41,603 nt of DNA, taken from Chloroflexota bacterium (GTDB taxonomy: Bacteria; Chloroflexota; UBA6077; SHYK01). The stretch covers positions 1 through 41,603 of the forward strand of contig DASRDP010000064.1 in assembly GCA_035652535.1 (NCBI GenBank), in the 5' to 3' direction. The translations under genes and the position numbers were made by a program. A model generated the notes under the pieces. That model saw nothing but the letters and a program-made list of their open reading frames with translations, was not told the origin of the DNA and ran no database searches. Shown here in pieces: positions 1-41,603 of the stretch (position 1 is its first letter; each line of letters begins with the position of its first letter).

Positions 1-300
1 GTCTGGACGGGCACCGAGATGCTGATCTGGCCCGGCGGTGGCTCTGAGGGCATCGGCGGGGCCTATCGCCCGTACTGGCTTGCCGTCCGGAGCCCAACCC
101 AGGCTTACGGCGTCGACGACTCGCCCCTGTTCGTCGCCCAGCCCGGGGAGCTGTATCGCGTCATCCAGTTCCAAGACGACTGGGCCCTGGTCCAAGCCGA
201 CGGGGATCCGCCGTCCCTCGAGGAATGGGTGGCCATCGACGACCGAGTCGAGCTTTCGACCCCATTTCCGCCGGACCCCGTTGACGACGTGCGACCGTGA
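1..300 (+). CDS. C-terminal part of an SH3-like domain protein (5' partial)
   Basis: The reading frame is open from the first base, so the real start lies outside the window; the first internal ATG is at 19. The visible 99 residues contain an SH3-like stretch (YWLAVRSPTQAYG, then GELYRVIQFQDDWALVQ and EEWVAIDDRVEL), a beta-rich pattern typical of small wall or surface binding modules. No catalytic motif is visible. A short gap leads to the next gene at 359 on the same strand. The function is unknown; a secreted or cell-surface role is only a guess from the SH3-like pattern. Confidence 0.6.
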   Translation, partial: VWTGTEMLIWPGGGSEGIGGAYRPYWLAVRSPTQAYGVDDSPLFVAQPGELYRVIQFQDDWALVQADGDPPSLEEWVAIDDRVELSTPFPPDPVDDVRP

Positions 301-358
301 GGTACGTTCTTGCTCAAGCGCCCGTTTGCTGCTGCCCGCTACATCGAAAGGAGACGCT

Positions 359-577
359 ATGTCCGCACACGGGACTCGATTTTCACAATGCTTGTCGGTC
401 CCCCTCGCCGTGCTCATCGCGGTGACCTCGATATTCAGTGTCCTATTGTCGGGGGCGCCAGGGCTTGCGCGGGCGGAGGCGGAGATTCTTGACCAGCGAG
501 TCGAAGCGGAAAACCACGTGGCTCGAACTGACGCCCCGCGGATTGGGCAGACTTTCACCGCCGGCGTTTCTCAGTAA
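359..577 (+). CDS. Short secreted protein, probably a truncated gene
   Basis: A clear Shine-Dalgarno (AAAGGAGA) precedes the ATG at 359. The 72-aa product has a signal peptide (hydrophobic core SVPLAVLIAVTSIFSVLLSG followed by a GLARAEA-like cleavage site). The mature part starts ILDQRVEAENHV and ends RIGQTFTAGVSQ. The IGQTFTAG motif is the usual opening of a beta-sandwich surface domain in longer secreted proteins, where it would continue with more than 100 residues. Here a TAA stop follows at once, and the convergent oxidoreductase gene ends 18 bp downstream. It is therefore either a remnant of a larger gene or a very small exported peptide. I favour the remnant. Confidence 0.6.
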   Translation: MSAHGTRFSQCLSVPLAVLIAVTSIFSVLLSGAPGLARAEAEILDQRVEAENHVARTDAPRIGQTFTAGVSQ

Positions 578-594
578 CGGTGACAATGCGGGGC

Positions 595-1674
595 TTACGC
601 CGGAGCGACCGATCGAGCGGCGGCGCCGTCGCGGCCCGTAGCCGGCTCGTCTCCCCGGAATCTCGGCATGACCTCGGCCGCGAAAAGGCGCATCGCCTTC
701 AAGACCTCGGCGTGCGGAATCCCACCGAAGTTGAAGGTCACGCTCAGGATGTCGAAGTCGTAGTTGCTCCGCGTGGCCTCGATCCCGCGGATGCACTCTT
801 CGGGCGTGCCGTAGACGTTGCGGCCCTGGGCGCGCATCCCCTCCCAGTCATACGACGGCCGCGGCTGCCCGCTGCTGAAGACGCCAATGCGCGCCTCGAT
901 CTGCCGCTCGTCGTAGCGCTGGATCGCCCGCTCGGCGACCTGCTTCGCGTGGGCGCCGTCTTCCTCGATCCAGACGCGCACGTGGAGCTTGCAGAAGTGG
1001 GTCGCCGGGTCGTGGCCGCCCTCCGCCAGACCGGCCCGGTAGGCGGCGACCGACGGTCGCAGGCGCTCCGGTGGAAACGGGTGCGCGACGGTCATGATGT
1101 TGAAGCCGCGAAGCCCGGCCATCCGCAGCGATGATTCCGACGTGCCCGCGAGCCAGATGGGCGGGTGCGGCTTCTGGATCGGCCGTGGATACATGGCCGC
1201 GTCGGGCAGGCGCCAAAATCGTCCGTCGTGCTTGAACGAGTCCTTGGTCCACGCTTTCGTGATGATCTCCAGCGCCTCTTCGAACCGTTCTCGGCTCTCG
1301 TCGCGCGGCACGCCGTAGACCTCGAAGTCGCCGGGCGCATTCCCGATCCCGACGCCGAACTCGAGCCGCCCGCCCGAGACGACGTCGACCATGGCGTAGT
1401 CCTCGGCGATCTGGACCGGATGATGCAGCGGAAGGATCGAGATGGCGGACCCCAGGTGGATCCGCGAGGTGCGAGCGGCCGCGGCAGACATGATGAGCGC
1501 CGGGTTTGGGACGGGGCCGCCGTAGAGCACGAAATGATGCTCGGTGAACCAGTAGCACTCGAACCCCAGCTCCTCCGCGAGCTGGACCTGCTCCAGCACC
1601 TGACGAAAATACCCGTCGAACGGCGGGTCCTCGCCCGGGAAATAGGTCGGCAAGAGGTGCATGTGAAAGCGCAT
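595..1674 (-). CDS. Luciferase-like (LLM class) flavin-dependent oxidoreductase
   Basis: The 359-aa protein has the bacterial luciferase-like TIM barrel fold. It opens MRFHMHLLPTYFPG, then EELGFECYWFTEHHF (the conserved W.TEHH motif), SAISILPLHHPVQIAEDYAMVD, GRLEFGVGIGNAPGDFEVYG, and WLAGTSESSLRMAG near residue 180. The family uses reduced FMN or F420 to oxidise varied substrates. The substrate cannot be read from the sequence. The gene is divergent from the HpaB-type monooxygenase across 186 bp, so co-regulation in catabolism of an organic compound is plausible. The ATG at 1674 has a GGGGGACGA ribosome-binding region, and a 14-bp palindrome lies directly upstream. Confidence 0.9.
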   Translation of the reverse strand: MRFHMHLLPTYFPGEDPPFDGYFRQVLEQVQLAEELGFECYWFTEHHFVLYGGPVPNPALIMSAAAARTSRIHLGSAISILPLHHPVQIAEDYAMVDVVSGGRLEFGVGIGNAPGDFEVYGVPRDESRERFEEALEIITKAWTKDSFKHDGRFWRLPDAAMYPRPIQKPHPPIWLAGTSESSLRMAGLRGFNIMTVAHPFPPERLRPSVAAYRAGLAEGGHDPATHFCKLHVRVWIEEDGAHAKQVAERAIQRYDERQIEARIGVFSSGQPRPSYDWEGMRAQGRNVYGTPEECIRGIEATRSNYDFDILSVTFNFGGIPHAEVLKAMRLFAAEVMPRFRGDEPATGRDGAAARSVAPA

Positions 1675-1682
1675 TCGTCCCC

Positions 1683-1696
1683 CAACAGATCTGTTG
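1683..1696. promoter_or_regulatory. Perfect 14-bp palindrome, possible operator
   Basis: The sequence CAACAGATCTGTTG is a perfect palindrome 8 bp upstream of the start codon of the minus-strand oxidoreductase and inside the divergent spacer to the HpaB-type gene. The position suits a repressor site of the TetR, GntR or MarR kind. No such regulator gene is adjacent. The role is inferred from symmetry and position only. Confidence 0.35.
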
Positions 1697-1860
1697 ACGC
1701 GCTCGGAGAACAGGGGTCAGCGTGAACGGGTTGGCCCGCGCGTGCTGTGTTTCCTACCGCACACGCGCCCCTTCCTGCAAGGCGCCGGCCAATCGGCGAA
1801 AATAGCCGCGGCTGCTCATCGCGCGCGTTGGGCGACCAGCCAGACCGACGAGGAGAGAGC

Positions 1861-3330
1861 ATGCCGGCGCGAAGCGGGAGCGAATACCTTCACGGCCTGC
1901 GCGACGAACGGGAGATCTGGTTCGAGGGCGAGCGCGTGGCGGACGTGACCACGCACCCGGTGCTTGGCCGCGCCGCCGCCACGCTGGCTCAGCTCTACGA
2001 TCTCCAATGCGATCCATCTGCCAAGTCCGACTTCACCTATCCATCGCCGTCGACGGGAAACGCGGTCGGCCTGTCCTTCCTCCAGCCTCGGTCCGTTGAC
2101 GACCTCGTTCGGCGCCGTGCGATGTTCAAGCGCTGGGCCGACTTTAGCGGCGGCATGCTCGGTCGAACGCCGGACTACCTCAACGCGATCCTGGCCGGCG
2201 CGGCCTCGTGCTCATCCTATTTCGGGCGGAATGGCGACGAATTTCGCGAGCGGATCGAGCGGTACTACCAGATGAGCCGGGAGCGCGACCTGTGCGCGAC
2301 CCATGCGTTCGTGGATCCGCAGACGAATCGCGCGCGGACGCAGTCGCAGCAGGCGGATCCCGACGTTCCTCTCCACATCGTGGGTGAGAGCGCTCAGGGG
2401 CTGGTCGTGAGCGGGGCCCGGATGCTGGCCACCCTCGCGCCGTACGCCGACGAGCTGCACGTGTTCCCGTCGCCATCCCGAACGGACCCCAGCGACGCCG
2501 CCCGCTATGCCTTCGCCTTCGCGTGTCCGGTCGCCACGCCTGGCCTGAAATTCGTGTGTCGGGAGAGCTTCGACGTCGGCCGTTCCACGTCGGAGCACCC
2601 GCTCACGGCGCGGTACGAGGAGATGGACGCGGTCGTCATCTTCGACGAGGCCGTGATCCCGTGGGAGCGCGTGTTCCTCAAGGGCGACATCGCGCTGTGC
2701 AACCGGCTCTTTCGCGAGACGCCCATCTTCCTGCACGGCATCCATCAGTTCACGACGAAGAACCTGGCGAAGACCGAGTTCGTGCTCGGCGTGGCGAGCC
2801 TGGTCGCGGAAGCGATCGGGCGGACGGAGCTGCCCGCCTACCAGCAGCTCCTCGGCGAGATCGTCGACGCCACGCAGACGCTTCGGTCGTTCGTGCGCGC
2901 CGCGGAGGCGGACGCCGTGACCGATGAGAACGGCTTCGTCCACCCCAACCCGGACATCATGAACACGGCGCGCAACTACTACCCACGCGTCTATCCGCGA
3001 CTGATCGAGATCCTCCAGCTTATCGGGTCCAGTGGTCTCATGGCTACGCCGACGGATCGCGAGGTGACGGCGCCGGACCTCATGGGGGACATCGACCGCT
3101 ATTACCAGTCGGCGACGCTCAACGGCCGCGATCGCGTGCGGCTCTTTCGGCTCGCCTGGGACCTCGCCTGCAGCTCGTTTGCCGGTCGGCAGGTGCTGTA
3201 CGAGCGGTTCTTTGCCGGGGACGTGTCGATGCTCCTGGCCGCCCGCTTCAACAGCTTCGATCGGGCGGCGATCGTCGCACGCGTTCGCGCCCTGCTCGAG
3301 CGGTCCTCACCGACCACCGCGGCCCGCTAA
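1861..3330 (+). CDS. 4-hydroxyphenylacetate 3-hydroxylase family flavin monooxygenase (HpaB type)
   Basis: The 489-aa protein matches the usual length of the HpaB/PvcC family, acyl-CoA-dehydrogenase-fold monooxygenases that use FADH2 to hydroxylate phenolic compounds. The family start pattern is clear: SGSEYLHGLRDEREIWFEGE, then DVTTHPVLGRAAATLAQLYD. Further on, LCATHAFVDPQTNRAR, MDAVVIFDEAVIPWERVFL and the C-terminal DRVRLFRLAWDLACSSFAGRQ..YERFFAGD are also family-like. The start at 1861 is chosen because GGAGAGAGC precedes it and homologues begin here; the frame is open further upstream. No flavin reductase (HpaC) gene lies nearby, so reduced flavin must come from elsewhere. Whether the substrate is 4-hydroxyphenylacetate or another phenol cannot be told. 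Confidence 0.92.
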   Translation: MPARSGSEYLHGLRDEREIWFEGERVADVTTHPVLGRAAATLAQLYDLQCDPSAKSDFTYPSPSTGNAVGLSFLQPRSVDDLVRRRAMFKRWADFSGGMLGRTPDYLNAILAGAASCSSYFGRNGDEFRERIERYYQMSRERDLCATHAFVDPQTNRARTQSQQADPDVPLHIVGESAQGLVVSGARMLATLAPYADELHVFPSPSRTDPSDAARYAFAFACPVATPGLKFVCRESFDVGRSTSEHPLTARYEEMDAVVIFDEAVIPWERVFLKGDIALCNRLFRETPIFLHGIHQFTTKNLAKTEFVLGVASLVAEAIGRTELPAYQQLLGEIVDATQTLRSFVRAAEADAVTDENGFVHPNPDIMNTARNYYPRVYPRLIEILQLIGSSGLMATPTDREVTAPDLMGDIDRYYQSATLNGRDRVRLFRLAWDLACSSFAGRQVLYERFFAGDVSMLLAARFNSFDRAAIVARVRALLERSSPTTAAR

Positions 3331-3383
3331 GCCGCGGGCCAGCTCGGCACGACCCGGACGGGCCCAGCGAAACAGCGCGAAGG

Positions 3384-4100
3384 CTACCGCGGTCCCAAGC
3401 CCATGCCCGGAATCGGTCGATCGATCGCCCGGCGAATCATGTCGTGGATGCGCGACCGGAACTGGTCCTCGAACGCCGACGCGAGCTGATCGGCGAGCGC
3501 GTCCGGATCGATCCCCTGGTTCTGTCCGATCTCAGCGATCGTTGCGCCGCCCTCGAGCTGCTGGCGAAGATCGTCGGGATCCATGTTGAGCACGTCCGCT
3601 ACCGTCGCGAGCATCTCGCGCGGCCCCATACCGGGCCCGGTTCCCGCGCCATCGCCCTGGGCGGGCCCGCGCATGCGGCCAAATGCGCCACCCGCGCCGG
3701 GCCTGGGGCGAGGCCCACCGCCGCCCATGCGATCCTGCATGCGCTCGCGCATCGCCTGGAAGCGCTCCTCCATCATGGGCCGCATGTCGTCGTGGGTCTT
3801 CTGGAGGGCCGATGTGAGCGCGTCCTCGGAAACTCCGAGGTTCGCGGCGAGGTCCGAGAGGAACGCGTCGTGGAGCTCGCCCATGCCGGCGCCGTCCGGT
3901 GGCCCGCCCCACATATGAGCGCGCGGCCCTGGTTGGTCACCGCCCGGTGGACCGCCCCATGGATGATCGGATGGGACCGGCCGGTCGCCGCCGGGCGGTC
4001 CGCCGGGCTGAGCCCCGGCGATGCCCACCGCCGCGGCGCACAGGGCAAGTCCCGCGCCGACGATGGATACGGTGCGCAGTACCAACGGAAGAGACTTCAT
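3384..4100 (-). CDS. Secreted helical protein of unknown function
   Basis: The 238-aa product begins MKSLPLVLRTVSIVGAGLAL, a clear signal peptide ending near VGIAGAQ. A Gly/Pro-rich stretch follows (GGPPGGDRP repeats, residues about 32-70). Two helical regions come next: AFLSDLAANLGVSEDALTSA with an Arg/Met/Glu-rich helix, and MLATVADVLNMDPDDLRQQL followed by a second short repeat (IAEIGQNQGIDPDALADQLA). The style resembles small periplasmic or exported helical proteins common in Chloroflexota, but I cannot name a family. AAAGGAGGATCAA precedes the ATG. It lies 43 nt downstream of the HtrA-like protease gene and is probably co-transcribed with it, which suggests an envelope role. Confidence 0.75.
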   Translation of the reverse strand: MKSLPLVLRTVSIVGAGLALCAAAVGIAGAQPGGPPGGDRPVPSDHPWGGPPGGDQPGPRAHMWGGPPDGAGMGELHDAFLSDLAANLGVSEDALTSALQKTHDDMRPMMEERFQAMRERMQDRMGGGGPRPRPGAGGAFGRMRGPAQGDGAGTGPGMGPREMLATVADVLNMDPDDLRQQLEGGATIAEIGQNQGIDPDALADQLASAFEDQFRSRIHDMIRRAIDRPIPGMGLGPR

Positions 4101-4143
4101 TTGATCCTCCTTTCCCTGATTGGTCGACGTGCTCGGGCGCTCG

Positions 4144-5319
4144 CTATCGAGCGCTCGCCTGGCTATTTTCCCACGTCCCCAGGGTAACGTCCGCGGTCTG
4201 GTTTTGCCCGCCGCGCACGTACGTCACGCGGATCGTGTCGCCGGGGTCCTTCTGGTCGATGAGCTGGGCGATGTCTTCAACACTCCGTACGGGATGCCCG
4301 TCGATCTCCGTAATGATGTCGGCGCCGGACGCGTCGCCACGGCCGCTGCCGAGCAACCCTGCCTGGGCGGCCGGCCCGCCGGGGGTGGTGTTGGCGAGCA
4401 CCACGCCCTGCTGGACCGGCGTGTGGAGCTGCTCGGCCAGGGACGGGGTGAGGGCGCGGCCGGCGATTCCGAGCCAGGCGTGCTTTGGCTCGCGCCCCGC
4501 GAGGAGGTCGGGAAGATATCGCTTCAAGGTGTTCACCGGAATGGCGAATCCGATGCCGACGTTTCCCTGGGGCGAGGCCTCGATCTGCTCGTTGATCCCG
4601 ATCACCTCCCCCTGGAGGTTCAGGAGCGGACCGCCCGAATTGCCGGGGTTGATGGCCGCGTCGGTCTGGATCATGTTGGTGATCAAGCGCTGCTCGATTC
4701 CCTGCCGCGTGCGCCCGAGCGAGCTGACGATGCCCAGGGATTCCGATCGCTCGAGCCCGAAGGGGTTGCCGATGGCGACGACCGTTTGCCCGACCTTGAG
4801 GCTGCCGGAGTCTCCCAGCCGAACGATCGTGAGCTGACGCAGCTTGTCCGCGGGCGCCTGGAGTCGCACGAGCGCGAGGTCATCGGCGACGTCGCTCGCG
4901 ACCACCTCCCCGATATAGCTGGAGCCGTCCGCCAGGGTGATGTCGAGCCGCTGCGCGTTGCTGACGACGTGCTGGTTGGTCACGATGCTGCCCTGGTCGT
5001 CGATGATGAAGCCGGATCCTGTTCCTTGCTGCTGAATCGTCCGCCCGAATACGTCGCGCGATTGGGCGCTGATGGTGATGTTCACAACTCCCGCGCTGAC
5101 CCGGTCGTAGACCTGGCTCGGCGCGTCGCCAGCGTCCGCCGACGGGGCGGTCCCTCCGTTGGACGGGGGCGTCGGGATCGCCGTCGGCCGGATCTCGGCC
5201 TGTGGTCGGGGACCCACGGCGATGGGCGGCGTGATAGACGTAAACGGCGCAGAGCCGAGCGAGTACACACCCGCGACGCCGATCACGATGCCGATGATCA
5301 AAGCAATGACGAGCTTCAC
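4144..5319 (-). CDS. HtrA/DegP-like membrane-anchored serine protease with PDZ domain
   Basis: The 391-aa protein has an N-terminal membrane anchor (KLVIALIIGIVIGVAGVYSL), a Pro-rich linker, a trypsin-like domain and one C-terminal PDZ domain (about 290-385). The catalytic triad is visible: His117 in TNQHVVS, Asp147 in ADDLALVRL and Ser228 in PGNSGGPLLN. It should degrade or refold misfolded proteins outside the membrane. I chose the GTG at 5319 because AAGGGGT lies just upstream and the membrane anchor starts there. An in-frame GTG at 5361 would add 14 residues and lacks a good ribosome-binding site. The secreted helical protein follows in the same direction. Confidence 0.93.
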   Translation of the reverse strand: MKLVIALIIGIVIGVAGVYSLGSAPFTSITPPIAVGPRPQAEIRPTAIPTPPSNGGTAPSADAGDAPSQVYDRVSAGVVNITISAQSRDVFGRTIQQQGTGSGFIIDDQGSIVTNQHVVSNAQRLDITLADGSSYIGEVVASDVADDLALVRLQAPADKLRQLTIVRLGDSGSLKVGQTVVAIGNPFGLERSESLGIVSSLGRTRQGIEQRLITNMIQTDAAINPGNSGGPLLNLQGEVIGINEQIEASPQGNVGIGFAIPVNTLKRYLPDLLAGREPKHAWLGIAGRALTPSLAEQLHTPVQQGVVLANTTPGGPAAQAGLLGSGRGDASGADIITEIDGHPVRSVEDIAQLIDQKDPGDTIRVTYVRGGQNQTADVTLGTWENSQASAR

Positions 5320-5360
5320 GTACACCCCTTCACTCCTGGCGGACGCGCGGCTGGCGGACA

Positions 5361-5449
5361 CCGTCCGACTCAGACCACGAGGATTCTAGGCGAAACGCGC
5401 CGAACGCAAGTGTGCGAACCGTAAACGGTATGTTAACGAACGTTCCCGG
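5361..5449 (-). promoter_or_regulatory. Candidate promoter region of the HtrA-like gene
   Basis: Read on the minus strand, this spacer contains a TAGAAT element (-10-like) about 60 nt upstream of the chosen start. Upstream of it are two short palindromes, ACCGTAAACGGT and GAACGTTC. No convincing -35 hexamer is present at 17 bp. An envelope-stress regulator could bind the palindromes, but this is only inferred from symmetry. Confidence 0.3.
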
Positions 5450-7030
5450 CTAGTCGTTTTCGGCTGGAATGACGCGAGCCATCGCGAACGTAATCGTCGC
5501 GGCCGTCGTTACCAGCGAGATGATGACGAGGAGCAGGGCGAGCCAGGGCATTGGCGGCGGTGGATCGGCAATGCCGGACGCCGGCCCCATTCCTCCGGTC
5601 GTCGGTCTGTGACTCGCGGGCGCCGCCCGGAGCGCAGGCGGGTCATCGCTCGATGGGGCTCCAATTCCCTGGACCACGGCCTGCCAGAAGATGGCCGCGC
5701 TCGGATCGATGGCGAACGCGTCGTCCGATCCGGGTAGCACTGCCGCGTTGACATCGGGATCGGGATACGTCAAATGGCGAATCGCGCTCGGGGAGAGGAG
5801 CGCTGCGCCGCTTGCATCCAGGGCGAAGGCCACCGCGTGCGCGGGGATGTCGGCGTCGGCCCAGGCGCGGAGGAGCGTCTCCGGTGGCATCAGCAGCGCG
5901 CGACCCGCTCCCTGGGCGTAGGCCGGATCGTTGTAGATGAACTGATCGCCTTTGACTCCGGTCAGCACGATGTAATGGTTCGTGCCGGGGTCGAGCCGTC
6001 CATTGCCCGGCAGGTCTGCATAGCGCGTGAGCGTGATGACGGGCTGACCCTGTTCCAGGGCGGCCCGTACGTCTTTGAGGGTCCACCGCTTCGAAATGCC
6101 GACGGGAACGAGGCCCGCGCGCTGCGCGACGGCCGCGATCGCGTACAAGGACGTGCCGTCGTCGGGGTTGCTGTCCCCCTGCAGGCGGTTGACCTCACCA
6201 CGGATCGCGTCGGTCGGATAGCCCTTGAGGCCGAAGGCCTCGAAGACCATGCCCAAAGAGGCGGGACCGCAATTCGTGGGCGCGTACAGCGTTCCGTCGA
6301 ACTGGCTGCGGTGCGGAACGCCGAGCCACAGGGTCGAGGAATCGAGCCATGCGGCCTCCGTCGATTGGGCGGGAACCCCCGCGTACCGAATGGGCGGTGG
6401 GAGGGGCAGGCCGTTGGCCCCGCGATCGCCGGTCGGGGTATCGCCGCCGTCCTCCGGCTGCACGGGGCCAGCCAGCTTCATCTTCGACGGAATGGCGGAC
6501 ATGATGGACACGTCGATCGACGGGGTGGGCTGGAACTGCGGCGTCAGCGCGATCCGTGCCAGCGCGGTGGCGGAGGCCTGCGCTCGGGCCTCCACGGCGG
6601 TCATGCGCGCTTCGGCTTCGATCTGCTGGGGCATGATCCAGGCGCCGATGTCCAGAGTGGGCGGCGGCTGGCCTGGCGCTATCGATACCGTCGGCGCGGG
6701 GGATGATGTCGGGCGTTGGGCGGTGACGTTGGCGATGACCGGCGAGCCTCGGACCAGCTCCGCGGTCGCTTCCGCGGCTCCGTAGAAGAACTGCGTTGCG
6801 ACGGGCGCCCGCGTCGGCGTATTGCTGGGCACGGGTGTCGGAGGGAAGTAGGTCGCGGTCGGCGTGAACGTTGGCGGGGGCGGCGTCGGCGTAGAGGTCG
6901 GCCACGGCGTCGCCGTCGACGTTGGCACAACCGTGGACGCCCGCGCGGACGCGTGCGCCAGGACCCAGGCGACCAGCGCGATCGTCGAGACGAGGAGCAG
7001 CCTCGGTATCAGGTTCGTGGTATTCGCCAT
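5450..7030 (-). CDS. Exported C39-fold cysteine peptidase-like protein with C-terminal membrane anchor
   Basis: The 526-aa protein starts with a signal peptide or anchor (LIPRLLLVSTIALVAWVLAH), followed by a Thr/Pro-rich stalk (residues about 35-75). The C39-like papain-fold domain runs from about 235 to 405. It shows the catalytic Cys254 in PTNCGPASLG, His352 in GTNHYIVLTGV and an Asp at 368 in YNDPA. A second membrane helix (PWLALLLVIISLVTTAATI) lies at the C-terminus. C39 domains often cleave double-glycine leaders inside ABC exporters. This one is outside the membrane with no transporter fused, so it is more likely a surface protease. The ATG at 7030 fits the promoter at 7076-7105. Confidence 0.82.
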   Translation of the reverse strand: MANTTNLIPRLLLVSTIALVAWVLAHASARASTVVPTSTATPWPTSTPTPPPPTFTPTATYFPPTPVPSNTPTRAPVATQFFYGAAEATAELVRGSPVIANVTAQRPTSSPAPTVSIAPGQPPPTLDIGAWIMPQQIEAEARMTAVEARAQASATALARIALTPQFQPTPSIDVSIMSAIPSKMKLAGPVQPEDGGDTPTGDRGANGLPLPPPIRYAGVPAQSTEAAWLDSSTLWLGVPHRSQFDGTLYAPTNCGPASLGMVFEAFGLKGYPTDAIRGEVNRLQGDSNPDDGTSLYAIAAVAQRAGLVPVGISKRWTLKDVRAALEQGQPVITLTRYADLPGNGRLDPGTNHYIVLTGVKGDQFIYNDPAYAQGAGRALLMPPETLLRAWADADIPAHAVAFALDASGAALLSPSAIRHLTYPDPDVNAAVLPGSDDAFAIDPSAAIFWQAVVQGIGAPSSDDPPALRAAPASHRPTTGGMGPASGIADPPPPMPWLALLLVIISLVTTAATITFAMARVIPAEND

Positions 7031-7075
7031 GATCCGAGCGTTCTGCCCCGGTGGATGGTACATCCGCAAGCCGGA

Positions 7076-7105
7076 AGAATACCCGCGTGCAGTCGACAAC
7101 GTCAA
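7076..7105 (-). promoter_or_regulatory. Sigma-70-type promoter of the C39-like gene
   Basis: On the minus strand a -35 TTGACG (7100-7105) and a -10 TATTCT (7076-7081) are separated by 18 bp. Transcription would start near 7069, about 40 nt before the ATG at 7030. This supports the shorter start of the C39-like gene and separate transcription from the kinase operon upstream. Confidence 0.6.
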
Positions 7106-7211
7106 TGGCTGTCAGACAAATTGGTCACGACGCGTAACGCGCCAGCGGTGGATGGCGATCGAAACGACGGGACGTTGAAACGTTGGCCGAAGCACCCGGC
7201 ACGAGGCGACG

Positions 7212-8684
7212 TCACATGCCCGCTGCGACGAGGTTCCGCGGGGCCGGTCGCGTGACGAGCGGGAGCGCCACCGTGAACGCGGTGCCGTCTTGCTCCGACG
7301 TTGCCAGCTCGATCCGTCCTCGGTGCGAGCGAACGATCTCCGACGCGATCGCGAGACCCAGCCCGGTCCCTTCCCCGTCGACGCTCCCGCGGAAGAACCG
7401 CTGGAAGATCCGATCGCGGTCTTCCTCGCGGATGAACGACCCGGTGTTGTGGATTCGGACGCACGCCATGCCGTCGCGGGCGAAAGTGGAGACGGATACG
7501 CGGCCGCCCGCGGGGCTGTGGGTGACCGCGTTGGCGATGATGTTGTCGAGCACCTGGTCGATTCTGTGCGGGTCTGCCGTGATGAACAGCGGCTCCGATG
7601 CCGTGTCGACGACGAGCTCTCGACCGTTCATGCGGAGCCGAACGCGCTTCAGCGCGCCGTCGACCAGCTCGGAGAGGTTCACGACCTCCGTCTCCATCTG
7701 GATCTGCCCGGACTCGATCTTCGAGAGGTACAGGAGGTCCTCCACCATCCGTTCCATGCGCGTGGCGTCCTCCTTGATGATTCGCGCCGCTTCGGCGATA
7801 GCATCTGGGTCGTGCGCCGTGCCGTCCAGAATTGCCTCGGAGAACCCCTCGACGCTGGTGAGCGGTGTTCGGAGCTCATGCGAGACGTCGGCCAGGAAGG
7901 CGCGCAGCGTTCGGTTGGACTTCGCCACCTGCTCGGCCATGAGGTTAAAGGCGGTCGCCAGTCGGGCGATCTCGTCGTGGCCGCGGGTGGGGATCCGCTG
8001 GTTGTAGTCGCCGCGCGCCATCGCCTCGGATGCCCGTGTGATGGTCGCAAGTGGCTTGGAGATGGACCGCGCGAGGAGCATCGCCACGGTCACCGATGCG
8101 ACGAGGGAGATGAGCCCGGCGAGGCCGAGACGTCGGGCAACTTGCAGCCACTCCGCGCCGAGGCTCGCGACGGGGGCGGCGAGGGCGACGGAGTACTGCC
8201 GTGGCGGGAGCTGAGACGTCGTCTGCCGGCGCGTCCGCTCGAATCCCGAGAACGTCGGCGGCGCATTGACCGACACGATGGCGAGCGTGCCCTCGCCCGG
8301 TATGTCGGCCGTTCCCTGCATCACGGGGCTGAAGTAGTCGTTCGGCCTCGTTCCCTGGAAGTGCATGATCCGGCCTGCTAGCGTCCCGCCCGTGTCGTAC
8401 AGGACGACGGAATTGTCCTGGCGCAAGAGCAGGATTCGGAAGTTCAGATCGTCTGCCTGGTCGTCGAGGAAGCTGCCAATCTCCTCTGGGGTGGAGCCCT
8501 GGACCTCGAGGATGCGGACCTGGACGGCCAGCGGAACGGCCAGAGTGGCCAGGCGATTCAGCGCCTGCTGGGTCTGATAGGGCTGGAGCAGGTAGGCGAA
8601 AGCCGACCCGGCGAGGGCAAGACAGAGCAGAATGACCGCGGCAAACGATATGACGAGCTGGGCTCTGAGCCCACGAGGAAACAT
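7212..8684 (-). CDS. Membrane sensor histidine kinase
   Basis: The 490-aa kinase has two membrane helices (about 9-33 and 187-206) enclosing an extracytoplasmic sensor domain of about 150 residues, then a HAMP linker, a HisKA domain with the H-box LADVSHELRTPLTS (His269) and an ATPase domain. The N-box is LDNIIANAVTHSPAGG and the G2 box is GEGTGLGLAIASEIV. The G1 region reads RIHNTGSFI in place of the common D.G.GI, a deviation in the nucleotide-binding loop. It should phosphorylate the response regulator encoded 1 bp upstream. The shared operon with a MacAB-like exporter suggests it senses envelope stress or the exported compound. Confidence 0.95.
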   Translation of the reverse strand: MFPRGLRAQLVISFAAVILLCLALAGSAFAYLLQPYQTQQALNRLATLAVPLAVQVRILEVQGSTPEEIGSFLDDQADDLNFRILLLRQDNSVVLYDTGGTLAGRIMHFQGTRPNDYFSPVMQGTADIPGEGTLAIVSVNAPPTFSGFERTRRQTTSQLPPRQYSVALAAPVASLGAEWLQVARRLGLAGLISLVASVTVAMLLARSISKPLATITRASEAMARGDYNQRIPTRGHDEIARLATAFNLMAEQVAKSNRTLRAFLADVSHELRTPLTSVEGFSEAILDGTAHDPDAIAEAARIIKEDATRMERMVEDLLYLSKIESGQIQMETEVVNLSELVDGALKRVRLRMNGRELVVDTASEPLFITADPHRIDQVLDNIIANAVTHSPAGGRVSVSTFARDGMACVRIHNTGSFIREEDRDRIFQRFFRGSVDGEGTGLGLAIASEIVRSHRGRIELATSEQDGTAFTVALPLVTRPAPRNLVAAGM

Positions 8685-8685
8685 G

Positions 8686-9372
8686 CTACGTCGTCACGAG
8701 CTTGTAGCCAACGCCCCATACCGTCTGGATTCGTACGCTCGATCCGGAGATCTTGTCCCGGAGCCCGGCGACGTGGACGTCGACCGTTCGTGTGTCGCCC
8801 ACGTAGTCGTAACCCCAAACGAAATGGATGAGGCGCTCGCGGTCGAACACAACCCCCGGGTTGCGCGCGAGGGTGAGCAGGAGGTCAAACTCTTTGGGAC
8901 GCAGATCGATGGGGCGGGAATTGATGCGCACTTCCCGCCCATCGGCGTCGATTTCCATACCGTCGAGGTGCACGAACCGGGAAGGGTTCTTCCCGCTCTG
9001 ATACCGCCGGAGCACAGCCTTCGTTCGGGCGACGAGCTCCCGGGGGTTGAACGGCTTGGTGATGTAATCGTCGGCCCCCAGCTCGAGTCCGACGATCTTG
9101 TCCACGTCGTCGGTTCTCGCGGTCAGGATAATGATGGGGATGTCGCCTTCGGCGCGGAGCTTGCGGCAAACTTCCCATCCGTCCATGCCGGGCATCATCA
9201 GGTCGAGCACAACCAGGTCCGGGCGCGAGGTGTGGACGTGCTGGAGCGCGTCCTGGCCGTTGGTCGCGGTCTCCACCCGAAAGCCGTCTGAAGTGAGATA
9301 AAGCTTCGCAAGTTGGGTCACGTTGCGCTCGTCGTCGACGACGAGCACGGTCGCGTCGTTTATTGGTGCCAT
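8686..9372 (-). CDS. OmpR/PhoB-family response regulator
   Basis: The 228-aa protein has an N-terminal receiver domain with the acidic pair in VVDDERN, phospho-acceptor Asp57 in VLDLMMPG, Thr84 in ILTART and Lys106 in TKPF. A C-terminal winged-helix DNA-binding domain follows (LRPKEFDLLLTLARNPG, DTRTVDVHVAGLRDKI, IQTVWGVGYKL). Its stop is 1 nt from the kinase start, and its own start is 3 nt after the permease stop, so all are translationally linked. It probably controls its own operon; the GGATCT repeats at 14400-14434 are the best candidate target. Confidence 0.96.
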   Translation of the reverse strand: MAPINDATVLVVDDERNVTQLAKLYLTSDGFRVETATNGQDALQHVHTSRPDLVVLDLMMPGMDGWEVCRKLRAEGDIPIIILTARTDDVDKIVGLELGADDYITKPFNPRELVARTKAVLRRYQSGKNPSRFVHLDGMEIDADGREVRINSRPIDLRPKEFDLLLTLARNPGVVFDRERLIHFVWGYDYVGDTRTVDVHVAGLRDKISGSSVRIQTVWGVGYKLVTT

Positions 9373-9375
9373 ATG

Positions 9376-10638
9376 CTACTCGTACCGCAGCGCGTCGATG
9401 GGGTTGAGCCGGGACGCGCGCATTGCAGGATAGATACCGAAAAAGAGGCCGACGGTCGCGGACACCGTGAATGCCAGCAGCACGGCATCCGGCGCCACAA
9501 CGCTCGGTATCGACTGCCCCCCGAGCTGCAGCTCGGAGATGAGCCGCGAGAGTCCGGTGCCCATAAGTATGCCAATGATCCCGCCCGCCGCGCTCACGAC
9601 GACCGCCTCGACGAGGAATTGCGAGAGGATGTCGCGTCGCTTCGCTCCGACTGCCTTGCGAATCCCGATCTCGCGGGTCCTCTCCGTTACTGATACCAAC
9701 ATGATGTTCATAATTCCAATGCCGCCGACGACGAGCGAGATCCCGGCGATGGCCCCGAGGAAGGCGGTAAACAACCCGGTGACCTGGCTGATGGTCGCCA
9801 AGAAATCGAGCTGGGAGCTGATGACGAAATCGTCTTGAGCCACGCGGTGCCGGGTGCGCAACAGGTCGCCGACGGCCTGGATCAGGGGGTTGACCGCGTC
9901 TTCATCGACCGCCTGGATCGTGATTGTCGTCACCATGTCCGCGGCCCGCGGCGTGCGAGCCGGCTGGAGTCGCGCGCTGACCGTCGTGAGGGGAACGAAG
10001 GCCTGGTCGTCGAGATTCTGGAACGCGCCACCGCCCTTGCTCTGCATCACGCCGATGACCTTCATGATGCTGCCGGAGCGGCCGAACACGCTCACGCGGA
10101 CGTTCTGGCCCACGGGGTCCTGATCGCCGAACAGGTTGGTCGCGACGCTGGCCCCGAGCACGATCACGCGGGAGCGGGCATCCAGGTTTTGCTGTGCGAT
10201 GAAGTCGCCCTCTGCGGTGTGGAAATTTCGCACGTCCTGGTACTCGGGGGTAACGCCGACGATGCGCGTCTGGAGATTCTGCCCTCCGTAGATGAGCTGC
10301 GCCCCGCCCACGGCGCGCTCGGGCGCGACGCCGGCGGCCAGGTTCCCCAGGAAGCTATCCGCGATAGCCTTCGCATCGTCGTAGCTGAGCGTCTGGGCGT
10401 TTCCCGCCGCCGTCCGGACGTTGCTCTGCTGCCGCTGTGCGCCAGGTGACACAAAGATGAGGTTCGTGCCGAGACTCTGGACCTGCTCGGTTATCTGCTG
10501 CTGGGCGCCGCGCCCGATGGACATCAAGGTGATCACGGCGGCGACGCCGATAATCACGCCCAGCATCGTGAGGACGCCGCGGAGCTTGTTGGCCATCAAA
10601 GCCCGGAGCGCGACCCGCAGCGCTTCGACGGCGTTCAT
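9376..10638 (-). CDS. MacB-type ABC transporter permease (FtsX fold)
   Basis: The 420-aa protein has the MacB/FtsX arrangement: one N-terminal membrane helix (LRGVLTMLGVIIGVAAVITL), a large extracytoplasmic domain (about 45-280) and three C-terminal helices, with the signature GGIGIMNIMLVSVTERTREIG and IGIRKAVGAKRRDIL. Such permeases do not move substrate through the membrane themselves but drive a periplasmic adaptor mechanically. The gene overlaps the ATPase gene by 4 nt, and the adaptor gene precedes both. The ATPase is encoded separately, unlike the fused E. coli MacB. Confidence 0.94.
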   Translation of the reverse strand: MNAVEALRVALRALMANKLRGVLTMLGVIIGVAAVITLMSIGRGAQQQITEQVQSLGTNLIFVSPGAQRQQSNVRTAAGNAQTLSYDDAKAIADSFLGNLAAGVAPERAVGGAQLIYGGQNLQTRIVGVTPEYQDVRNFHTAEGDFIAQQNLDARSRVIVLGASVATNLFGDQDPVGQNVRVSVFGRSGSIMKVIGVMQSKGGGAFQNLDDQAFVPLTTVSARLQPARTPRAADMVTTITIQAVDEDAVNPLIQAVGDLLRTRHRVAQDDFVISSQLDFLATISQVTGLFTAFLGAIAGISLVVGGIGIMNIMLVSVTERTREIGIRKAVGAKRRDILSQFLVEAVVVSAAGGIIGILMGTGLSRLISELQLGGQSIPSVVAPDAVLLAFTVSATVGLFFGIYPAMRASRLNPIDALRYE

Positions 10639-11543
10639 CGGTCCCCATCCTCCGCCGGCAGATGCGCGAGGACGTCGGCCGCGCGAATCGGGCGCTCCAC
10701 TGTGTGGTCTTCCTGCACTCGACCGTCCCGAATGTGGACGACGCGGTCGCCGTGGTTGCCGACGTCTGGCTCATGGGTCACCAGGACGATGGTGATGCCG
10801 CGCTCGCGATTGAGACTCTGAAACAGGGCAAGGATCTCCTCGCTGCTGCGCGTATCCAGATTGCCCGTGGGCTCGTCGGCGAGAATGATGGCCGGTTCCG
10901 TGACCAGTGAGCGCGCGATGGCGACGCGCTGCTGCTGGCCTCCGCTCATCTCGCTCGGTTTGTGGTTGAGCCGATGGCCCAGCCCGACGGCCTCGAGCGC
11001 GGCGATGGCGCGCTCTCGCTTGTTCTTCGCGCCGGCGTAGAGCAGCGGGAGCTGGACCTGCTCGACCGCCGGCACGCGCGGAAGCAGGTTGAACATCTGG
11101 AAGACGAACCCGATGCGGCGATTCCGCACCTCCGCCAGGGCGTCGTCGCCCAATTGGCTGGTCTCGATCCCATCCAGCTCATAGGTGCCGCTCGTCGGCT
11201 GGTCGAGACAGCCGATGACGTTCATGAGGGTCGACTTCCCCGATCCCGACGGTCCCATAATAGCGACGAACTCGCCGCGGCGCACGTCGAGGTCAACGCC
11301 GCGCAGGGCGTGGACAGTCGTTTCTCCCAGCTCGTAGACCTTCGTGATCCCGCGAATGCGAATCACGGGCGGCTCGACAGCAATGGGCTGGGATGCTGGT
11401 TTCGGGTCCCCTGTCTCAGGCCGAAGCCCGCGGGAATCGGCCGGCGACTGCGCCGGGGTCGTGACGGAGCGTTCTGCAGCCGTCGTCTCGAGGTCCCGCT
11501 CGGTCGTGAGCCGGATTCCGGCGAGGACGTCGACCGCAGTCAT
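10635..11543 (-). CDS. MacB/LolD-type ABC transporter ATPase
   Basis: The 302-aa ATPase has a Walker A at residues 97-105 (GPSGSGKST), a signature at about 199-203 ([14 protein letters not shown]) and a Walker B with the catalytic Glu in [12 protein letters not shown]. It falls in the MacB/LolD/FtsE group. A roughly 60-residue, low-complexity N-terminal extension precedes the fold and is unusual. I start at the ATG at 11543, because the adaptor stop TGA lies 1 nt before it and this implies translational coupling; an in-frame start at 11582 lies inside the adaptor gene. It powers the permease encoded downstream. Confidence 0.94.
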
Positions 11544-11544
11544 G

Positions 11545-14274
11545 TCAAAAGCCCCCAGGCCTCGCAACGGGCCCGGGGCCAAAGGTGGTAATTCCCGCGC
11601 CTCCCGGTCGGGCGCCGGGGACGGCCGCGCGCGCCGCCGTGGTGGGCAGAACCACCACGTCTCCCTCTTCGAGCCCGGAGACCACCTCGGTGTTCGTATC
11701 GTTGGAGATCCCGATCTGCACGGTGCGCGCTTCGATACCGTTCGGTGTTTGGACCTGGACCTGACGCTGCTGAACGCGGGTCCGCGCCTCTGTCGGCTGG
11801 CCGCTCTGGCCCTGCGGGCGTTGAGCCTGCCCCGGGGGGCGCTGCGCCTGACCGCCCGTAGCAGCGCCGCCCTGCGCCTGACCGCCCGTGGCAGCGCCGC
11901 CCTGGGCCCGCACGGGGGACAGGGCGCGGTTCGGGACCATCAGCACGCCGTCCCGCTCGGCCGTCACGATTTCCGCGCTGGCCGTCATTCCCTGGCGCAC
12001 GCCCTGAGCGTTCTGGAGCTGGATCGTCACCTGGTACCCAACCACGCCCTGCGTTGTCGTGCTGGCCGGCGAGACCGCCGTGACCGTGCCGGGGAACCGG
12101 CGGCCCGGCAGGCCGTCGAAGGTCACGTTCGCCTTCTGCCCGACTTCAACCTGGGAGATGTCGGACTCATCGACCTGCGCGTACACCACGAGGCTGGCGG
12201 GATTGATGATGGTGATTCCGTTGCCCCCGTTCGATCCGCCGGTGCCCGTTCCGCCGCCCGTGACGCCGCTCAGGCTGTTTTCGTCGACCGCGATGTTCAC
12301 CGTGCCGATCACGCCGTCATAGGGAGCAACGATCGTCGCGTCGCTGAGGTTCGTGAGTGCATTCTGGAGGCTCGTTTGGGCCTGGGCGAGCGCCGCCCGC
12401 GCAGCGGCGATGTCGGATGGCAGGTACGGCGTCTGCTTCTCGGAAAGGGTTGCCTGCGCGGCCCGAACCGCCTGGCGCTGGGCCTCGAGGTCTGTGTCTG
12501 TCGAGGGCTGAAGTTTGAGCTGAAGCGCTGCCTGGGCAGCCAGGACCGCCTGCTGCTGTGCCTCGATGTCGGCGTCCGTGTATGGATAGACCTTGAGGGT
12601 CAGATTGTTCTGCGCTTCGCGCAAGGCGGCCTGCGCGGCCACCAGATCCGCGTCCTGCGGACCGGCGAGGAGTTGGTCCAGCTTCGCCTGCGCCGAGCGC
12701 ACGGCCGCGTCGGCCGCGTCGACGGCGGTCTGCGCGCTCACCAGGTCGACATTCTTCGGTCCACTGGTGATCTGGCTCAGATTCTGAACCGCCGCGTCAT
12801 AGCTTGCCTGTGCCGCCGCCACCGCGCTACGCGCGGATTCGACGTCGGTGGCGAGCGGTGTGACGAGGCTCTGGAGGCGTGATTGGGCGCTGGCGAGATT
12901 CGCCCGAGCCTGGTCGACCGCGGACTGGTCGCTCTGCTGGTTGGCTCCGATGGTCTGCCGAAGCTGGTCGAGGGTACGCTGGGCGCTCACGAGCTGGGTC
13001 TGAGCAACGTCGACGGCGCCGCGCGCCGCGTCGACGTCGGACGCCGACGGCCCAGCCTGGAGCTGCGTGAGCTTCGCCTGAGCGCTGTTCAGCGTTGCCT
13101 GGGCTGCCGTCACCGCGTCTGCGTCGGCCTGCCGTTGAGCTTGGGGCACAGTGCCGATCTGTTGATCCTGATCGCGCTTCGCAGTCGCGGTATACAGCGC
13201 GACCTGCGCCTGGGCGACGGCCGCTTGCGCAGCGGTGAGGTCCGCCTGGCTCGCGCCGGCCTCGACTTGCTGGAGCTTGGCCTGCGCAGAGGCGAGATTG
13301 TTCTGCGCCTGCTGGTACGCGCTCTGCGCGTTCAGAAGCTGGACCGCCGTCCCGCCCGCATTGTTGGCTTGCTGCTTCGAGAGCGCGCTCTGGAGGGCGG
13401 CTTGCGCGCTCTGGACGTCGCTCTGGGCGGCGGCGACGTCCTCGGACTTTGGATTGACGAGATCGGCGAGCTTGGTCTGGGCGCTGGAGAGGTTCGCCTG
13501 CGCAGTCTGCACCGCGCTCTGCGCCTGGGCAAGCTGCGCGGGGTAGCTGGTGGTGAGGTCATTGAGCTTCGCGCGGGCGCTCGCAGCGTTGGCCTTGGCG
13601 CTATCGAGCGCGGTCTGCGCCGCGACCAGGTCGGCGTCCTGCGGCGGTCCGACGAGCTGGTCCAGCTTGGCCTGAGCCGCGTCGACAGCGGCGCGCGCCG
13701 AGTCCACATCCTCCGGGCGACTGCCGGCCTGCATCACCTGAAGCTTCGCCTGAGCGGCCTGGAGCTGGGCCTGGGCGGAGGCGATATCCTCCGGTCGGGA
13801 CTGCTGCATGCCGGCCAGCTTGGCCTGCGCGCTGGCGAGCTCGGCCTGCGCGATGATGACGTCCTCGGGGCGAGGACCGGCCAGCTCTTGATCCAGCTTC
13901 GCTTGCGCCGAGTCCACCTGCGCCTGGGATTGTTGGACGGCGAGATCGAGCTGCGTCGTGTCCAGCCGCGCGAGCACCTGGCCGGCCTTAACCTGATCGC
14001 CAACCGCAACGTTGACTTCCTTGACCGTTCCGTCGGCTTTGAAGGTGAGTCGGCTGCTCTGGGTGGCTGCTACGTTTCCCGTGGCGTTGACGGTTGCGGT
14101 AATCGTGCCGCGAGAGACGGTCGCGGTTTGTTGCGCCACGGGCGGCGGCGGTGCGCTGATGCGCCGGTATAAGAGGACGCCGCCACCACCGATGATGATC
14201 GCGGACACCAGAAGCGTAAGCAGCGTTCCTACCGGTGGCAACCGATGTCTGCGTAACTGGCCAGCGATTTCCAT
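11545..14274 (-). CDS. Giant MacA/HlyD-like efflux adaptor with long helical repeat region
   Basis: The 909-aa protein is more than twice the usual MacA length (about 370-400). Order: membrane anchor (LLTLLVSAIIIGGGGVLLY, 18-36), first half of the lipoyl/barrel domain (49-104, with GDQVKAGQVLARLD), a helical region of about 540 residues (105-645), then the returning lipoyl half (IVAPYDGVIGTV), barrel domain (VGQKANVTFDG), a Gly/Gln-rich insert (AQGGAATGGQ twice) and a membrane-proximal domain. The helical region has about 18 units of 26-35 residues ending in turns such as GPRPED or GPQDAD. The ATG at 14274 is chosen because the anchor starts there and an upstream ATG lacks support. It should couple the MacB-type permease and ATPase to the envelope. 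Confidence 0.9.
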   Translation of the reverse strand: MEIAGQLRRHRLPPVGTLLTLLVSAIIIGGGGVLLYRRISAPPPPVAQQTATVSRGTITATVNATGNVAATQSSRLTFKADGTVKEVNVAVGDQVKAGQVLARLDTTQLDLAVQQSQAQVDSAQAKLDQELAGPRPEDVIIAQAELASAQAKLAGMQQSRPEDIASAQAQLQAAQAKLQVMQAGSRPEDVDSARAAVDAAQAKLDQLVGPPQDADLVAAQTALDSAKANAASARAKLNDLTTSYPAQLAQAQSAVQTAQANLSSAQTKLADLVNPKSEDVAAAQSDVQSAQAALQSALSKQQANNAGGTAVQLLNAQSAYQQAQNNLASAQAKLQQVEAGASQADLTAAQAAVAQAQVALYTATAKRDQDQQIGTVPQAQRQADADAVTAAQATLNSAQAKLTQLQAGPSASDVDAARGAVDVAQTQLVSAQRTLDQLRQTIGANQQSDQSAVDQARANLASAQSRLQSLVTPLATDVESARSAVAAAQASYDAAVQNLSQITSGPKNVDLVSAQTAVDAADAAVRSAQAKLDQLLAGPQDADLVAAQAALREAQNNLTLKVYPYTDADIEAQQQAVLAAQAALQLKLQPSTDTDLEAQRQAVRAAQATLSEKQTPYLPSDIAAARAALAQAQTSLQNALTNLSDATIVAPYDGVIGTVNIAVDENSLSGVTGGGTGTGGSNGGNGITIINPASLVVYAQVDESDISQVEVGQKANVTFDGLPGRRFPGTVTAVSPASTTTQGVVGYQVTIQLQNAQGVRQGMTASAEIVTAERDGVLMVPNRALSPVRAQGGAATGGQAQGGAATGGQAQRPPGQAQRPQGQSGQPTEARTRVQQRQVQVQTPNGIEARTVQIGISNDTNTEVVSGLEEGDVVVLPTTAARAAVPGARPGGAGITTFGPGPVARPGGF
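11842..11901. repeat. 30-nt tandem duplication in the adaptor gene
   Basis: Two adjacent 30-nt copies (11842-11871 and 11872-11901) differ at one base. They encode two copies of the AQGGAATGGQ stretch in the Gly/Gln-rich insert. It looks like a recent in-frame slippage event. Confidence 0.8.
12340..13956 (-). repeat. About 18 helical repeats in the MacA-like adaptor
   Basis: Each unit of 26-35 residues follows the pattern (V/L/I)xxAQxALxxAQAxLxxL, then a Gly/Pro-containing turn and an acidic residue. Examples of turns are AGPRPED, SRPED, GSRPED, GPPQDAD, NPKSED, AGASQAD, AGPSASD and AGPQDAD. The GxRPED-like hinge is known from HlyD-family hairpins, where one or two copies are normal. Units 4-5 and 14-15 are nearly alike, which points to internal duplication. 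Confidence 0.85.
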
Positions 14275-14376
14275 ATCATCTACTCCGTCACGCAGATCGG
14301 CTCGGCCGTGGACGGACTTCGCACGGGTCAGCAGCCACAGCCTGTCCGATCTCGCGTGTGGCACTGCTCCCGATTC

Positions 14377-14434
14377 AGTGTAGTGGCCGGGCGTGATGTG
14401 GATCTTACTGAAGTGTTAAGGATCTGCAAGATCC
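14377..14434 (-). promoter_or_regulatory. Candidate promoter and regulator site of the adaptor/kinase operon
   Basis: On the plus strand GGATCT occurs at 14400-14405 and again at 14420-14425, exactly 20 bp apart, followed after GCA by the inverted copy AGATCC at 14429-14434. Read on the minus strand, a -10-like TACACT (14377-14382) lies 17 bp from the 14400 copy, so that copy occupies the -35 position. Two direct repeats two helical turns apart at and above -35 is how OmpR-family activators usually bind. It suggests autoregulation by the regulator in this operon. This is inferred, not proven. Confidence 0.45.
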
Positions 14435-14474
14435 GGTGTTTGCCGCGGGGAGCGGCCCAACGCGCGCGAACTCG

Positions 14475-14984
14475 CTAGTGGACGTGTCCGTTCGCCGCCG
14501 GGCACACGTGCTTCCCTTCTATCGGGGCTCCACAGAGCGGGCAGCGCGGGCGGCCGGCCGCTACGATCTCCGCGATCTTGGCGCTGAGGGCTCGTACCTG
14601 CGGGCGAGAGGCGCTCCACTGGTAACGCAGCGGGCCCGGTCCCGACTCTTCCAGCTCGTCCGCGGTGAAGACGAGCCGTCGGTTGCGCTCATCGTAGCCC
14701 ACTGCGAGACGGCCTGCCCGAAAGTCGATCGACGGCCGCCCCGGGAACCGGCTGGCGAGGGTGAGGGTGGTGCGGGCTTCTTCCATCCCGCGGCCGGTCG
14801 CGCCCGCGACCTGCTGGTCGATGATGACGGCCAGCGCTTCGAGCTGTTCTTTCTCGACCCACAGCGAGAGGGTTGTGTCCCCATGTTCGGCGAGGAGGCG
14901 AAACGTCCGATGGCCGGGCGCGCCGATCGCTTCCGCGTCGATCTCGTCCACTTCTCCCAGGTCACGCACGCGTGGCTCGGTCAC
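14475..14984 (-). CDS. DUF3090 family protein
   Basis: The 169-aa protein matches DUF3090: FRLLAEHGDTTLSLWVEKEQ, LEALAVIIDQ, FRAGRLAVGYDERNRRLVFTADE and the C-terminal zinc-ribbon-like tail RPRCPLCGAPIEGKHVCPAANGH with a CPLC pair and a second Cys. The family is found mostly in Chloroflexota and Actinomycetota and has no settled function. The GTG at 14984 has GGGGAG upstream and is preferred to a TTG at 14996. It lies 200 bp upstream of the giant adaptor in the same direction but probably in a separate transcript. Confidence 0.88.
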   Translation of the reverse strand: MTEPRVRDLGEVDEIDAEAIGAPGHRTFRLLAEHGDTTLSLWVEKEQLEALAVIIDQQVAGATGRGMEEARTTLTLASRFPGRPSIDFRAGRLAVGYDERNRRLVFTADELEESGPGPLRYQWSASRPQVRALSAKIAEIVAAGRPRCPLCGAPIEGKHVCPAANGHVH

Positions 14985-15062
14985 GGATCTCCCCAAAACC
15001 GGATTGGTGAAAATGACATGGAGTCGCGGTGCGAGTGAAGGATAGCACGGTTGCCTGGAGAA

Positions 15063-15104
15063 GGCCGAGGCCGCGGTCCCGCCTTGGGGATCGCGGCCTC
15101 GGCC
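15063..15104 (-). terminator. Strong GC-rich hairpin after the ABC permease pair
   Basis: A perfect 13-bp inverted repeat (15063-15075 and 15092-15104, arms GGCCGAGGCCGCG and its complement) extends inward by five further pairs, one of them G-T, leaving a 6-nt loop. It follows the permease stop at 15130 by 26 bp. No long T run follows on the minus strand, so it may be a weak intrinsic terminator or an mRNA-stabilising stem. Confidence 0.65.
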
Positions 15105-15129
15105 ACCCCGCGTCGCACCTGGTGAAATG

Positions 15130-16125
15130 TTACCGTCGAGTCATCCGGGGGTCGAACGCGTCGCGGAGACCGTCACCGATCATATTGAAGCTGAACAGCG
15201 TGAGGAAGATGCAGATTCCTGGGAAGAAGACGAGCCACGGTGCGCTGAAGAAGTACTGCTGGGCGTTCGAGAGCATGTTGCCCCAGCTGGGCATAGGGGG
15301 CTGAATGCCAAGTCCCAGATACGAGAGGCTCGTCTCCGCGCGAATCGCGCCGCCCGCGCCGAGGGTTACTGATACAAACAGCGGAGACAGCGAGTTGGGA
15401 ATGATGTGGCGGAAGATCAGTCGCGACCAATTCGCTCCCACAGCGCGCGCAGCCTCGCTGAAGAGCTGCTGCTTCAGCGTGAGCGTCATGGCTCTCGTGA
15501 TGCGGGAGCTGCGTAACATGCTGAGCACGGTGAGGATCACGCACATGGTCCAGAAACCAGGCGGGAGGATCTTCGAGATCACCATGAGAATGGGCAGCTC
15601 TGGAAGCGCCTGATTGACGTCGTTGATACGCATCAGGATGTTGTCCCACACGCTTCCAAAGTACCCGGCCACGGCGCCGAAGGTTGCGCCGATCACGACC
15701 GCCGTGATCGACACGAAAAAGCCGATGCCGAGCGAGACGCGACCGCCGAACATCGCGCGGGTCATGGTGTCGCGGCCGAGATCGTCGGTTCCAAGCGGGT
15801 GACCGAACTTCAGGGCACGCTCGGGCGTTTGGGCGCTTATCGCGTCGAAGTTGTAGAGGGCCGGAGCGCCGCCGCCGGCGGGCAACATGACGAAGCTCGG
15901 CTTGCTGAACCGTTCCCGGAGGTTGACCTGGTCCGGCGCGTACGGCGTGACCAAAGGACCCAGATAGGAGAAGATCGTGATACCCGCCACAATACAGAGC
16001 CCGATGACAGCCATCCGGTGACGGATGAACCGCCGGAAGATGAGCATCTTCAGGCTAACGATCTTGACTTCCCGCTCTTCAATTCGTGGAAGTACCCGAG
16101 TCCCGGCGGTTATCTCTCTCGCCAT
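15130..16125 (-). CDS. DppC/OppC-type peptide or nickel ABC transporter permease
   Basis: The 331-aa membrane protein has an N-terminal helix (MAVIGLCIVAGITIFSYLGPLV), the family phrase FGHPLGTDDLGRDTMTRAMFGGRVSLGIGF, and the inner-membrane permease EAA loop (SEAARAVGANWSRLIFRHIIPNSLSPL). The C-terminus is typical (LFSFNMIGDGLRDAFDPRMTR). It pairs with the DppB-like permease 66 nt upstream to form the channel. No ATPase or solute-binding protein is encoded beside it, so these must lie elsewhere. The likely substrate class is peptides, but related permeases carry nickel or sugars. Confidence 0.93.
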   Translation of the reverse strand: MAREITAGTRVLPRIEEREVKIVSLKMLIFRRFIRHRMAVIGLCIVAGITIFSYLGPLVTPYAPDQVNLRERFSKPSFVMLPAGGGAPALYNFDAISAQTPERALKFGHPLGTDDLGRDTMTRAMFGGRVSLGIGFFVSITAVVIGATFGAVAGYFGSVWDNILMRINDVNQALPELPILMVISKILPPGFWTMCVILTVLSMLRSSRITRAMTLTLKQQLFSEAARAVGANWSRLIFRHIIPNSLSPLFVSVTLGAGGAIRAETSLSYLGLGIQPPMPSWGNMLSNAQQYFFSAPWLVFFPGICIFLTLFSFNMIGDGLRDAFDPRMTRR

Positions 16126-16191
16126 CTCAGCTTCCTTTCTCTCCCCGCGTCAGGTGTCGCGACTGTCGGGCAGCCGCTTGTCGCCGCGCCG

Positions 16192-17160
16192 TCAGTCGTA
16201 CCGGATTCGAGGATCGACGACTCCGTACAAGATGTCCGCGATCAAGTTCCCCCAGAGCACCATGAACGCCAGCACCATGAGGATCGCCATCGAGACCACG
16301 AAATCGTTGCCCATGACCGAGTCGAAGAGCAGCTTGCCCATACCCGGATAGCTGAACACCGTTTCCGTGATGGTCGCACCCGCGAAGAACCGCGCGAAGG
16401 ATGAGCCGATGACCGTGATCAATGGAAGCAGTGAGTTCTTCAGTGCATGCTTGATCACGACCGACTGCTCGGTCAACCCCTTGGCGCGGGCCGTGCGCAG
16501 ATAATCGAGCTGGAGCACGTCCAGCAAACTGTTTCGCGTGTACCGGGTCCACGACGCCATCTCTGTCAACGAGGTCACGATCATCGGCATGATGAGGTAT
16601 TTCCCGCGGTCCGTGACCTGATTCCAGAATCCGGGCTGCACGTCGCTGCTCATGATGCCGCCCGGAGGTAACCAGTGGAGGTTGACGCTGAAGAGCACAA
16701 TGAGCATAAGGCCCATCCAGAAGCCGGGCACAGAGAACCCGAAGAAGGCGAACGCCATCCCTGCGTAGTCGACGAACGAGTATTGCTTCACGGCGGAGAC
16801 AACGCCCAGAATCAGCGCGACGACGAGCGCCAGGATTAGCGCCGAGACCGACAGAATCAGCGTGTTGACGAGGCGGGGCCCGACGAGCTGCTGGACCGGG
16901 ATTTTGTACTGGCGCGAGTAGCCCAGCTGCCCCTGAACAACCTGTCCGGCCCACTTGAAGTACCGAATGTAGATCGGGTCGTCCAGCCCGTAAATCTGCC
17001 GGAGCCGCATGTAGTCTTCGTAGGTGAAGTCGGGGTTGTCCTCGAGCATCTGGTCGAGAGGATCGCCCGGCATGGACGTCAGCAGCGCGAACACCAGCAC
17101 AGAGATGAGGATGAGGATCGGGATCATCTGGACGACGCGATTGATGATGTACTTCAGCAC
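16192..17160 (-). CDS. DppB/OppB-type peptide or nickel ABC transporter permease
   Basis: The 322-aa permease starts LKYIINRVVQMIPILILISV and has six predicted membrane helices, with the family loop NPDFTYEDYMRLRQIYGLDDP near the N-terminus and the EAA-type loop DYLRTARAKGLTEQSVVIKHALKNSLLP. The C-terminus is FMVLWGNLIADILYGVVDPRIRYD. The GTG at 17160 is preferred over a start at 17181 because GAGGAGG lies just before it. It is the first gene of a two-permease transcript and is divergent from glyA. Confidence 0.93.
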   Translation of the reverse strand: MLKYIINRVVQMIPILILISVLVFALLTSMPGDPLDQMLEDNPDFTYEDYMRLRQIYGLDDPIYIRYFKWAGQVVQGQLGYSRQYKIPVQQLVGPRLVNTLILSVSALILALVVALILGVVSAVKQYSFVDYAGMAFAFFGFSVPGFWMGLMLIVLFSVNLHWLPPGGIMSSDVQPGFWNQVTDRGKYLIMPMIVTSLTEMASWTRYTRNSLLDVLQLDYLRTARAKGLTEQSVVIKHALKNSLLPLITVIGSSFARFFAGATITETVFSYPGMGKLLFDSVMGNDFVVSMAILMVLAFMVLWGNLIADILYGVVDPRIRYD

Positions 17161-17256
17161 ACGCCCCTCCTCAGCGCTCACGCCATTGCAGACGAGCTAC
17201 CGGCGCACACATTCGACAGCCCGCCACGCGGTAGGGCATGAGCCCGCGCTGGTGGA

Positions 17257-17365
17257 TGCATCGTACATAGGGTGCGATGCAAAACACAAATCAGTTTTTC
17301 TCGGAATCCCTATAAGGGAAACCTTATGGTTTGATAAAAGGTGGGAAGGTTCGCCCTCGTATACT
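17257..17365. promoter_or_regulatory. Divergent control region between dppB-like gene and glyA
   Basis: This AT-richer stretch holds three inverted repeats: arms TGCATCGTAC/GTGCGATGCA with a 5-nt loop (17257-17281, one G-T pair), TCCCTATAAGGGA (17307-17319) and AAACCTTATGGTTT (17319-17332). A TATACT element at 17360-17365 lies 50 nt before the glyA start and could be its -10, but the nearest TTGATA (17331-17336) is 23 bp away, too far for a normal -35. I did not recognise a known riboswitch here. The dense symmetry suggests repressor binding sites. Confidence 0.4.
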
Positions 17366-17414
17366 GTCGGGTGGGTGCTTCCGAAATCATGGGGCATTTC
17401 TACAGGAGGGTGGG

Positions 17415-18704
17415 TTGGCATCGACCCGGAGCGCAGTACGCACTGACGGCACCCTGGCGGAGGTGGACCCAGAGCTCGCCGCGATCCTCCGTGACGAGGA
17501 GGAGCGGCAGCGAAATACGCTGGCGCTGATCGCGAGTGAGAACTACGCGTCGGTGGCGGTGCGCCAGGCCGCGGGCTCGATCCTCACCAATAAGTATTCC
17601 GAAGGCTATCCCGGCAAGCGCTACTACGCGGGCAATCACTGGATCGACGCCGCCGAGGCGCTGGCCATCGAGCGCGCCAAACAGCTCTTTGGCGCAGAGC
17701 ACGCCAACGTCCAGCCGCACGCCGGCTCCCAGGCCAACATGGCCGCGTATTTTGCGACCCTCAATATGGGGGACACGGTCCTCGCCATGGAGCTGGCGCA
17801 GGGTGGCCACCTCACCCACGGCGCCGGCTTCAACTTCTCCGGCAAGCTCTACCGATTCGTCCACTACGGGGTCCGCCGCGATACGGAGACTCTCGACTAC
17901 GACGAGATCGAGGCGATCGCGCGCCGCGAGCAGCCGAAGCTGATCGTGGCAGGGGCGACCGCGTATCCGCGCATTATCGATTTCGCTCGCTTCCGCCAGA
18001 TCGCGGACGCTGTCGGCGCGCGTCTCATGGTGGACATGGCGCACATCGCCGGGCTCGTGGCAGCGGGCATGCATCCCAGTCCTGTGCCCTACGCCGATGT
18101 TGTAACCTTCACGACCCACAAGACACTGCGCGGCCCCCGCGGGGGCGCCATTCTGTGTCGCCAGGAGCTTGCCCGGAAGGTCGACACCGCGGTCTTTCCG
18201 GGCCTCCAGGGCGGCCCGCTGGACCACGCGGTCGCCGCCAAGGCGGTCGCCTTTCGCGAAGCGCTCCAGCCCGAGTACCGTACCTACCAGGCCCAGGTCG
18301 TCGCCAACTGTCGTGCCCTCGCGGACGGAATGGCGCGTCAGGGGGCTCGAATCGTTTCGGGCGGCACGGACAATCATCTCTTTCTCCTGGACCTCACGCC
18401 GCTGGGTCTCGACGGACAACAGGGGTCCGATCGAGCAGAGGCGGCGGGCCTCATCGTGAACAAGAACTTGATTCCGTTCGATCCCCTGCCCTCTACGCGC
18501 GCGAGCGGACTCCGCATCGGGACCGCGTGCGCGACGACCCGAGGACTCGGTGAATCGGAGATGGACACGGCCGCCGGTTTCCTCTACCGCGCGCTCACGG
18601 CTTCCGACGACGATACGCTCCGAGCCATTTCAGCGGAAGTGCGCGCGCTGCTCGACGACTTCCCGGCTCCGTTCCTGCAGCCCCTGGAGCCGGTCGGCGC
18701 CTGA
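17415..18704 (+). CDS. glyA: Serine hydroxymethyltransferase
   Basis: The 429-aa PLP enzyme interconverts serine and glycine with tetrahydrofolate and supplies one-carbon units in the cytoplasm. Family motifs are clear: RNTLALIASENYAS, LTNKYSEGYPGKRYY, ANVQPHAGSQANMAAY, VDMAHIAGLVAAG and the PLP lysine Lys236 in FTTHKTLRGPRGG. The start is taken as TTG at 17415, because AGGAGG sits 5 nt before it and the length then fits the family (about 415-430). The open frame extends upstream to 17331 without a better start. A small winged-helix gene follows. Confidence 0.97.
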   Translation: MASTRSAVRTDGTLAEVDPELAAILRDEEERQRNTLALIASENYASVAVRQAAGSILTNKYSEGYPGKRYYAGNHWIDAAEALAIERAKQLFGAEHANVQPHAGSQANMAAYFATLNMGDTVLAMELAQGGHLTHGAGFNFSGKLYRFVHYGVRRDTETLDYDEIEAIARREQPKLIVAGATAYPRIIDFARFRQIADAVGARLMVDMAHIAGLVAAGMHPSPVPYADVVTFTTHKTLRGPRGGAILCRQELARKVDTAVFPGLQGGPLDHAVAAKAVAFREALQPEYRTYQAQVVANCRALADGMARQGARIVSGGTDNHLFLLDLTPLGLDGQQGSDRAEAAGLIVNKNLIPFDPLPSTRASGLRIGTACATTRGLGESEMDTAAGFLYRALTASDDDTLRAISAEVRALLDDFPAPFLQPLEPVGA

Positions 18705-18925
18705 CCCGTCGCTCAAGTCCCGCGGCGCAGCCGGGATCTGCGACAGCCGTCCTGTGATTGACGCGTGACCCGTCTTTGTCGTGCGGAGAATTCGTTGTGA
18801 CCCCGGGACTGGTACACCCATGGCACTGCGGATTGCGCCACAAGCCCCGATTCTCCATCGCCTGAACGCGGTGCGGATCGATCTCGCGCCAGCGCCCGCA
18901 CCTTACCGACAAACGGGGGGAACCG

Positions 18926-19156
18926 GTGTTTACGCGTCGCGCGCCGGCCATCGACGAAAAGCGGATCATCGACTTTGTCGCCCAGCACGAAACGTTGAGC
19001 GAGACGTCCCTCTCCCTCGCCTATAAGCTGGGCGTGGATGCGCGCGTGGCTCGGCGGACCCTGGATGAGCTCGTTAAGGCGGGCGCTCTTCACTGCAGGA
19101 CCTTCGAGGATATCGAGCCCGTCTACTACCGGAATCCAGGACGCCGCGCGAGCTGA
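18926..19156 (+). CDS. Small winged-helix-like protein
   Basis: The 76-aa product looks like a lone winged helix-turn-helix: IDEKRIIDFVAQHETLSETS, then SLAYKLGVDARVARRTLDEL and a wing-like VKAGALHCRTFEDIEPVYYRN. It may bind DNA, but could also be a protein-binding winged helix. The GTG at 18926 is preceded by a G-rich ribosome-binding stretch (GGGGGG). The spacer from glyA (221 nt) shows no clear terminator, so co-transcription is possible. I cannot name the family. Confidence 0.6.
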   Translation: MFTRRAPAIDEKRIIDFVAQHETLSETSLSLAYKLGVDARVARRTLDELVKAGALHCRTFEDIEPVYYRNPGRRAS

Positions 19157-19266
19157 CGTTCTCCGACCGCTGATAGAATCGGTCGCGAGGCGTCGCATCG
19201 CACGGCGTACCGCCTTGCTGCCGGTCGCATCGAGAAATCCTCGGCGGCGGCCCTCCTGGAGATTCC

Positions 19267-19686
19267 GTGCCCTCGTGGCTTCCCGCGGCGAACACCGCGC
19301 TCATCGTCATCAGCGGGCTCTGCCTCGCCGTCGGCTACGCGTTCGTTCGGCGCCGCAACATTCGCGCGCACCATCGGAGCATGATCACCGCGGCTGTGTT
19401 CGCTGCCCTCTTCGTCGTCGTCTACGTCGTGCGCGCCGCGATCGGCGGTCCGAAGCCTTTCCTCGGTCCGCCGCTGTGGCACGCCGTCTACATCGCGATT
19501 CTCGTTCCCCACACGCTGCTCGCGATCGCGGTGGCGCCGCTTGCGTTCGTCACGCTCCGCCGTGCGCTTCGGGGCGATGTGCCCGCGCATCGGCGCATCG
19601 CTCGCGTCACGCTTCCCGTCTGGGGCTTTGTAGCCCTGAGCGGCTGGGTCGTGTACGTGCTGCTCTACGTGGTGGAGTGGCGTTAG
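19267..19686 (+). CDS. DUF420 membrane protein (CtaM/YozB-like)
   Basis: The 139-aa protein has four predicted membrane helices, with histidines in RAHHRSMITAAVFAALF, WHAVYIAILVPHTLLAI and VPAHRRIARVTLPVWGFV. This pattern fits DUF420, whose Gram-positive members (CtaM) are needed for heme A-type oxidase activity. The position beside the heme A synthase fusion and the oxidase operon supports an oxidase assembly role. GTG at 19267 has GGAG upstream. It converges on the ctaAB fusion with a 31-bp gap. Confidence 0.85.
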   Translation: MPSWLPAANTALIVISGLCLAVGYAFVRRRNIRAHHRSMITAAVFAALFVVVYVVRAAIGGPKPFLGPPLWHAVYIAILVPHTLLAIAVAPLAFVTLRRALRGDVPAHRRIARVTLPVWGFVALSGWVVYVLLYVVEWR

Positions 19687-19717
19687 CGCGGTCGGCGACG
19701 CGGGGGTCCGTCTCCTG

Positions 19718-21556
19718 CTAGAGCAACCGGTCGACGATCATCACGCTGAAAAGCGCTGGCAGGTACAGCAGCGAATAGCGAAAGAGGCGCCGAGCGGCGA
19801 CGTCCGACGCCTGGCGCGACAGTTGGACCGCGAGCGCGACGAACAGGCCGCCGAGAACAATTGCGCCCGCCAGGTAGATCGGTCCGAGCAGCCCGAATGC
19901 GACGACGCTGACGGTGAGAAGCGCAAGCAGCGCCGTGTAGAGCAGGATCTGGCGACGTGTCTCCGCGTCGCCGCGGACGACGGGCAGCATCGGAACACCA
20001 GCCTCCGCGTAGTCGCGCTTGATCAGAAGGGCGAGAGCCCAGAAGTGCGGCGGCGTCCAAAAGAAAATGATGGCGAAGAGGTAGATCGCCAGGAGGCTCA
20101 CGTTCCCGGTGACGGCCGCCCACCCGACCACCGGTGGCACCGCGCCTGCGGCCCCGCCGATGACGATATTGTGCACCGTGGAGCGCTTGAGCCACCGGGT
20201 ATACACGAGCACGTAGAAGCCGAACGCCGCGATGGTGAGCGACGCGGCCAGGAGATTCACCCCCACCGCCAGGATCCCAAACGACATCGCGGCCAGCCCG
20301 ACGCCGAAGCGCAACGCCGCGGGCGGGTCGACCCGGCCGGCCGGGATCGCGCGCGAAGAGGTCCGTTTCATAACGGCGTCGATATCGCGATCGATACAGC
20401 AGTTCACGGCGTTCGCGGCGCCGGCGCCGAATGCGCCGCCCAGCATCGTCAGCAACACGGTGTGCAGCGGGGGAAGACCGTTCGCGGCGAGGATCATCGC
20501 GGCCAGGGTCGTGGCGAGAAGGAGCACGATGATACGAGGCTTCGTGAGGTTGAGGTAGGCGGCGAAGGTTGATCGGCGCGACGAGGCGTGGTCCGTAGGC
20601 GCCCGATGAGCGCCCGCGCGTCCGTCCGGCGCGACGCCATGAGCCGAAATCCGGTAGCTGATGACGGCAAGCGCGACAACCGACAGCCAGAGCCCCGCGG
20701 CCCCCGCCACGTGGAGAACCTGGGCGACGGGTGGCACGCCGGTCGAGACCATCGTCGCGCCGATCGCGATCTGGGTCACGAGCCATGCCACGACGACGCC
20801 GGCTGTCCACGAGATGGCGCGGTGGTGAGGCAGCATCCGCCAGGCGCGGGCTGCCACGACGATCAGATGGGCCGAGACCGCGTAAGCCAAAAAGCGGTGG
20901 ACGAGCTGGATGTCCGTGGCGGGGTTCGCGCCAAAGGGAAGGAGCGCTCCGTTGCACGTGGGGAAACCTAGGCATCCCCACGTGGCTCCGCTGGCCCGGA
21001 CGTACCCGCCTGCGAGGATCAGGGCGTACACGGCGATGACGCCGGAGGTCGCCAGTCGGCGGAATCGGCCGAGCGTGGCGGACCCATCGTCCTGCGCCTC
21101 AACCGTCGTGGGGTCGGCCTGCACGGGCGTGGCGCGGACGGCGACGGCGACGAGCGCGCCCAGAAGCGCCATGGCGAGTCCCAGGTGCGCCATCACGACG
21201 AGTGGGGGAAGCTCCATCATGACAGTTACCGCGCCAAGGGCGATCTGCGCCGCCAACAGCAAGCCGATAGCGATACCGGCTGCCGCGACGCGTCCCGCGA
21301 AGCCCGATGCCCTGAGCCAGAGCACGATCGACGCGACGATGAAGCACGATGTGATCGCCCCCAGCACTCGATGGCTGTATTCGATCACCGACGGGATGTG
21401 CCCCGGCGGAACGACCTGGCCGTAGCAGAGGGGCCAATCGGGACATCCCAAGCCCGACCCACTGGCGCGAACGACGGCCCCCATCACGATGAGAAGGTAG
21501 GTCGACAGGACCGCCAGATAGGCGACCGTGCGAAATGCGGCCGACGTCCCCTTCAT
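19718..21556 (-). CDS. Fused heme A synthase and heme O synthase (CtaA-CtaB)
   Basis: The 612-aa membrane protein joins two enzymes. Residues about 1-300 are CtaA/Cox15 (heme O to heme A): VVRASGSGLGCPDWPLCYG, IEYSHRVLGA, ASGATWGCLGFPTCNGALLP and IQLVHRFLAY, with the heme-binding His residues and two Cys pairs. Residues about 325-612 are CtaB, a UbiA prenyltransferase (heme B to heme O): LNLTKPRIIVLLL, NAVNCCIDRDIDAVMKRT (the Asp-rich site), SSRAIPAG and TPPHFWALALLIKRDYAEAGVPMLP. Fusion probably channels heme O. It is divergent from ctaC. The synthase order follows enzyme use in reverse, with the later step encoded first. Confidence 0.95.
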   Translation of the reverse strand: MKGTSAAFRTVAYLAVLSTYLLIVMGAVVRASGSGLGCPDWPLCYGQVVPPGHIPSVIEYSHRVLGAITSCFIVASIVLWLRASGFAGRVAAAGIAIGLLLAAQIALGAVTVMMELPPLVVMAHLGLAMALLGALVAVAVRATPVQADPTTVEAQDDGSATLGRFRRLATSGVIAVYALILAGGYVRASGATWGCLGFPTCNGALLPFGANPATDIQLVHRFLAYAVSAHLIVVAARAWRMLPHHRAISWTAGVVVAWLVTQIAIGATMVSTGVPPVAQVLHVAGAAGLWLSVVALAVISYRISAHGVAPDGRAGAHRAPTDHASSRRSTFAAYLNLTKPRIIVLLLATTLAAMILAANGLPPLHTVLLTMLGGAFGAGAANAVNCCIDRDIDAVMKRTSSRAIPAGRVDPPAALRFGVGLAAMSFGILAVGVNLLAASLTIAAFGFYVLVYTRWLKRSTVHNIVIGGAAGAVPPVVGWAAVTGNVSLLAIYLFAIIFFWTPPHFWALALLIKRDYAEAGVPMLPVVRGDAETRRQILLYTALLALLTVSVVAFGLLGPIYLAGAIVLGGLFVALAVQLSRQASDVAARRLFRYSLLYLPALFSVMIVDRLL

Positions 21557-21869
21557 GAGCGCATTCCTGTGGAGCGGGATGGCCTGCAGCGTCGCGTCAC
21601 GATTCGCGGGCGCCGCCGGTGCACGGCGGCCGAGGGATGCGCACTCCGATCCTCCGGGGACGATGGTCCTGGTTCATGCGTCATCGAGGGGAGAGGTCGA
21701 CGGCGAGACTCCGCGCCGACGGCAGAACGCTCGACTGAGGCGATGACGCTGGTCGAGCCCCTGGATTATACCCCGGTGCGTTCGCGCGCCTCTCGTCTCG
21801 TGGTTGCGCCGCCTCGGGCGTGCGGCTATAGTTCTCCGGCTCAATTCCCACGCCATCCATGGGAGGACG
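21557..21869. promoter_or_regulatory. Divergent spacer between ctaAB and ctaC
   Basis: No gene is seen in this 313-bp spacer. For ctaC (+), the best promoter candidate is TTGCGC (21804-21809) and TATAGT (21827-21832) with a 17-bp spacer, ending about 38 nt before the ATG at 21870. A weaker ATTATA (21765-21770) with ATGACG at 21743-21748 is an alternative. Confidence 0.4.
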
Positions 21870-22901
21870 ATGAGTCTGCGCCGTTCGCCGTACCTGCGGG
21901 TTGTTGCATTCGGCAGCGCGTTCGTCGCGTTGCTCTCGATTGCAGGCTGCACCCAGCTCGCCAATCCCCAAGCCCCTCAATCCACGGTGATCCCGGCGTC
22001 GAACTATGGCGCCATGATCACGCAGCTTTACGTCTTGATCTTCTGGATGGCTGCCGCCGTGTTCGTCGGCGTCGAGGGCTTTCTCGTATACGCGGTCATC
22101 CGGTTCCGCCGCCGCAGGGCGAATGAGTTCCCATCACAGGTCCATGGCAACACCACGCTCGAGGTGGCATGGACGCTGATTCCCGCGGTCGTCCTTCTGG
22201 TTATCGCTGTTCCGACCATCAGCACCATCTTCGCGTCGGACGTCGTGCCGCCGAAGGTGAACCAGCACATCCAGGTCATCGGGCATCAGTGGTGGTGGGA
22301 GTTCCGGTACCCAGACCTCAACGTGGTGACGGCCAATGAGCTGCACCTGCCAGTCGGCCAGACTGTCGTCTTCGATCTCAAGACCGTGGACGTGATCCAC
22401 AGCTTCTGGATCCCCCGCATGGGCGGGAAGATGGACGTGATCCCCAATCGCGAAAATCGCCTCATCTTCACGCCGGACGAGATCGGTGAGTTCTACGGTC
22501 AGTGCGTCGAGTTCTGCGGATTTCAACACGCGAACATGCGACTGCGCCTCTTCGTCGAGTCGGAGGATGACTTCAATCGTTGGGCGAAGACGCAGGCGCA
22601 AGACGTCAGCGATCCGATCGGCGCATCGGCCACGCACGGGGCCCAGGTGTTCCAGCAGCGCGGATGCCCGGCGTGCCATACAATTAGGGGCACGCAAGCA
22701 CAGGGCGTCATCGGCCCCGATTTGACGCACGTCGGCGCACGCAAGACGATTGCGGCCGGCACTCTGGACAACACCGCCGAGAACATGGCTCGGTGGATCA
22801 GCGATACGCAGAGCATCAAGCCGGGCAACAAAATGGTGGTCGTCCCCCCAACTGGGCAGGACCTGACCGACGTGGTGAATTACCTCCAGGGGCTCAAATA
22901 G
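21870..22901 (+). CDS. ctaC: Cytochrome c oxidase subunit II with fused cytochrome c (caa3 type)
   Basis: The 343-aa subunit starts at the ATG at 21870 behind GGGAGGACG. It is a lipoprotein precursor (lipobox LLSIAGC, Cys27) with two membrane helices, then the CuA domain: His177 in DVIHSFWIP and the binding loop at 212-223 with Cys212, Glu214, Cys216, His220 and Met223. A class I cytochrome c domain follows with Cys266-x2-Cys269-His270 (CPACH) and Met322 as the likely sixth heme ligand. The fused heme domain lets it take electrons without a separate cytochrome. It leads ctaD-E-F-G. Confidence 0.97.
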   Translation: MSLRRSPYLRVVAFGSAFVALLSIAGCTQLANPQAPQSTVIPASNYGAMITQLYVLIFWMAAAVFVGVEGFLVYAVIRFRRRRANEFPSQVHGNTTLEVAWTLIPAVVLLVIAVPTISTIFASDVVPPKVNQHIQVIGHQWWWEFRYPDLNVVTANELHLPVGQTVVFDLKTVDVIHSFWIPRMGGKMDVIPNRENRLIFTPDEIGEFYGQCVEFCGFQHANMRLRLFVESEDDFNRWAKTQAQDVSDPIGASATHGAQVFQQRGCPACHTIRGTQAQGVIGPDLTHVGARKTIAAGTLDNTAENMARWISDTQSIKPGNKMVVVPPTGQDLTDVVNYLQGLK

Positions 22902-22967
22902 CGCGCCGAGCGCGGTACGCGCGCATCGAGATTCTGGGCCCGTGATGCCTCAGCGGGGAGTAAAGAC

Positions 22968-24938
22968 ATGGCAACGATCGCAGCGCCCACCGCAGCCCGC
23001 CGTGGCCTGCTTGCTCGACCAATTGCGCCGACGGGACTGTGGAGCTGGCTCACCACCATCGACCACAAGCGCATCGGCATTCTGTATGGAAGCAGCGCGT
23101 TCGTCTTCTTCCTGATTGGCGGGATCGAAGCGCTGCTGATGCGCACGCAGCTTGCCCGGCCCAACAACACCCTCCTCGGCCCGGGGGAGTTCAACGCCCT
23201 GTTCACGATGCACGGTACGACGATGATCTTTCTCGTCGTCATGCCTCTGAGCGCGGCGTTCTTCAATTACATCGTTCCGCTGCAGATCGGAGCGCGCGAC
23301 GTCGCCTTTCCTCGCCTGAACGCCTTCAGCTACTGGGTATTCCTCGGGGGAGCGATCCTGCTCAACATGAGCTTCCTCACCGGCATGGTGCCCGACGTTG
23401 GCTGGTTCGCTTACGCGCCGAACACGCTGAAGCAGTTCAGCCCCGACGTAGCGACCGACTTTTGGGTGGTCGGTCTTCAGGTCCTCGGTGTCGGAACGCT
23501 GGCCGCAGGCTTCAACTTTCTCGTGACCATCATCCAGCTCCGCGCGCCGGGCATGACCCTGATGCGCATGCCCCTCTTCACCTGGACGACGTTCATCACG
23601 TCCATCCTCATCGTTCTCGCATTCCCCGTGCTGGCCGCGGCGCTGATCGCGCTCATGTTCGACCGCCTCTTTGGGACCAATTTCTTCAACCCGGCTATGG
23701 GAGGCGAGCCCATCCTGTGGCAACACATGTTCTGGGTGTTCGGCCACCCCGAGGTCTACATTCTCATTCTTCCGTCCATGGGCATTGTGTCGGAGATCCT
23801 CCCGGTCTTTTCACGGAAGCCGCTGTTTGGCTATCCGTTCATGGTGTATGCCGTCGCCGCCATCGCGTTCCTGTCCTTTACGGTGTGGGCGCACCACATG
23901 TTCACTACGGGCCTCGGGCCCATCGCCGTATCGTTCTTCGCCGCGTCTACCATGCTCATTGCCGTGCCGACCGGGGTGAAGATCTTCAACTGGATCTCCA
24001 CAATCTACGGCGGCTCCATTCGGCTCACGACCGCGTGCCTCATGGCGCTCTCATTTGTCGGCATGTTCACTATCGGTGGGCTGAGCGGCGTCATGCACGC
24101 CTCGCCACCCGTCGACACGCAACACCAGGACACGTATTTCGTCGTGGCGCACTTTCACTACGTCCTGTTCGGGGGCGCGATCTTCGGGCTCTTCGGCGGG
24201 ATCTACTACTGGTTCCCCAAGTTCACCGGTCGGCTGCTGAACGAGACGCTGGGGAAGATCCATTGGGCGCTCTTCTTCATCGGGTTCAACCTGACGTTCG
24301 GGCCCATGCACTTCCTCGGCGTGGATGGCATGCCGCGGCGCATCTACATCTACTCAGAGGGTATGGGGTGGGACCTGTGGAACCTGGTCGCAACCATCGG
24401 CGCCTACACGCTCGGTCTGGGCGTCCTCGTCTTCATCTACAACGTTGCGCTCAGCCTCCGCTCCGGCGAGATCGCGGGGAGTGATCCCTGGGACGGGATG
24501 ACGCTCGAGTGGTCGATTCCATCGCCACCGCCGGGCTACAACTTCGCTAGCGTCCCGACCGTGCATAGTCGAGACCCGTACTGGGCGCAGAAGCACCCCG
24601 AGCTGGCCGGGCACGAGCTGGCAGAGGGACGGGCCGATGCGACGCGCGTTGCCCAGCACTCTCCCGAAGTCCACGTGGCCGACGCCGGCGCGCACGGAGA
24701 AGCCGAGCACCACATCCACATGCCCGACCCGTCGTACTGGCCGCTGGTGGCCGCGTTCGGATTGTTCCTGGCGGGGTTCGGGGTGCTGCTGGGCGCCGGC
24801 TTGGGCGACTGGCTCTTCAACCCGTTCGTCATCGCCGACTACGTGTCGGGGTCGGAGTATTACGCCGTGACCGGCGTTGGCCTGTTCGTCCTTCTGGTCG
24901 GGATCTTCGGCTGGTCCCTCGAACCCGTGAACGGCTAG
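22968..24938 (+). CDS. ctaD: Cytochrome c oxidase subunit I (extended, 656 aa)
   Basis: This heme-copper oxidase core subunit reduces O2 and pumps protons. Conserved pieces: WLTTIDHKRIGILYG, MHGTTMIFLVVMP (low-spin heme His), WQHMFWVFGHPEVYILILPS (CuB His, crosslinked Tyr, proton-channel Glu), VWAHHMFTTG (two CuB His), PTGVKIFNW (K-channel) and HFHYVLFGG (heme ligands). The GHPEVY Glu marks it as A1-type. The C-terminal extension holds two more membrane helices (PLVAAFGLFLAGFGVLL and YYAVTGVGLFVLLVGIFGW), as in Bacillus-type caa3 oxidases where subunit III helices are attached to subunit I. Confidence 0.97.
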   Translation: MATIAAPTAARRGLLARPIAPTGLWSWLTTIDHKRIGILYGSSAFVFFLIGGIEALLMRTQLARPNNTLLGPGEFNALFTMHGTTMIFLVVMPLSAAFFNYIVPLQIGARDVAFPRLNAFSYWVFLGGAILLNMSFLTGMVPDVGWFAYAPNTLKQFSPDVATDFWVVGLQVLGVGTLAAGFNFLVTIIQLRAPGMTLMRMPLFTWTTFITSILIVLAFPVLAAALIALMFDRLFGTNFFNPAMGGEPILWQHMFWVFGHPEVYILILPSMGIVSEILPVFSRKPLFGYPFMVYAVAAIAFLSFTVWAHHMFTTGLGPIAVSFFAASTMLIAVPTGVKIFNWISTIYGGSIRLTTACLMALSFVGMFTIGGLSGVMHASPPVDTQHQDTYFVVAHFHYVLFGGAIFGLFGGIYYWFPKFTGRLLNETLGKIHWALFFIGFNLTFGPMHFLGVDGMPRRIYIYSEGMGWDLWNLVATIGAYTLGLGVLVFIYNVALSLRSGEIAGSDPWDGMTLEWSIPSPPPGYNFASVPTVHSRDPYWAQKHPELAGHELAEGRADATRVAQHSPEVHVADAGAHGEAEHHIHMPDPSYWPLVAAFGLFLAGFGVLLGAGLGDWLFNPFVIADYVSGSEYYAVTGVGLFVLLVGIFGWSLEPVNG

Positions 24939-25001
24939 ACCCCCTCACGCGGAGACGATTCGAAAGAGATCTGGGAAGAGAGACAAAGGAGGAGACGGCC
25001 G

Positions 25002-25610
25002 TTGGCGCAACTGGCAGCCGCACCGCCCACGCACGTCGAAGAGCACACAACCAGTACCGGCCTCAACAACCGCAAGGTGCTGATGTGGGCGTTCCTCGGC
25101 TCCGACTGCATGTTCTTTGGTTCCCTCATCATCGCTTTCCTCGTCTACCGAGGTAAATGGGTCGGGCACCCGAACCCCCAGGACGTCTTCGATATTCCCT
25201 ACACGTCGGTGAGCGCCTTTGCCCTTCTCATGAGTAGTCTCGCCATGGTGCTGGCGCTCGCAGCTATCCAGCGCGGCGACGTGCGACGATTGAAGATCTG
25301 GCTCTTGACGGTGGCTGGGCTCGGCCTGGTCTTCATCGGCGGGCAGATCTACGAGTTCACCAGCTTCGGCGCCGAAGGGCTCAACCTCGCCACCAATACC
25401 GGCGGCACGACGTTCTTCGTGCTGACCGGCTTTCATGGCACGCACGTCTCGCTGGGGATTGCCTGGCTGCTGTCGCTCTTCGTCCTCGCATCCCAGGGGA
25501 AGATCACGCAAGCGCGAAGTCTCGACGTCGAGATCGCCGGGCTTTACTGGCACTTCGTTGACATCGTCTGGATCATCATCTTCACCGTCGTCTATCTGAT
25601 TCCGGTGTGA
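25002..25610 (+). CDS. ctaE: Cytochrome c oxidase subunit III
   Basis: The 202-aa protein has five membrane helices and the family phrases VLMWAFLGSDCMFFGSLII, TFFVLTGFHGTHVSLGIAWL and YWHFVDIVWIIIFTVVYL. It lacks the first two helices of longer subunit III proteins; those appear to be attached to CtaD. The TTG at 25002 is the start, with AAAGGAGG 9 nt before it. Confidence 0.95.
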   Translation: MAQLAAAPPTHVEEHTTSTGLNNRKVLMWAFLGSDCMFFGSLIIAFLVYRGKWVGHPNPQDVFDIPYTSVSAFALLMSSLAMVLALAAIQRGDVRRLKIWLLTVAGLGLVFIGGQIYEFTSFGAEGLNLATNTGGTTFFVLTGFHGTHVSLGIAWLLSLFVLASQGKITQARSLDVEIAGLYWHFVDIVWIIIFTVVYLIPV

Positions 25611-25638
25611 GCCGGCACACGCTGATCTGGGAGGACGA

Positions 25639-25956
25639 ATGAGCGCGCACGCCGTTCCCCATACTGTCGAGCACCATCCGGGCGCGAAGGAATACATCGC
25701 CATCGGAACCGCGCTCACGGTTATCACCGCGCTTGAGGTCACCGTCTACTATGTGCACGCGGTCCGGCCGGTCCTCCCGCCGATCCTCATCGCGCTGTCC
25801 GCGTTGAAGTTCGCGCTCGTCGTGATGTTCTACATGCACTTAAAGTTCGACAATCGAATGTTCACGGGCATGTTCCTGTTTGGCCTTGCTACCGCTGCGT
25901 TTACCGCCATCGCATTCCTCGCCCTCTTCGGGTTCGTCCGCGTGGCTGGGGCCTAA
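25639..25956 (+). CDS. ctaF: Cytochrome c oxidase subunit IV
   Basis: The 105-aa protein has three membrane helices and matches bacterial subunit IV: KEYIAIGTALTVITALEVTV, LPPILIALSALKFALVVMFY and MHLKFDNRMFTGMFLFGLAT. It stabilises the oxidase but is not catalytic. It lies 28 nt after ctaE with GGGAGGACG before the ATG. Confidence 0.94.
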   Translation: MSAHAVPHTVEHHPGAKEYIAIGTALTVITALEVTVYYVHAVRPVLPPILIALSALKFALVVMFYMHLKFDNRMFTGMFLFGLATAAFTAIAFLALFGFVRVAGA

Positions 25957-25983
25957 GCGGTCAGAAATCCGAATCCCGCACGA

Positions 25984-26005
25984 CCGGTCACCCCTGGGCG
26001 ACCGG
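25984..26005 (+). other. Small intercistronic hairpin before ctaG
   Basis: CCGGTC (25984-25989) and GACCGG (26000-26005) form a 6-bp stem around a short loop, between the ctaF stop and ctaG start. It may lower or stabilise transcription into ctaG; the evidence is symmetry only. Confidence 0.35.
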
Positions 26006-26015
26006 CGACGTTCGC

Positions 26016-26825
26016 GTGTCGCCGATGTGGGATAAGATCGGCGCCGTCCTCGGCACGACCTGGGATCTTCACCCGACGCTGCTGGTCCTCATCGTGGGGC
26101 TCGCGGCCGTCTACGCCGCGGGCGTCGCGAACCGTCGACGGGTAGGGCGTCGCCTGCCCCCTCGCCAGGCGGCCGTGTTCGCGGCCGGGATCGTCTTGAT
26201 GGCGCTGACCCTCGGCTCGCCGCTGCACCATCTCGCGGACAGCGACCTCTTCAGCGCCCACATGGCTCAGCATCTGGTCCTCACGCTGTTCGTCCCGCCC
26301 TTGCTGTTGCTGGGCACGCCGGAGTGGCTGCTGATGCCGGTCGTGCGCCACCCGTTCCTGTCGCGCGTCGGCCATCACCGCGCGTACGCTATCGCCTGCT
26401 TCGTCATGTTCAACGTCCTCTTCGCGTACGCGCACCTGCCGATCATCTACGACACGCTCTTCGGGTTCGACCTGCTGCACCGCCTCACCCACATCGTCTT
26501 TCTCGTCACGGCCGTCGTGACGTGGCTGCCGCTCCTGAGCCCGGTCCCACGCGTGTTTCCACGCATCTCGCCGCCGGCGCAGATGCTCTATGCCTTTGCC
26601 CACAGTGTGCCGGGCGCACTCATCGGCTCGCTCCTGACGCTTGCTGACCGCGTTCTGTACACGCACTACGGGTCAGCGCCCGAGCGGTTCGGCGTCTCCC
26701 CGCTGGCGGACCAGCAAGTGGGTGGGCTGCTCATGTGGGTGGTGGGAGGAACGTACTGGCTCGTGATCCTCACGGTCGTGTTCTTCATCTGGGCGGATCG
26801 TGAGGAGCGCCACGCCTATGGTTGA
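26016..26825 (+). CDS. ctaG: Cytochrome c oxidase assembly membrane protein CtaG (caa3 type)
   Basis: The 269-aa multi-helix protein matches the caa3_CtaG family: SPLHHLADSDLFSAHMAQHLVLT with conserved His residues, FVPPLLLLGTPEWLL, LPIIYDTLFGFDLLHRLTHIVF and LLMWVVGGTYWLVI. It is needed for assembly of the caa3 oxidase in Bacillus. It closes the ctaCDEFG cluster. The GTG at 26016 and the ATG at 26025 are both possible starts. Confidence 0.92.
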   Translation: MSPMWDKIGAVLGTTWDLHPTLLVLIVGLAAVYAAGVANRRRVGRRLPPRQAAVFAAGIVLMALTLGSPLHHLADSDLFSAHMAQHLVLTLFVPPLLLLGTPEWLLMPVVRHPFLSRVGHHRAYAIACFVMFNVLFAYAHLPIIYDTLFGFDLLHRLTHIVFLVTAVVTWLPLLSPVPRVFPRISPPAQMLYAFAHSVPGALIGSLLTLADRVLYTHYGSAPERFGVSPLADQQVGGLLMWVVGGTYWLVILTVVFFIWADREERHAYG

Positions 26826-26829
26826 GGAC

Positions 26830-27063
26830 TCACGACCTCTCGGGGTTGCCGGCCGCGGCGGAGGCGATGAAGCCAGCGGCCGTGATGAGGACGACGAGGA
26901 TGAGGGCGACGACGGGTGTGGCGAAGTCGGCCAGACCTGGGGGCATGATGGCCTCGGCGTTGCTCTTCACAATATGGAGCATGACACCGATCAAGATAGC
27001 CACGACGGCGGCTGAGGGGAACACGACGAGCGGGATGAGAACGGCTGTCCGAACGCGCTCCAA
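26830..27063 (-). CDS. Small membrane protein with two helices
   Basis: The 77-aa product has two hydrophobic helices (TAVLIPLVVFPSAAVVAILIGV and TPVVALILVVLITAAGFIAS) linked by a short polar loop, and begins LERVRTAV. The TTG at 27063 is chosen because GGAGGAG lies just upstream; an in-frame TTG at 27147 has no such site. It converges on ctaG with a 4-bp gap. I do not recognise a named family. The plus-strand frame over it looks like its shadow. Confidence 0.6.
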   Translation of the reverse strand: MERVRTAVLIPLVVFPSAAVVAILIGVMLHIVKSNAEAIMPPGLADFATPVVALILVVLITAAGFIASAAAGNPERS

Positions 27064-27222
27064 CGGGCGCTCCTCCAAGTGGGTAAGGCGTTTCGTCGGC
27101 GGGGAGGGCCGTAGGCGATCTCGCGCTCCTCGCCGCGCTGCTGTCAATCATGCCTAGTTTAGCGGCTACGCCGCGGTCGTCGCCAGGCTCGGAGGGTCGA
27201 AAGGCTGCGCTCGGCGCAGGCT

Positions 27223-27230
27223 GATACAAT
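27223..27230 (+). promoter_or_regulatory. Extended -10 promoter candidate
   Basis: TGATACAAT matches an extended -10 (TGn followed by TACAAT at 27225-27230) 30 nt before the start of the small membrane protein gene. No good -35 is visible, as is normal for extended -10 promoters. Confidence 0.4.
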
Positions 27231-27259
27231 GGGGCTGAGCACAGGTTAGCCGGGGTCAC

Positions 27260-27547
27260 ATGGAAGGACGCGCCGCACTCTGGACGCTCGTTGGCATCTT
27301 CGTCGTCTTCAAGATCGCGACGACCGTGATGATCATTCTCGCCGCGCCCGAAGCCGCGGCCGCAATCGTCGGGTTCTTCATTGCGTTCCATTGGCCCTTC
27401 ATTCTCGGCGGGATCATCTTCGGCTTGGCGCCCGCGATGTTCTGGATACGCCTCGTGCGCGTGCGGGCCAAGCGCGCCCGGCTCCAGGCCGCGGAGTGGC
27501 GCGTCGATCCGGCCGCCCCGACGTGGGTCGTGCAGCGGTTCGATTGA
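27260..27547 (+). CDS. Small membrane protein with two helices
   Basis: The 95-aa protein has two membrane helices (LWTLVGIFVVFKIATTVMII and HWPFILGGIIFGLAPAMFWI), then a basic cytoplasmic tail (RVRAKRARLQAAEWRVD). No family recognised. It sits between the oxidase and cytochrome c maturation clusters, so a part in respiratory chain assembly is possible but unproven. Confidence 0.65.
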   Translation: MEGRAALWTLVGIFVVFKIATTVMIILAAPEAAAAIVGFFIAFHWPFILGGIIFGLAPAMFWIRLVRVRAKRARLQAAEWRVDPAAPTWVVQRFD

Positions 27548-27661
27548 TTCGGTTCGTTTGACTTTCACGACCGCGCACATTTAGACTTTTTCTGGCGGAT
27601 GCGCGGGCCGCATCCCGGCGTAGATATTCACATGGGCTGCTATCGACGAGGAGGAAGGTCT

Positions 27662-28081
27662 GTGAAGCTTGGGGGTATCGCGCTCCTGATCATCGTGCTC
27701 GCCTTTTCCCTGGGCGCATGTCGAAACACCGGTGGCGGTGGTGGTGGCGGGACCTCGAGCGGCGGCAATCCCGACAACGGGAAAGCCCTCTTCTCTTCCA
27801 AAGGTTGCCCGACGTGCCACACGCTGAAATCGGTCCAGGGTGCCAATGGGACGATCGGTCCCGATCTGGATGGGATCGGGACCCGAGCTGGCGGAGCAGG
27901 GCATGAGGGCGCAAAGCCCCCGGAGACGCCCGAGCAGTACATCGACGAGTCGATCAAGGATCCGGGAGCCTTCGTCGTCTCCGGGTTCCCGCCTCCAAAT
28001 CAGGGCGGCATGGTGCTCCCCGTACCGGTGAACGATGCCGAGCGCCGCGACCTCGTCGCCTTTCTCCTGACGCAGAAGTAG
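27662..28081 (+). CDS. Lipoprotein cytochrome c
   Basis: The 139-aa precursor has a lipoprotein signal (LLIIVLAFSLGAC, Cys20), a Gly-rich linker and one class I cytochrome c fold with CPTCH (Cys49, Cys52, His53). A Met in NQGGMVLPVPV is the likely sixth ligand. Phrases such as GTIGPDLDGIGTRA fit membrane-tethered electron carriers. GAGGAGGAAG precedes the GTG at 27662, which I prefer to the in-frame upstream starts. It is followed by ccmE and probably carries electrons to the caa3 oxidase. Confidence 0.9.
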   Translation: MKLGGIALLIIVLAFSLGACRNTGGGGGGGTSSGGNPDNGKALFSSKGCPTCHTLKSVQGANGTIGPDLDGIGTRAGGAGHEGAKPPETPEQYIDESIKDPGAFVVSGFPPPNQGGMVLPVPVNDAERRDLVAFLLTQK

Positions 28082-28133
28082 CTGTGAGCCAGCCCATCCA
28101 GTCACCGAGCTGGCTCGCCGAAAAATCGCGACC

Positions 28134-28571
28134 ATGACCGCGGTGGCGGCGCCGCGCACGGGGGCCCCGGAGCATCGTTCCCGGTTCGTGCGGGCGCAGG
28201 TCCTGATACCGGCGCTCGTCGTGATCGTCGCGGCCGGGTACCTGCTCGTGACGGCGGTTCGCACGACCGCGGTCTACTATCTGACCGTCGGCGAGCTGAA
28301 GGCCGCGGGATCCAGCATCTACGATCAGCCCGTCCGCGTCGCTGGAAACGTGGTTCCTGGCTCAATCCAGCGGGACCCAACCTCCTTCGAGACTCGATTC
28401 CAGGCATCGGACGCGTCGGGCGTCCTGCCCGTGAGCTACCACGGCGTGCTTCCCGATATCTTCGGGGACGGAATCGAGGTTGTCGTAGAGGGGAAGTACG
28501 AACCGGACGGCACGTTCGTGGCGGGGACGCTTCTCGCCAAGTGCCCATCGAAGTTCGAGGGCGCCACCTAG
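28134..28571 (+). CDS. ccmE: Cytochrome c maturation heme chaperone CcmE (cysteine variant)
   Basis: The 145-aa protein has one N-terminal membrane helix (VLIPALVVIVAAGYLLVTAV) and an OB-fold domain (YDQPVRVAGNVVPGSI, FQASDASGVLPVSYHGVLPDIF, VVVEGKYEPDGTFVAGTLLAK). In E. coli CcmE the heme binds His130 covalently, within a HxxxY motif. Here the matching site is Cys137 in LAKCPSKF, with Phe141 in the Tyr position. Cysteine-type CcmE (CxxxY) is known from some bacteria and archaea; the Phe is a further change. It heads ccmABCD. Confidence 0.93.
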   Translation: MTAVAAPRTGAPEHRSRFVRAQVLIPALVVIVAAGYLLVTAVRTTAVYYLTVGELKAAGSSIYDQPVRVAGNVVPGSIQRDPTSFETRFQASDASGVLPVSYHGVLPDIFGDGIEVVVEGKYEPDGTFVAGTLLAKCPSKFEGAT

Positions 28572-28616
28572 CGCCGAACCGAACGAAGGATTCAGCCACT
28601 GCGTAAACTAGAGGCG

Positions 28617-29423
28617 ATGGAACGCCCTTCGCCGATGCTGCCCACCGCGCCGTGCCCCGATGGCGCCGAGCGTGAAGAGCCCGCGCTTCGCCCGGCTCTG
28701 GAGGCGGCCGGTCTCGTCCGACGGTACGGGTCCACGGTGGCGCTGCGCGGGGTCGGCCTGGTCGTCCGACGTGGCGAAGCGGTCGCGCTTCTCGGCCCGA
28801 ACGGCGCGGGAAAGACGACCCTCTTGCGCGTCCTGGCCACGCTGGCGCGGCCCTCGGCCGGGTCGATCGTCGTCGATGGGGTGGACGCTCTCCGCCACGC
28901 GTCGGTGGCGCGCCGACTGGTCGGGCTCGTCGCACACCAGACGTTCCTCTATGGCGAGCTGACCGCGCGGGAGAACCTTCGCTTCTACGGGCGCCTGTAT
29001 GGACTCCACGATCTCGACGCTTGCGTCGCGCGCGCTCTCGACGTCATGGAGATCGCCCAGCGCGCCGACGCGCCGATTCGCACCCTGTCGCGCGGCATGC
29101 AGCAGCGCGTCGCGGTGGCCCGCGCGACCCTCCATGAGCCGCTCGTCCTGCTGTTGGACGAGCCTGAGACGGGTCTCGACGACGCATCCCAGGAGCGGCT
29201 GGCTCGGCTCATCGCGCGCTGGGCGCACGGAGGCGGCGCGGTTCTCGTGGCGAGTCATCGCCTCGAGTGGGTTTCCGGTCTCGCGGACCATGCCGTCGTG
29301 CTGCGCGAGGGGCGAGTCGCCGCCACCCTGGGTCCGAGACAAAACGGATCGCTTGACCTCGCGCGCGCCTACCACGAGGCAATCTCAGGGCAGGGCGTCG
29401 CCGCGATGGTGGCGAGCCCGTGA
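28617..29423 (+). CDS. ccmA: Cytochrome c maturation ABC ATPase CcmA
   Basis: The 268-aa ATPase has Walker A GPNGAGKTT, signature LSRGMQQRVAVARA and Walker B LLLLDEPETGLDD. With CcmB it forms the transporter-like complex that releases holo-CcmE. About 25 extra N-terminal residues precede the fold. The gene overlaps ccmB by 4 nt (GTGA), so the two are translationally coupled. Confidence 0.93.
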   Translation: MERPSPMLPTAPCPDGAEREEPALRPALEAAGLVRRYGSTVALRGVGLVVRRGEAVALLGPNGAGKTTLLRVLATLARPSAGSIVVDGVDALRHASVARRLVGLVAHQTFLYGELTARENLRFYGRLYGLHDLDACVARALDVMEIAQRADAPIRTLSRGMQQRVAVARATLHEPLVLLLDEPETGLDDASQERLARLIARWAHGGGAVLVASHRLEWVSGLADHAVVLREGRVAATLGPRQNGSLDLARAYHEAISGQGVAAMVASP

Positions 29424-30121
29424 CCGGCGCGTTGACCGCGGACCTGGGCTGGCGGGCGTACGCGCGGCAGCTCTACGCTCTCATGGCCAAGGATGTGATC
29501 GTCGAGCGACGAACGAAAGACGCGATCACCGCGATGCTCGTCTTTTCGCTCTTGGTGCTCGTGACGTTCAACTTCGCCCTCGATCTCCGGGCCGAGATCA
29601 TGCCGGCCGTGGGGCCGGGCGTGCTCTGGACCGCCGTCGTGTTGGGCAGCACCCTGGGCCTCGGCCGAACCTTCGCCGTGGAGCGCGACCAGGGGACCCT
29701 GGACGGCCTGCTCATGGCGCCGGTGGATCGGAGCGCGCTGTATTTTGCGAAGCTACTGGCCAATATGCTGTTGATGGCGGCGGTGCTGCTCGTCAGCGTG
29801 CCCGTTTACGCCGCGCTCTTCAACGTGGCCGTGCGACCGCTGCCGCTCCTCGCCATCGTGGTGCTCGGCATCGTGGGGTTCGCCGCGGTGGGCACGCTCT
29901 TTTCAGCCATGGCCGCTCACACGCGAGCACGCGAGGTTATGCTTCCGATCCTGCTCTTTCCTGTGACCGTCCCGATCCTCATCGGTGTGGTGCAGGCCAC
30001 CGGACTCGCCCTCGGCAACCCCGCTGCGCGCGATATGCCGTGGCTCAGCCTGCTGCTCGGGTTCGACGCGATGTACGTTTCGCTCGGAGCCGTCACCTTC
30101 GAGCACGCGTTGGAGGAATAG
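29420..30121 (+). CDS. ccmB: Cytochrome c maturation membrane protein CcmB
   Basis: The 233-aa protein has six predicted membrane helices and the CcmB pattern: LMAKDVIVERRTKDAITAML, GRTFAVERDQGTLDGLLMAP, VDRSALYFAKLLANML, FAAVGTLFSAMAAHTRAREV and MLPILLFPVTVPILIG. It pairs with CcmA in the heme-handling complex. The stop at 30121 directly precedes the ccmC ATG. Confidence 0.94.
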   Translation: MTGALTADLGWRAYARQLYALMAKDVIVERRTKDAITAMLVFSLLVLVTFNFALDLRAEIMPAVGPGVLWTAVVLGSTLGLGRTFAVERDQGTLDGLLMAPVDRSALYFAKLLANMLLMAAVLLVSVPVYAALFNVAVRPLPLLAIVVLGIVGFAAVGTLFSAMAAHTRAREVMLPILLFPVTVPILIGVVQATGLALGNPAARDMPWLSLLLGFDAMYVSLGAVTFEHALEE

Positions 30122-30820
30122 ATGCTGACGAGCGCAGGAGCGCGCCGCGCTTTGGTGTGGATAGCGGCGATCGCATCGGCCGTCTCCGCGGCCATGATCG
30201 TCTTCTACGTCCCGAACGATCGAGTCCAGGGGGTCGTCCAGCGCATTTTCTACTTCCATCTCGCCCTGGCTTGGGTCGCGTACCTCGCCTTTTTCCTCGT
30301 GCTGGTGGCCAGTGTCGTCTACCTCGTGAGCCGCGACTTGCGCTGGGACGCGTTCGCTCGCGCCTCGGCCGAGCTGGGCGTGCTCTTCACGACGCTCGTG
30401 CTCATCGTCGGCTCGCTGTGGGGAAAGCCCATCTGGAACACGTGGTGGACCTGGGACCCGAGGCTGACGACGACCCTCGTTCTGTGGTTCATCTACGTCG
30501 CGTACCTCATGCTCCGCGCCTACACGCCCGACGTGGAGCGGGGCGCGCGATTCGGCGCGATCCTCGGGATCGTCGGGTTCGTGGACGTCCCCATTGTCCA
30601 CTTCTCCGTTCAGTGGTGGCGCTCGCTCCACCCGGACCCCGTCTTCGCGCGGTCGGACCCGCAGCTCCCGACGCCCATGATCGTGACCCTGCTGGTCACC
30701 ATCGCGGCCATGACCCTCGTCTTCTGTGCCCTCCTGACGTACCGGACGATGCTGGAGCGCATGCGCGATGACAACCGCGCGCTCGAAGACGACGAGGTCG
30801 GGGAGCGCGTCTATGCCTGA
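30122..30820 (+). CDS. ccmC: Cytochrome c maturation heme handling protein CcmC
   Basis: The 232-aa protein has six membrane helices and the tryptophan-rich WWD motif (IWNTWWTWDPRLTTTLVLW). Conserved heme-binding histidines lie in FYFHLALAW and VHFSVQWW. It delivers heme to CcmE at the outer side of the membrane. It follows ccmB with no spacer, and ccmD overlaps its end. Confidence 0.95.
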   Translation: MLTSAGARRALVWIAAIASAVSAAMIVFYVPNDRVQGVVQRIFYFHLALAWVAYLAFFLVLVASVVYLVSRDLRWDAFARASAELGVLFTTLVLIVGSLWGKPIWNTWWTWDPRLTTTLVLWFIYVAYLMLRAYTPDVERGARFGAILGIVGFVDVPIVHFSVQWWRSLHPDPVFARSDPQLPTPMIVTLLVTIAAMTLVFCALLTYRTMLERMRDDNRALEDDEVGERVYA

Positions 30821-31022
30821 GGCGGTCGACCCTATGGCGAGCGTTGGGTACCTGATCGCCGCGGGCGCGGCGACGGTCGTGGGCATCGGCGGCTACGCGC
30901 TGTTGCTGTGGCGCTGGATCCGGGAGGCGAGGGTTCGAAGGGCGCGACTCCAGGCGCCCGCGGCGCCCGGCCCGGCGCCGGTCGGGCCTCAGCCACGCGC
31001 CGAGGCGTCCAGGCTTTCGTAG
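30813..31022 (+). CDS. ccmD: CcmD-like small membrane protein
   Basis: The 69-aa product has one membrane helix (VGYLIAAGAATVVGIGGYAL) followed by LLWRWIREARVRRARL, the CcmD arrangement of a helix and a basic tail. CcmD is needed to release holo-CcmE from CcmABC. Its ATG overlaps the end of ccmC by 8 nt. The 3' end overlaps the convergent HIT-Nudix gene by 34 nt. No ccmF, ccmG or ccmH follows in the window. Confidence 0.8.
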   Translation: MPEAVDPMASVGYLIAAGAATVVGIGGYALLLWRWIREARVRRARLQAPAAPGPAPVGPQPRAEASRLS

Positions 31023-31996
31023 ACGTCGCCGACCCACGGCATGCATCGATAGGCGGGAATCATCCGCGGCTCGACCCAGGCCAGCTCGTCGTGCTCCCAG
31101 TTGAGGTGCGGCTCACCATCGAGCACGCGAAAGAGAAACGGATGGACGCGCCACCGGATCCTGCGAAACGCGTCCGGAATCACGAACGCCTCTCCCGCCG
31201 ACCGCAGAGCGAGCTGTTCCCGCGACAATCCCGTCTCCTCGCCGATCTCGGTGAGGGCGTGGTCCAGCGGGTCCGCGCCGAGGGGGAGGTAGCCCGCCAC
31301 GACGTGCCAGCGGCCTGGCGCGCTATCCACCCGGGCGCTGCGCTTGAACAGGGCGAGCCGACCATCGCGCTCGAGGAAGCACGCGACGACGTCGGCCGCG
31401 GCGCCGTTGGTCTCGGACTGAAAATGTTGCCATTCGGAGCGCAGACGCCGGGCCGCGCGCTCTCCGGAATCGGAGGCGGGCGCCGGAGAGCCGGCGCGCC
31501 GCGCGTCGGCGGCCAGGCGCACGAGGTGGCCGGGCTCGTCGCGATCGGGAGGGAAGATCGATGCGCCATCGTCGCAGGCGTAGTAGAGGTACGGACCCCG
31601 CTCGGCGAACCAACGTCGGAGCGCCGGCCACCCGTCTGTGTCGTTGCGCTCCCGTCCATGCGCCAGAGTGTCGCGAAAGTCCGGCACATTGGGGATGAGG
31701 TGCAGGTGAGCGTGAGGAACGGTCTGCGCGACCGACCCGTGCTCCAGGATCGTGGTCGGACCGTATCGGTCCGCGAGAAAGGACCGCGTCGCTGCGATGA
31801 GCCCCTCCAGCTCGCTATCGTAGGGGATGGGGAGCGCGGCCACGCAGGGGAGGTGGTCGCGTGTGACGATGAGGAGATGCCCGTCGGCGATGGGGTGGAG
31901 GTCGGCCAGGAGCGAGAGGTGCTGCGTCTGCGTCACCGTCTGCGGCTCGATCTGATCGGGGTCGCAGAAAGGGCAGCGGGCGTCACTTCCGCTCAT
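30989..31996 (-). CDS. HIT domain fused to Nudix hydrolase domain
   Basis: The 335-aa protein joins two nucleotide hydrolase folds. The N-terminal HIT domain has the Cys pair CPFC (8-11) and the triad His95-x-His97-x-His99 in PHAHLHLIP. The C-terminal Nudix domain (about 190-320) has a box at 235-257, GYLPLGADPLDH and then TEIGEETGL. It keeps the glutamates of REUxEExGU but carries Ala where the first Glu is usual and Thr for Arg. Both families include dinucleoside polyphosphate hydrolases, so an Ap4A-like role is plausible. ATG at 31996 overlaps the rlmN stop by 4 nt. Confidence 0.9.
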   Translation of the reverse strand: MSGSDARCPFCDPDQIEPQTVTQTQHLSLLADLHPIADGHLLIVTRDHLPCVAALPIPYDSELEGLIAATRSFLADRYGPTTILEHGSVAQTVPHAHLHLIPNVPDFRDTLAHGRERNDTDGWPALRRWFAERGPYLYYACDDGASIFPPDRDEPGHLVRLAADARRAGSPAPASDSGERAARRLRSEWQHFQSETNGAAADVVACFLERDGRLALFKRSARVDSAPGRWHVVAGYLPLGADPLDHALTEIGEETGLSREQLALRSAGEAFVIPDAFRRIRWRVHPFLFRVLDGEPHLNWEHDELAWVEPRMIPAYRCMPWVGDVYESLDASARG

Positions 31997-33090
31997 GCCT
32001 TCTCCCTGCCCACCGAGAGGGTGGCCGGTCGCACAGGTTGTTTCGGGCGCAGTCGAAGGTTCTCGGCTTTGAGCTGCCCGCACGCGGCCGCGATGTCTCG
32101 TCCGCGGCTGGCCCGAATGGTGCACGGCACGCCGCCATCGCGCACGCGCTGGGCGAATGTGCGAATGCGCGCCGGGGCGCTGGACGTGAAGCCGGACGCC
32201 GTCTGGTTATAGGGAATGAGGTTCACGTGGGCGGCGCGCCCCGCGAGGAGGTCTGCGAGCAGCCGGGCATGCTCGTCGGCGTCGTTGACGCCGTCCAACA
32301 TCACGTACTCGAAGCTAACGCGCCGTCCGGACGCGCGCGCGTACCGGCTTGCCGCCGCCACGAGGTCGGCGATCGGAAAGCGCCGGTTGATGGGCATGAG
32401 GGCGCTGCGAAGCTCGTCCGTCGGCGCATGGAGCGACACGGCGAGCCGCGCGCCGAGGTTTGCCTCGGCCAGGAGGTCGATCTCGGGGACGAGCCCACTC
32501 GTCGAGACAGTGACGCGGCGAGGACTGAAGCCGAGCCCCAGCGGATCCGCGAGGGCGCGAATCGCCTGCACCACCGAGTGGAGATTGGCCAGGGGCTCAC
32601 CCATGCCCATGAAGACGACGTTGTCGACCGCGCGGCCCGAGTCCGAATTCGCGCGATAGACCTGTTCGAGGATCTCCCCCGGGGTGAGATCGCGAGCGAA
32701 TCCCATCTGCCCGGTCGCGCAAAATCGGCAGGCGAACGCGCACCCGGCCTGACTGGAGACGCAGATGGTGGTGCGCGGTGCGGCGCCCGGCACGGTGGAG
32801 GAGGGAATCGCGACGGTCTCGATTGTTTGTCCGTCCGCCGCCTGGAAGAGCCACTTCACCGTCCCGTCGGCCGATGTGCTACGGGCCGCCTCAGAGAGCG
32901 CGGCGAGCCGGAAGCGTTCGGCCAGGTGCGCGCGGAGCCGGGCGGGGAGCTCCGTGAGGTCGTCCCATGACGCAATGCGCCGAGCATGCGCCGCGTGGAA
33001 AAGCTGCCGCGCCCGGTACGGCTCGGCGCCCGCGCAGGCCAGATCGTCGACGAGCTCGGCGCGGGTGCGGTCCGTGACCGCGGGGGCCAC
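31993..33090 (-). CDS. rlmN: Dual-specificity 23S rRNA/tRNA adenine-2 methyltransferase RlmN
   Basis: The 365-aa radical SAM enzyme methylates A2503 of 23S rRNA and A37 of some tRNAs. The iron-sulfur motif is Cys117-x3-Cys121-x2-Cys124 (CAFACRFCATGQ). The methyl-carrying Cys337 lies in RGRDIAAACGQL, and Cys110 in TICVSSQ matches the catalytic second Cys. Other marks are VVFMGMGEPLAN and VNLIPYNQ. The GTG at 33090 is chosen because GGGAG precedes it and the length fits the family. The frame is open far upstream into the hydrolase gene. The HIT-Nudix gene is coupled to it. Confidence 0.95.
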   Translation of the reverse strand: MAPAVTDRTRAELVDDLACAGAEPYRARQLFHAAHARRIASWDDLTELPARLRAHLAERFRLAALSEAARSTSADGTVKWLFQAADGQTIETVAIPSSTVPGAAPRTTICVSSQAGCAFACRFCATGQMGFARDLTPGEILEQVYRANSDSGRAVDNVVFMGMGEPLANLHSVVQAIRALADPLGLGFSPRRVTVSTSGLVPEIDLLAEANLGARLAVSLHAPTDELRSALMPINRRFPIADLVAAASRYARASGRRVSFEYVMLDGVNDADEHARLLADLLAGRAAHVNLIPYNQTASGFTSSAPARIRTFAQRVRDGGVPCTIRASRGRDIAAACGQLKAENLRLRPKQPVRPATLSVGREKA

Positions 33091-33118
33091 GGTCCCGCTC
33101 CCGGTGCGCCGAGCCGCT

Positions 33119-33832
33119 TTACTTTCCGAGGTTCTGTTTGAAAAAGGCGACCATCCGCTCCCACGCGTCGGCCGAGGCAGCGGGATCGTGCCGGTCGCCC
33201 TTTCGTTCGTTGAAGAAGGCGTGCTGCGCCCCTGGATAGACCTTGTATTCAAAACTCTTTCCATGTTTCTTCATGGCTTCCGCGAGGGCGGGCGCTCCGG
33301 ACGTCAGCCGCTCGTCCGCTTCCCCATAGAAGGCCAACACCGGGCAGGTCAGCTTCGCAACGTCGTCGATAGGGTCCGGGTTGCGCCCGTAGAAGATGAT
33401 CGCGGCATCCACGTCCGGGTTCGAGATGGCCGCGTTGATGGACGTGCCCCCGCCCCAACAGAAGCCGACGGTCCCGATGCCATCGCGCTTCACGTATGGC
33501 TGGCTCTGCAGCCAGTCGAAGAGCGCCTTGAGGTCCTGATTGACCTGAGGTGCGGGGTTGGACTCGGGCCCGCCTCCGCGCTGGAACAGGTTCGGGGCGA
33601 TGGCGGTGAAGCCCTGGCGAGCGAGGCGCTGGGTGAGATTCTCGAAGTGGGGGCCCGCGGTGTCGTTGTTGGGATCGATCCCCATATTCTCGTGGATGAC
33701 GATCACTGTTGGGAACGGGCCGCCGGTCTTCGGTCGGGCCAGAATGGCGTCCATCTGGATGCCTTGGCCGGGGACTTTCACCATCTCCGTTTGGATCTGG
33801 TCGTTCGTGAAGACGTCGGCCGGAGCTGCCAT
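33119..33832 (-). CDS. Dienelactone hydrolase family protein
   Basis: The 237-aa alpha/beta hydrolase shows the family's Cys-type catalytic set: Cys125 in GTVGFCWGGG, Asp173 in GEADERLTSG, His204 in GAQHAFFNER and Glu48 in VIHENMGI. Dienelactone hydrolase opens lactone intermediates in aromatic compound breakdown, but many relatives act on other esters. It is the first gene of the operon with rlmN (28-nt spacer). A strong promoter lies 63 nt upstream. Confidence 0.92.
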   Translation of the reverse strand: MAAPADVFTNDQIQTEMVKVPGQGIQMDAILARPKTGGPFPTVIVIHENMGIDPNNDTAGPHFENLTQRLARQGFTAIAPNLFQRGGGPESNPAPQVNQDLKALFDWLQSQPYVKRDGIGTVGFCWGGGTSINAAISNPDVDAAIIFYGRNPDPIDDVAKLTCPVLAFYGEADERLTSGAPALAEAMKKHGKSFEYKVYPGAQHAFFNERKGDRHDPAASADAWERMVAFFKQNLGK

Positions 33833-34145
33833 GGGCTCAGTCCCTCCCCTTGTTGCGCAAAATACGGCCCGGACTGAAGCCAGGGCCTTGTGGCATTGTA
33901 GCCCTGGGGCTGGGAAGCTTCAACAGACGGCCAGTATCATCCTGGTGGGCCACATTTGACGGCCGTGACCACAGCGCGGGCGCAGACTGCTTCGGCGGGG
34001 TTCATCCTCTGCCGTGGCGTCGAGCGCCCCGTCGGGTCGGCTGGGGACACGGGCCAGCCCTGCCGGATCGTGATGGCACGATCGCGGGAACTGACCCGCT
34101 CGCAATCAACCTGTCCTCGATTCCGCCCGGGAGGCGCCTCGCAGC
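33833..34145. other. 313-bp divergent spacer
   Basis: Between the hydrolase gene and the antiporter gene no convincing CDS is seen. Apart from the minus-strand promoter at 33895-33923, I see nothing I can name. A plus-strand promoter for the antiporter is not evident. Confidence 0.5.
33895..33923 (-). promoter_or_regulatory. Sigma-70-type promoter of the hydrolase-rlmN operon
   Basis: Read on the minus strand, TTGAAG (33918-33923) and TACAAT (33895-33900) are separated by 17 bp. An inverted repeat (CCAGGGC 33880-33886, GCCCTGG 33901-33907) straddles the -10, so a repressor or an early hairpin may act here. Confidence 0.7.
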
Positions 34146-35228
34146 GTGCCAACAGTGCTGTTCCTCGCCCTCGCACTGATGCTGCTGGTGGCTGGGGCCG
34201 AGTACTTCACGAACGCGGTTGAGTGGCTGGGGCGGAGGCTGCGGCTGTCCGACAGCGCCACGGGGAGCGTTCTGGCCGCGGTGGGGACGGCCATGCCGGA
34301 GACGCTCGTCCCGATCGTCGCGATCTTCTTCTCCGACGGCGCCGACTCGGACGCGGTGGGGATCGGCGGCATCCTCGGCGCGCCCTTCATGATCTCGACC
34401 CTGGCCATGCTGGTCATCGCGGCGGCCCTTTGGAGCTTTCGCAGGCGTCGGCGAACGATGCATCTGGAGTTCAACACGGCGACGGCCGAGCAGGACCTGC
34501 GGTTCTTTCTCGCCGCGTACGGACTGGCCTTCGGTGCCGCCTTCATTCCGCCTGGGCTTACGGCCGTGCGGATCGCCATCGGCCTGTCCCTCATCCCGCT
34601 CTACGCCATCTATACGCGGCGCCTGCTGAGCCATGCGTACGAGCCAAGCGAGGAGGAGCTGCGCCCCCTCCATCTGCTGGGTCATATCCCGAGCTGGGCC
34701 CTACCCTTTCAGGACTGGGCCGCGAATCCCGGTCTCGCGCCCATCGCGGTCCAGGTGATCATCGCCCTGGCGCTCATCATGGGAGGCGCACACCTCTTCG
34801 TACACGAGGTGGAGGAGCTGGCGACGGCGGTGGGGCTTGCGCCGCTCTTGTTGAGTCTGCTCATCACCCCGATCGCCACCGAGCTGCCGGAGAAGCTGAA
34901 CAGCGTGCTCTGGATCCGCCGCCGCAAGGACACCCTGGCGTTCGGCAACATGAGTGGAGCGCTGGTCTTTCAATCGGCGTTTCCGGTCACGATCGGCATC
35001 CTATTCACCGAATGGACGCTGTCGCTCGTGCCGGGCACGCCCAACTTTCTTCCCGCCCTGAGCTGCGTCCTGGCTCTGATCTCCGGCGCAATCCTGCTCT
35101 TCTTCGTCCGCCGGTACGACTCCCTCCACGCCGGTCACCTCCTCGCCAGCGGATCGCTGTACTTCGTGTTCCTCGGGGCGGTGCTGCTCAGTGTTCTCTC
35201 GGGGTCGGAGGTCTCCGCGCACCCGTGA
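34146..35228 (+). CDS. Sodium/calcium exchanger family cation antiporter
   Basis: The 360-aa protein has about ten membrane helices with two alpha repeats of the CaCA family. The first is GSVLAAVGTAMPETLVPIVA (key Glu52). The second is LLITPIATELPEKLNSVLWI (key Glu249), followed by NMSGALVFQSAFPVTIGILF. These glutamates bind the exchanged cation. It should export Ca2+ or another cation using the Na+ or H+ gradient. The GTG at 34146 follows GGGAGG at some distance. The last 228 nt overlap the 3' end of the sigma factor gene on the other strand. Confidence 0.88.
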   Translation: MPTVLFLALALMLLVAGAEYFTNAVEWLGRRLRLSDSATGSVLAAVGTAMPETLVPIVAIFFSDGADSDAVGIGGILGAPFMISTLAMLVIAAALWSFRRRRRTMHLEFNTATAEQDLRFFLAAYGLAFGAAFIPPGLTAVRIAIGLSLIPLYAIYTRRLLSHAYEPSEEELRPLHLLGHIPSWALPFQDWAANPGLAPIAVQVIIALALIMGGAHLFVHEVEELATAVGLAPLLLSLLITPIATELPEKLNSVLWIRRRKDTLAFGNMSGALVFQSAFPVTIGILFTEWTLSLVPGTPNFLPALSCVLALISGAILLFFVRRYDSLHAGHLLASGSLYFVFLGAVLLSVLSGSEVSAHP

Positions 35229-36209
35229 GCCGCGCGCGGCCAGACGCGCCAACGTTTCGTCCGCCGTCGCGTCGGCGAGGCGGCCGCTCTGCGTTCCGCT
35301 TCGGCCGACGATGGCGCCCGCGGCCTCGAGCTGACCGATCAGCTCGACGAACCGCGCCCGCCCGATCCCTGCGACGGTGGCGACCTTCCGTCGCCCCGGG
35401 ACGATCCGCTTCGGTCCGGCCATGGCGTGGAGCGCGCGGACGAGGCGATCCAAACCGAATTCCGGGTCGTGCCCTTGGCTCAACGCCGGTGCGGGGGTGG
35501 GTGGGTCCTCGCGGAGGTCCTCGCCGAGGAGCGAGAGGGCGCGTCGATAGAGGCGATGGGTGGTGGGGCGACTGATCCCCAAGGCGAGGGCGATGGTGGC
35601 GAAGTCGTACCCCTCGCCGATATGCAGGGCGAGGATCAGGCGCATCCGCTCGGGGAGCGCGGTCACGGTATCGCGCCAGGCGAGGTCCGGCGCGGGGGCC
35701 TCGCCCACGGCGGCGCGGTCGGCCACGACGAGCAGCTCGTCGTGCGGCAGGCTCACGACCTCGGCCACGCGGCTCGTGTGGCGCACGCCGGCGGTGGCGA
35801 CGAATCGGCGGAGCGTGCGCGGGAAGCTCGCGAAGAAGTAGGCGAGGAAGCTGCCCTGGGGCCGCCAGCGCTCCGCCAGCTCGGCAAGAGCCACCCACGT
35901 CTGCTGAACGAGATCCTGATACGTCAGGCTCGGCGGGAGCGCGGCGCTCCGATAGCGCCGAAGCACGCTCAGCATGATGGGGGTCATGCGCTCGTGGAGC
36001 GTGGCCAGAGCGGCGCGATCGCCGGCCTGATATCGACGCACGAGATCGACCGCCTCATCCTCCGCCACCGGCTGCGCGTGGTTGGCGAGAACGTCGACCG
36101 GCTGCGTGGTCGCGGCATGAGGAGCATCGCTCGGAGCGGGATCGACCGCGCAGGCGACGCGAGGGGTGGCTGGGCTGCGGATGCCCAACGGATCGCGCTG
36201 TTGCGTCAC
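35001..36209 (-). CDS. Sigma-70-family (ECF-like) RNA polymerase sigma factor with C-terminal extension
   Basis: The 402-aa protein has a region 2-like domain (DLVRRYQAGDRAALATLHER, LTYQDLVQQTWVALAELAER, SFLAYFFASFPRTLRRFV) and a region 4-like helix-turn-helix (LPERMRLILALHIGEGYDFA, IALALGISRPTTHRLYRRAL). A third winged-helix-like part follows (RKVATVAGIGRARFVELIGQ, AAGAIVGRSG). Residues 328-402 are highly charged and lie entirely antisense to the antiporter gene, so the true C-terminus may be shorter or frameshifted. The GTG at 36209 overlaps the upstream zinc-finger gene by 4 nt. The SOS-like operator controls both. Confidence 0.82.
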   Translation of the reverse strand: MTQQRDPLGIRSPATPRVACAVDPAPSDAPHAATTQPVDVLANHAQPVAEDEAVDLVRRYQAGDRAALATLHERMTPIMLSVLRRYRSAALPPSLTYQDLVQQTWVALAELAERWRPQGSFLAYFFASFPRTLRRFVATAGVRHTSRVAEVVSLPHDELLVVADRAAVGEAPAPDLAWRDTVTALPERMRLILALHIGEGYDFATIALALGISRPTTHRLYRRALSLLGEDLREDPPTPAPALSQGHDPEFGLDRLVRALHAMAGPKRIVPGRRKVATVAGIGRARFVELIGQLEAAGAIVGRSGTQSGRLADATADETLARLAARGSRVRGDLRPRENTEQHRPEEHEVQRSAGEEVTGVEGVVPADEEEQDCAGDQSQDAAQGGKKVGRARHERQRPFGE

Positions 36210-36592
36210 AGCTTCACATCCAGATCGCGGCCGAGGTTGTCCAGGACGCGCTCGAGCGAGGCCGCGAGCTGGTCCGTGGATCGCTCGTCCAGCTCGTGGC
36301 GCGCCTTCAGGCTTCGGCAGAGGGTCTCGATGCCGCGGCGCGCGGCGTCGAGGTCGCCGGCGCTGATCACGCGGCGGATCAGGACGCGCAGGATGGCGAT
36401 CTCGGCGTCGACGCCCTCGAGCTGAGCGGCGACGAGGAGGGCCTCCTGCTCATCCTCCGAAAGCTGGGTCGTATAGAATCGACGGGCGCGGCGGCGGAGC
36501 TCGACGCCGTCGTGGAACTGGCACCGTTCCGAATGCGGTTGGGCCTCGCGGCAACAGGGCTTCCCGTTCGCCAGGGTCGCGACGCACTGCAC
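36206..36592 (-). CDS. Small zinc-finger protein (DUF5763-like N-terminus)
   Basis: The 128-aa protein has an N-terminal Cys3-x9-Cys13-x10-Cys24-x2-His27 motif (MQCVATLANGKPC, RCQFH). Such C-x-C-x-C-H modules are common in small proteins of phages and mobile elements. The rest is helical (YTTQLSEDEQEALLVAAQLE, AEIAILRVLIRRVI, ARRGIETLCRSLKARHEL). It resembles regulator-like proteins beside phage packaging genes, but no such genes are here. GTG at 36592 has AGGAGG (36598-36603) 5 nt upstream. It is translationally coupled to the sigma gene. Confidence 0.75.
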   Translation of the reverse strand: MQCVATLANGKPCCREAQPHSERCQFHDGVELRRRARRFYTTQLSEDEQEALLVAAQLEGVDAEIAILRVLIRRVISAGDLDAARRGIETLCRSLKARHELDERSTDQLAASLERVLDNLGRDLDVKL

Positions 36593-36603
36593 GGGCGCCT
36601 CCT

Positions 36604-36621
36604 ATAGAACGTTTGTTCTAT
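36604..36621. promoter_or_regulatory. LexA/SOS-box-like palindrome
   Basis: ATAGAACGTTTGTTCTAT is a perfect inverted repeat: ATAGAAC, spacer GTTT, GTTCTAT. Its core GAAC-N4-GTTC is the Gram-positive-type SOS box recognised by LexA in Bacillus and Actinomycetota. It sits just downstream of the -10 and ends at the Shine-Dalgarno of the zinc-finger gene, so a bound repressor would cover the transcription start. Confidence 0.7.
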
Positions 36622-36622
36622 G

Positions 36623-36650
36623 AGAATAGCACGCATCTCGCCGATGTCAA
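36623..36650 (-). promoter_or_regulatory. Strong sigma-70 promoter of the zinc-finger/sigma operon
   Basis: On the minus strand a perfect -35 TTGACA (36645-36650) and an extended -10 (TGC followed by TATTCT at 36623-36628) are separated by 16 bp. Transcription would begin near 36616, inside the SOS-like palindrome. Confidence 0.8.
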
Positions 36651-36684
36651 CCGTCGGCGCGCTCACGTGCGGGTGGAGAATCCC

Positions 36685-37575
36685 ATGAAAGCGCTGGTGG
36701 TCGGCGCGCCGGGCCAGGTCGGGTCCGCGCTCATGCGCATCTTGCCCACGGCCGGCTTCGAGGCGGTCGGCACCTACCGATCGCGCCCGCGCCCAGGGAT
36801 GCAGCGCCTGGATGTGACCGATGGCGCCGCCGTGGACGACGTCATCGATCGCGAACGGCCAGCGCTGGTCTTTCTCACCGCGGCGCTCACCGCGGTGGAC
36901 TACTGCGAGGACCATGCCGACGAGGCGACGGCCATCAACGTGCGCGGGTCGGCCGCCGTTGCGCGGGCCGCGGCGCGGCACGGGGCGAAGCTCGTGTTCT
37001 ACTCCACGGAGTACGTCTTCGACGGCGCGGCGGGGCCCTACGGCGAGGATGACCCGATCAGTCCGGCGGGCGTCTACGCGTGGAGCAAGGCCGAGGGCGA
37101 GCGGGCGGTGCTGGACGCGGCGCCCGACGCGCTGATCGCCCGCACGACGGTCGTATTCAGCTGGGACCCGGACTCGCTCAACTTCGGCATGCAGGTGTGG
37201 AAGCGCTTGTCGGCGGGCGAGCGGATGCGCGTGCCGGGCGACCAGGTGAGCAATCCGACGCTGGCCGACTTTCTCGCCCTGGCCACCATCGTGCTCGCCC
37301 AGGACGACGTGCGCGGGATCGTGAACGTCGTGGGGCAGGACCGGGTGGATCGGGCGACCTTCGCACGGCGTCTGGCGGCGGGCCTGGGGCTCGATGCCGG
37401 CCTCATCGACGCGGTCGCCACGGCGGACCTCCATCAGGCCGCGGCGAGGCCGTTGAACGCCGGCCTGCGGACGGAGAAGCTGGCCGCGCTGCTCGGCCGC
37501 CCGCCCATGAGCCTCGACGACGCCATCGCGATCTTTGCGCGGCGCGCCCGCGCGGGGACGAGCGCCGCCACGTGA
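36685..37575 (+). CDS. RmlD-like SDR family reductase (dTDP-4-dehydrorhamnose reductase-like)
   Basis: The 296-aa protein is an extended short-chain dehydrogenase of the RmlD group: NAD(P)-binding VVGAPGQVGSALMRIL, then FLTAALTAVDYCEDHADEAT, YSTEYVFDGAAGPYGEDD, and the catalytic Tyr-x3-Lys in VYAWSKAEGE. RmlD makes dTDP-L-rhamnose; related proteins act as regulatory subunits of methionine adenosyltransferase (MAT2B-like). No other rhamnose genes are nearby, so the substrate is open. The ATG at 36685 is preceded by GGTGGAG. It overlaps the HIT gene by 4 nt. Confidence 0.88.
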   Translation: MKALVVGAPGQVGSALMRILPTAGFEAVGTYRSRPRPGMQRLDVTDGAAVDDVIDRERPALVFLTAALTAVDYCEDHADEATAINVRGSAAVARAAARHGAKLVFYSTEYVFDGAAGPYGEDDPISPAGVYAWSKAEGERAVLDAAPDALIARTTVVFSWDPDSLNFGMQVWKRLSAGERMRVPGDQVSNPTLADFLALATIVLAQDDVRGIVNVVGQDRVDRATFARRLAAGLGLDAGLIDAVATADLHQAAARPLNAGLRTEKLAALLGRPPMSLDDAIAIFARRARAGTSAAT

Positions 37576-38006
37576 CGGAATCGCCATGCGCCTTCTGCGC
37601 GATCGTCGCCGGGCGCATCGACGCGGCGATCGTCTTCGAGGACGACGTGTCCATCGCGTTTCTCGACCACCGGCCGCTCTTTCTCGGCCATACCCTCCTG
37701 GTGCCGCGGCTGCACGTCGAGCTGCTCCCGGACCTTCCCGCCGAGCTGCTGCAGCCCTTCTTCGGGGCCGCGCAGCTCCTGACGCGCGCGGTTCAGGAGG
37801 CGACGGCCGCCGACGGCGCGTTCCTGGCCCTCAACCACCGGGTGAGCCAGAGCGTGCCCCACGTGCACCTCCACATCATCCCGCGACGCTTTCACGACGG
37901 GCTGCGTGGCTTTTTCTGGCCACGGCAGCGCTACCCCGACGCCGATCAGATGGCGGAGACCGCGCGCAGCATCAGCGCCGCGGCCGCGCGCCTACGGGGT
38001 GGGTGA
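37572..38006 (+). CDS. HIT family protein
   Basis: The 144-aa protein has the HIT triad His97-x-His99-x-His101 in VPHVHLHIIP and the N-terminal Cys pair CAFC (6-9). It is probably a nucleotide hydrolase acting on AMP-linked substrates. The GTG at 37572 overlaps the RmlD-like stop by 4 nt, so the two are coupled. A second HIT-containing gene lies about 6 kb upstream. Confidence 0.92.
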   Translation: MTESPCAFCAIVAGRIDAAIVFEDDVSIAFLDHRPLFLGHTLLVPRLHVELLPDLPAELLQPFFGAAQLLTRAVQEATAADGAFLALNHRVSQSVPHVHLHIIPRRFHDGLRGFFWPRQRYPDADQMAETARSISAAAARLRGG

Positions 38007-38023
38007 GGCTGCAAGCAGTGCTG

Positions 38024-38045
38024 TCCTTGGCGACCAAGGAATTTT
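38024..38045 (+). terminator. Intrinsic terminator after the RmlD-like/HIT operon
   Basis: A 7-bp stem TCCTTGG (38024-38030), loop CGA and CCAAGGA (38034-38040), is followed by ATTTT. It lies 18 nt after the HIT stop, a good position for termination. Confidence 0.6.
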
Positions 38046-38156
38046 CCGGGCGCGCGTGCCCTTGACGCGGTGCCCCATCGATGGGATTGTCCTCCTAAGA
38101 CCTCACATCGGTGTCCGGTGGCCTGGGTACGGCAAGGGAACGCCGAACCCGCTCCA

Positions 38157-38250
38157 GTTCCGACCGTTGACTCGCGCGCCTGTGCGCCCCTGTGCATTGA
38201 CGCGCTGAAGACGAGCCACCTATCATCCGGGTGCAGCGTCGGCACGGCTC
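38157..38250 (+). repeat. Promoter-bearing direct repeat, copy A
   Basis: About 94 nt, nearly identical to 39771-39854 except for an 11-nt length difference and a few substitutions. It includes a promoter-like pair TTGACG (38197-38202) and TATCAT (38221-38226) with an 18-bp spacer. No recognisable gene follows directly. Confidence 0.8.
38197..38226 (+). promoter_or_regulatory. Promoter in repeat copy A
   Basis: TTGACG and TATCAT, 18-bp spacer. Direction points towards the arsC-like gene, which starts about 370 nt further on. Confidence 0.5.
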
Positions 38251-38593
38251 CGCACCTGTGGACGCGGTCTGGCTAGTCGTCGAGGGCTCTGGACACCGCT
38301 CGGCATACTCTGAGAGATCCCTCACCCGACGGGTTGCGTACGTGTCGCTACGAACAGCCCGCTCCTTTAGAGTCGCGCAACCAACCCCTTCGGGGGCAAC
38401 CAAGGATCGTGGCTTCCGGCGTACGCAACTCAGGTAGCGGCAATCGCGCTCCCTCTCGCCGACGAGGTCCAGCGTCGTGATCATCTGAGCCTCGAGCGAC
38501 GCGTTGGCCAAGCCGGCCTTCGAAGACGACGTGACCCTGGAGGGCCGCCACGCGAAGGGATGATTGGTCGCTGCGGGTCGATTGGAGGCGAAG

Positions 38594-39007
38594 ATGGCGA
38601 AAGACCATCCGGTGGTTCTCTACGTCTGTGTCCACAACGCTGGCCGCTCGCAAATGGCGGCTGCCTTTACTCGTCAGCTGAGCCAGGGCAGGGTGGAGGT
38701 GCGCTCGGCAGGCTCCGTTCCTGCCAATGAGATCAACCCCATTGTCGTTCAGGCCATGCAAGAGGTGGAGATCGACCTGTCCCAGGAATACCCTAAGCCG
38801 ATCGCCGATGAAGTGGTCCGAGAAGCTGATGTGGTGATCACCATGGGCTGCGGAGATGCCTGCCCGGTGTACCCCGGGAAGAAGTACGAAGACTGGGACC
38901 TGGACGATCCTGCTGGCCAGCCGATAGAAAAGGTGCGCGTGATTCGCGATGAAATCCGCTCTCGGGTTGAACATTTATTGTCCCAGCTCGCTGAGGTCCG
39001 GGGATGA
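38594..39007 (+). CDS. Arsenate reductase / low-molecular-weight phosphatase-fold protein (ArsC-like)
   Basis: The 137-aa protein has the P-loop Cys12-x5-Arg18 (VCVHNAGRSQM) of low-molecular-weight phosphatases and thioredoxin-type arsenate reductases. Further Cys86 and Cys90 lie in GCGDACPVYPG, next to the acid loop DWDLDDP (Asp104). This arrangement favours arsenate reduction, with the extra cysteines passing the disulfide. Other ars genes are absent. The ATG at 38594 is chosen because GGAGGCGAAG precedes it; an upstream GTG lacks support. Base usage looks slightly less GC-rich than in its neighbours, and repeats flank the segment, so it may be transferred DNA. Confidence 0.88.
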   Translation: MAKDHPVVLYVCVHNAGRSQMAAAFTRQLSQGRVEVRSAGSVPANEINPIVVQAMQEVEIDLSQEYPKPIADEVVREADVVITMGCGDACPVYPGKKYEDWDLDDPAGQPIEKVRVIRDEIRSRVEHLLSQLAEVRG

Positions 39008-39554
39008 GCGCAAAACGAACAACGACGACCTGCGCCTCCGCCACTGAAGTTTTGGGCCCGCCACCGCCCCGTCCTACAACCGTATTCCGCATTCACGGAT
39101 GGGTCTTCCGCTTCCCGATCTACGAGTCTGCATGCCGTGTCCCTGGCAAAGAAGCTCGGTGTCGGCTCCCGAGGGTCTGAGGCCCGGCCGCAAGTCGGCT
39201 CCCCGGTGTGTCCGCCTCGCGAAGTCCTCTTCGAGGGGGCTTAAGCGGATGACGTAGGCGCGCTTGCCACATCTACCGGCGGTGCATCAATCCCATTTGC
39301 GGGCAGGCGCCGAGAGCGATAGATCCCGCGGCCAATGTGGTTGGGGGAAAATGTCGGCGATCACGAAAATTCAGGGCCTTCCGCCGCTGGCGTCCCGCGT
39401 GATGGTCCACCGTCCGTAGGCGATCCCCTCGCCAGCCCCGCCGCCGGCGTCGCAGCGGTGGAAAAGTGGGGCAGAAGGCCCGCTGAGCCACCCCCCAGGC
39501 GTGCGCGGCCCCGGACTCCGCATCATCGCGCCGGTCACTCTCTTGTCAGGTGGG
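39008..39554. other. Spacer without a recognisable gene
   Basis: About 550 bp following the arsC-like gene. Frames on both strands give low-complexity, Arg/Pro-rich peptides with no family pattern. Likely decayed or non-coding DNA. Confidence 0.45.
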
Positions 39555-39668
39555 TCATTTATCCACGTCTTCGGGCGTGATGCCGAGCTTCTCGCGGAAT
39601 TCGGCCGGAATCGTGATCTGGCCGCCTCTGACGGGGCGAATGATCTTGCTGGTCACCTCGTTTTTCAC
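39555..39668 (-). pseudogene. Truncated AbrB/MazE-like antitoxin domain
   Basis: A GTG at 39668 opens a 37-residue frame containing SKIIRPVRGGQITIPAEFRE and KLGITPED, the N-terminal half of a SpoVT/AbrB-type swapped-hairpin DNA-binding domain. A normal domain continues with about 15 more residues forming the last strands; here a stop follows DVDK. No toxin gene is beside it. It reads as a remnant of a toxin-antitoxin or regulator gene. Confidence 0.6.
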
Positions 39669-39770
39669 GTTCAGCTCAATGCATCAGCGTTTATCTGTTA
39701 TCTCCATGATTTTGGATCAGACGGACCGCCCGAAACCCCGATCGGCGCGCGTGCTGGCGAGCACGCGGCT

Positions 39771-39854
39771 GTTCCGATCGTTGACTCGCGCGCTTGCGCA
39801 TTGACGCGCTGAAGACGGGCCACCTATCATCCGGGTGCAGCGTCGGCACGGCTC
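39771..39854 (+). repeat. Promoter-bearing direct repeat, copy B
   Basis: About 84 nt matching copy A at 38157-38250. It sits directly upstream of the alpha/beta hydrolase gene, whose promoter it seems to supply. This copy is probably the original, because it has a gene to serve. Confidence 0.8.
39801..39830 (+). promoter_or_regulatory. Promoter in repeat copy B, for hydrolase/LLM operon
   Basis: TTGACG (39801-39806) and TATCAT (39825-39830) with an 18-bp spacer. Transcription from here would give a leader of about 120 nt before the ATG at 39958. Confidence 0.6.
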
Positions 39855-39957
39855 GGCTCCGCCTTCGTTCCGCCAGACCCTCTCCTACGTTCGACCGCAC
39901 GGGTCGCCGGCCGCTGCTGAGCGCGCCCGGAGCAGGGGCGGCTCGCGAGGTGTGCGC

Positions 39958-40743
39958 ATGGTCCAGGCTCCGCCATCCGAATTCCTCGACGTCGCTGGCG
40001 TGCGCACGCACCTCCGCCAGCGGGGGAGCGGCGACCCGCTGCTCCTCCTGCACGGCGCAGGCGGCTCGGGCGTGTGGAGTCCCTACCAGGAATCGCTCTC
40101 GCAACGCTTTCGCCTGATCGTACCGGACCACCCTGGGTTCGGCGAGTCCGAGCGGCCGGACTGGCTCGAGACGATGGACGATCTGGTCTATCACTACCTG
40201 GATTTGCTCGAGCTGCTGGGCATCCCCCGCGTCCGGATCGCCGGCAGCTCGCTCGGCGGGTGGCTCGCCGCCGAGATCGCGGTCGCCCACCCGGAGGTCG
40301 TGGAGCGCCTGGCCCTCATCGACCCGGCCGGCCTCAAGGTCCCGGGCATGTTCCTCCCGGACATCTTCTCCATGACCGAGGAGGAGCAGACGCGCATCCT
40401 CTTCTTCGACCAGGCGCTGGCCGAGCAGCAGATTCCGCCCGCCCCGACGAGCGATGCTGTGCTGCAGCGGATCAAGAACCTGACAACGGTGGCGCGCGTC
40501 GCCTGGAACCCGTACCTCTACAACCCGCGACTGCAGCGGCGGCTGCGGCGGGTCAAAGCCCCGACGCTCCTCATCTGGGGGCGGGAAGACCGGCTCATCC
40601 CCATCGAGAATGCCAGGCTCTGGCTGGACGGGATCCCCCACGCGCGTCTCGTCCCCATCGATCGCTGCGGCCATGTCCCCCACCGCGAGCGGCCGGACGA
40701 GCTCCTGCGCGCGCTCGTCGACTTCATGACTGAGGGAGCATAG
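39958..40743 (+). CDS. Alpha/beta hydrolase (MhpC-like)
   Basis: The 261-aa protein has the catalytic triad Ser98 in IAGSSLGGWLA, Asp211 in WGREDRLIP and His239 in CGHVPHRERP, plus the oxyanion motif LLLHGAGGSG. It resembles carbon-carbon bond hydrolases of aromatic ring breakdown (MhpC/BphD-like), but the group is broad. The ATG at 39958 is chosen with GAGG upstream; the in-frame GTG at 39835 lies inside repeat B. The luciferase-like gene follows 11 nt later, so the pair probably works in one catabolic step sequence. Confidence 0.9.
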   Translation: MVQAPPSEFLDVAGVRTHLRQRGSGDPLLLLHGAGGSGVWSPYQESLSQRFRLIVPDHPGFGESERPDWLETMDDLVYHYLDLLELLGIPRVRIAGSSLGGWLAAEIAVAHPEVVERLALIDPAGLKVPGMFLPDIFSMTEEEQTRILFFDQALAEQQIPPAPTSDAVLQRIKNLTTVARVAWNPYLYNPRLQRRLRRVKAPTLLIWGREDRLIPIENARLWLDGIPHARLVPIDRCGHVPHRERPDELLRALVDFMTEGA

Positions 40744-40754
40744 GAGGCGCCACT

Positions 40755-41603
40755 ATGGAATTTCATCTCTTCCATCTGATGCCGTGGCCATACCTCCCCG
40801 ACGATTTCGAGCGGCACAACCCGTCGGCGTGGGTCACCTACAGCAACGCCAACTACGACCCCGTCAAAGGGCACGAGCTGTACAACCGCTACCTCGACGA
40901 GCTGGAGTACGCGGAGGAGCTGGGCTTCGACGGCGTGTGCGTCAACGAGCACCACCAGACGGCCTACGGCCAGATGCCCGCGCCCAACATCATCGCGGCG
41001 ACCCTGGCTCGGCGCACGAAACGCATCACCATCGCCATCCTCGGCAATGCGATCCCCCTGCGCGACCATCCCCTCCGCGTGGCGGAGGAGGTGGCGATGC
41101 TGGACGTCATCACCGGCGGCCGCATCATCTCGGGCTTCGTCCGGGGCATCGGCGCGGAGTACTTCGCTTTCGGCGTGAACCCGGTCGACTCGCGCGACCG
41201 GTTCCTCGAGGCCTGCGATCTGATCCTGCGCGCCTGGACCGAGCCCGGCCCCTTCACCTATGACGGGAAGTACTACCAGCTTCGGTACGTGAACGTCTGG
41301 CCGCGCCCCATCCAGAAGCCGCACCCGCGCATCTTTGTTCCTTCCACGGGGAGCGTCGAAACGATCGAGTGGGCCTCGCAGAATCGCTATCCATTCATTC
41401 GCGTGTACGAAGTCGCGGCCGTGGTGAAGCAGCTCTTCGAGGAGTATCGGGCGGCGGCGCAGCGCTGGGGCTACGAGGCCGGGCCCGAGCTGTTGGGCTG
41501 GATGGTGCCGATTTACGTCGCGGAGACGGAGCAGGCGGCCCGCGCCGAGGCCGAGCGGCACGTGATGTATCTCTTCCAGAAGCTCCAGCACCGGCCCCTG
41601 TCG
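40755..41603 (+). CDS. Luciferase-like (LLM class) flavin oxidoreductase, 3' partial
   Basis: The frame is open to the window end; 283 residues are visible. LLM motifs: EELGFDGVCVNEHHQTAYG, LARRTKRITIAILGNAIPLR, DHPLRVAEEVAMLDVITGGR and GFVRGIGAEYFAFGVNPVDS. The ATG at 40755 has AGGAGG overlapping the hydrolase stop. It differs clearly from the first LLM protein at 595-1674. Together with the hydrolase it suggests oxidation followed by hydrolysis of an organic compound. Confidence 0.93.
   Translation, partial: MEFHLFHLMPWPYLPDDFERHNPSAWVTYSNANYDPVKGHELYNRYLDELEYAEELGFDGVCVNEHHQTAYGQMPAPNIIAATLARRTKRITIAILGNAIPLRDHPLRVAEEVAMLDVITGGRIISGFVRGIGAEYFAFGVNPVDSRDRFLEACDLILRAWTEPGPFTYDGKYYQLRYVNVWPRPIQKPHPRIFVPSTGSVETIEWASQNRYPFIRVYEVAAVVKQLFEEYRAAAQRWGYEAGPELLGWMVPIYVAETEQAARAEAERHVMYLFQKLQHRPLS

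Follow-up and report, generated by a model that had tools for sequence, protein, structure and literature searches.

The window, i.e. the whole 41,603-nucleotide stretch of contig DASRDP010000064.1 (Chloroflexota bacterium, GenBank assembly GCA_035652535.1) analysed here, carries on its minus strand a gene for a giant adaptor protein. In one operon with it, downstream on the same strand and closely packed, lie genes for an ABC transporter ATPase, a permease of MacB type and a two-component system of response regulator and histidine kinase. These genes and the conserved parts of the adaptor lie as follows:

11545..14274, minus strand: giant MacA/HlyD-type adaptor, 909 aa (domain, family and structure matches)
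14158..14229, minus strand: N-terminal membrane-anchor helix, aa 16-39 (AlphaFold2 secondary structure and hydrophobic sequence)
13963..14115, minus strand: first half of the lipoyl/barrel part, aa 54-104 (Biotin_lipoyl_2 match, AlphaFold2 strands)
12169..12336, minus strand: second half of the lipoyl domain and start of the barrel, aa 647-702 (HlyD_3 match, AlphaFold2 strands)
11938..12135, minus strand: beta-barrel strands, aa 714-779 (AlphaFold2; MacA matches reach aa 786)
10635..11582, minus strand: ABC transporter ATPase of MacB/LolD type (Pfam and NCBIfam family matches)
9376..10638, minus strand: MacB-type permease with MacB_PCD and FtsX domains (domain matches)
8686..9372, minus strand: OmpR-type response regulator (family matches; same module in relatives)
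7212..8684, minus strand: sensor histidine kinase (family matches; same module in relatives)

The adaptor gene starts with an ATG at 14274, with GGAG ahead of it, and runs to a stop at 11545; domain matches rule out a chance open frame for 11545-14274. By family membership, the 909-aa product is an adaptor of MacA/HlyD type. Pfam places Biotin_lipoyl_2 at aa 76-105 and HlyD_3 at aa 647-755 (score 39.7, cut-off 22.2), while the NCBIfam model RND_mfp (TIGR01730) returns 100.2 bits, above its cut-off of 94.9. The lipoyl domain is divided by a helical region, the feature by which adaptors (membrane fusion proteins) are recognised, with Pfam matches on both sides and AlphaFold2 strands at aa 54-104 and 647-702. 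Among proteins with solved structures, those closest to it are MacA proteins; for a relative with 3+3 tiers, Foldseek aligns MacA with a TM score of 0.67 and an E value of 5e-24. The 909-aa sequence contains no cysteine and no RLS tip motif (R-x6-L-x3-S). In its C-terminal part, a 30-bp tandem repeat (11842-11908) encodes a Q/G/A-rich stretch. A contig scan of genomes with the query P0001 returned only distant matches, in Firmicutes, Elusimicrobia and Pseudomonas.

The arrangement that marks a MacAB exporter, an adaptor gene adjoining a MacB_PCD/FtsX permease and an ABC ATPase (9376-11582 in the window), is present, here with ATPase and permease as separate genes. Since the adaptor reaches 85.3 of the 342 bits of the MacA equivalog NF008606, and the MacB equivalog NF007826 is matched with 247.4 of 966 bits, the system is MacAB-like rather than MacAB itself. 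The adaptor-ATPase-permease module is found again in relatives, often with a two-component system. Upstream of the adaptor lies a DUF3090 gene (14475-14996), and because the same gene adjoins the adaptors L049 and L050, which come from two further genera within the window's family, these copies are syntenic orthologues. Beyond the two-component genes, on the same strand, lies a gene for a C39-like cysteine peptidase (5450-7105), which occurs there in the relative L048 as well.

Which envelope this pump stands in can be judged from gene content. Omp85 was found in none of 61 genomes of the phylum, with seven control genomes positive, and a search for a TolC/OEP-type protein in the window's genome was likewise negative. 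The envelope around the pump therefore lacks the customary machinery of an outer membrane, and the host appears to have one membrane and no outer membrane, as the first-pass annotation had supposed for the likely host group. Peptidoglycan transpeptidases are present. The placement of the phylum as Chloroflexota agrees with the 21-28 reductive dehalogenase matches that some of its genomes, single contigs of 1.4-1.7 Mb, contain. A Chloroflexota envelope can still be layered, and its outer layers are unexplained (PMC13319060). Four draft genomes from the phylum, each lacking Omp85, do have clear TolC/OEP matches (G001:C298, G013:C12, G015:C452 and G042:C270), which may be contamination or real.

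Between the two lipoyl halves, AlphaFold2 predicts a helical region of 538 residues (aa 107-644) made of 16 helices, two of them of double length, which gives 18 segments. Together with the family matches, this bears out the initial description: an adaptor resembling MacA, with some 18 helical segments over about 540 residues. Each segment comprises one helix and a short GPxxED-like break, at a spacing of about 26 or 33 aa. The repeat copies are 60-75% alike in DNA, and no exact DNA repeat within the helical region exceeds 15 bp. The array is thus old rather than an assembly artefact; a collapsed or expanded assembly, named at the outset as a possible source of the repeats, is thereby ruled out. 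The parts of the region lie as follows:

13159..13956, minus strand: hairpin arm 1, aa 107-372, nine helical segments (AlphaFold2, break profile)
13144..13158, minus strand: hairpin tip, about aa 373-377, QIGTV (centre of mirror symmetry; AlphaFold2 helix gap)
12343..13143, minus strand: hairpin arm 2, aa 378-644, nine helical segments (AlphaFold2, break profile)
13582..13716, minus strand: look-alike units 4-5, aa 187-231 (sequence repeat comparison)
12598..12732, minus strand: look-alike units 14-15, aa 515-559, mirror partners of units 4-5 (repeat comparison and mirror analysis)

Evidence on how these segments are arranged comes from the family. Using a break-motif profile trained on the family to list the breaks of each helical insert, the spacing of breaks in 52 proteins proved to be mirror-symmetric around a central tip, rare lengths included. 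One L076 adaptor, for instance, reads 26,32,32,33,40 on one side of the tip and 40,32,32,33,26 on the other, and L047 reads 26,26,26,32,39,32 and then 33,40,33,26,26,26. Of the 475 breaks in these 52 proteins, 406 are paired with one at equal height in the opposite arm; the tally of unmatched breaks is of restricted value, since many of them reflect motifs that the calls missed. The tier counts of both arms correlate at 0.93, an arm resembles its own partner arm far more than arms swapped between proteins (0.868 versus 0.470 +/- 0.024; 0 of 20,000 permutations), and matched mirror segments are equal to within one residue in 69/69 cases, compared with only 69% of neighbouring segments. For the window protein alone, the permutation test of mirror symmetry is not significant (p 0.1), so that the single-hairpin case rests on the symmetry of the family and on the AlphaFold2 arms of 266 and 267 residues. 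This model was built from a 25-sequence alignment and has a mean pLDDT of 78.7; pTM is low in both predicted models (0.39 for the window protein and 0.49). Taken together, sequence and model indicate that the helical region probably forms one hairpin with two arms of ~266 residues and segments in register. Scaled from EmrA (84-residue arm, 127 Å), each arm would probably measure about 40 nm if straight, the usual hairpin enlarged about six-fold. In L054, L060, L078 and others, the tip loop often contains two cysteines, which suggests a disulfide-closed tip.

The same symmetry changes the view of the two look-alike units, which the first-pass annotation had taken as a sign of growth by duplication. 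Units 4-5 and 14-15 share 22 of 28 residues in the best window. They oppose each other at equal height in opposite arms (4+15 = 5+14 = 19), and mirror partners in general are slightly more alike than other segment pairs (36 of 52 proteins). In units 4-5 and 14-15, synonymous sites are saturated, with 12 of 28 identical residues sharing a codon and an expectation of 0.49. Given this saturation and the mirror partnership, a recent duplication of these units is not supported.

Within Chloroflexota, the long-hairpin form is common, as a comparison of repeat number among relatives, advised by the same annotation, revealed: insert lengths in the phylum run from 98 to 667 residues. That annotation had also counted homologues with an ordinary single hairpin as evidence against its reading; these do exist (insert 98-121 aa), but only at the lower end of an unbroken range of lengths. 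A given length goes largely with the genome. In a less biased length set, the HlyD_3 hits in chosen genomes, the genome accounts for most of the variance of log hairpin length (ICC 0.78 over 10 lineages; permutation maximum 0.44); this sample replaced a first figure (ICC 0.93) that was biased by the long query. The length of the giant insert is therefore largely a property of the genome, a rule with exceptions in the form of 200- and 213-residue adaptors in long-hairpin genomes and of hairpinless adaptors. Two of the latter, with frames of 295 and 314 aa, are encoded in the window's genome (L269 on G000:C84, L270 on G000:C16), one of them on a contig with another MacB-type permease.

The rule extends to pumps of different types. 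With the partner type (MacB or RND) assigned by same-strand adjacency, the window's genome has three long adaptors of 520 (the window adaptor, MacB), 485 (MacB) and 498 residues (by an AcrB-type RND pump). In G003, a genome of the same family, the MacB type measures 259 and the RND type 222, both types being about halved together. Over 12 families, the median lengths of MacB-type and RND-type adaptors correlate with an r of 0.976 (0 of 20,000 permutations), and with 0.979 over 11 families once clade-switching cases are removed. The near-equal hairpin length of MacB-type and RND-type adaptors within a genome is a new observation. The AcrB-type pump beside a second giant adaptor lies at 5501-11409 of L046 (G000:C115; ACR_tran, 872 bits), in a genome that yielded no Omp85 and no TolC-type protein.

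Among known systems, MacA of E. coli MacAB-TolC (PDB 5nik, 9qgy) has the same lipoyl and barrel domains, an N-terminal membrane helix, a gene adjoining a MacB-type transporter and the single antiparallel hairpin that we infer for the window adaptor. Unlike the MacA hairpin of 67 Å (PMC4158417), however, that of the window adaptor is segmented and would be about six times longer, and its system differs from MacAB-TolC in having no TolC, no RLS tip motif and separate ATPase and permease genes. Spr0693-0694-0695 of Streptococcus pneumoniae is likewise a MacAB-like exporter with a MacA-like adaptor and a separate ATPase and permease in a bacterium without an outer membrane; the helical barrel of Spr0693, a precedent for a tube in the absence of an outer membrane, is 56 Å high (PMC5768738) and has no tiered extension. 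A very long hairpin is also found in EmrA of Aquifex aeolicus (PDB 4tko), whose two-stranded antiparallel hairpin of 168 residues and 127 Å has been termed exceptionally long and has heptad breaks at about equal height in both helices (PMC4158417). EmrA partners an MFS pump and TolC, whereas the window adaptor has 538 residues and many paired breaks in its putative hairpin. The hairpinless BesA of Borrelia has the same core domains and stands at the opposite end of the length range. Literature searches for Chloroflexi adaptors with hairpins and for YbhG hairpins found nothing.

The reading that we favour, as somewhat better than an even bet, is that of a MacAB-like exporter adaptor whose tiered hairpin of ~40 nm acts as a conduit and has its length set by the envelope. 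The adaptor would serve a MacAB-like ABC exporter in a bacterium without an outer membrane, with the hairpin stretched to two arms of ~266 residues that form nine tiers of paired segments with matching breaks. If the analogy to MacA and Spr0693 holds, a stacked tube may form from six copies on a MacB dimer, and this tube would carry the substrate from the membrane through the wall or the outer layers; of the functions first proposed, the spanning of a thick wall is our best guess. Expression is probably under the control of the neighbouring two-component system. Since unrelated pumps within a genome have nearly equal hairpin lengths, the tier number appears to be matched to envelope depth; the length match is observed, its cause presumed. 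A stronger version, which we put forward only tentatively, is that hairpin length is a genome-encoded ruler: ABC and RND pumps would be cut to nearly one length, the distance between the membrane and an outer barrier or docking layer that has neither Omp85 nor TolC.

Somewhat doubtful, though the best of the alternatives, is that the long hairpin is a stalk or anchor, which ties the pump to the wall or some outer layer or engages a partner there, with the substrate leaving near the membrane. The absence of an outer-membrane exit duct (Omp85, TolC/OEP) would fit this idea, and hairpinless adaptors with similar domains in the same genome imply that export needs no tube. Foldseek also aligns the model with enterococcal PrgA (PDB 6z9l), a long coiled-coil surface protein of a Gram-positive; PrgA is a surface-exclusion protein not known as part of a pump, and the likeness is that of a Foldseek alignment. 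Conversely, the homology to MacA and Spr0693 is to proteins that form hexameric tubes, and the equal length of ABC and RND adaptors calls for a reason, although a fixed anchoring distance would supply one.

An improbable alternative is that hairpin length is nearly neutral and drifts by unequal crossing over or gene conversion, its equality within genomes reflecting ancestry or conversion between paralogues. Repeat arrays can indeed undergo conversion, and close orthologues keep their length strongly (one genus has 461 residues in three genomes, another genus 270). Yet, a quick tree of the conserved domains sets most MacB-type and RND-type members apart (SH-aLRT 99, four partner changes), which means that their length match is not simple descent, and both clades hold short as well as long members that agree genome by genome. 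For pairs of 30-40% identity, the median length gap is 4-10 residues inside a genome, compared with about 150-160 between families. The joint halving in the window's family also argues against drift, as does mirror equality to within one residue, which requires two matched changes per tier.

Equally little credence can be given to the idea, listed as an option by the first-pass annotation, that each break reverses the chain and the 18 segments pack as a compact multi-helix bundle or zig-zag ribbon, wide rather than long. GPxxED-like breaks do look similar to helix-turn-helix loops, the hairpin domain of CusB has three helices (PMC4158417), mirror symmetry by itself would also suit a folded double ribbon, and the Foldseek TM scores of a short member (0.67 to MacA, 0.73 to hairpinless BesA) are compatible with an extended or a folded shape. 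Chain reversal is nevertheless unlikely, because mirror segments match in length where neighbours need not, because a double-length helix twice stands opposite a broken pair in the AlphaFold2 model, and because relatives with an ordinary hairpin (99-107 residues) have an unbroken helix where L077 carries AGPKPED; arms with odd and even numbers of tiers also end in the same kind of tip.

If the favoured conduit is also a ruler, the tier count would report the depth of the envelope, and a receptor substituting for TolC would be expected at that distance. That adaptors retain a hairpin in bacteria with a single membrane has been described as puzzling (PMC4338810). A tiered, mirror-matched hairpin whose length is common to unrelated pumps makes both this puzzle and the question of the Chloroflexota outer layers testable: the number of tiers predicts an envelope distance that is measurable by cryo-tomography, and the tip predicts the site of a TolC substitute. 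In addition, the family provides segmented antiparallel coiled coils in a naturally graded set, ranging from 4 segments to more than 18.
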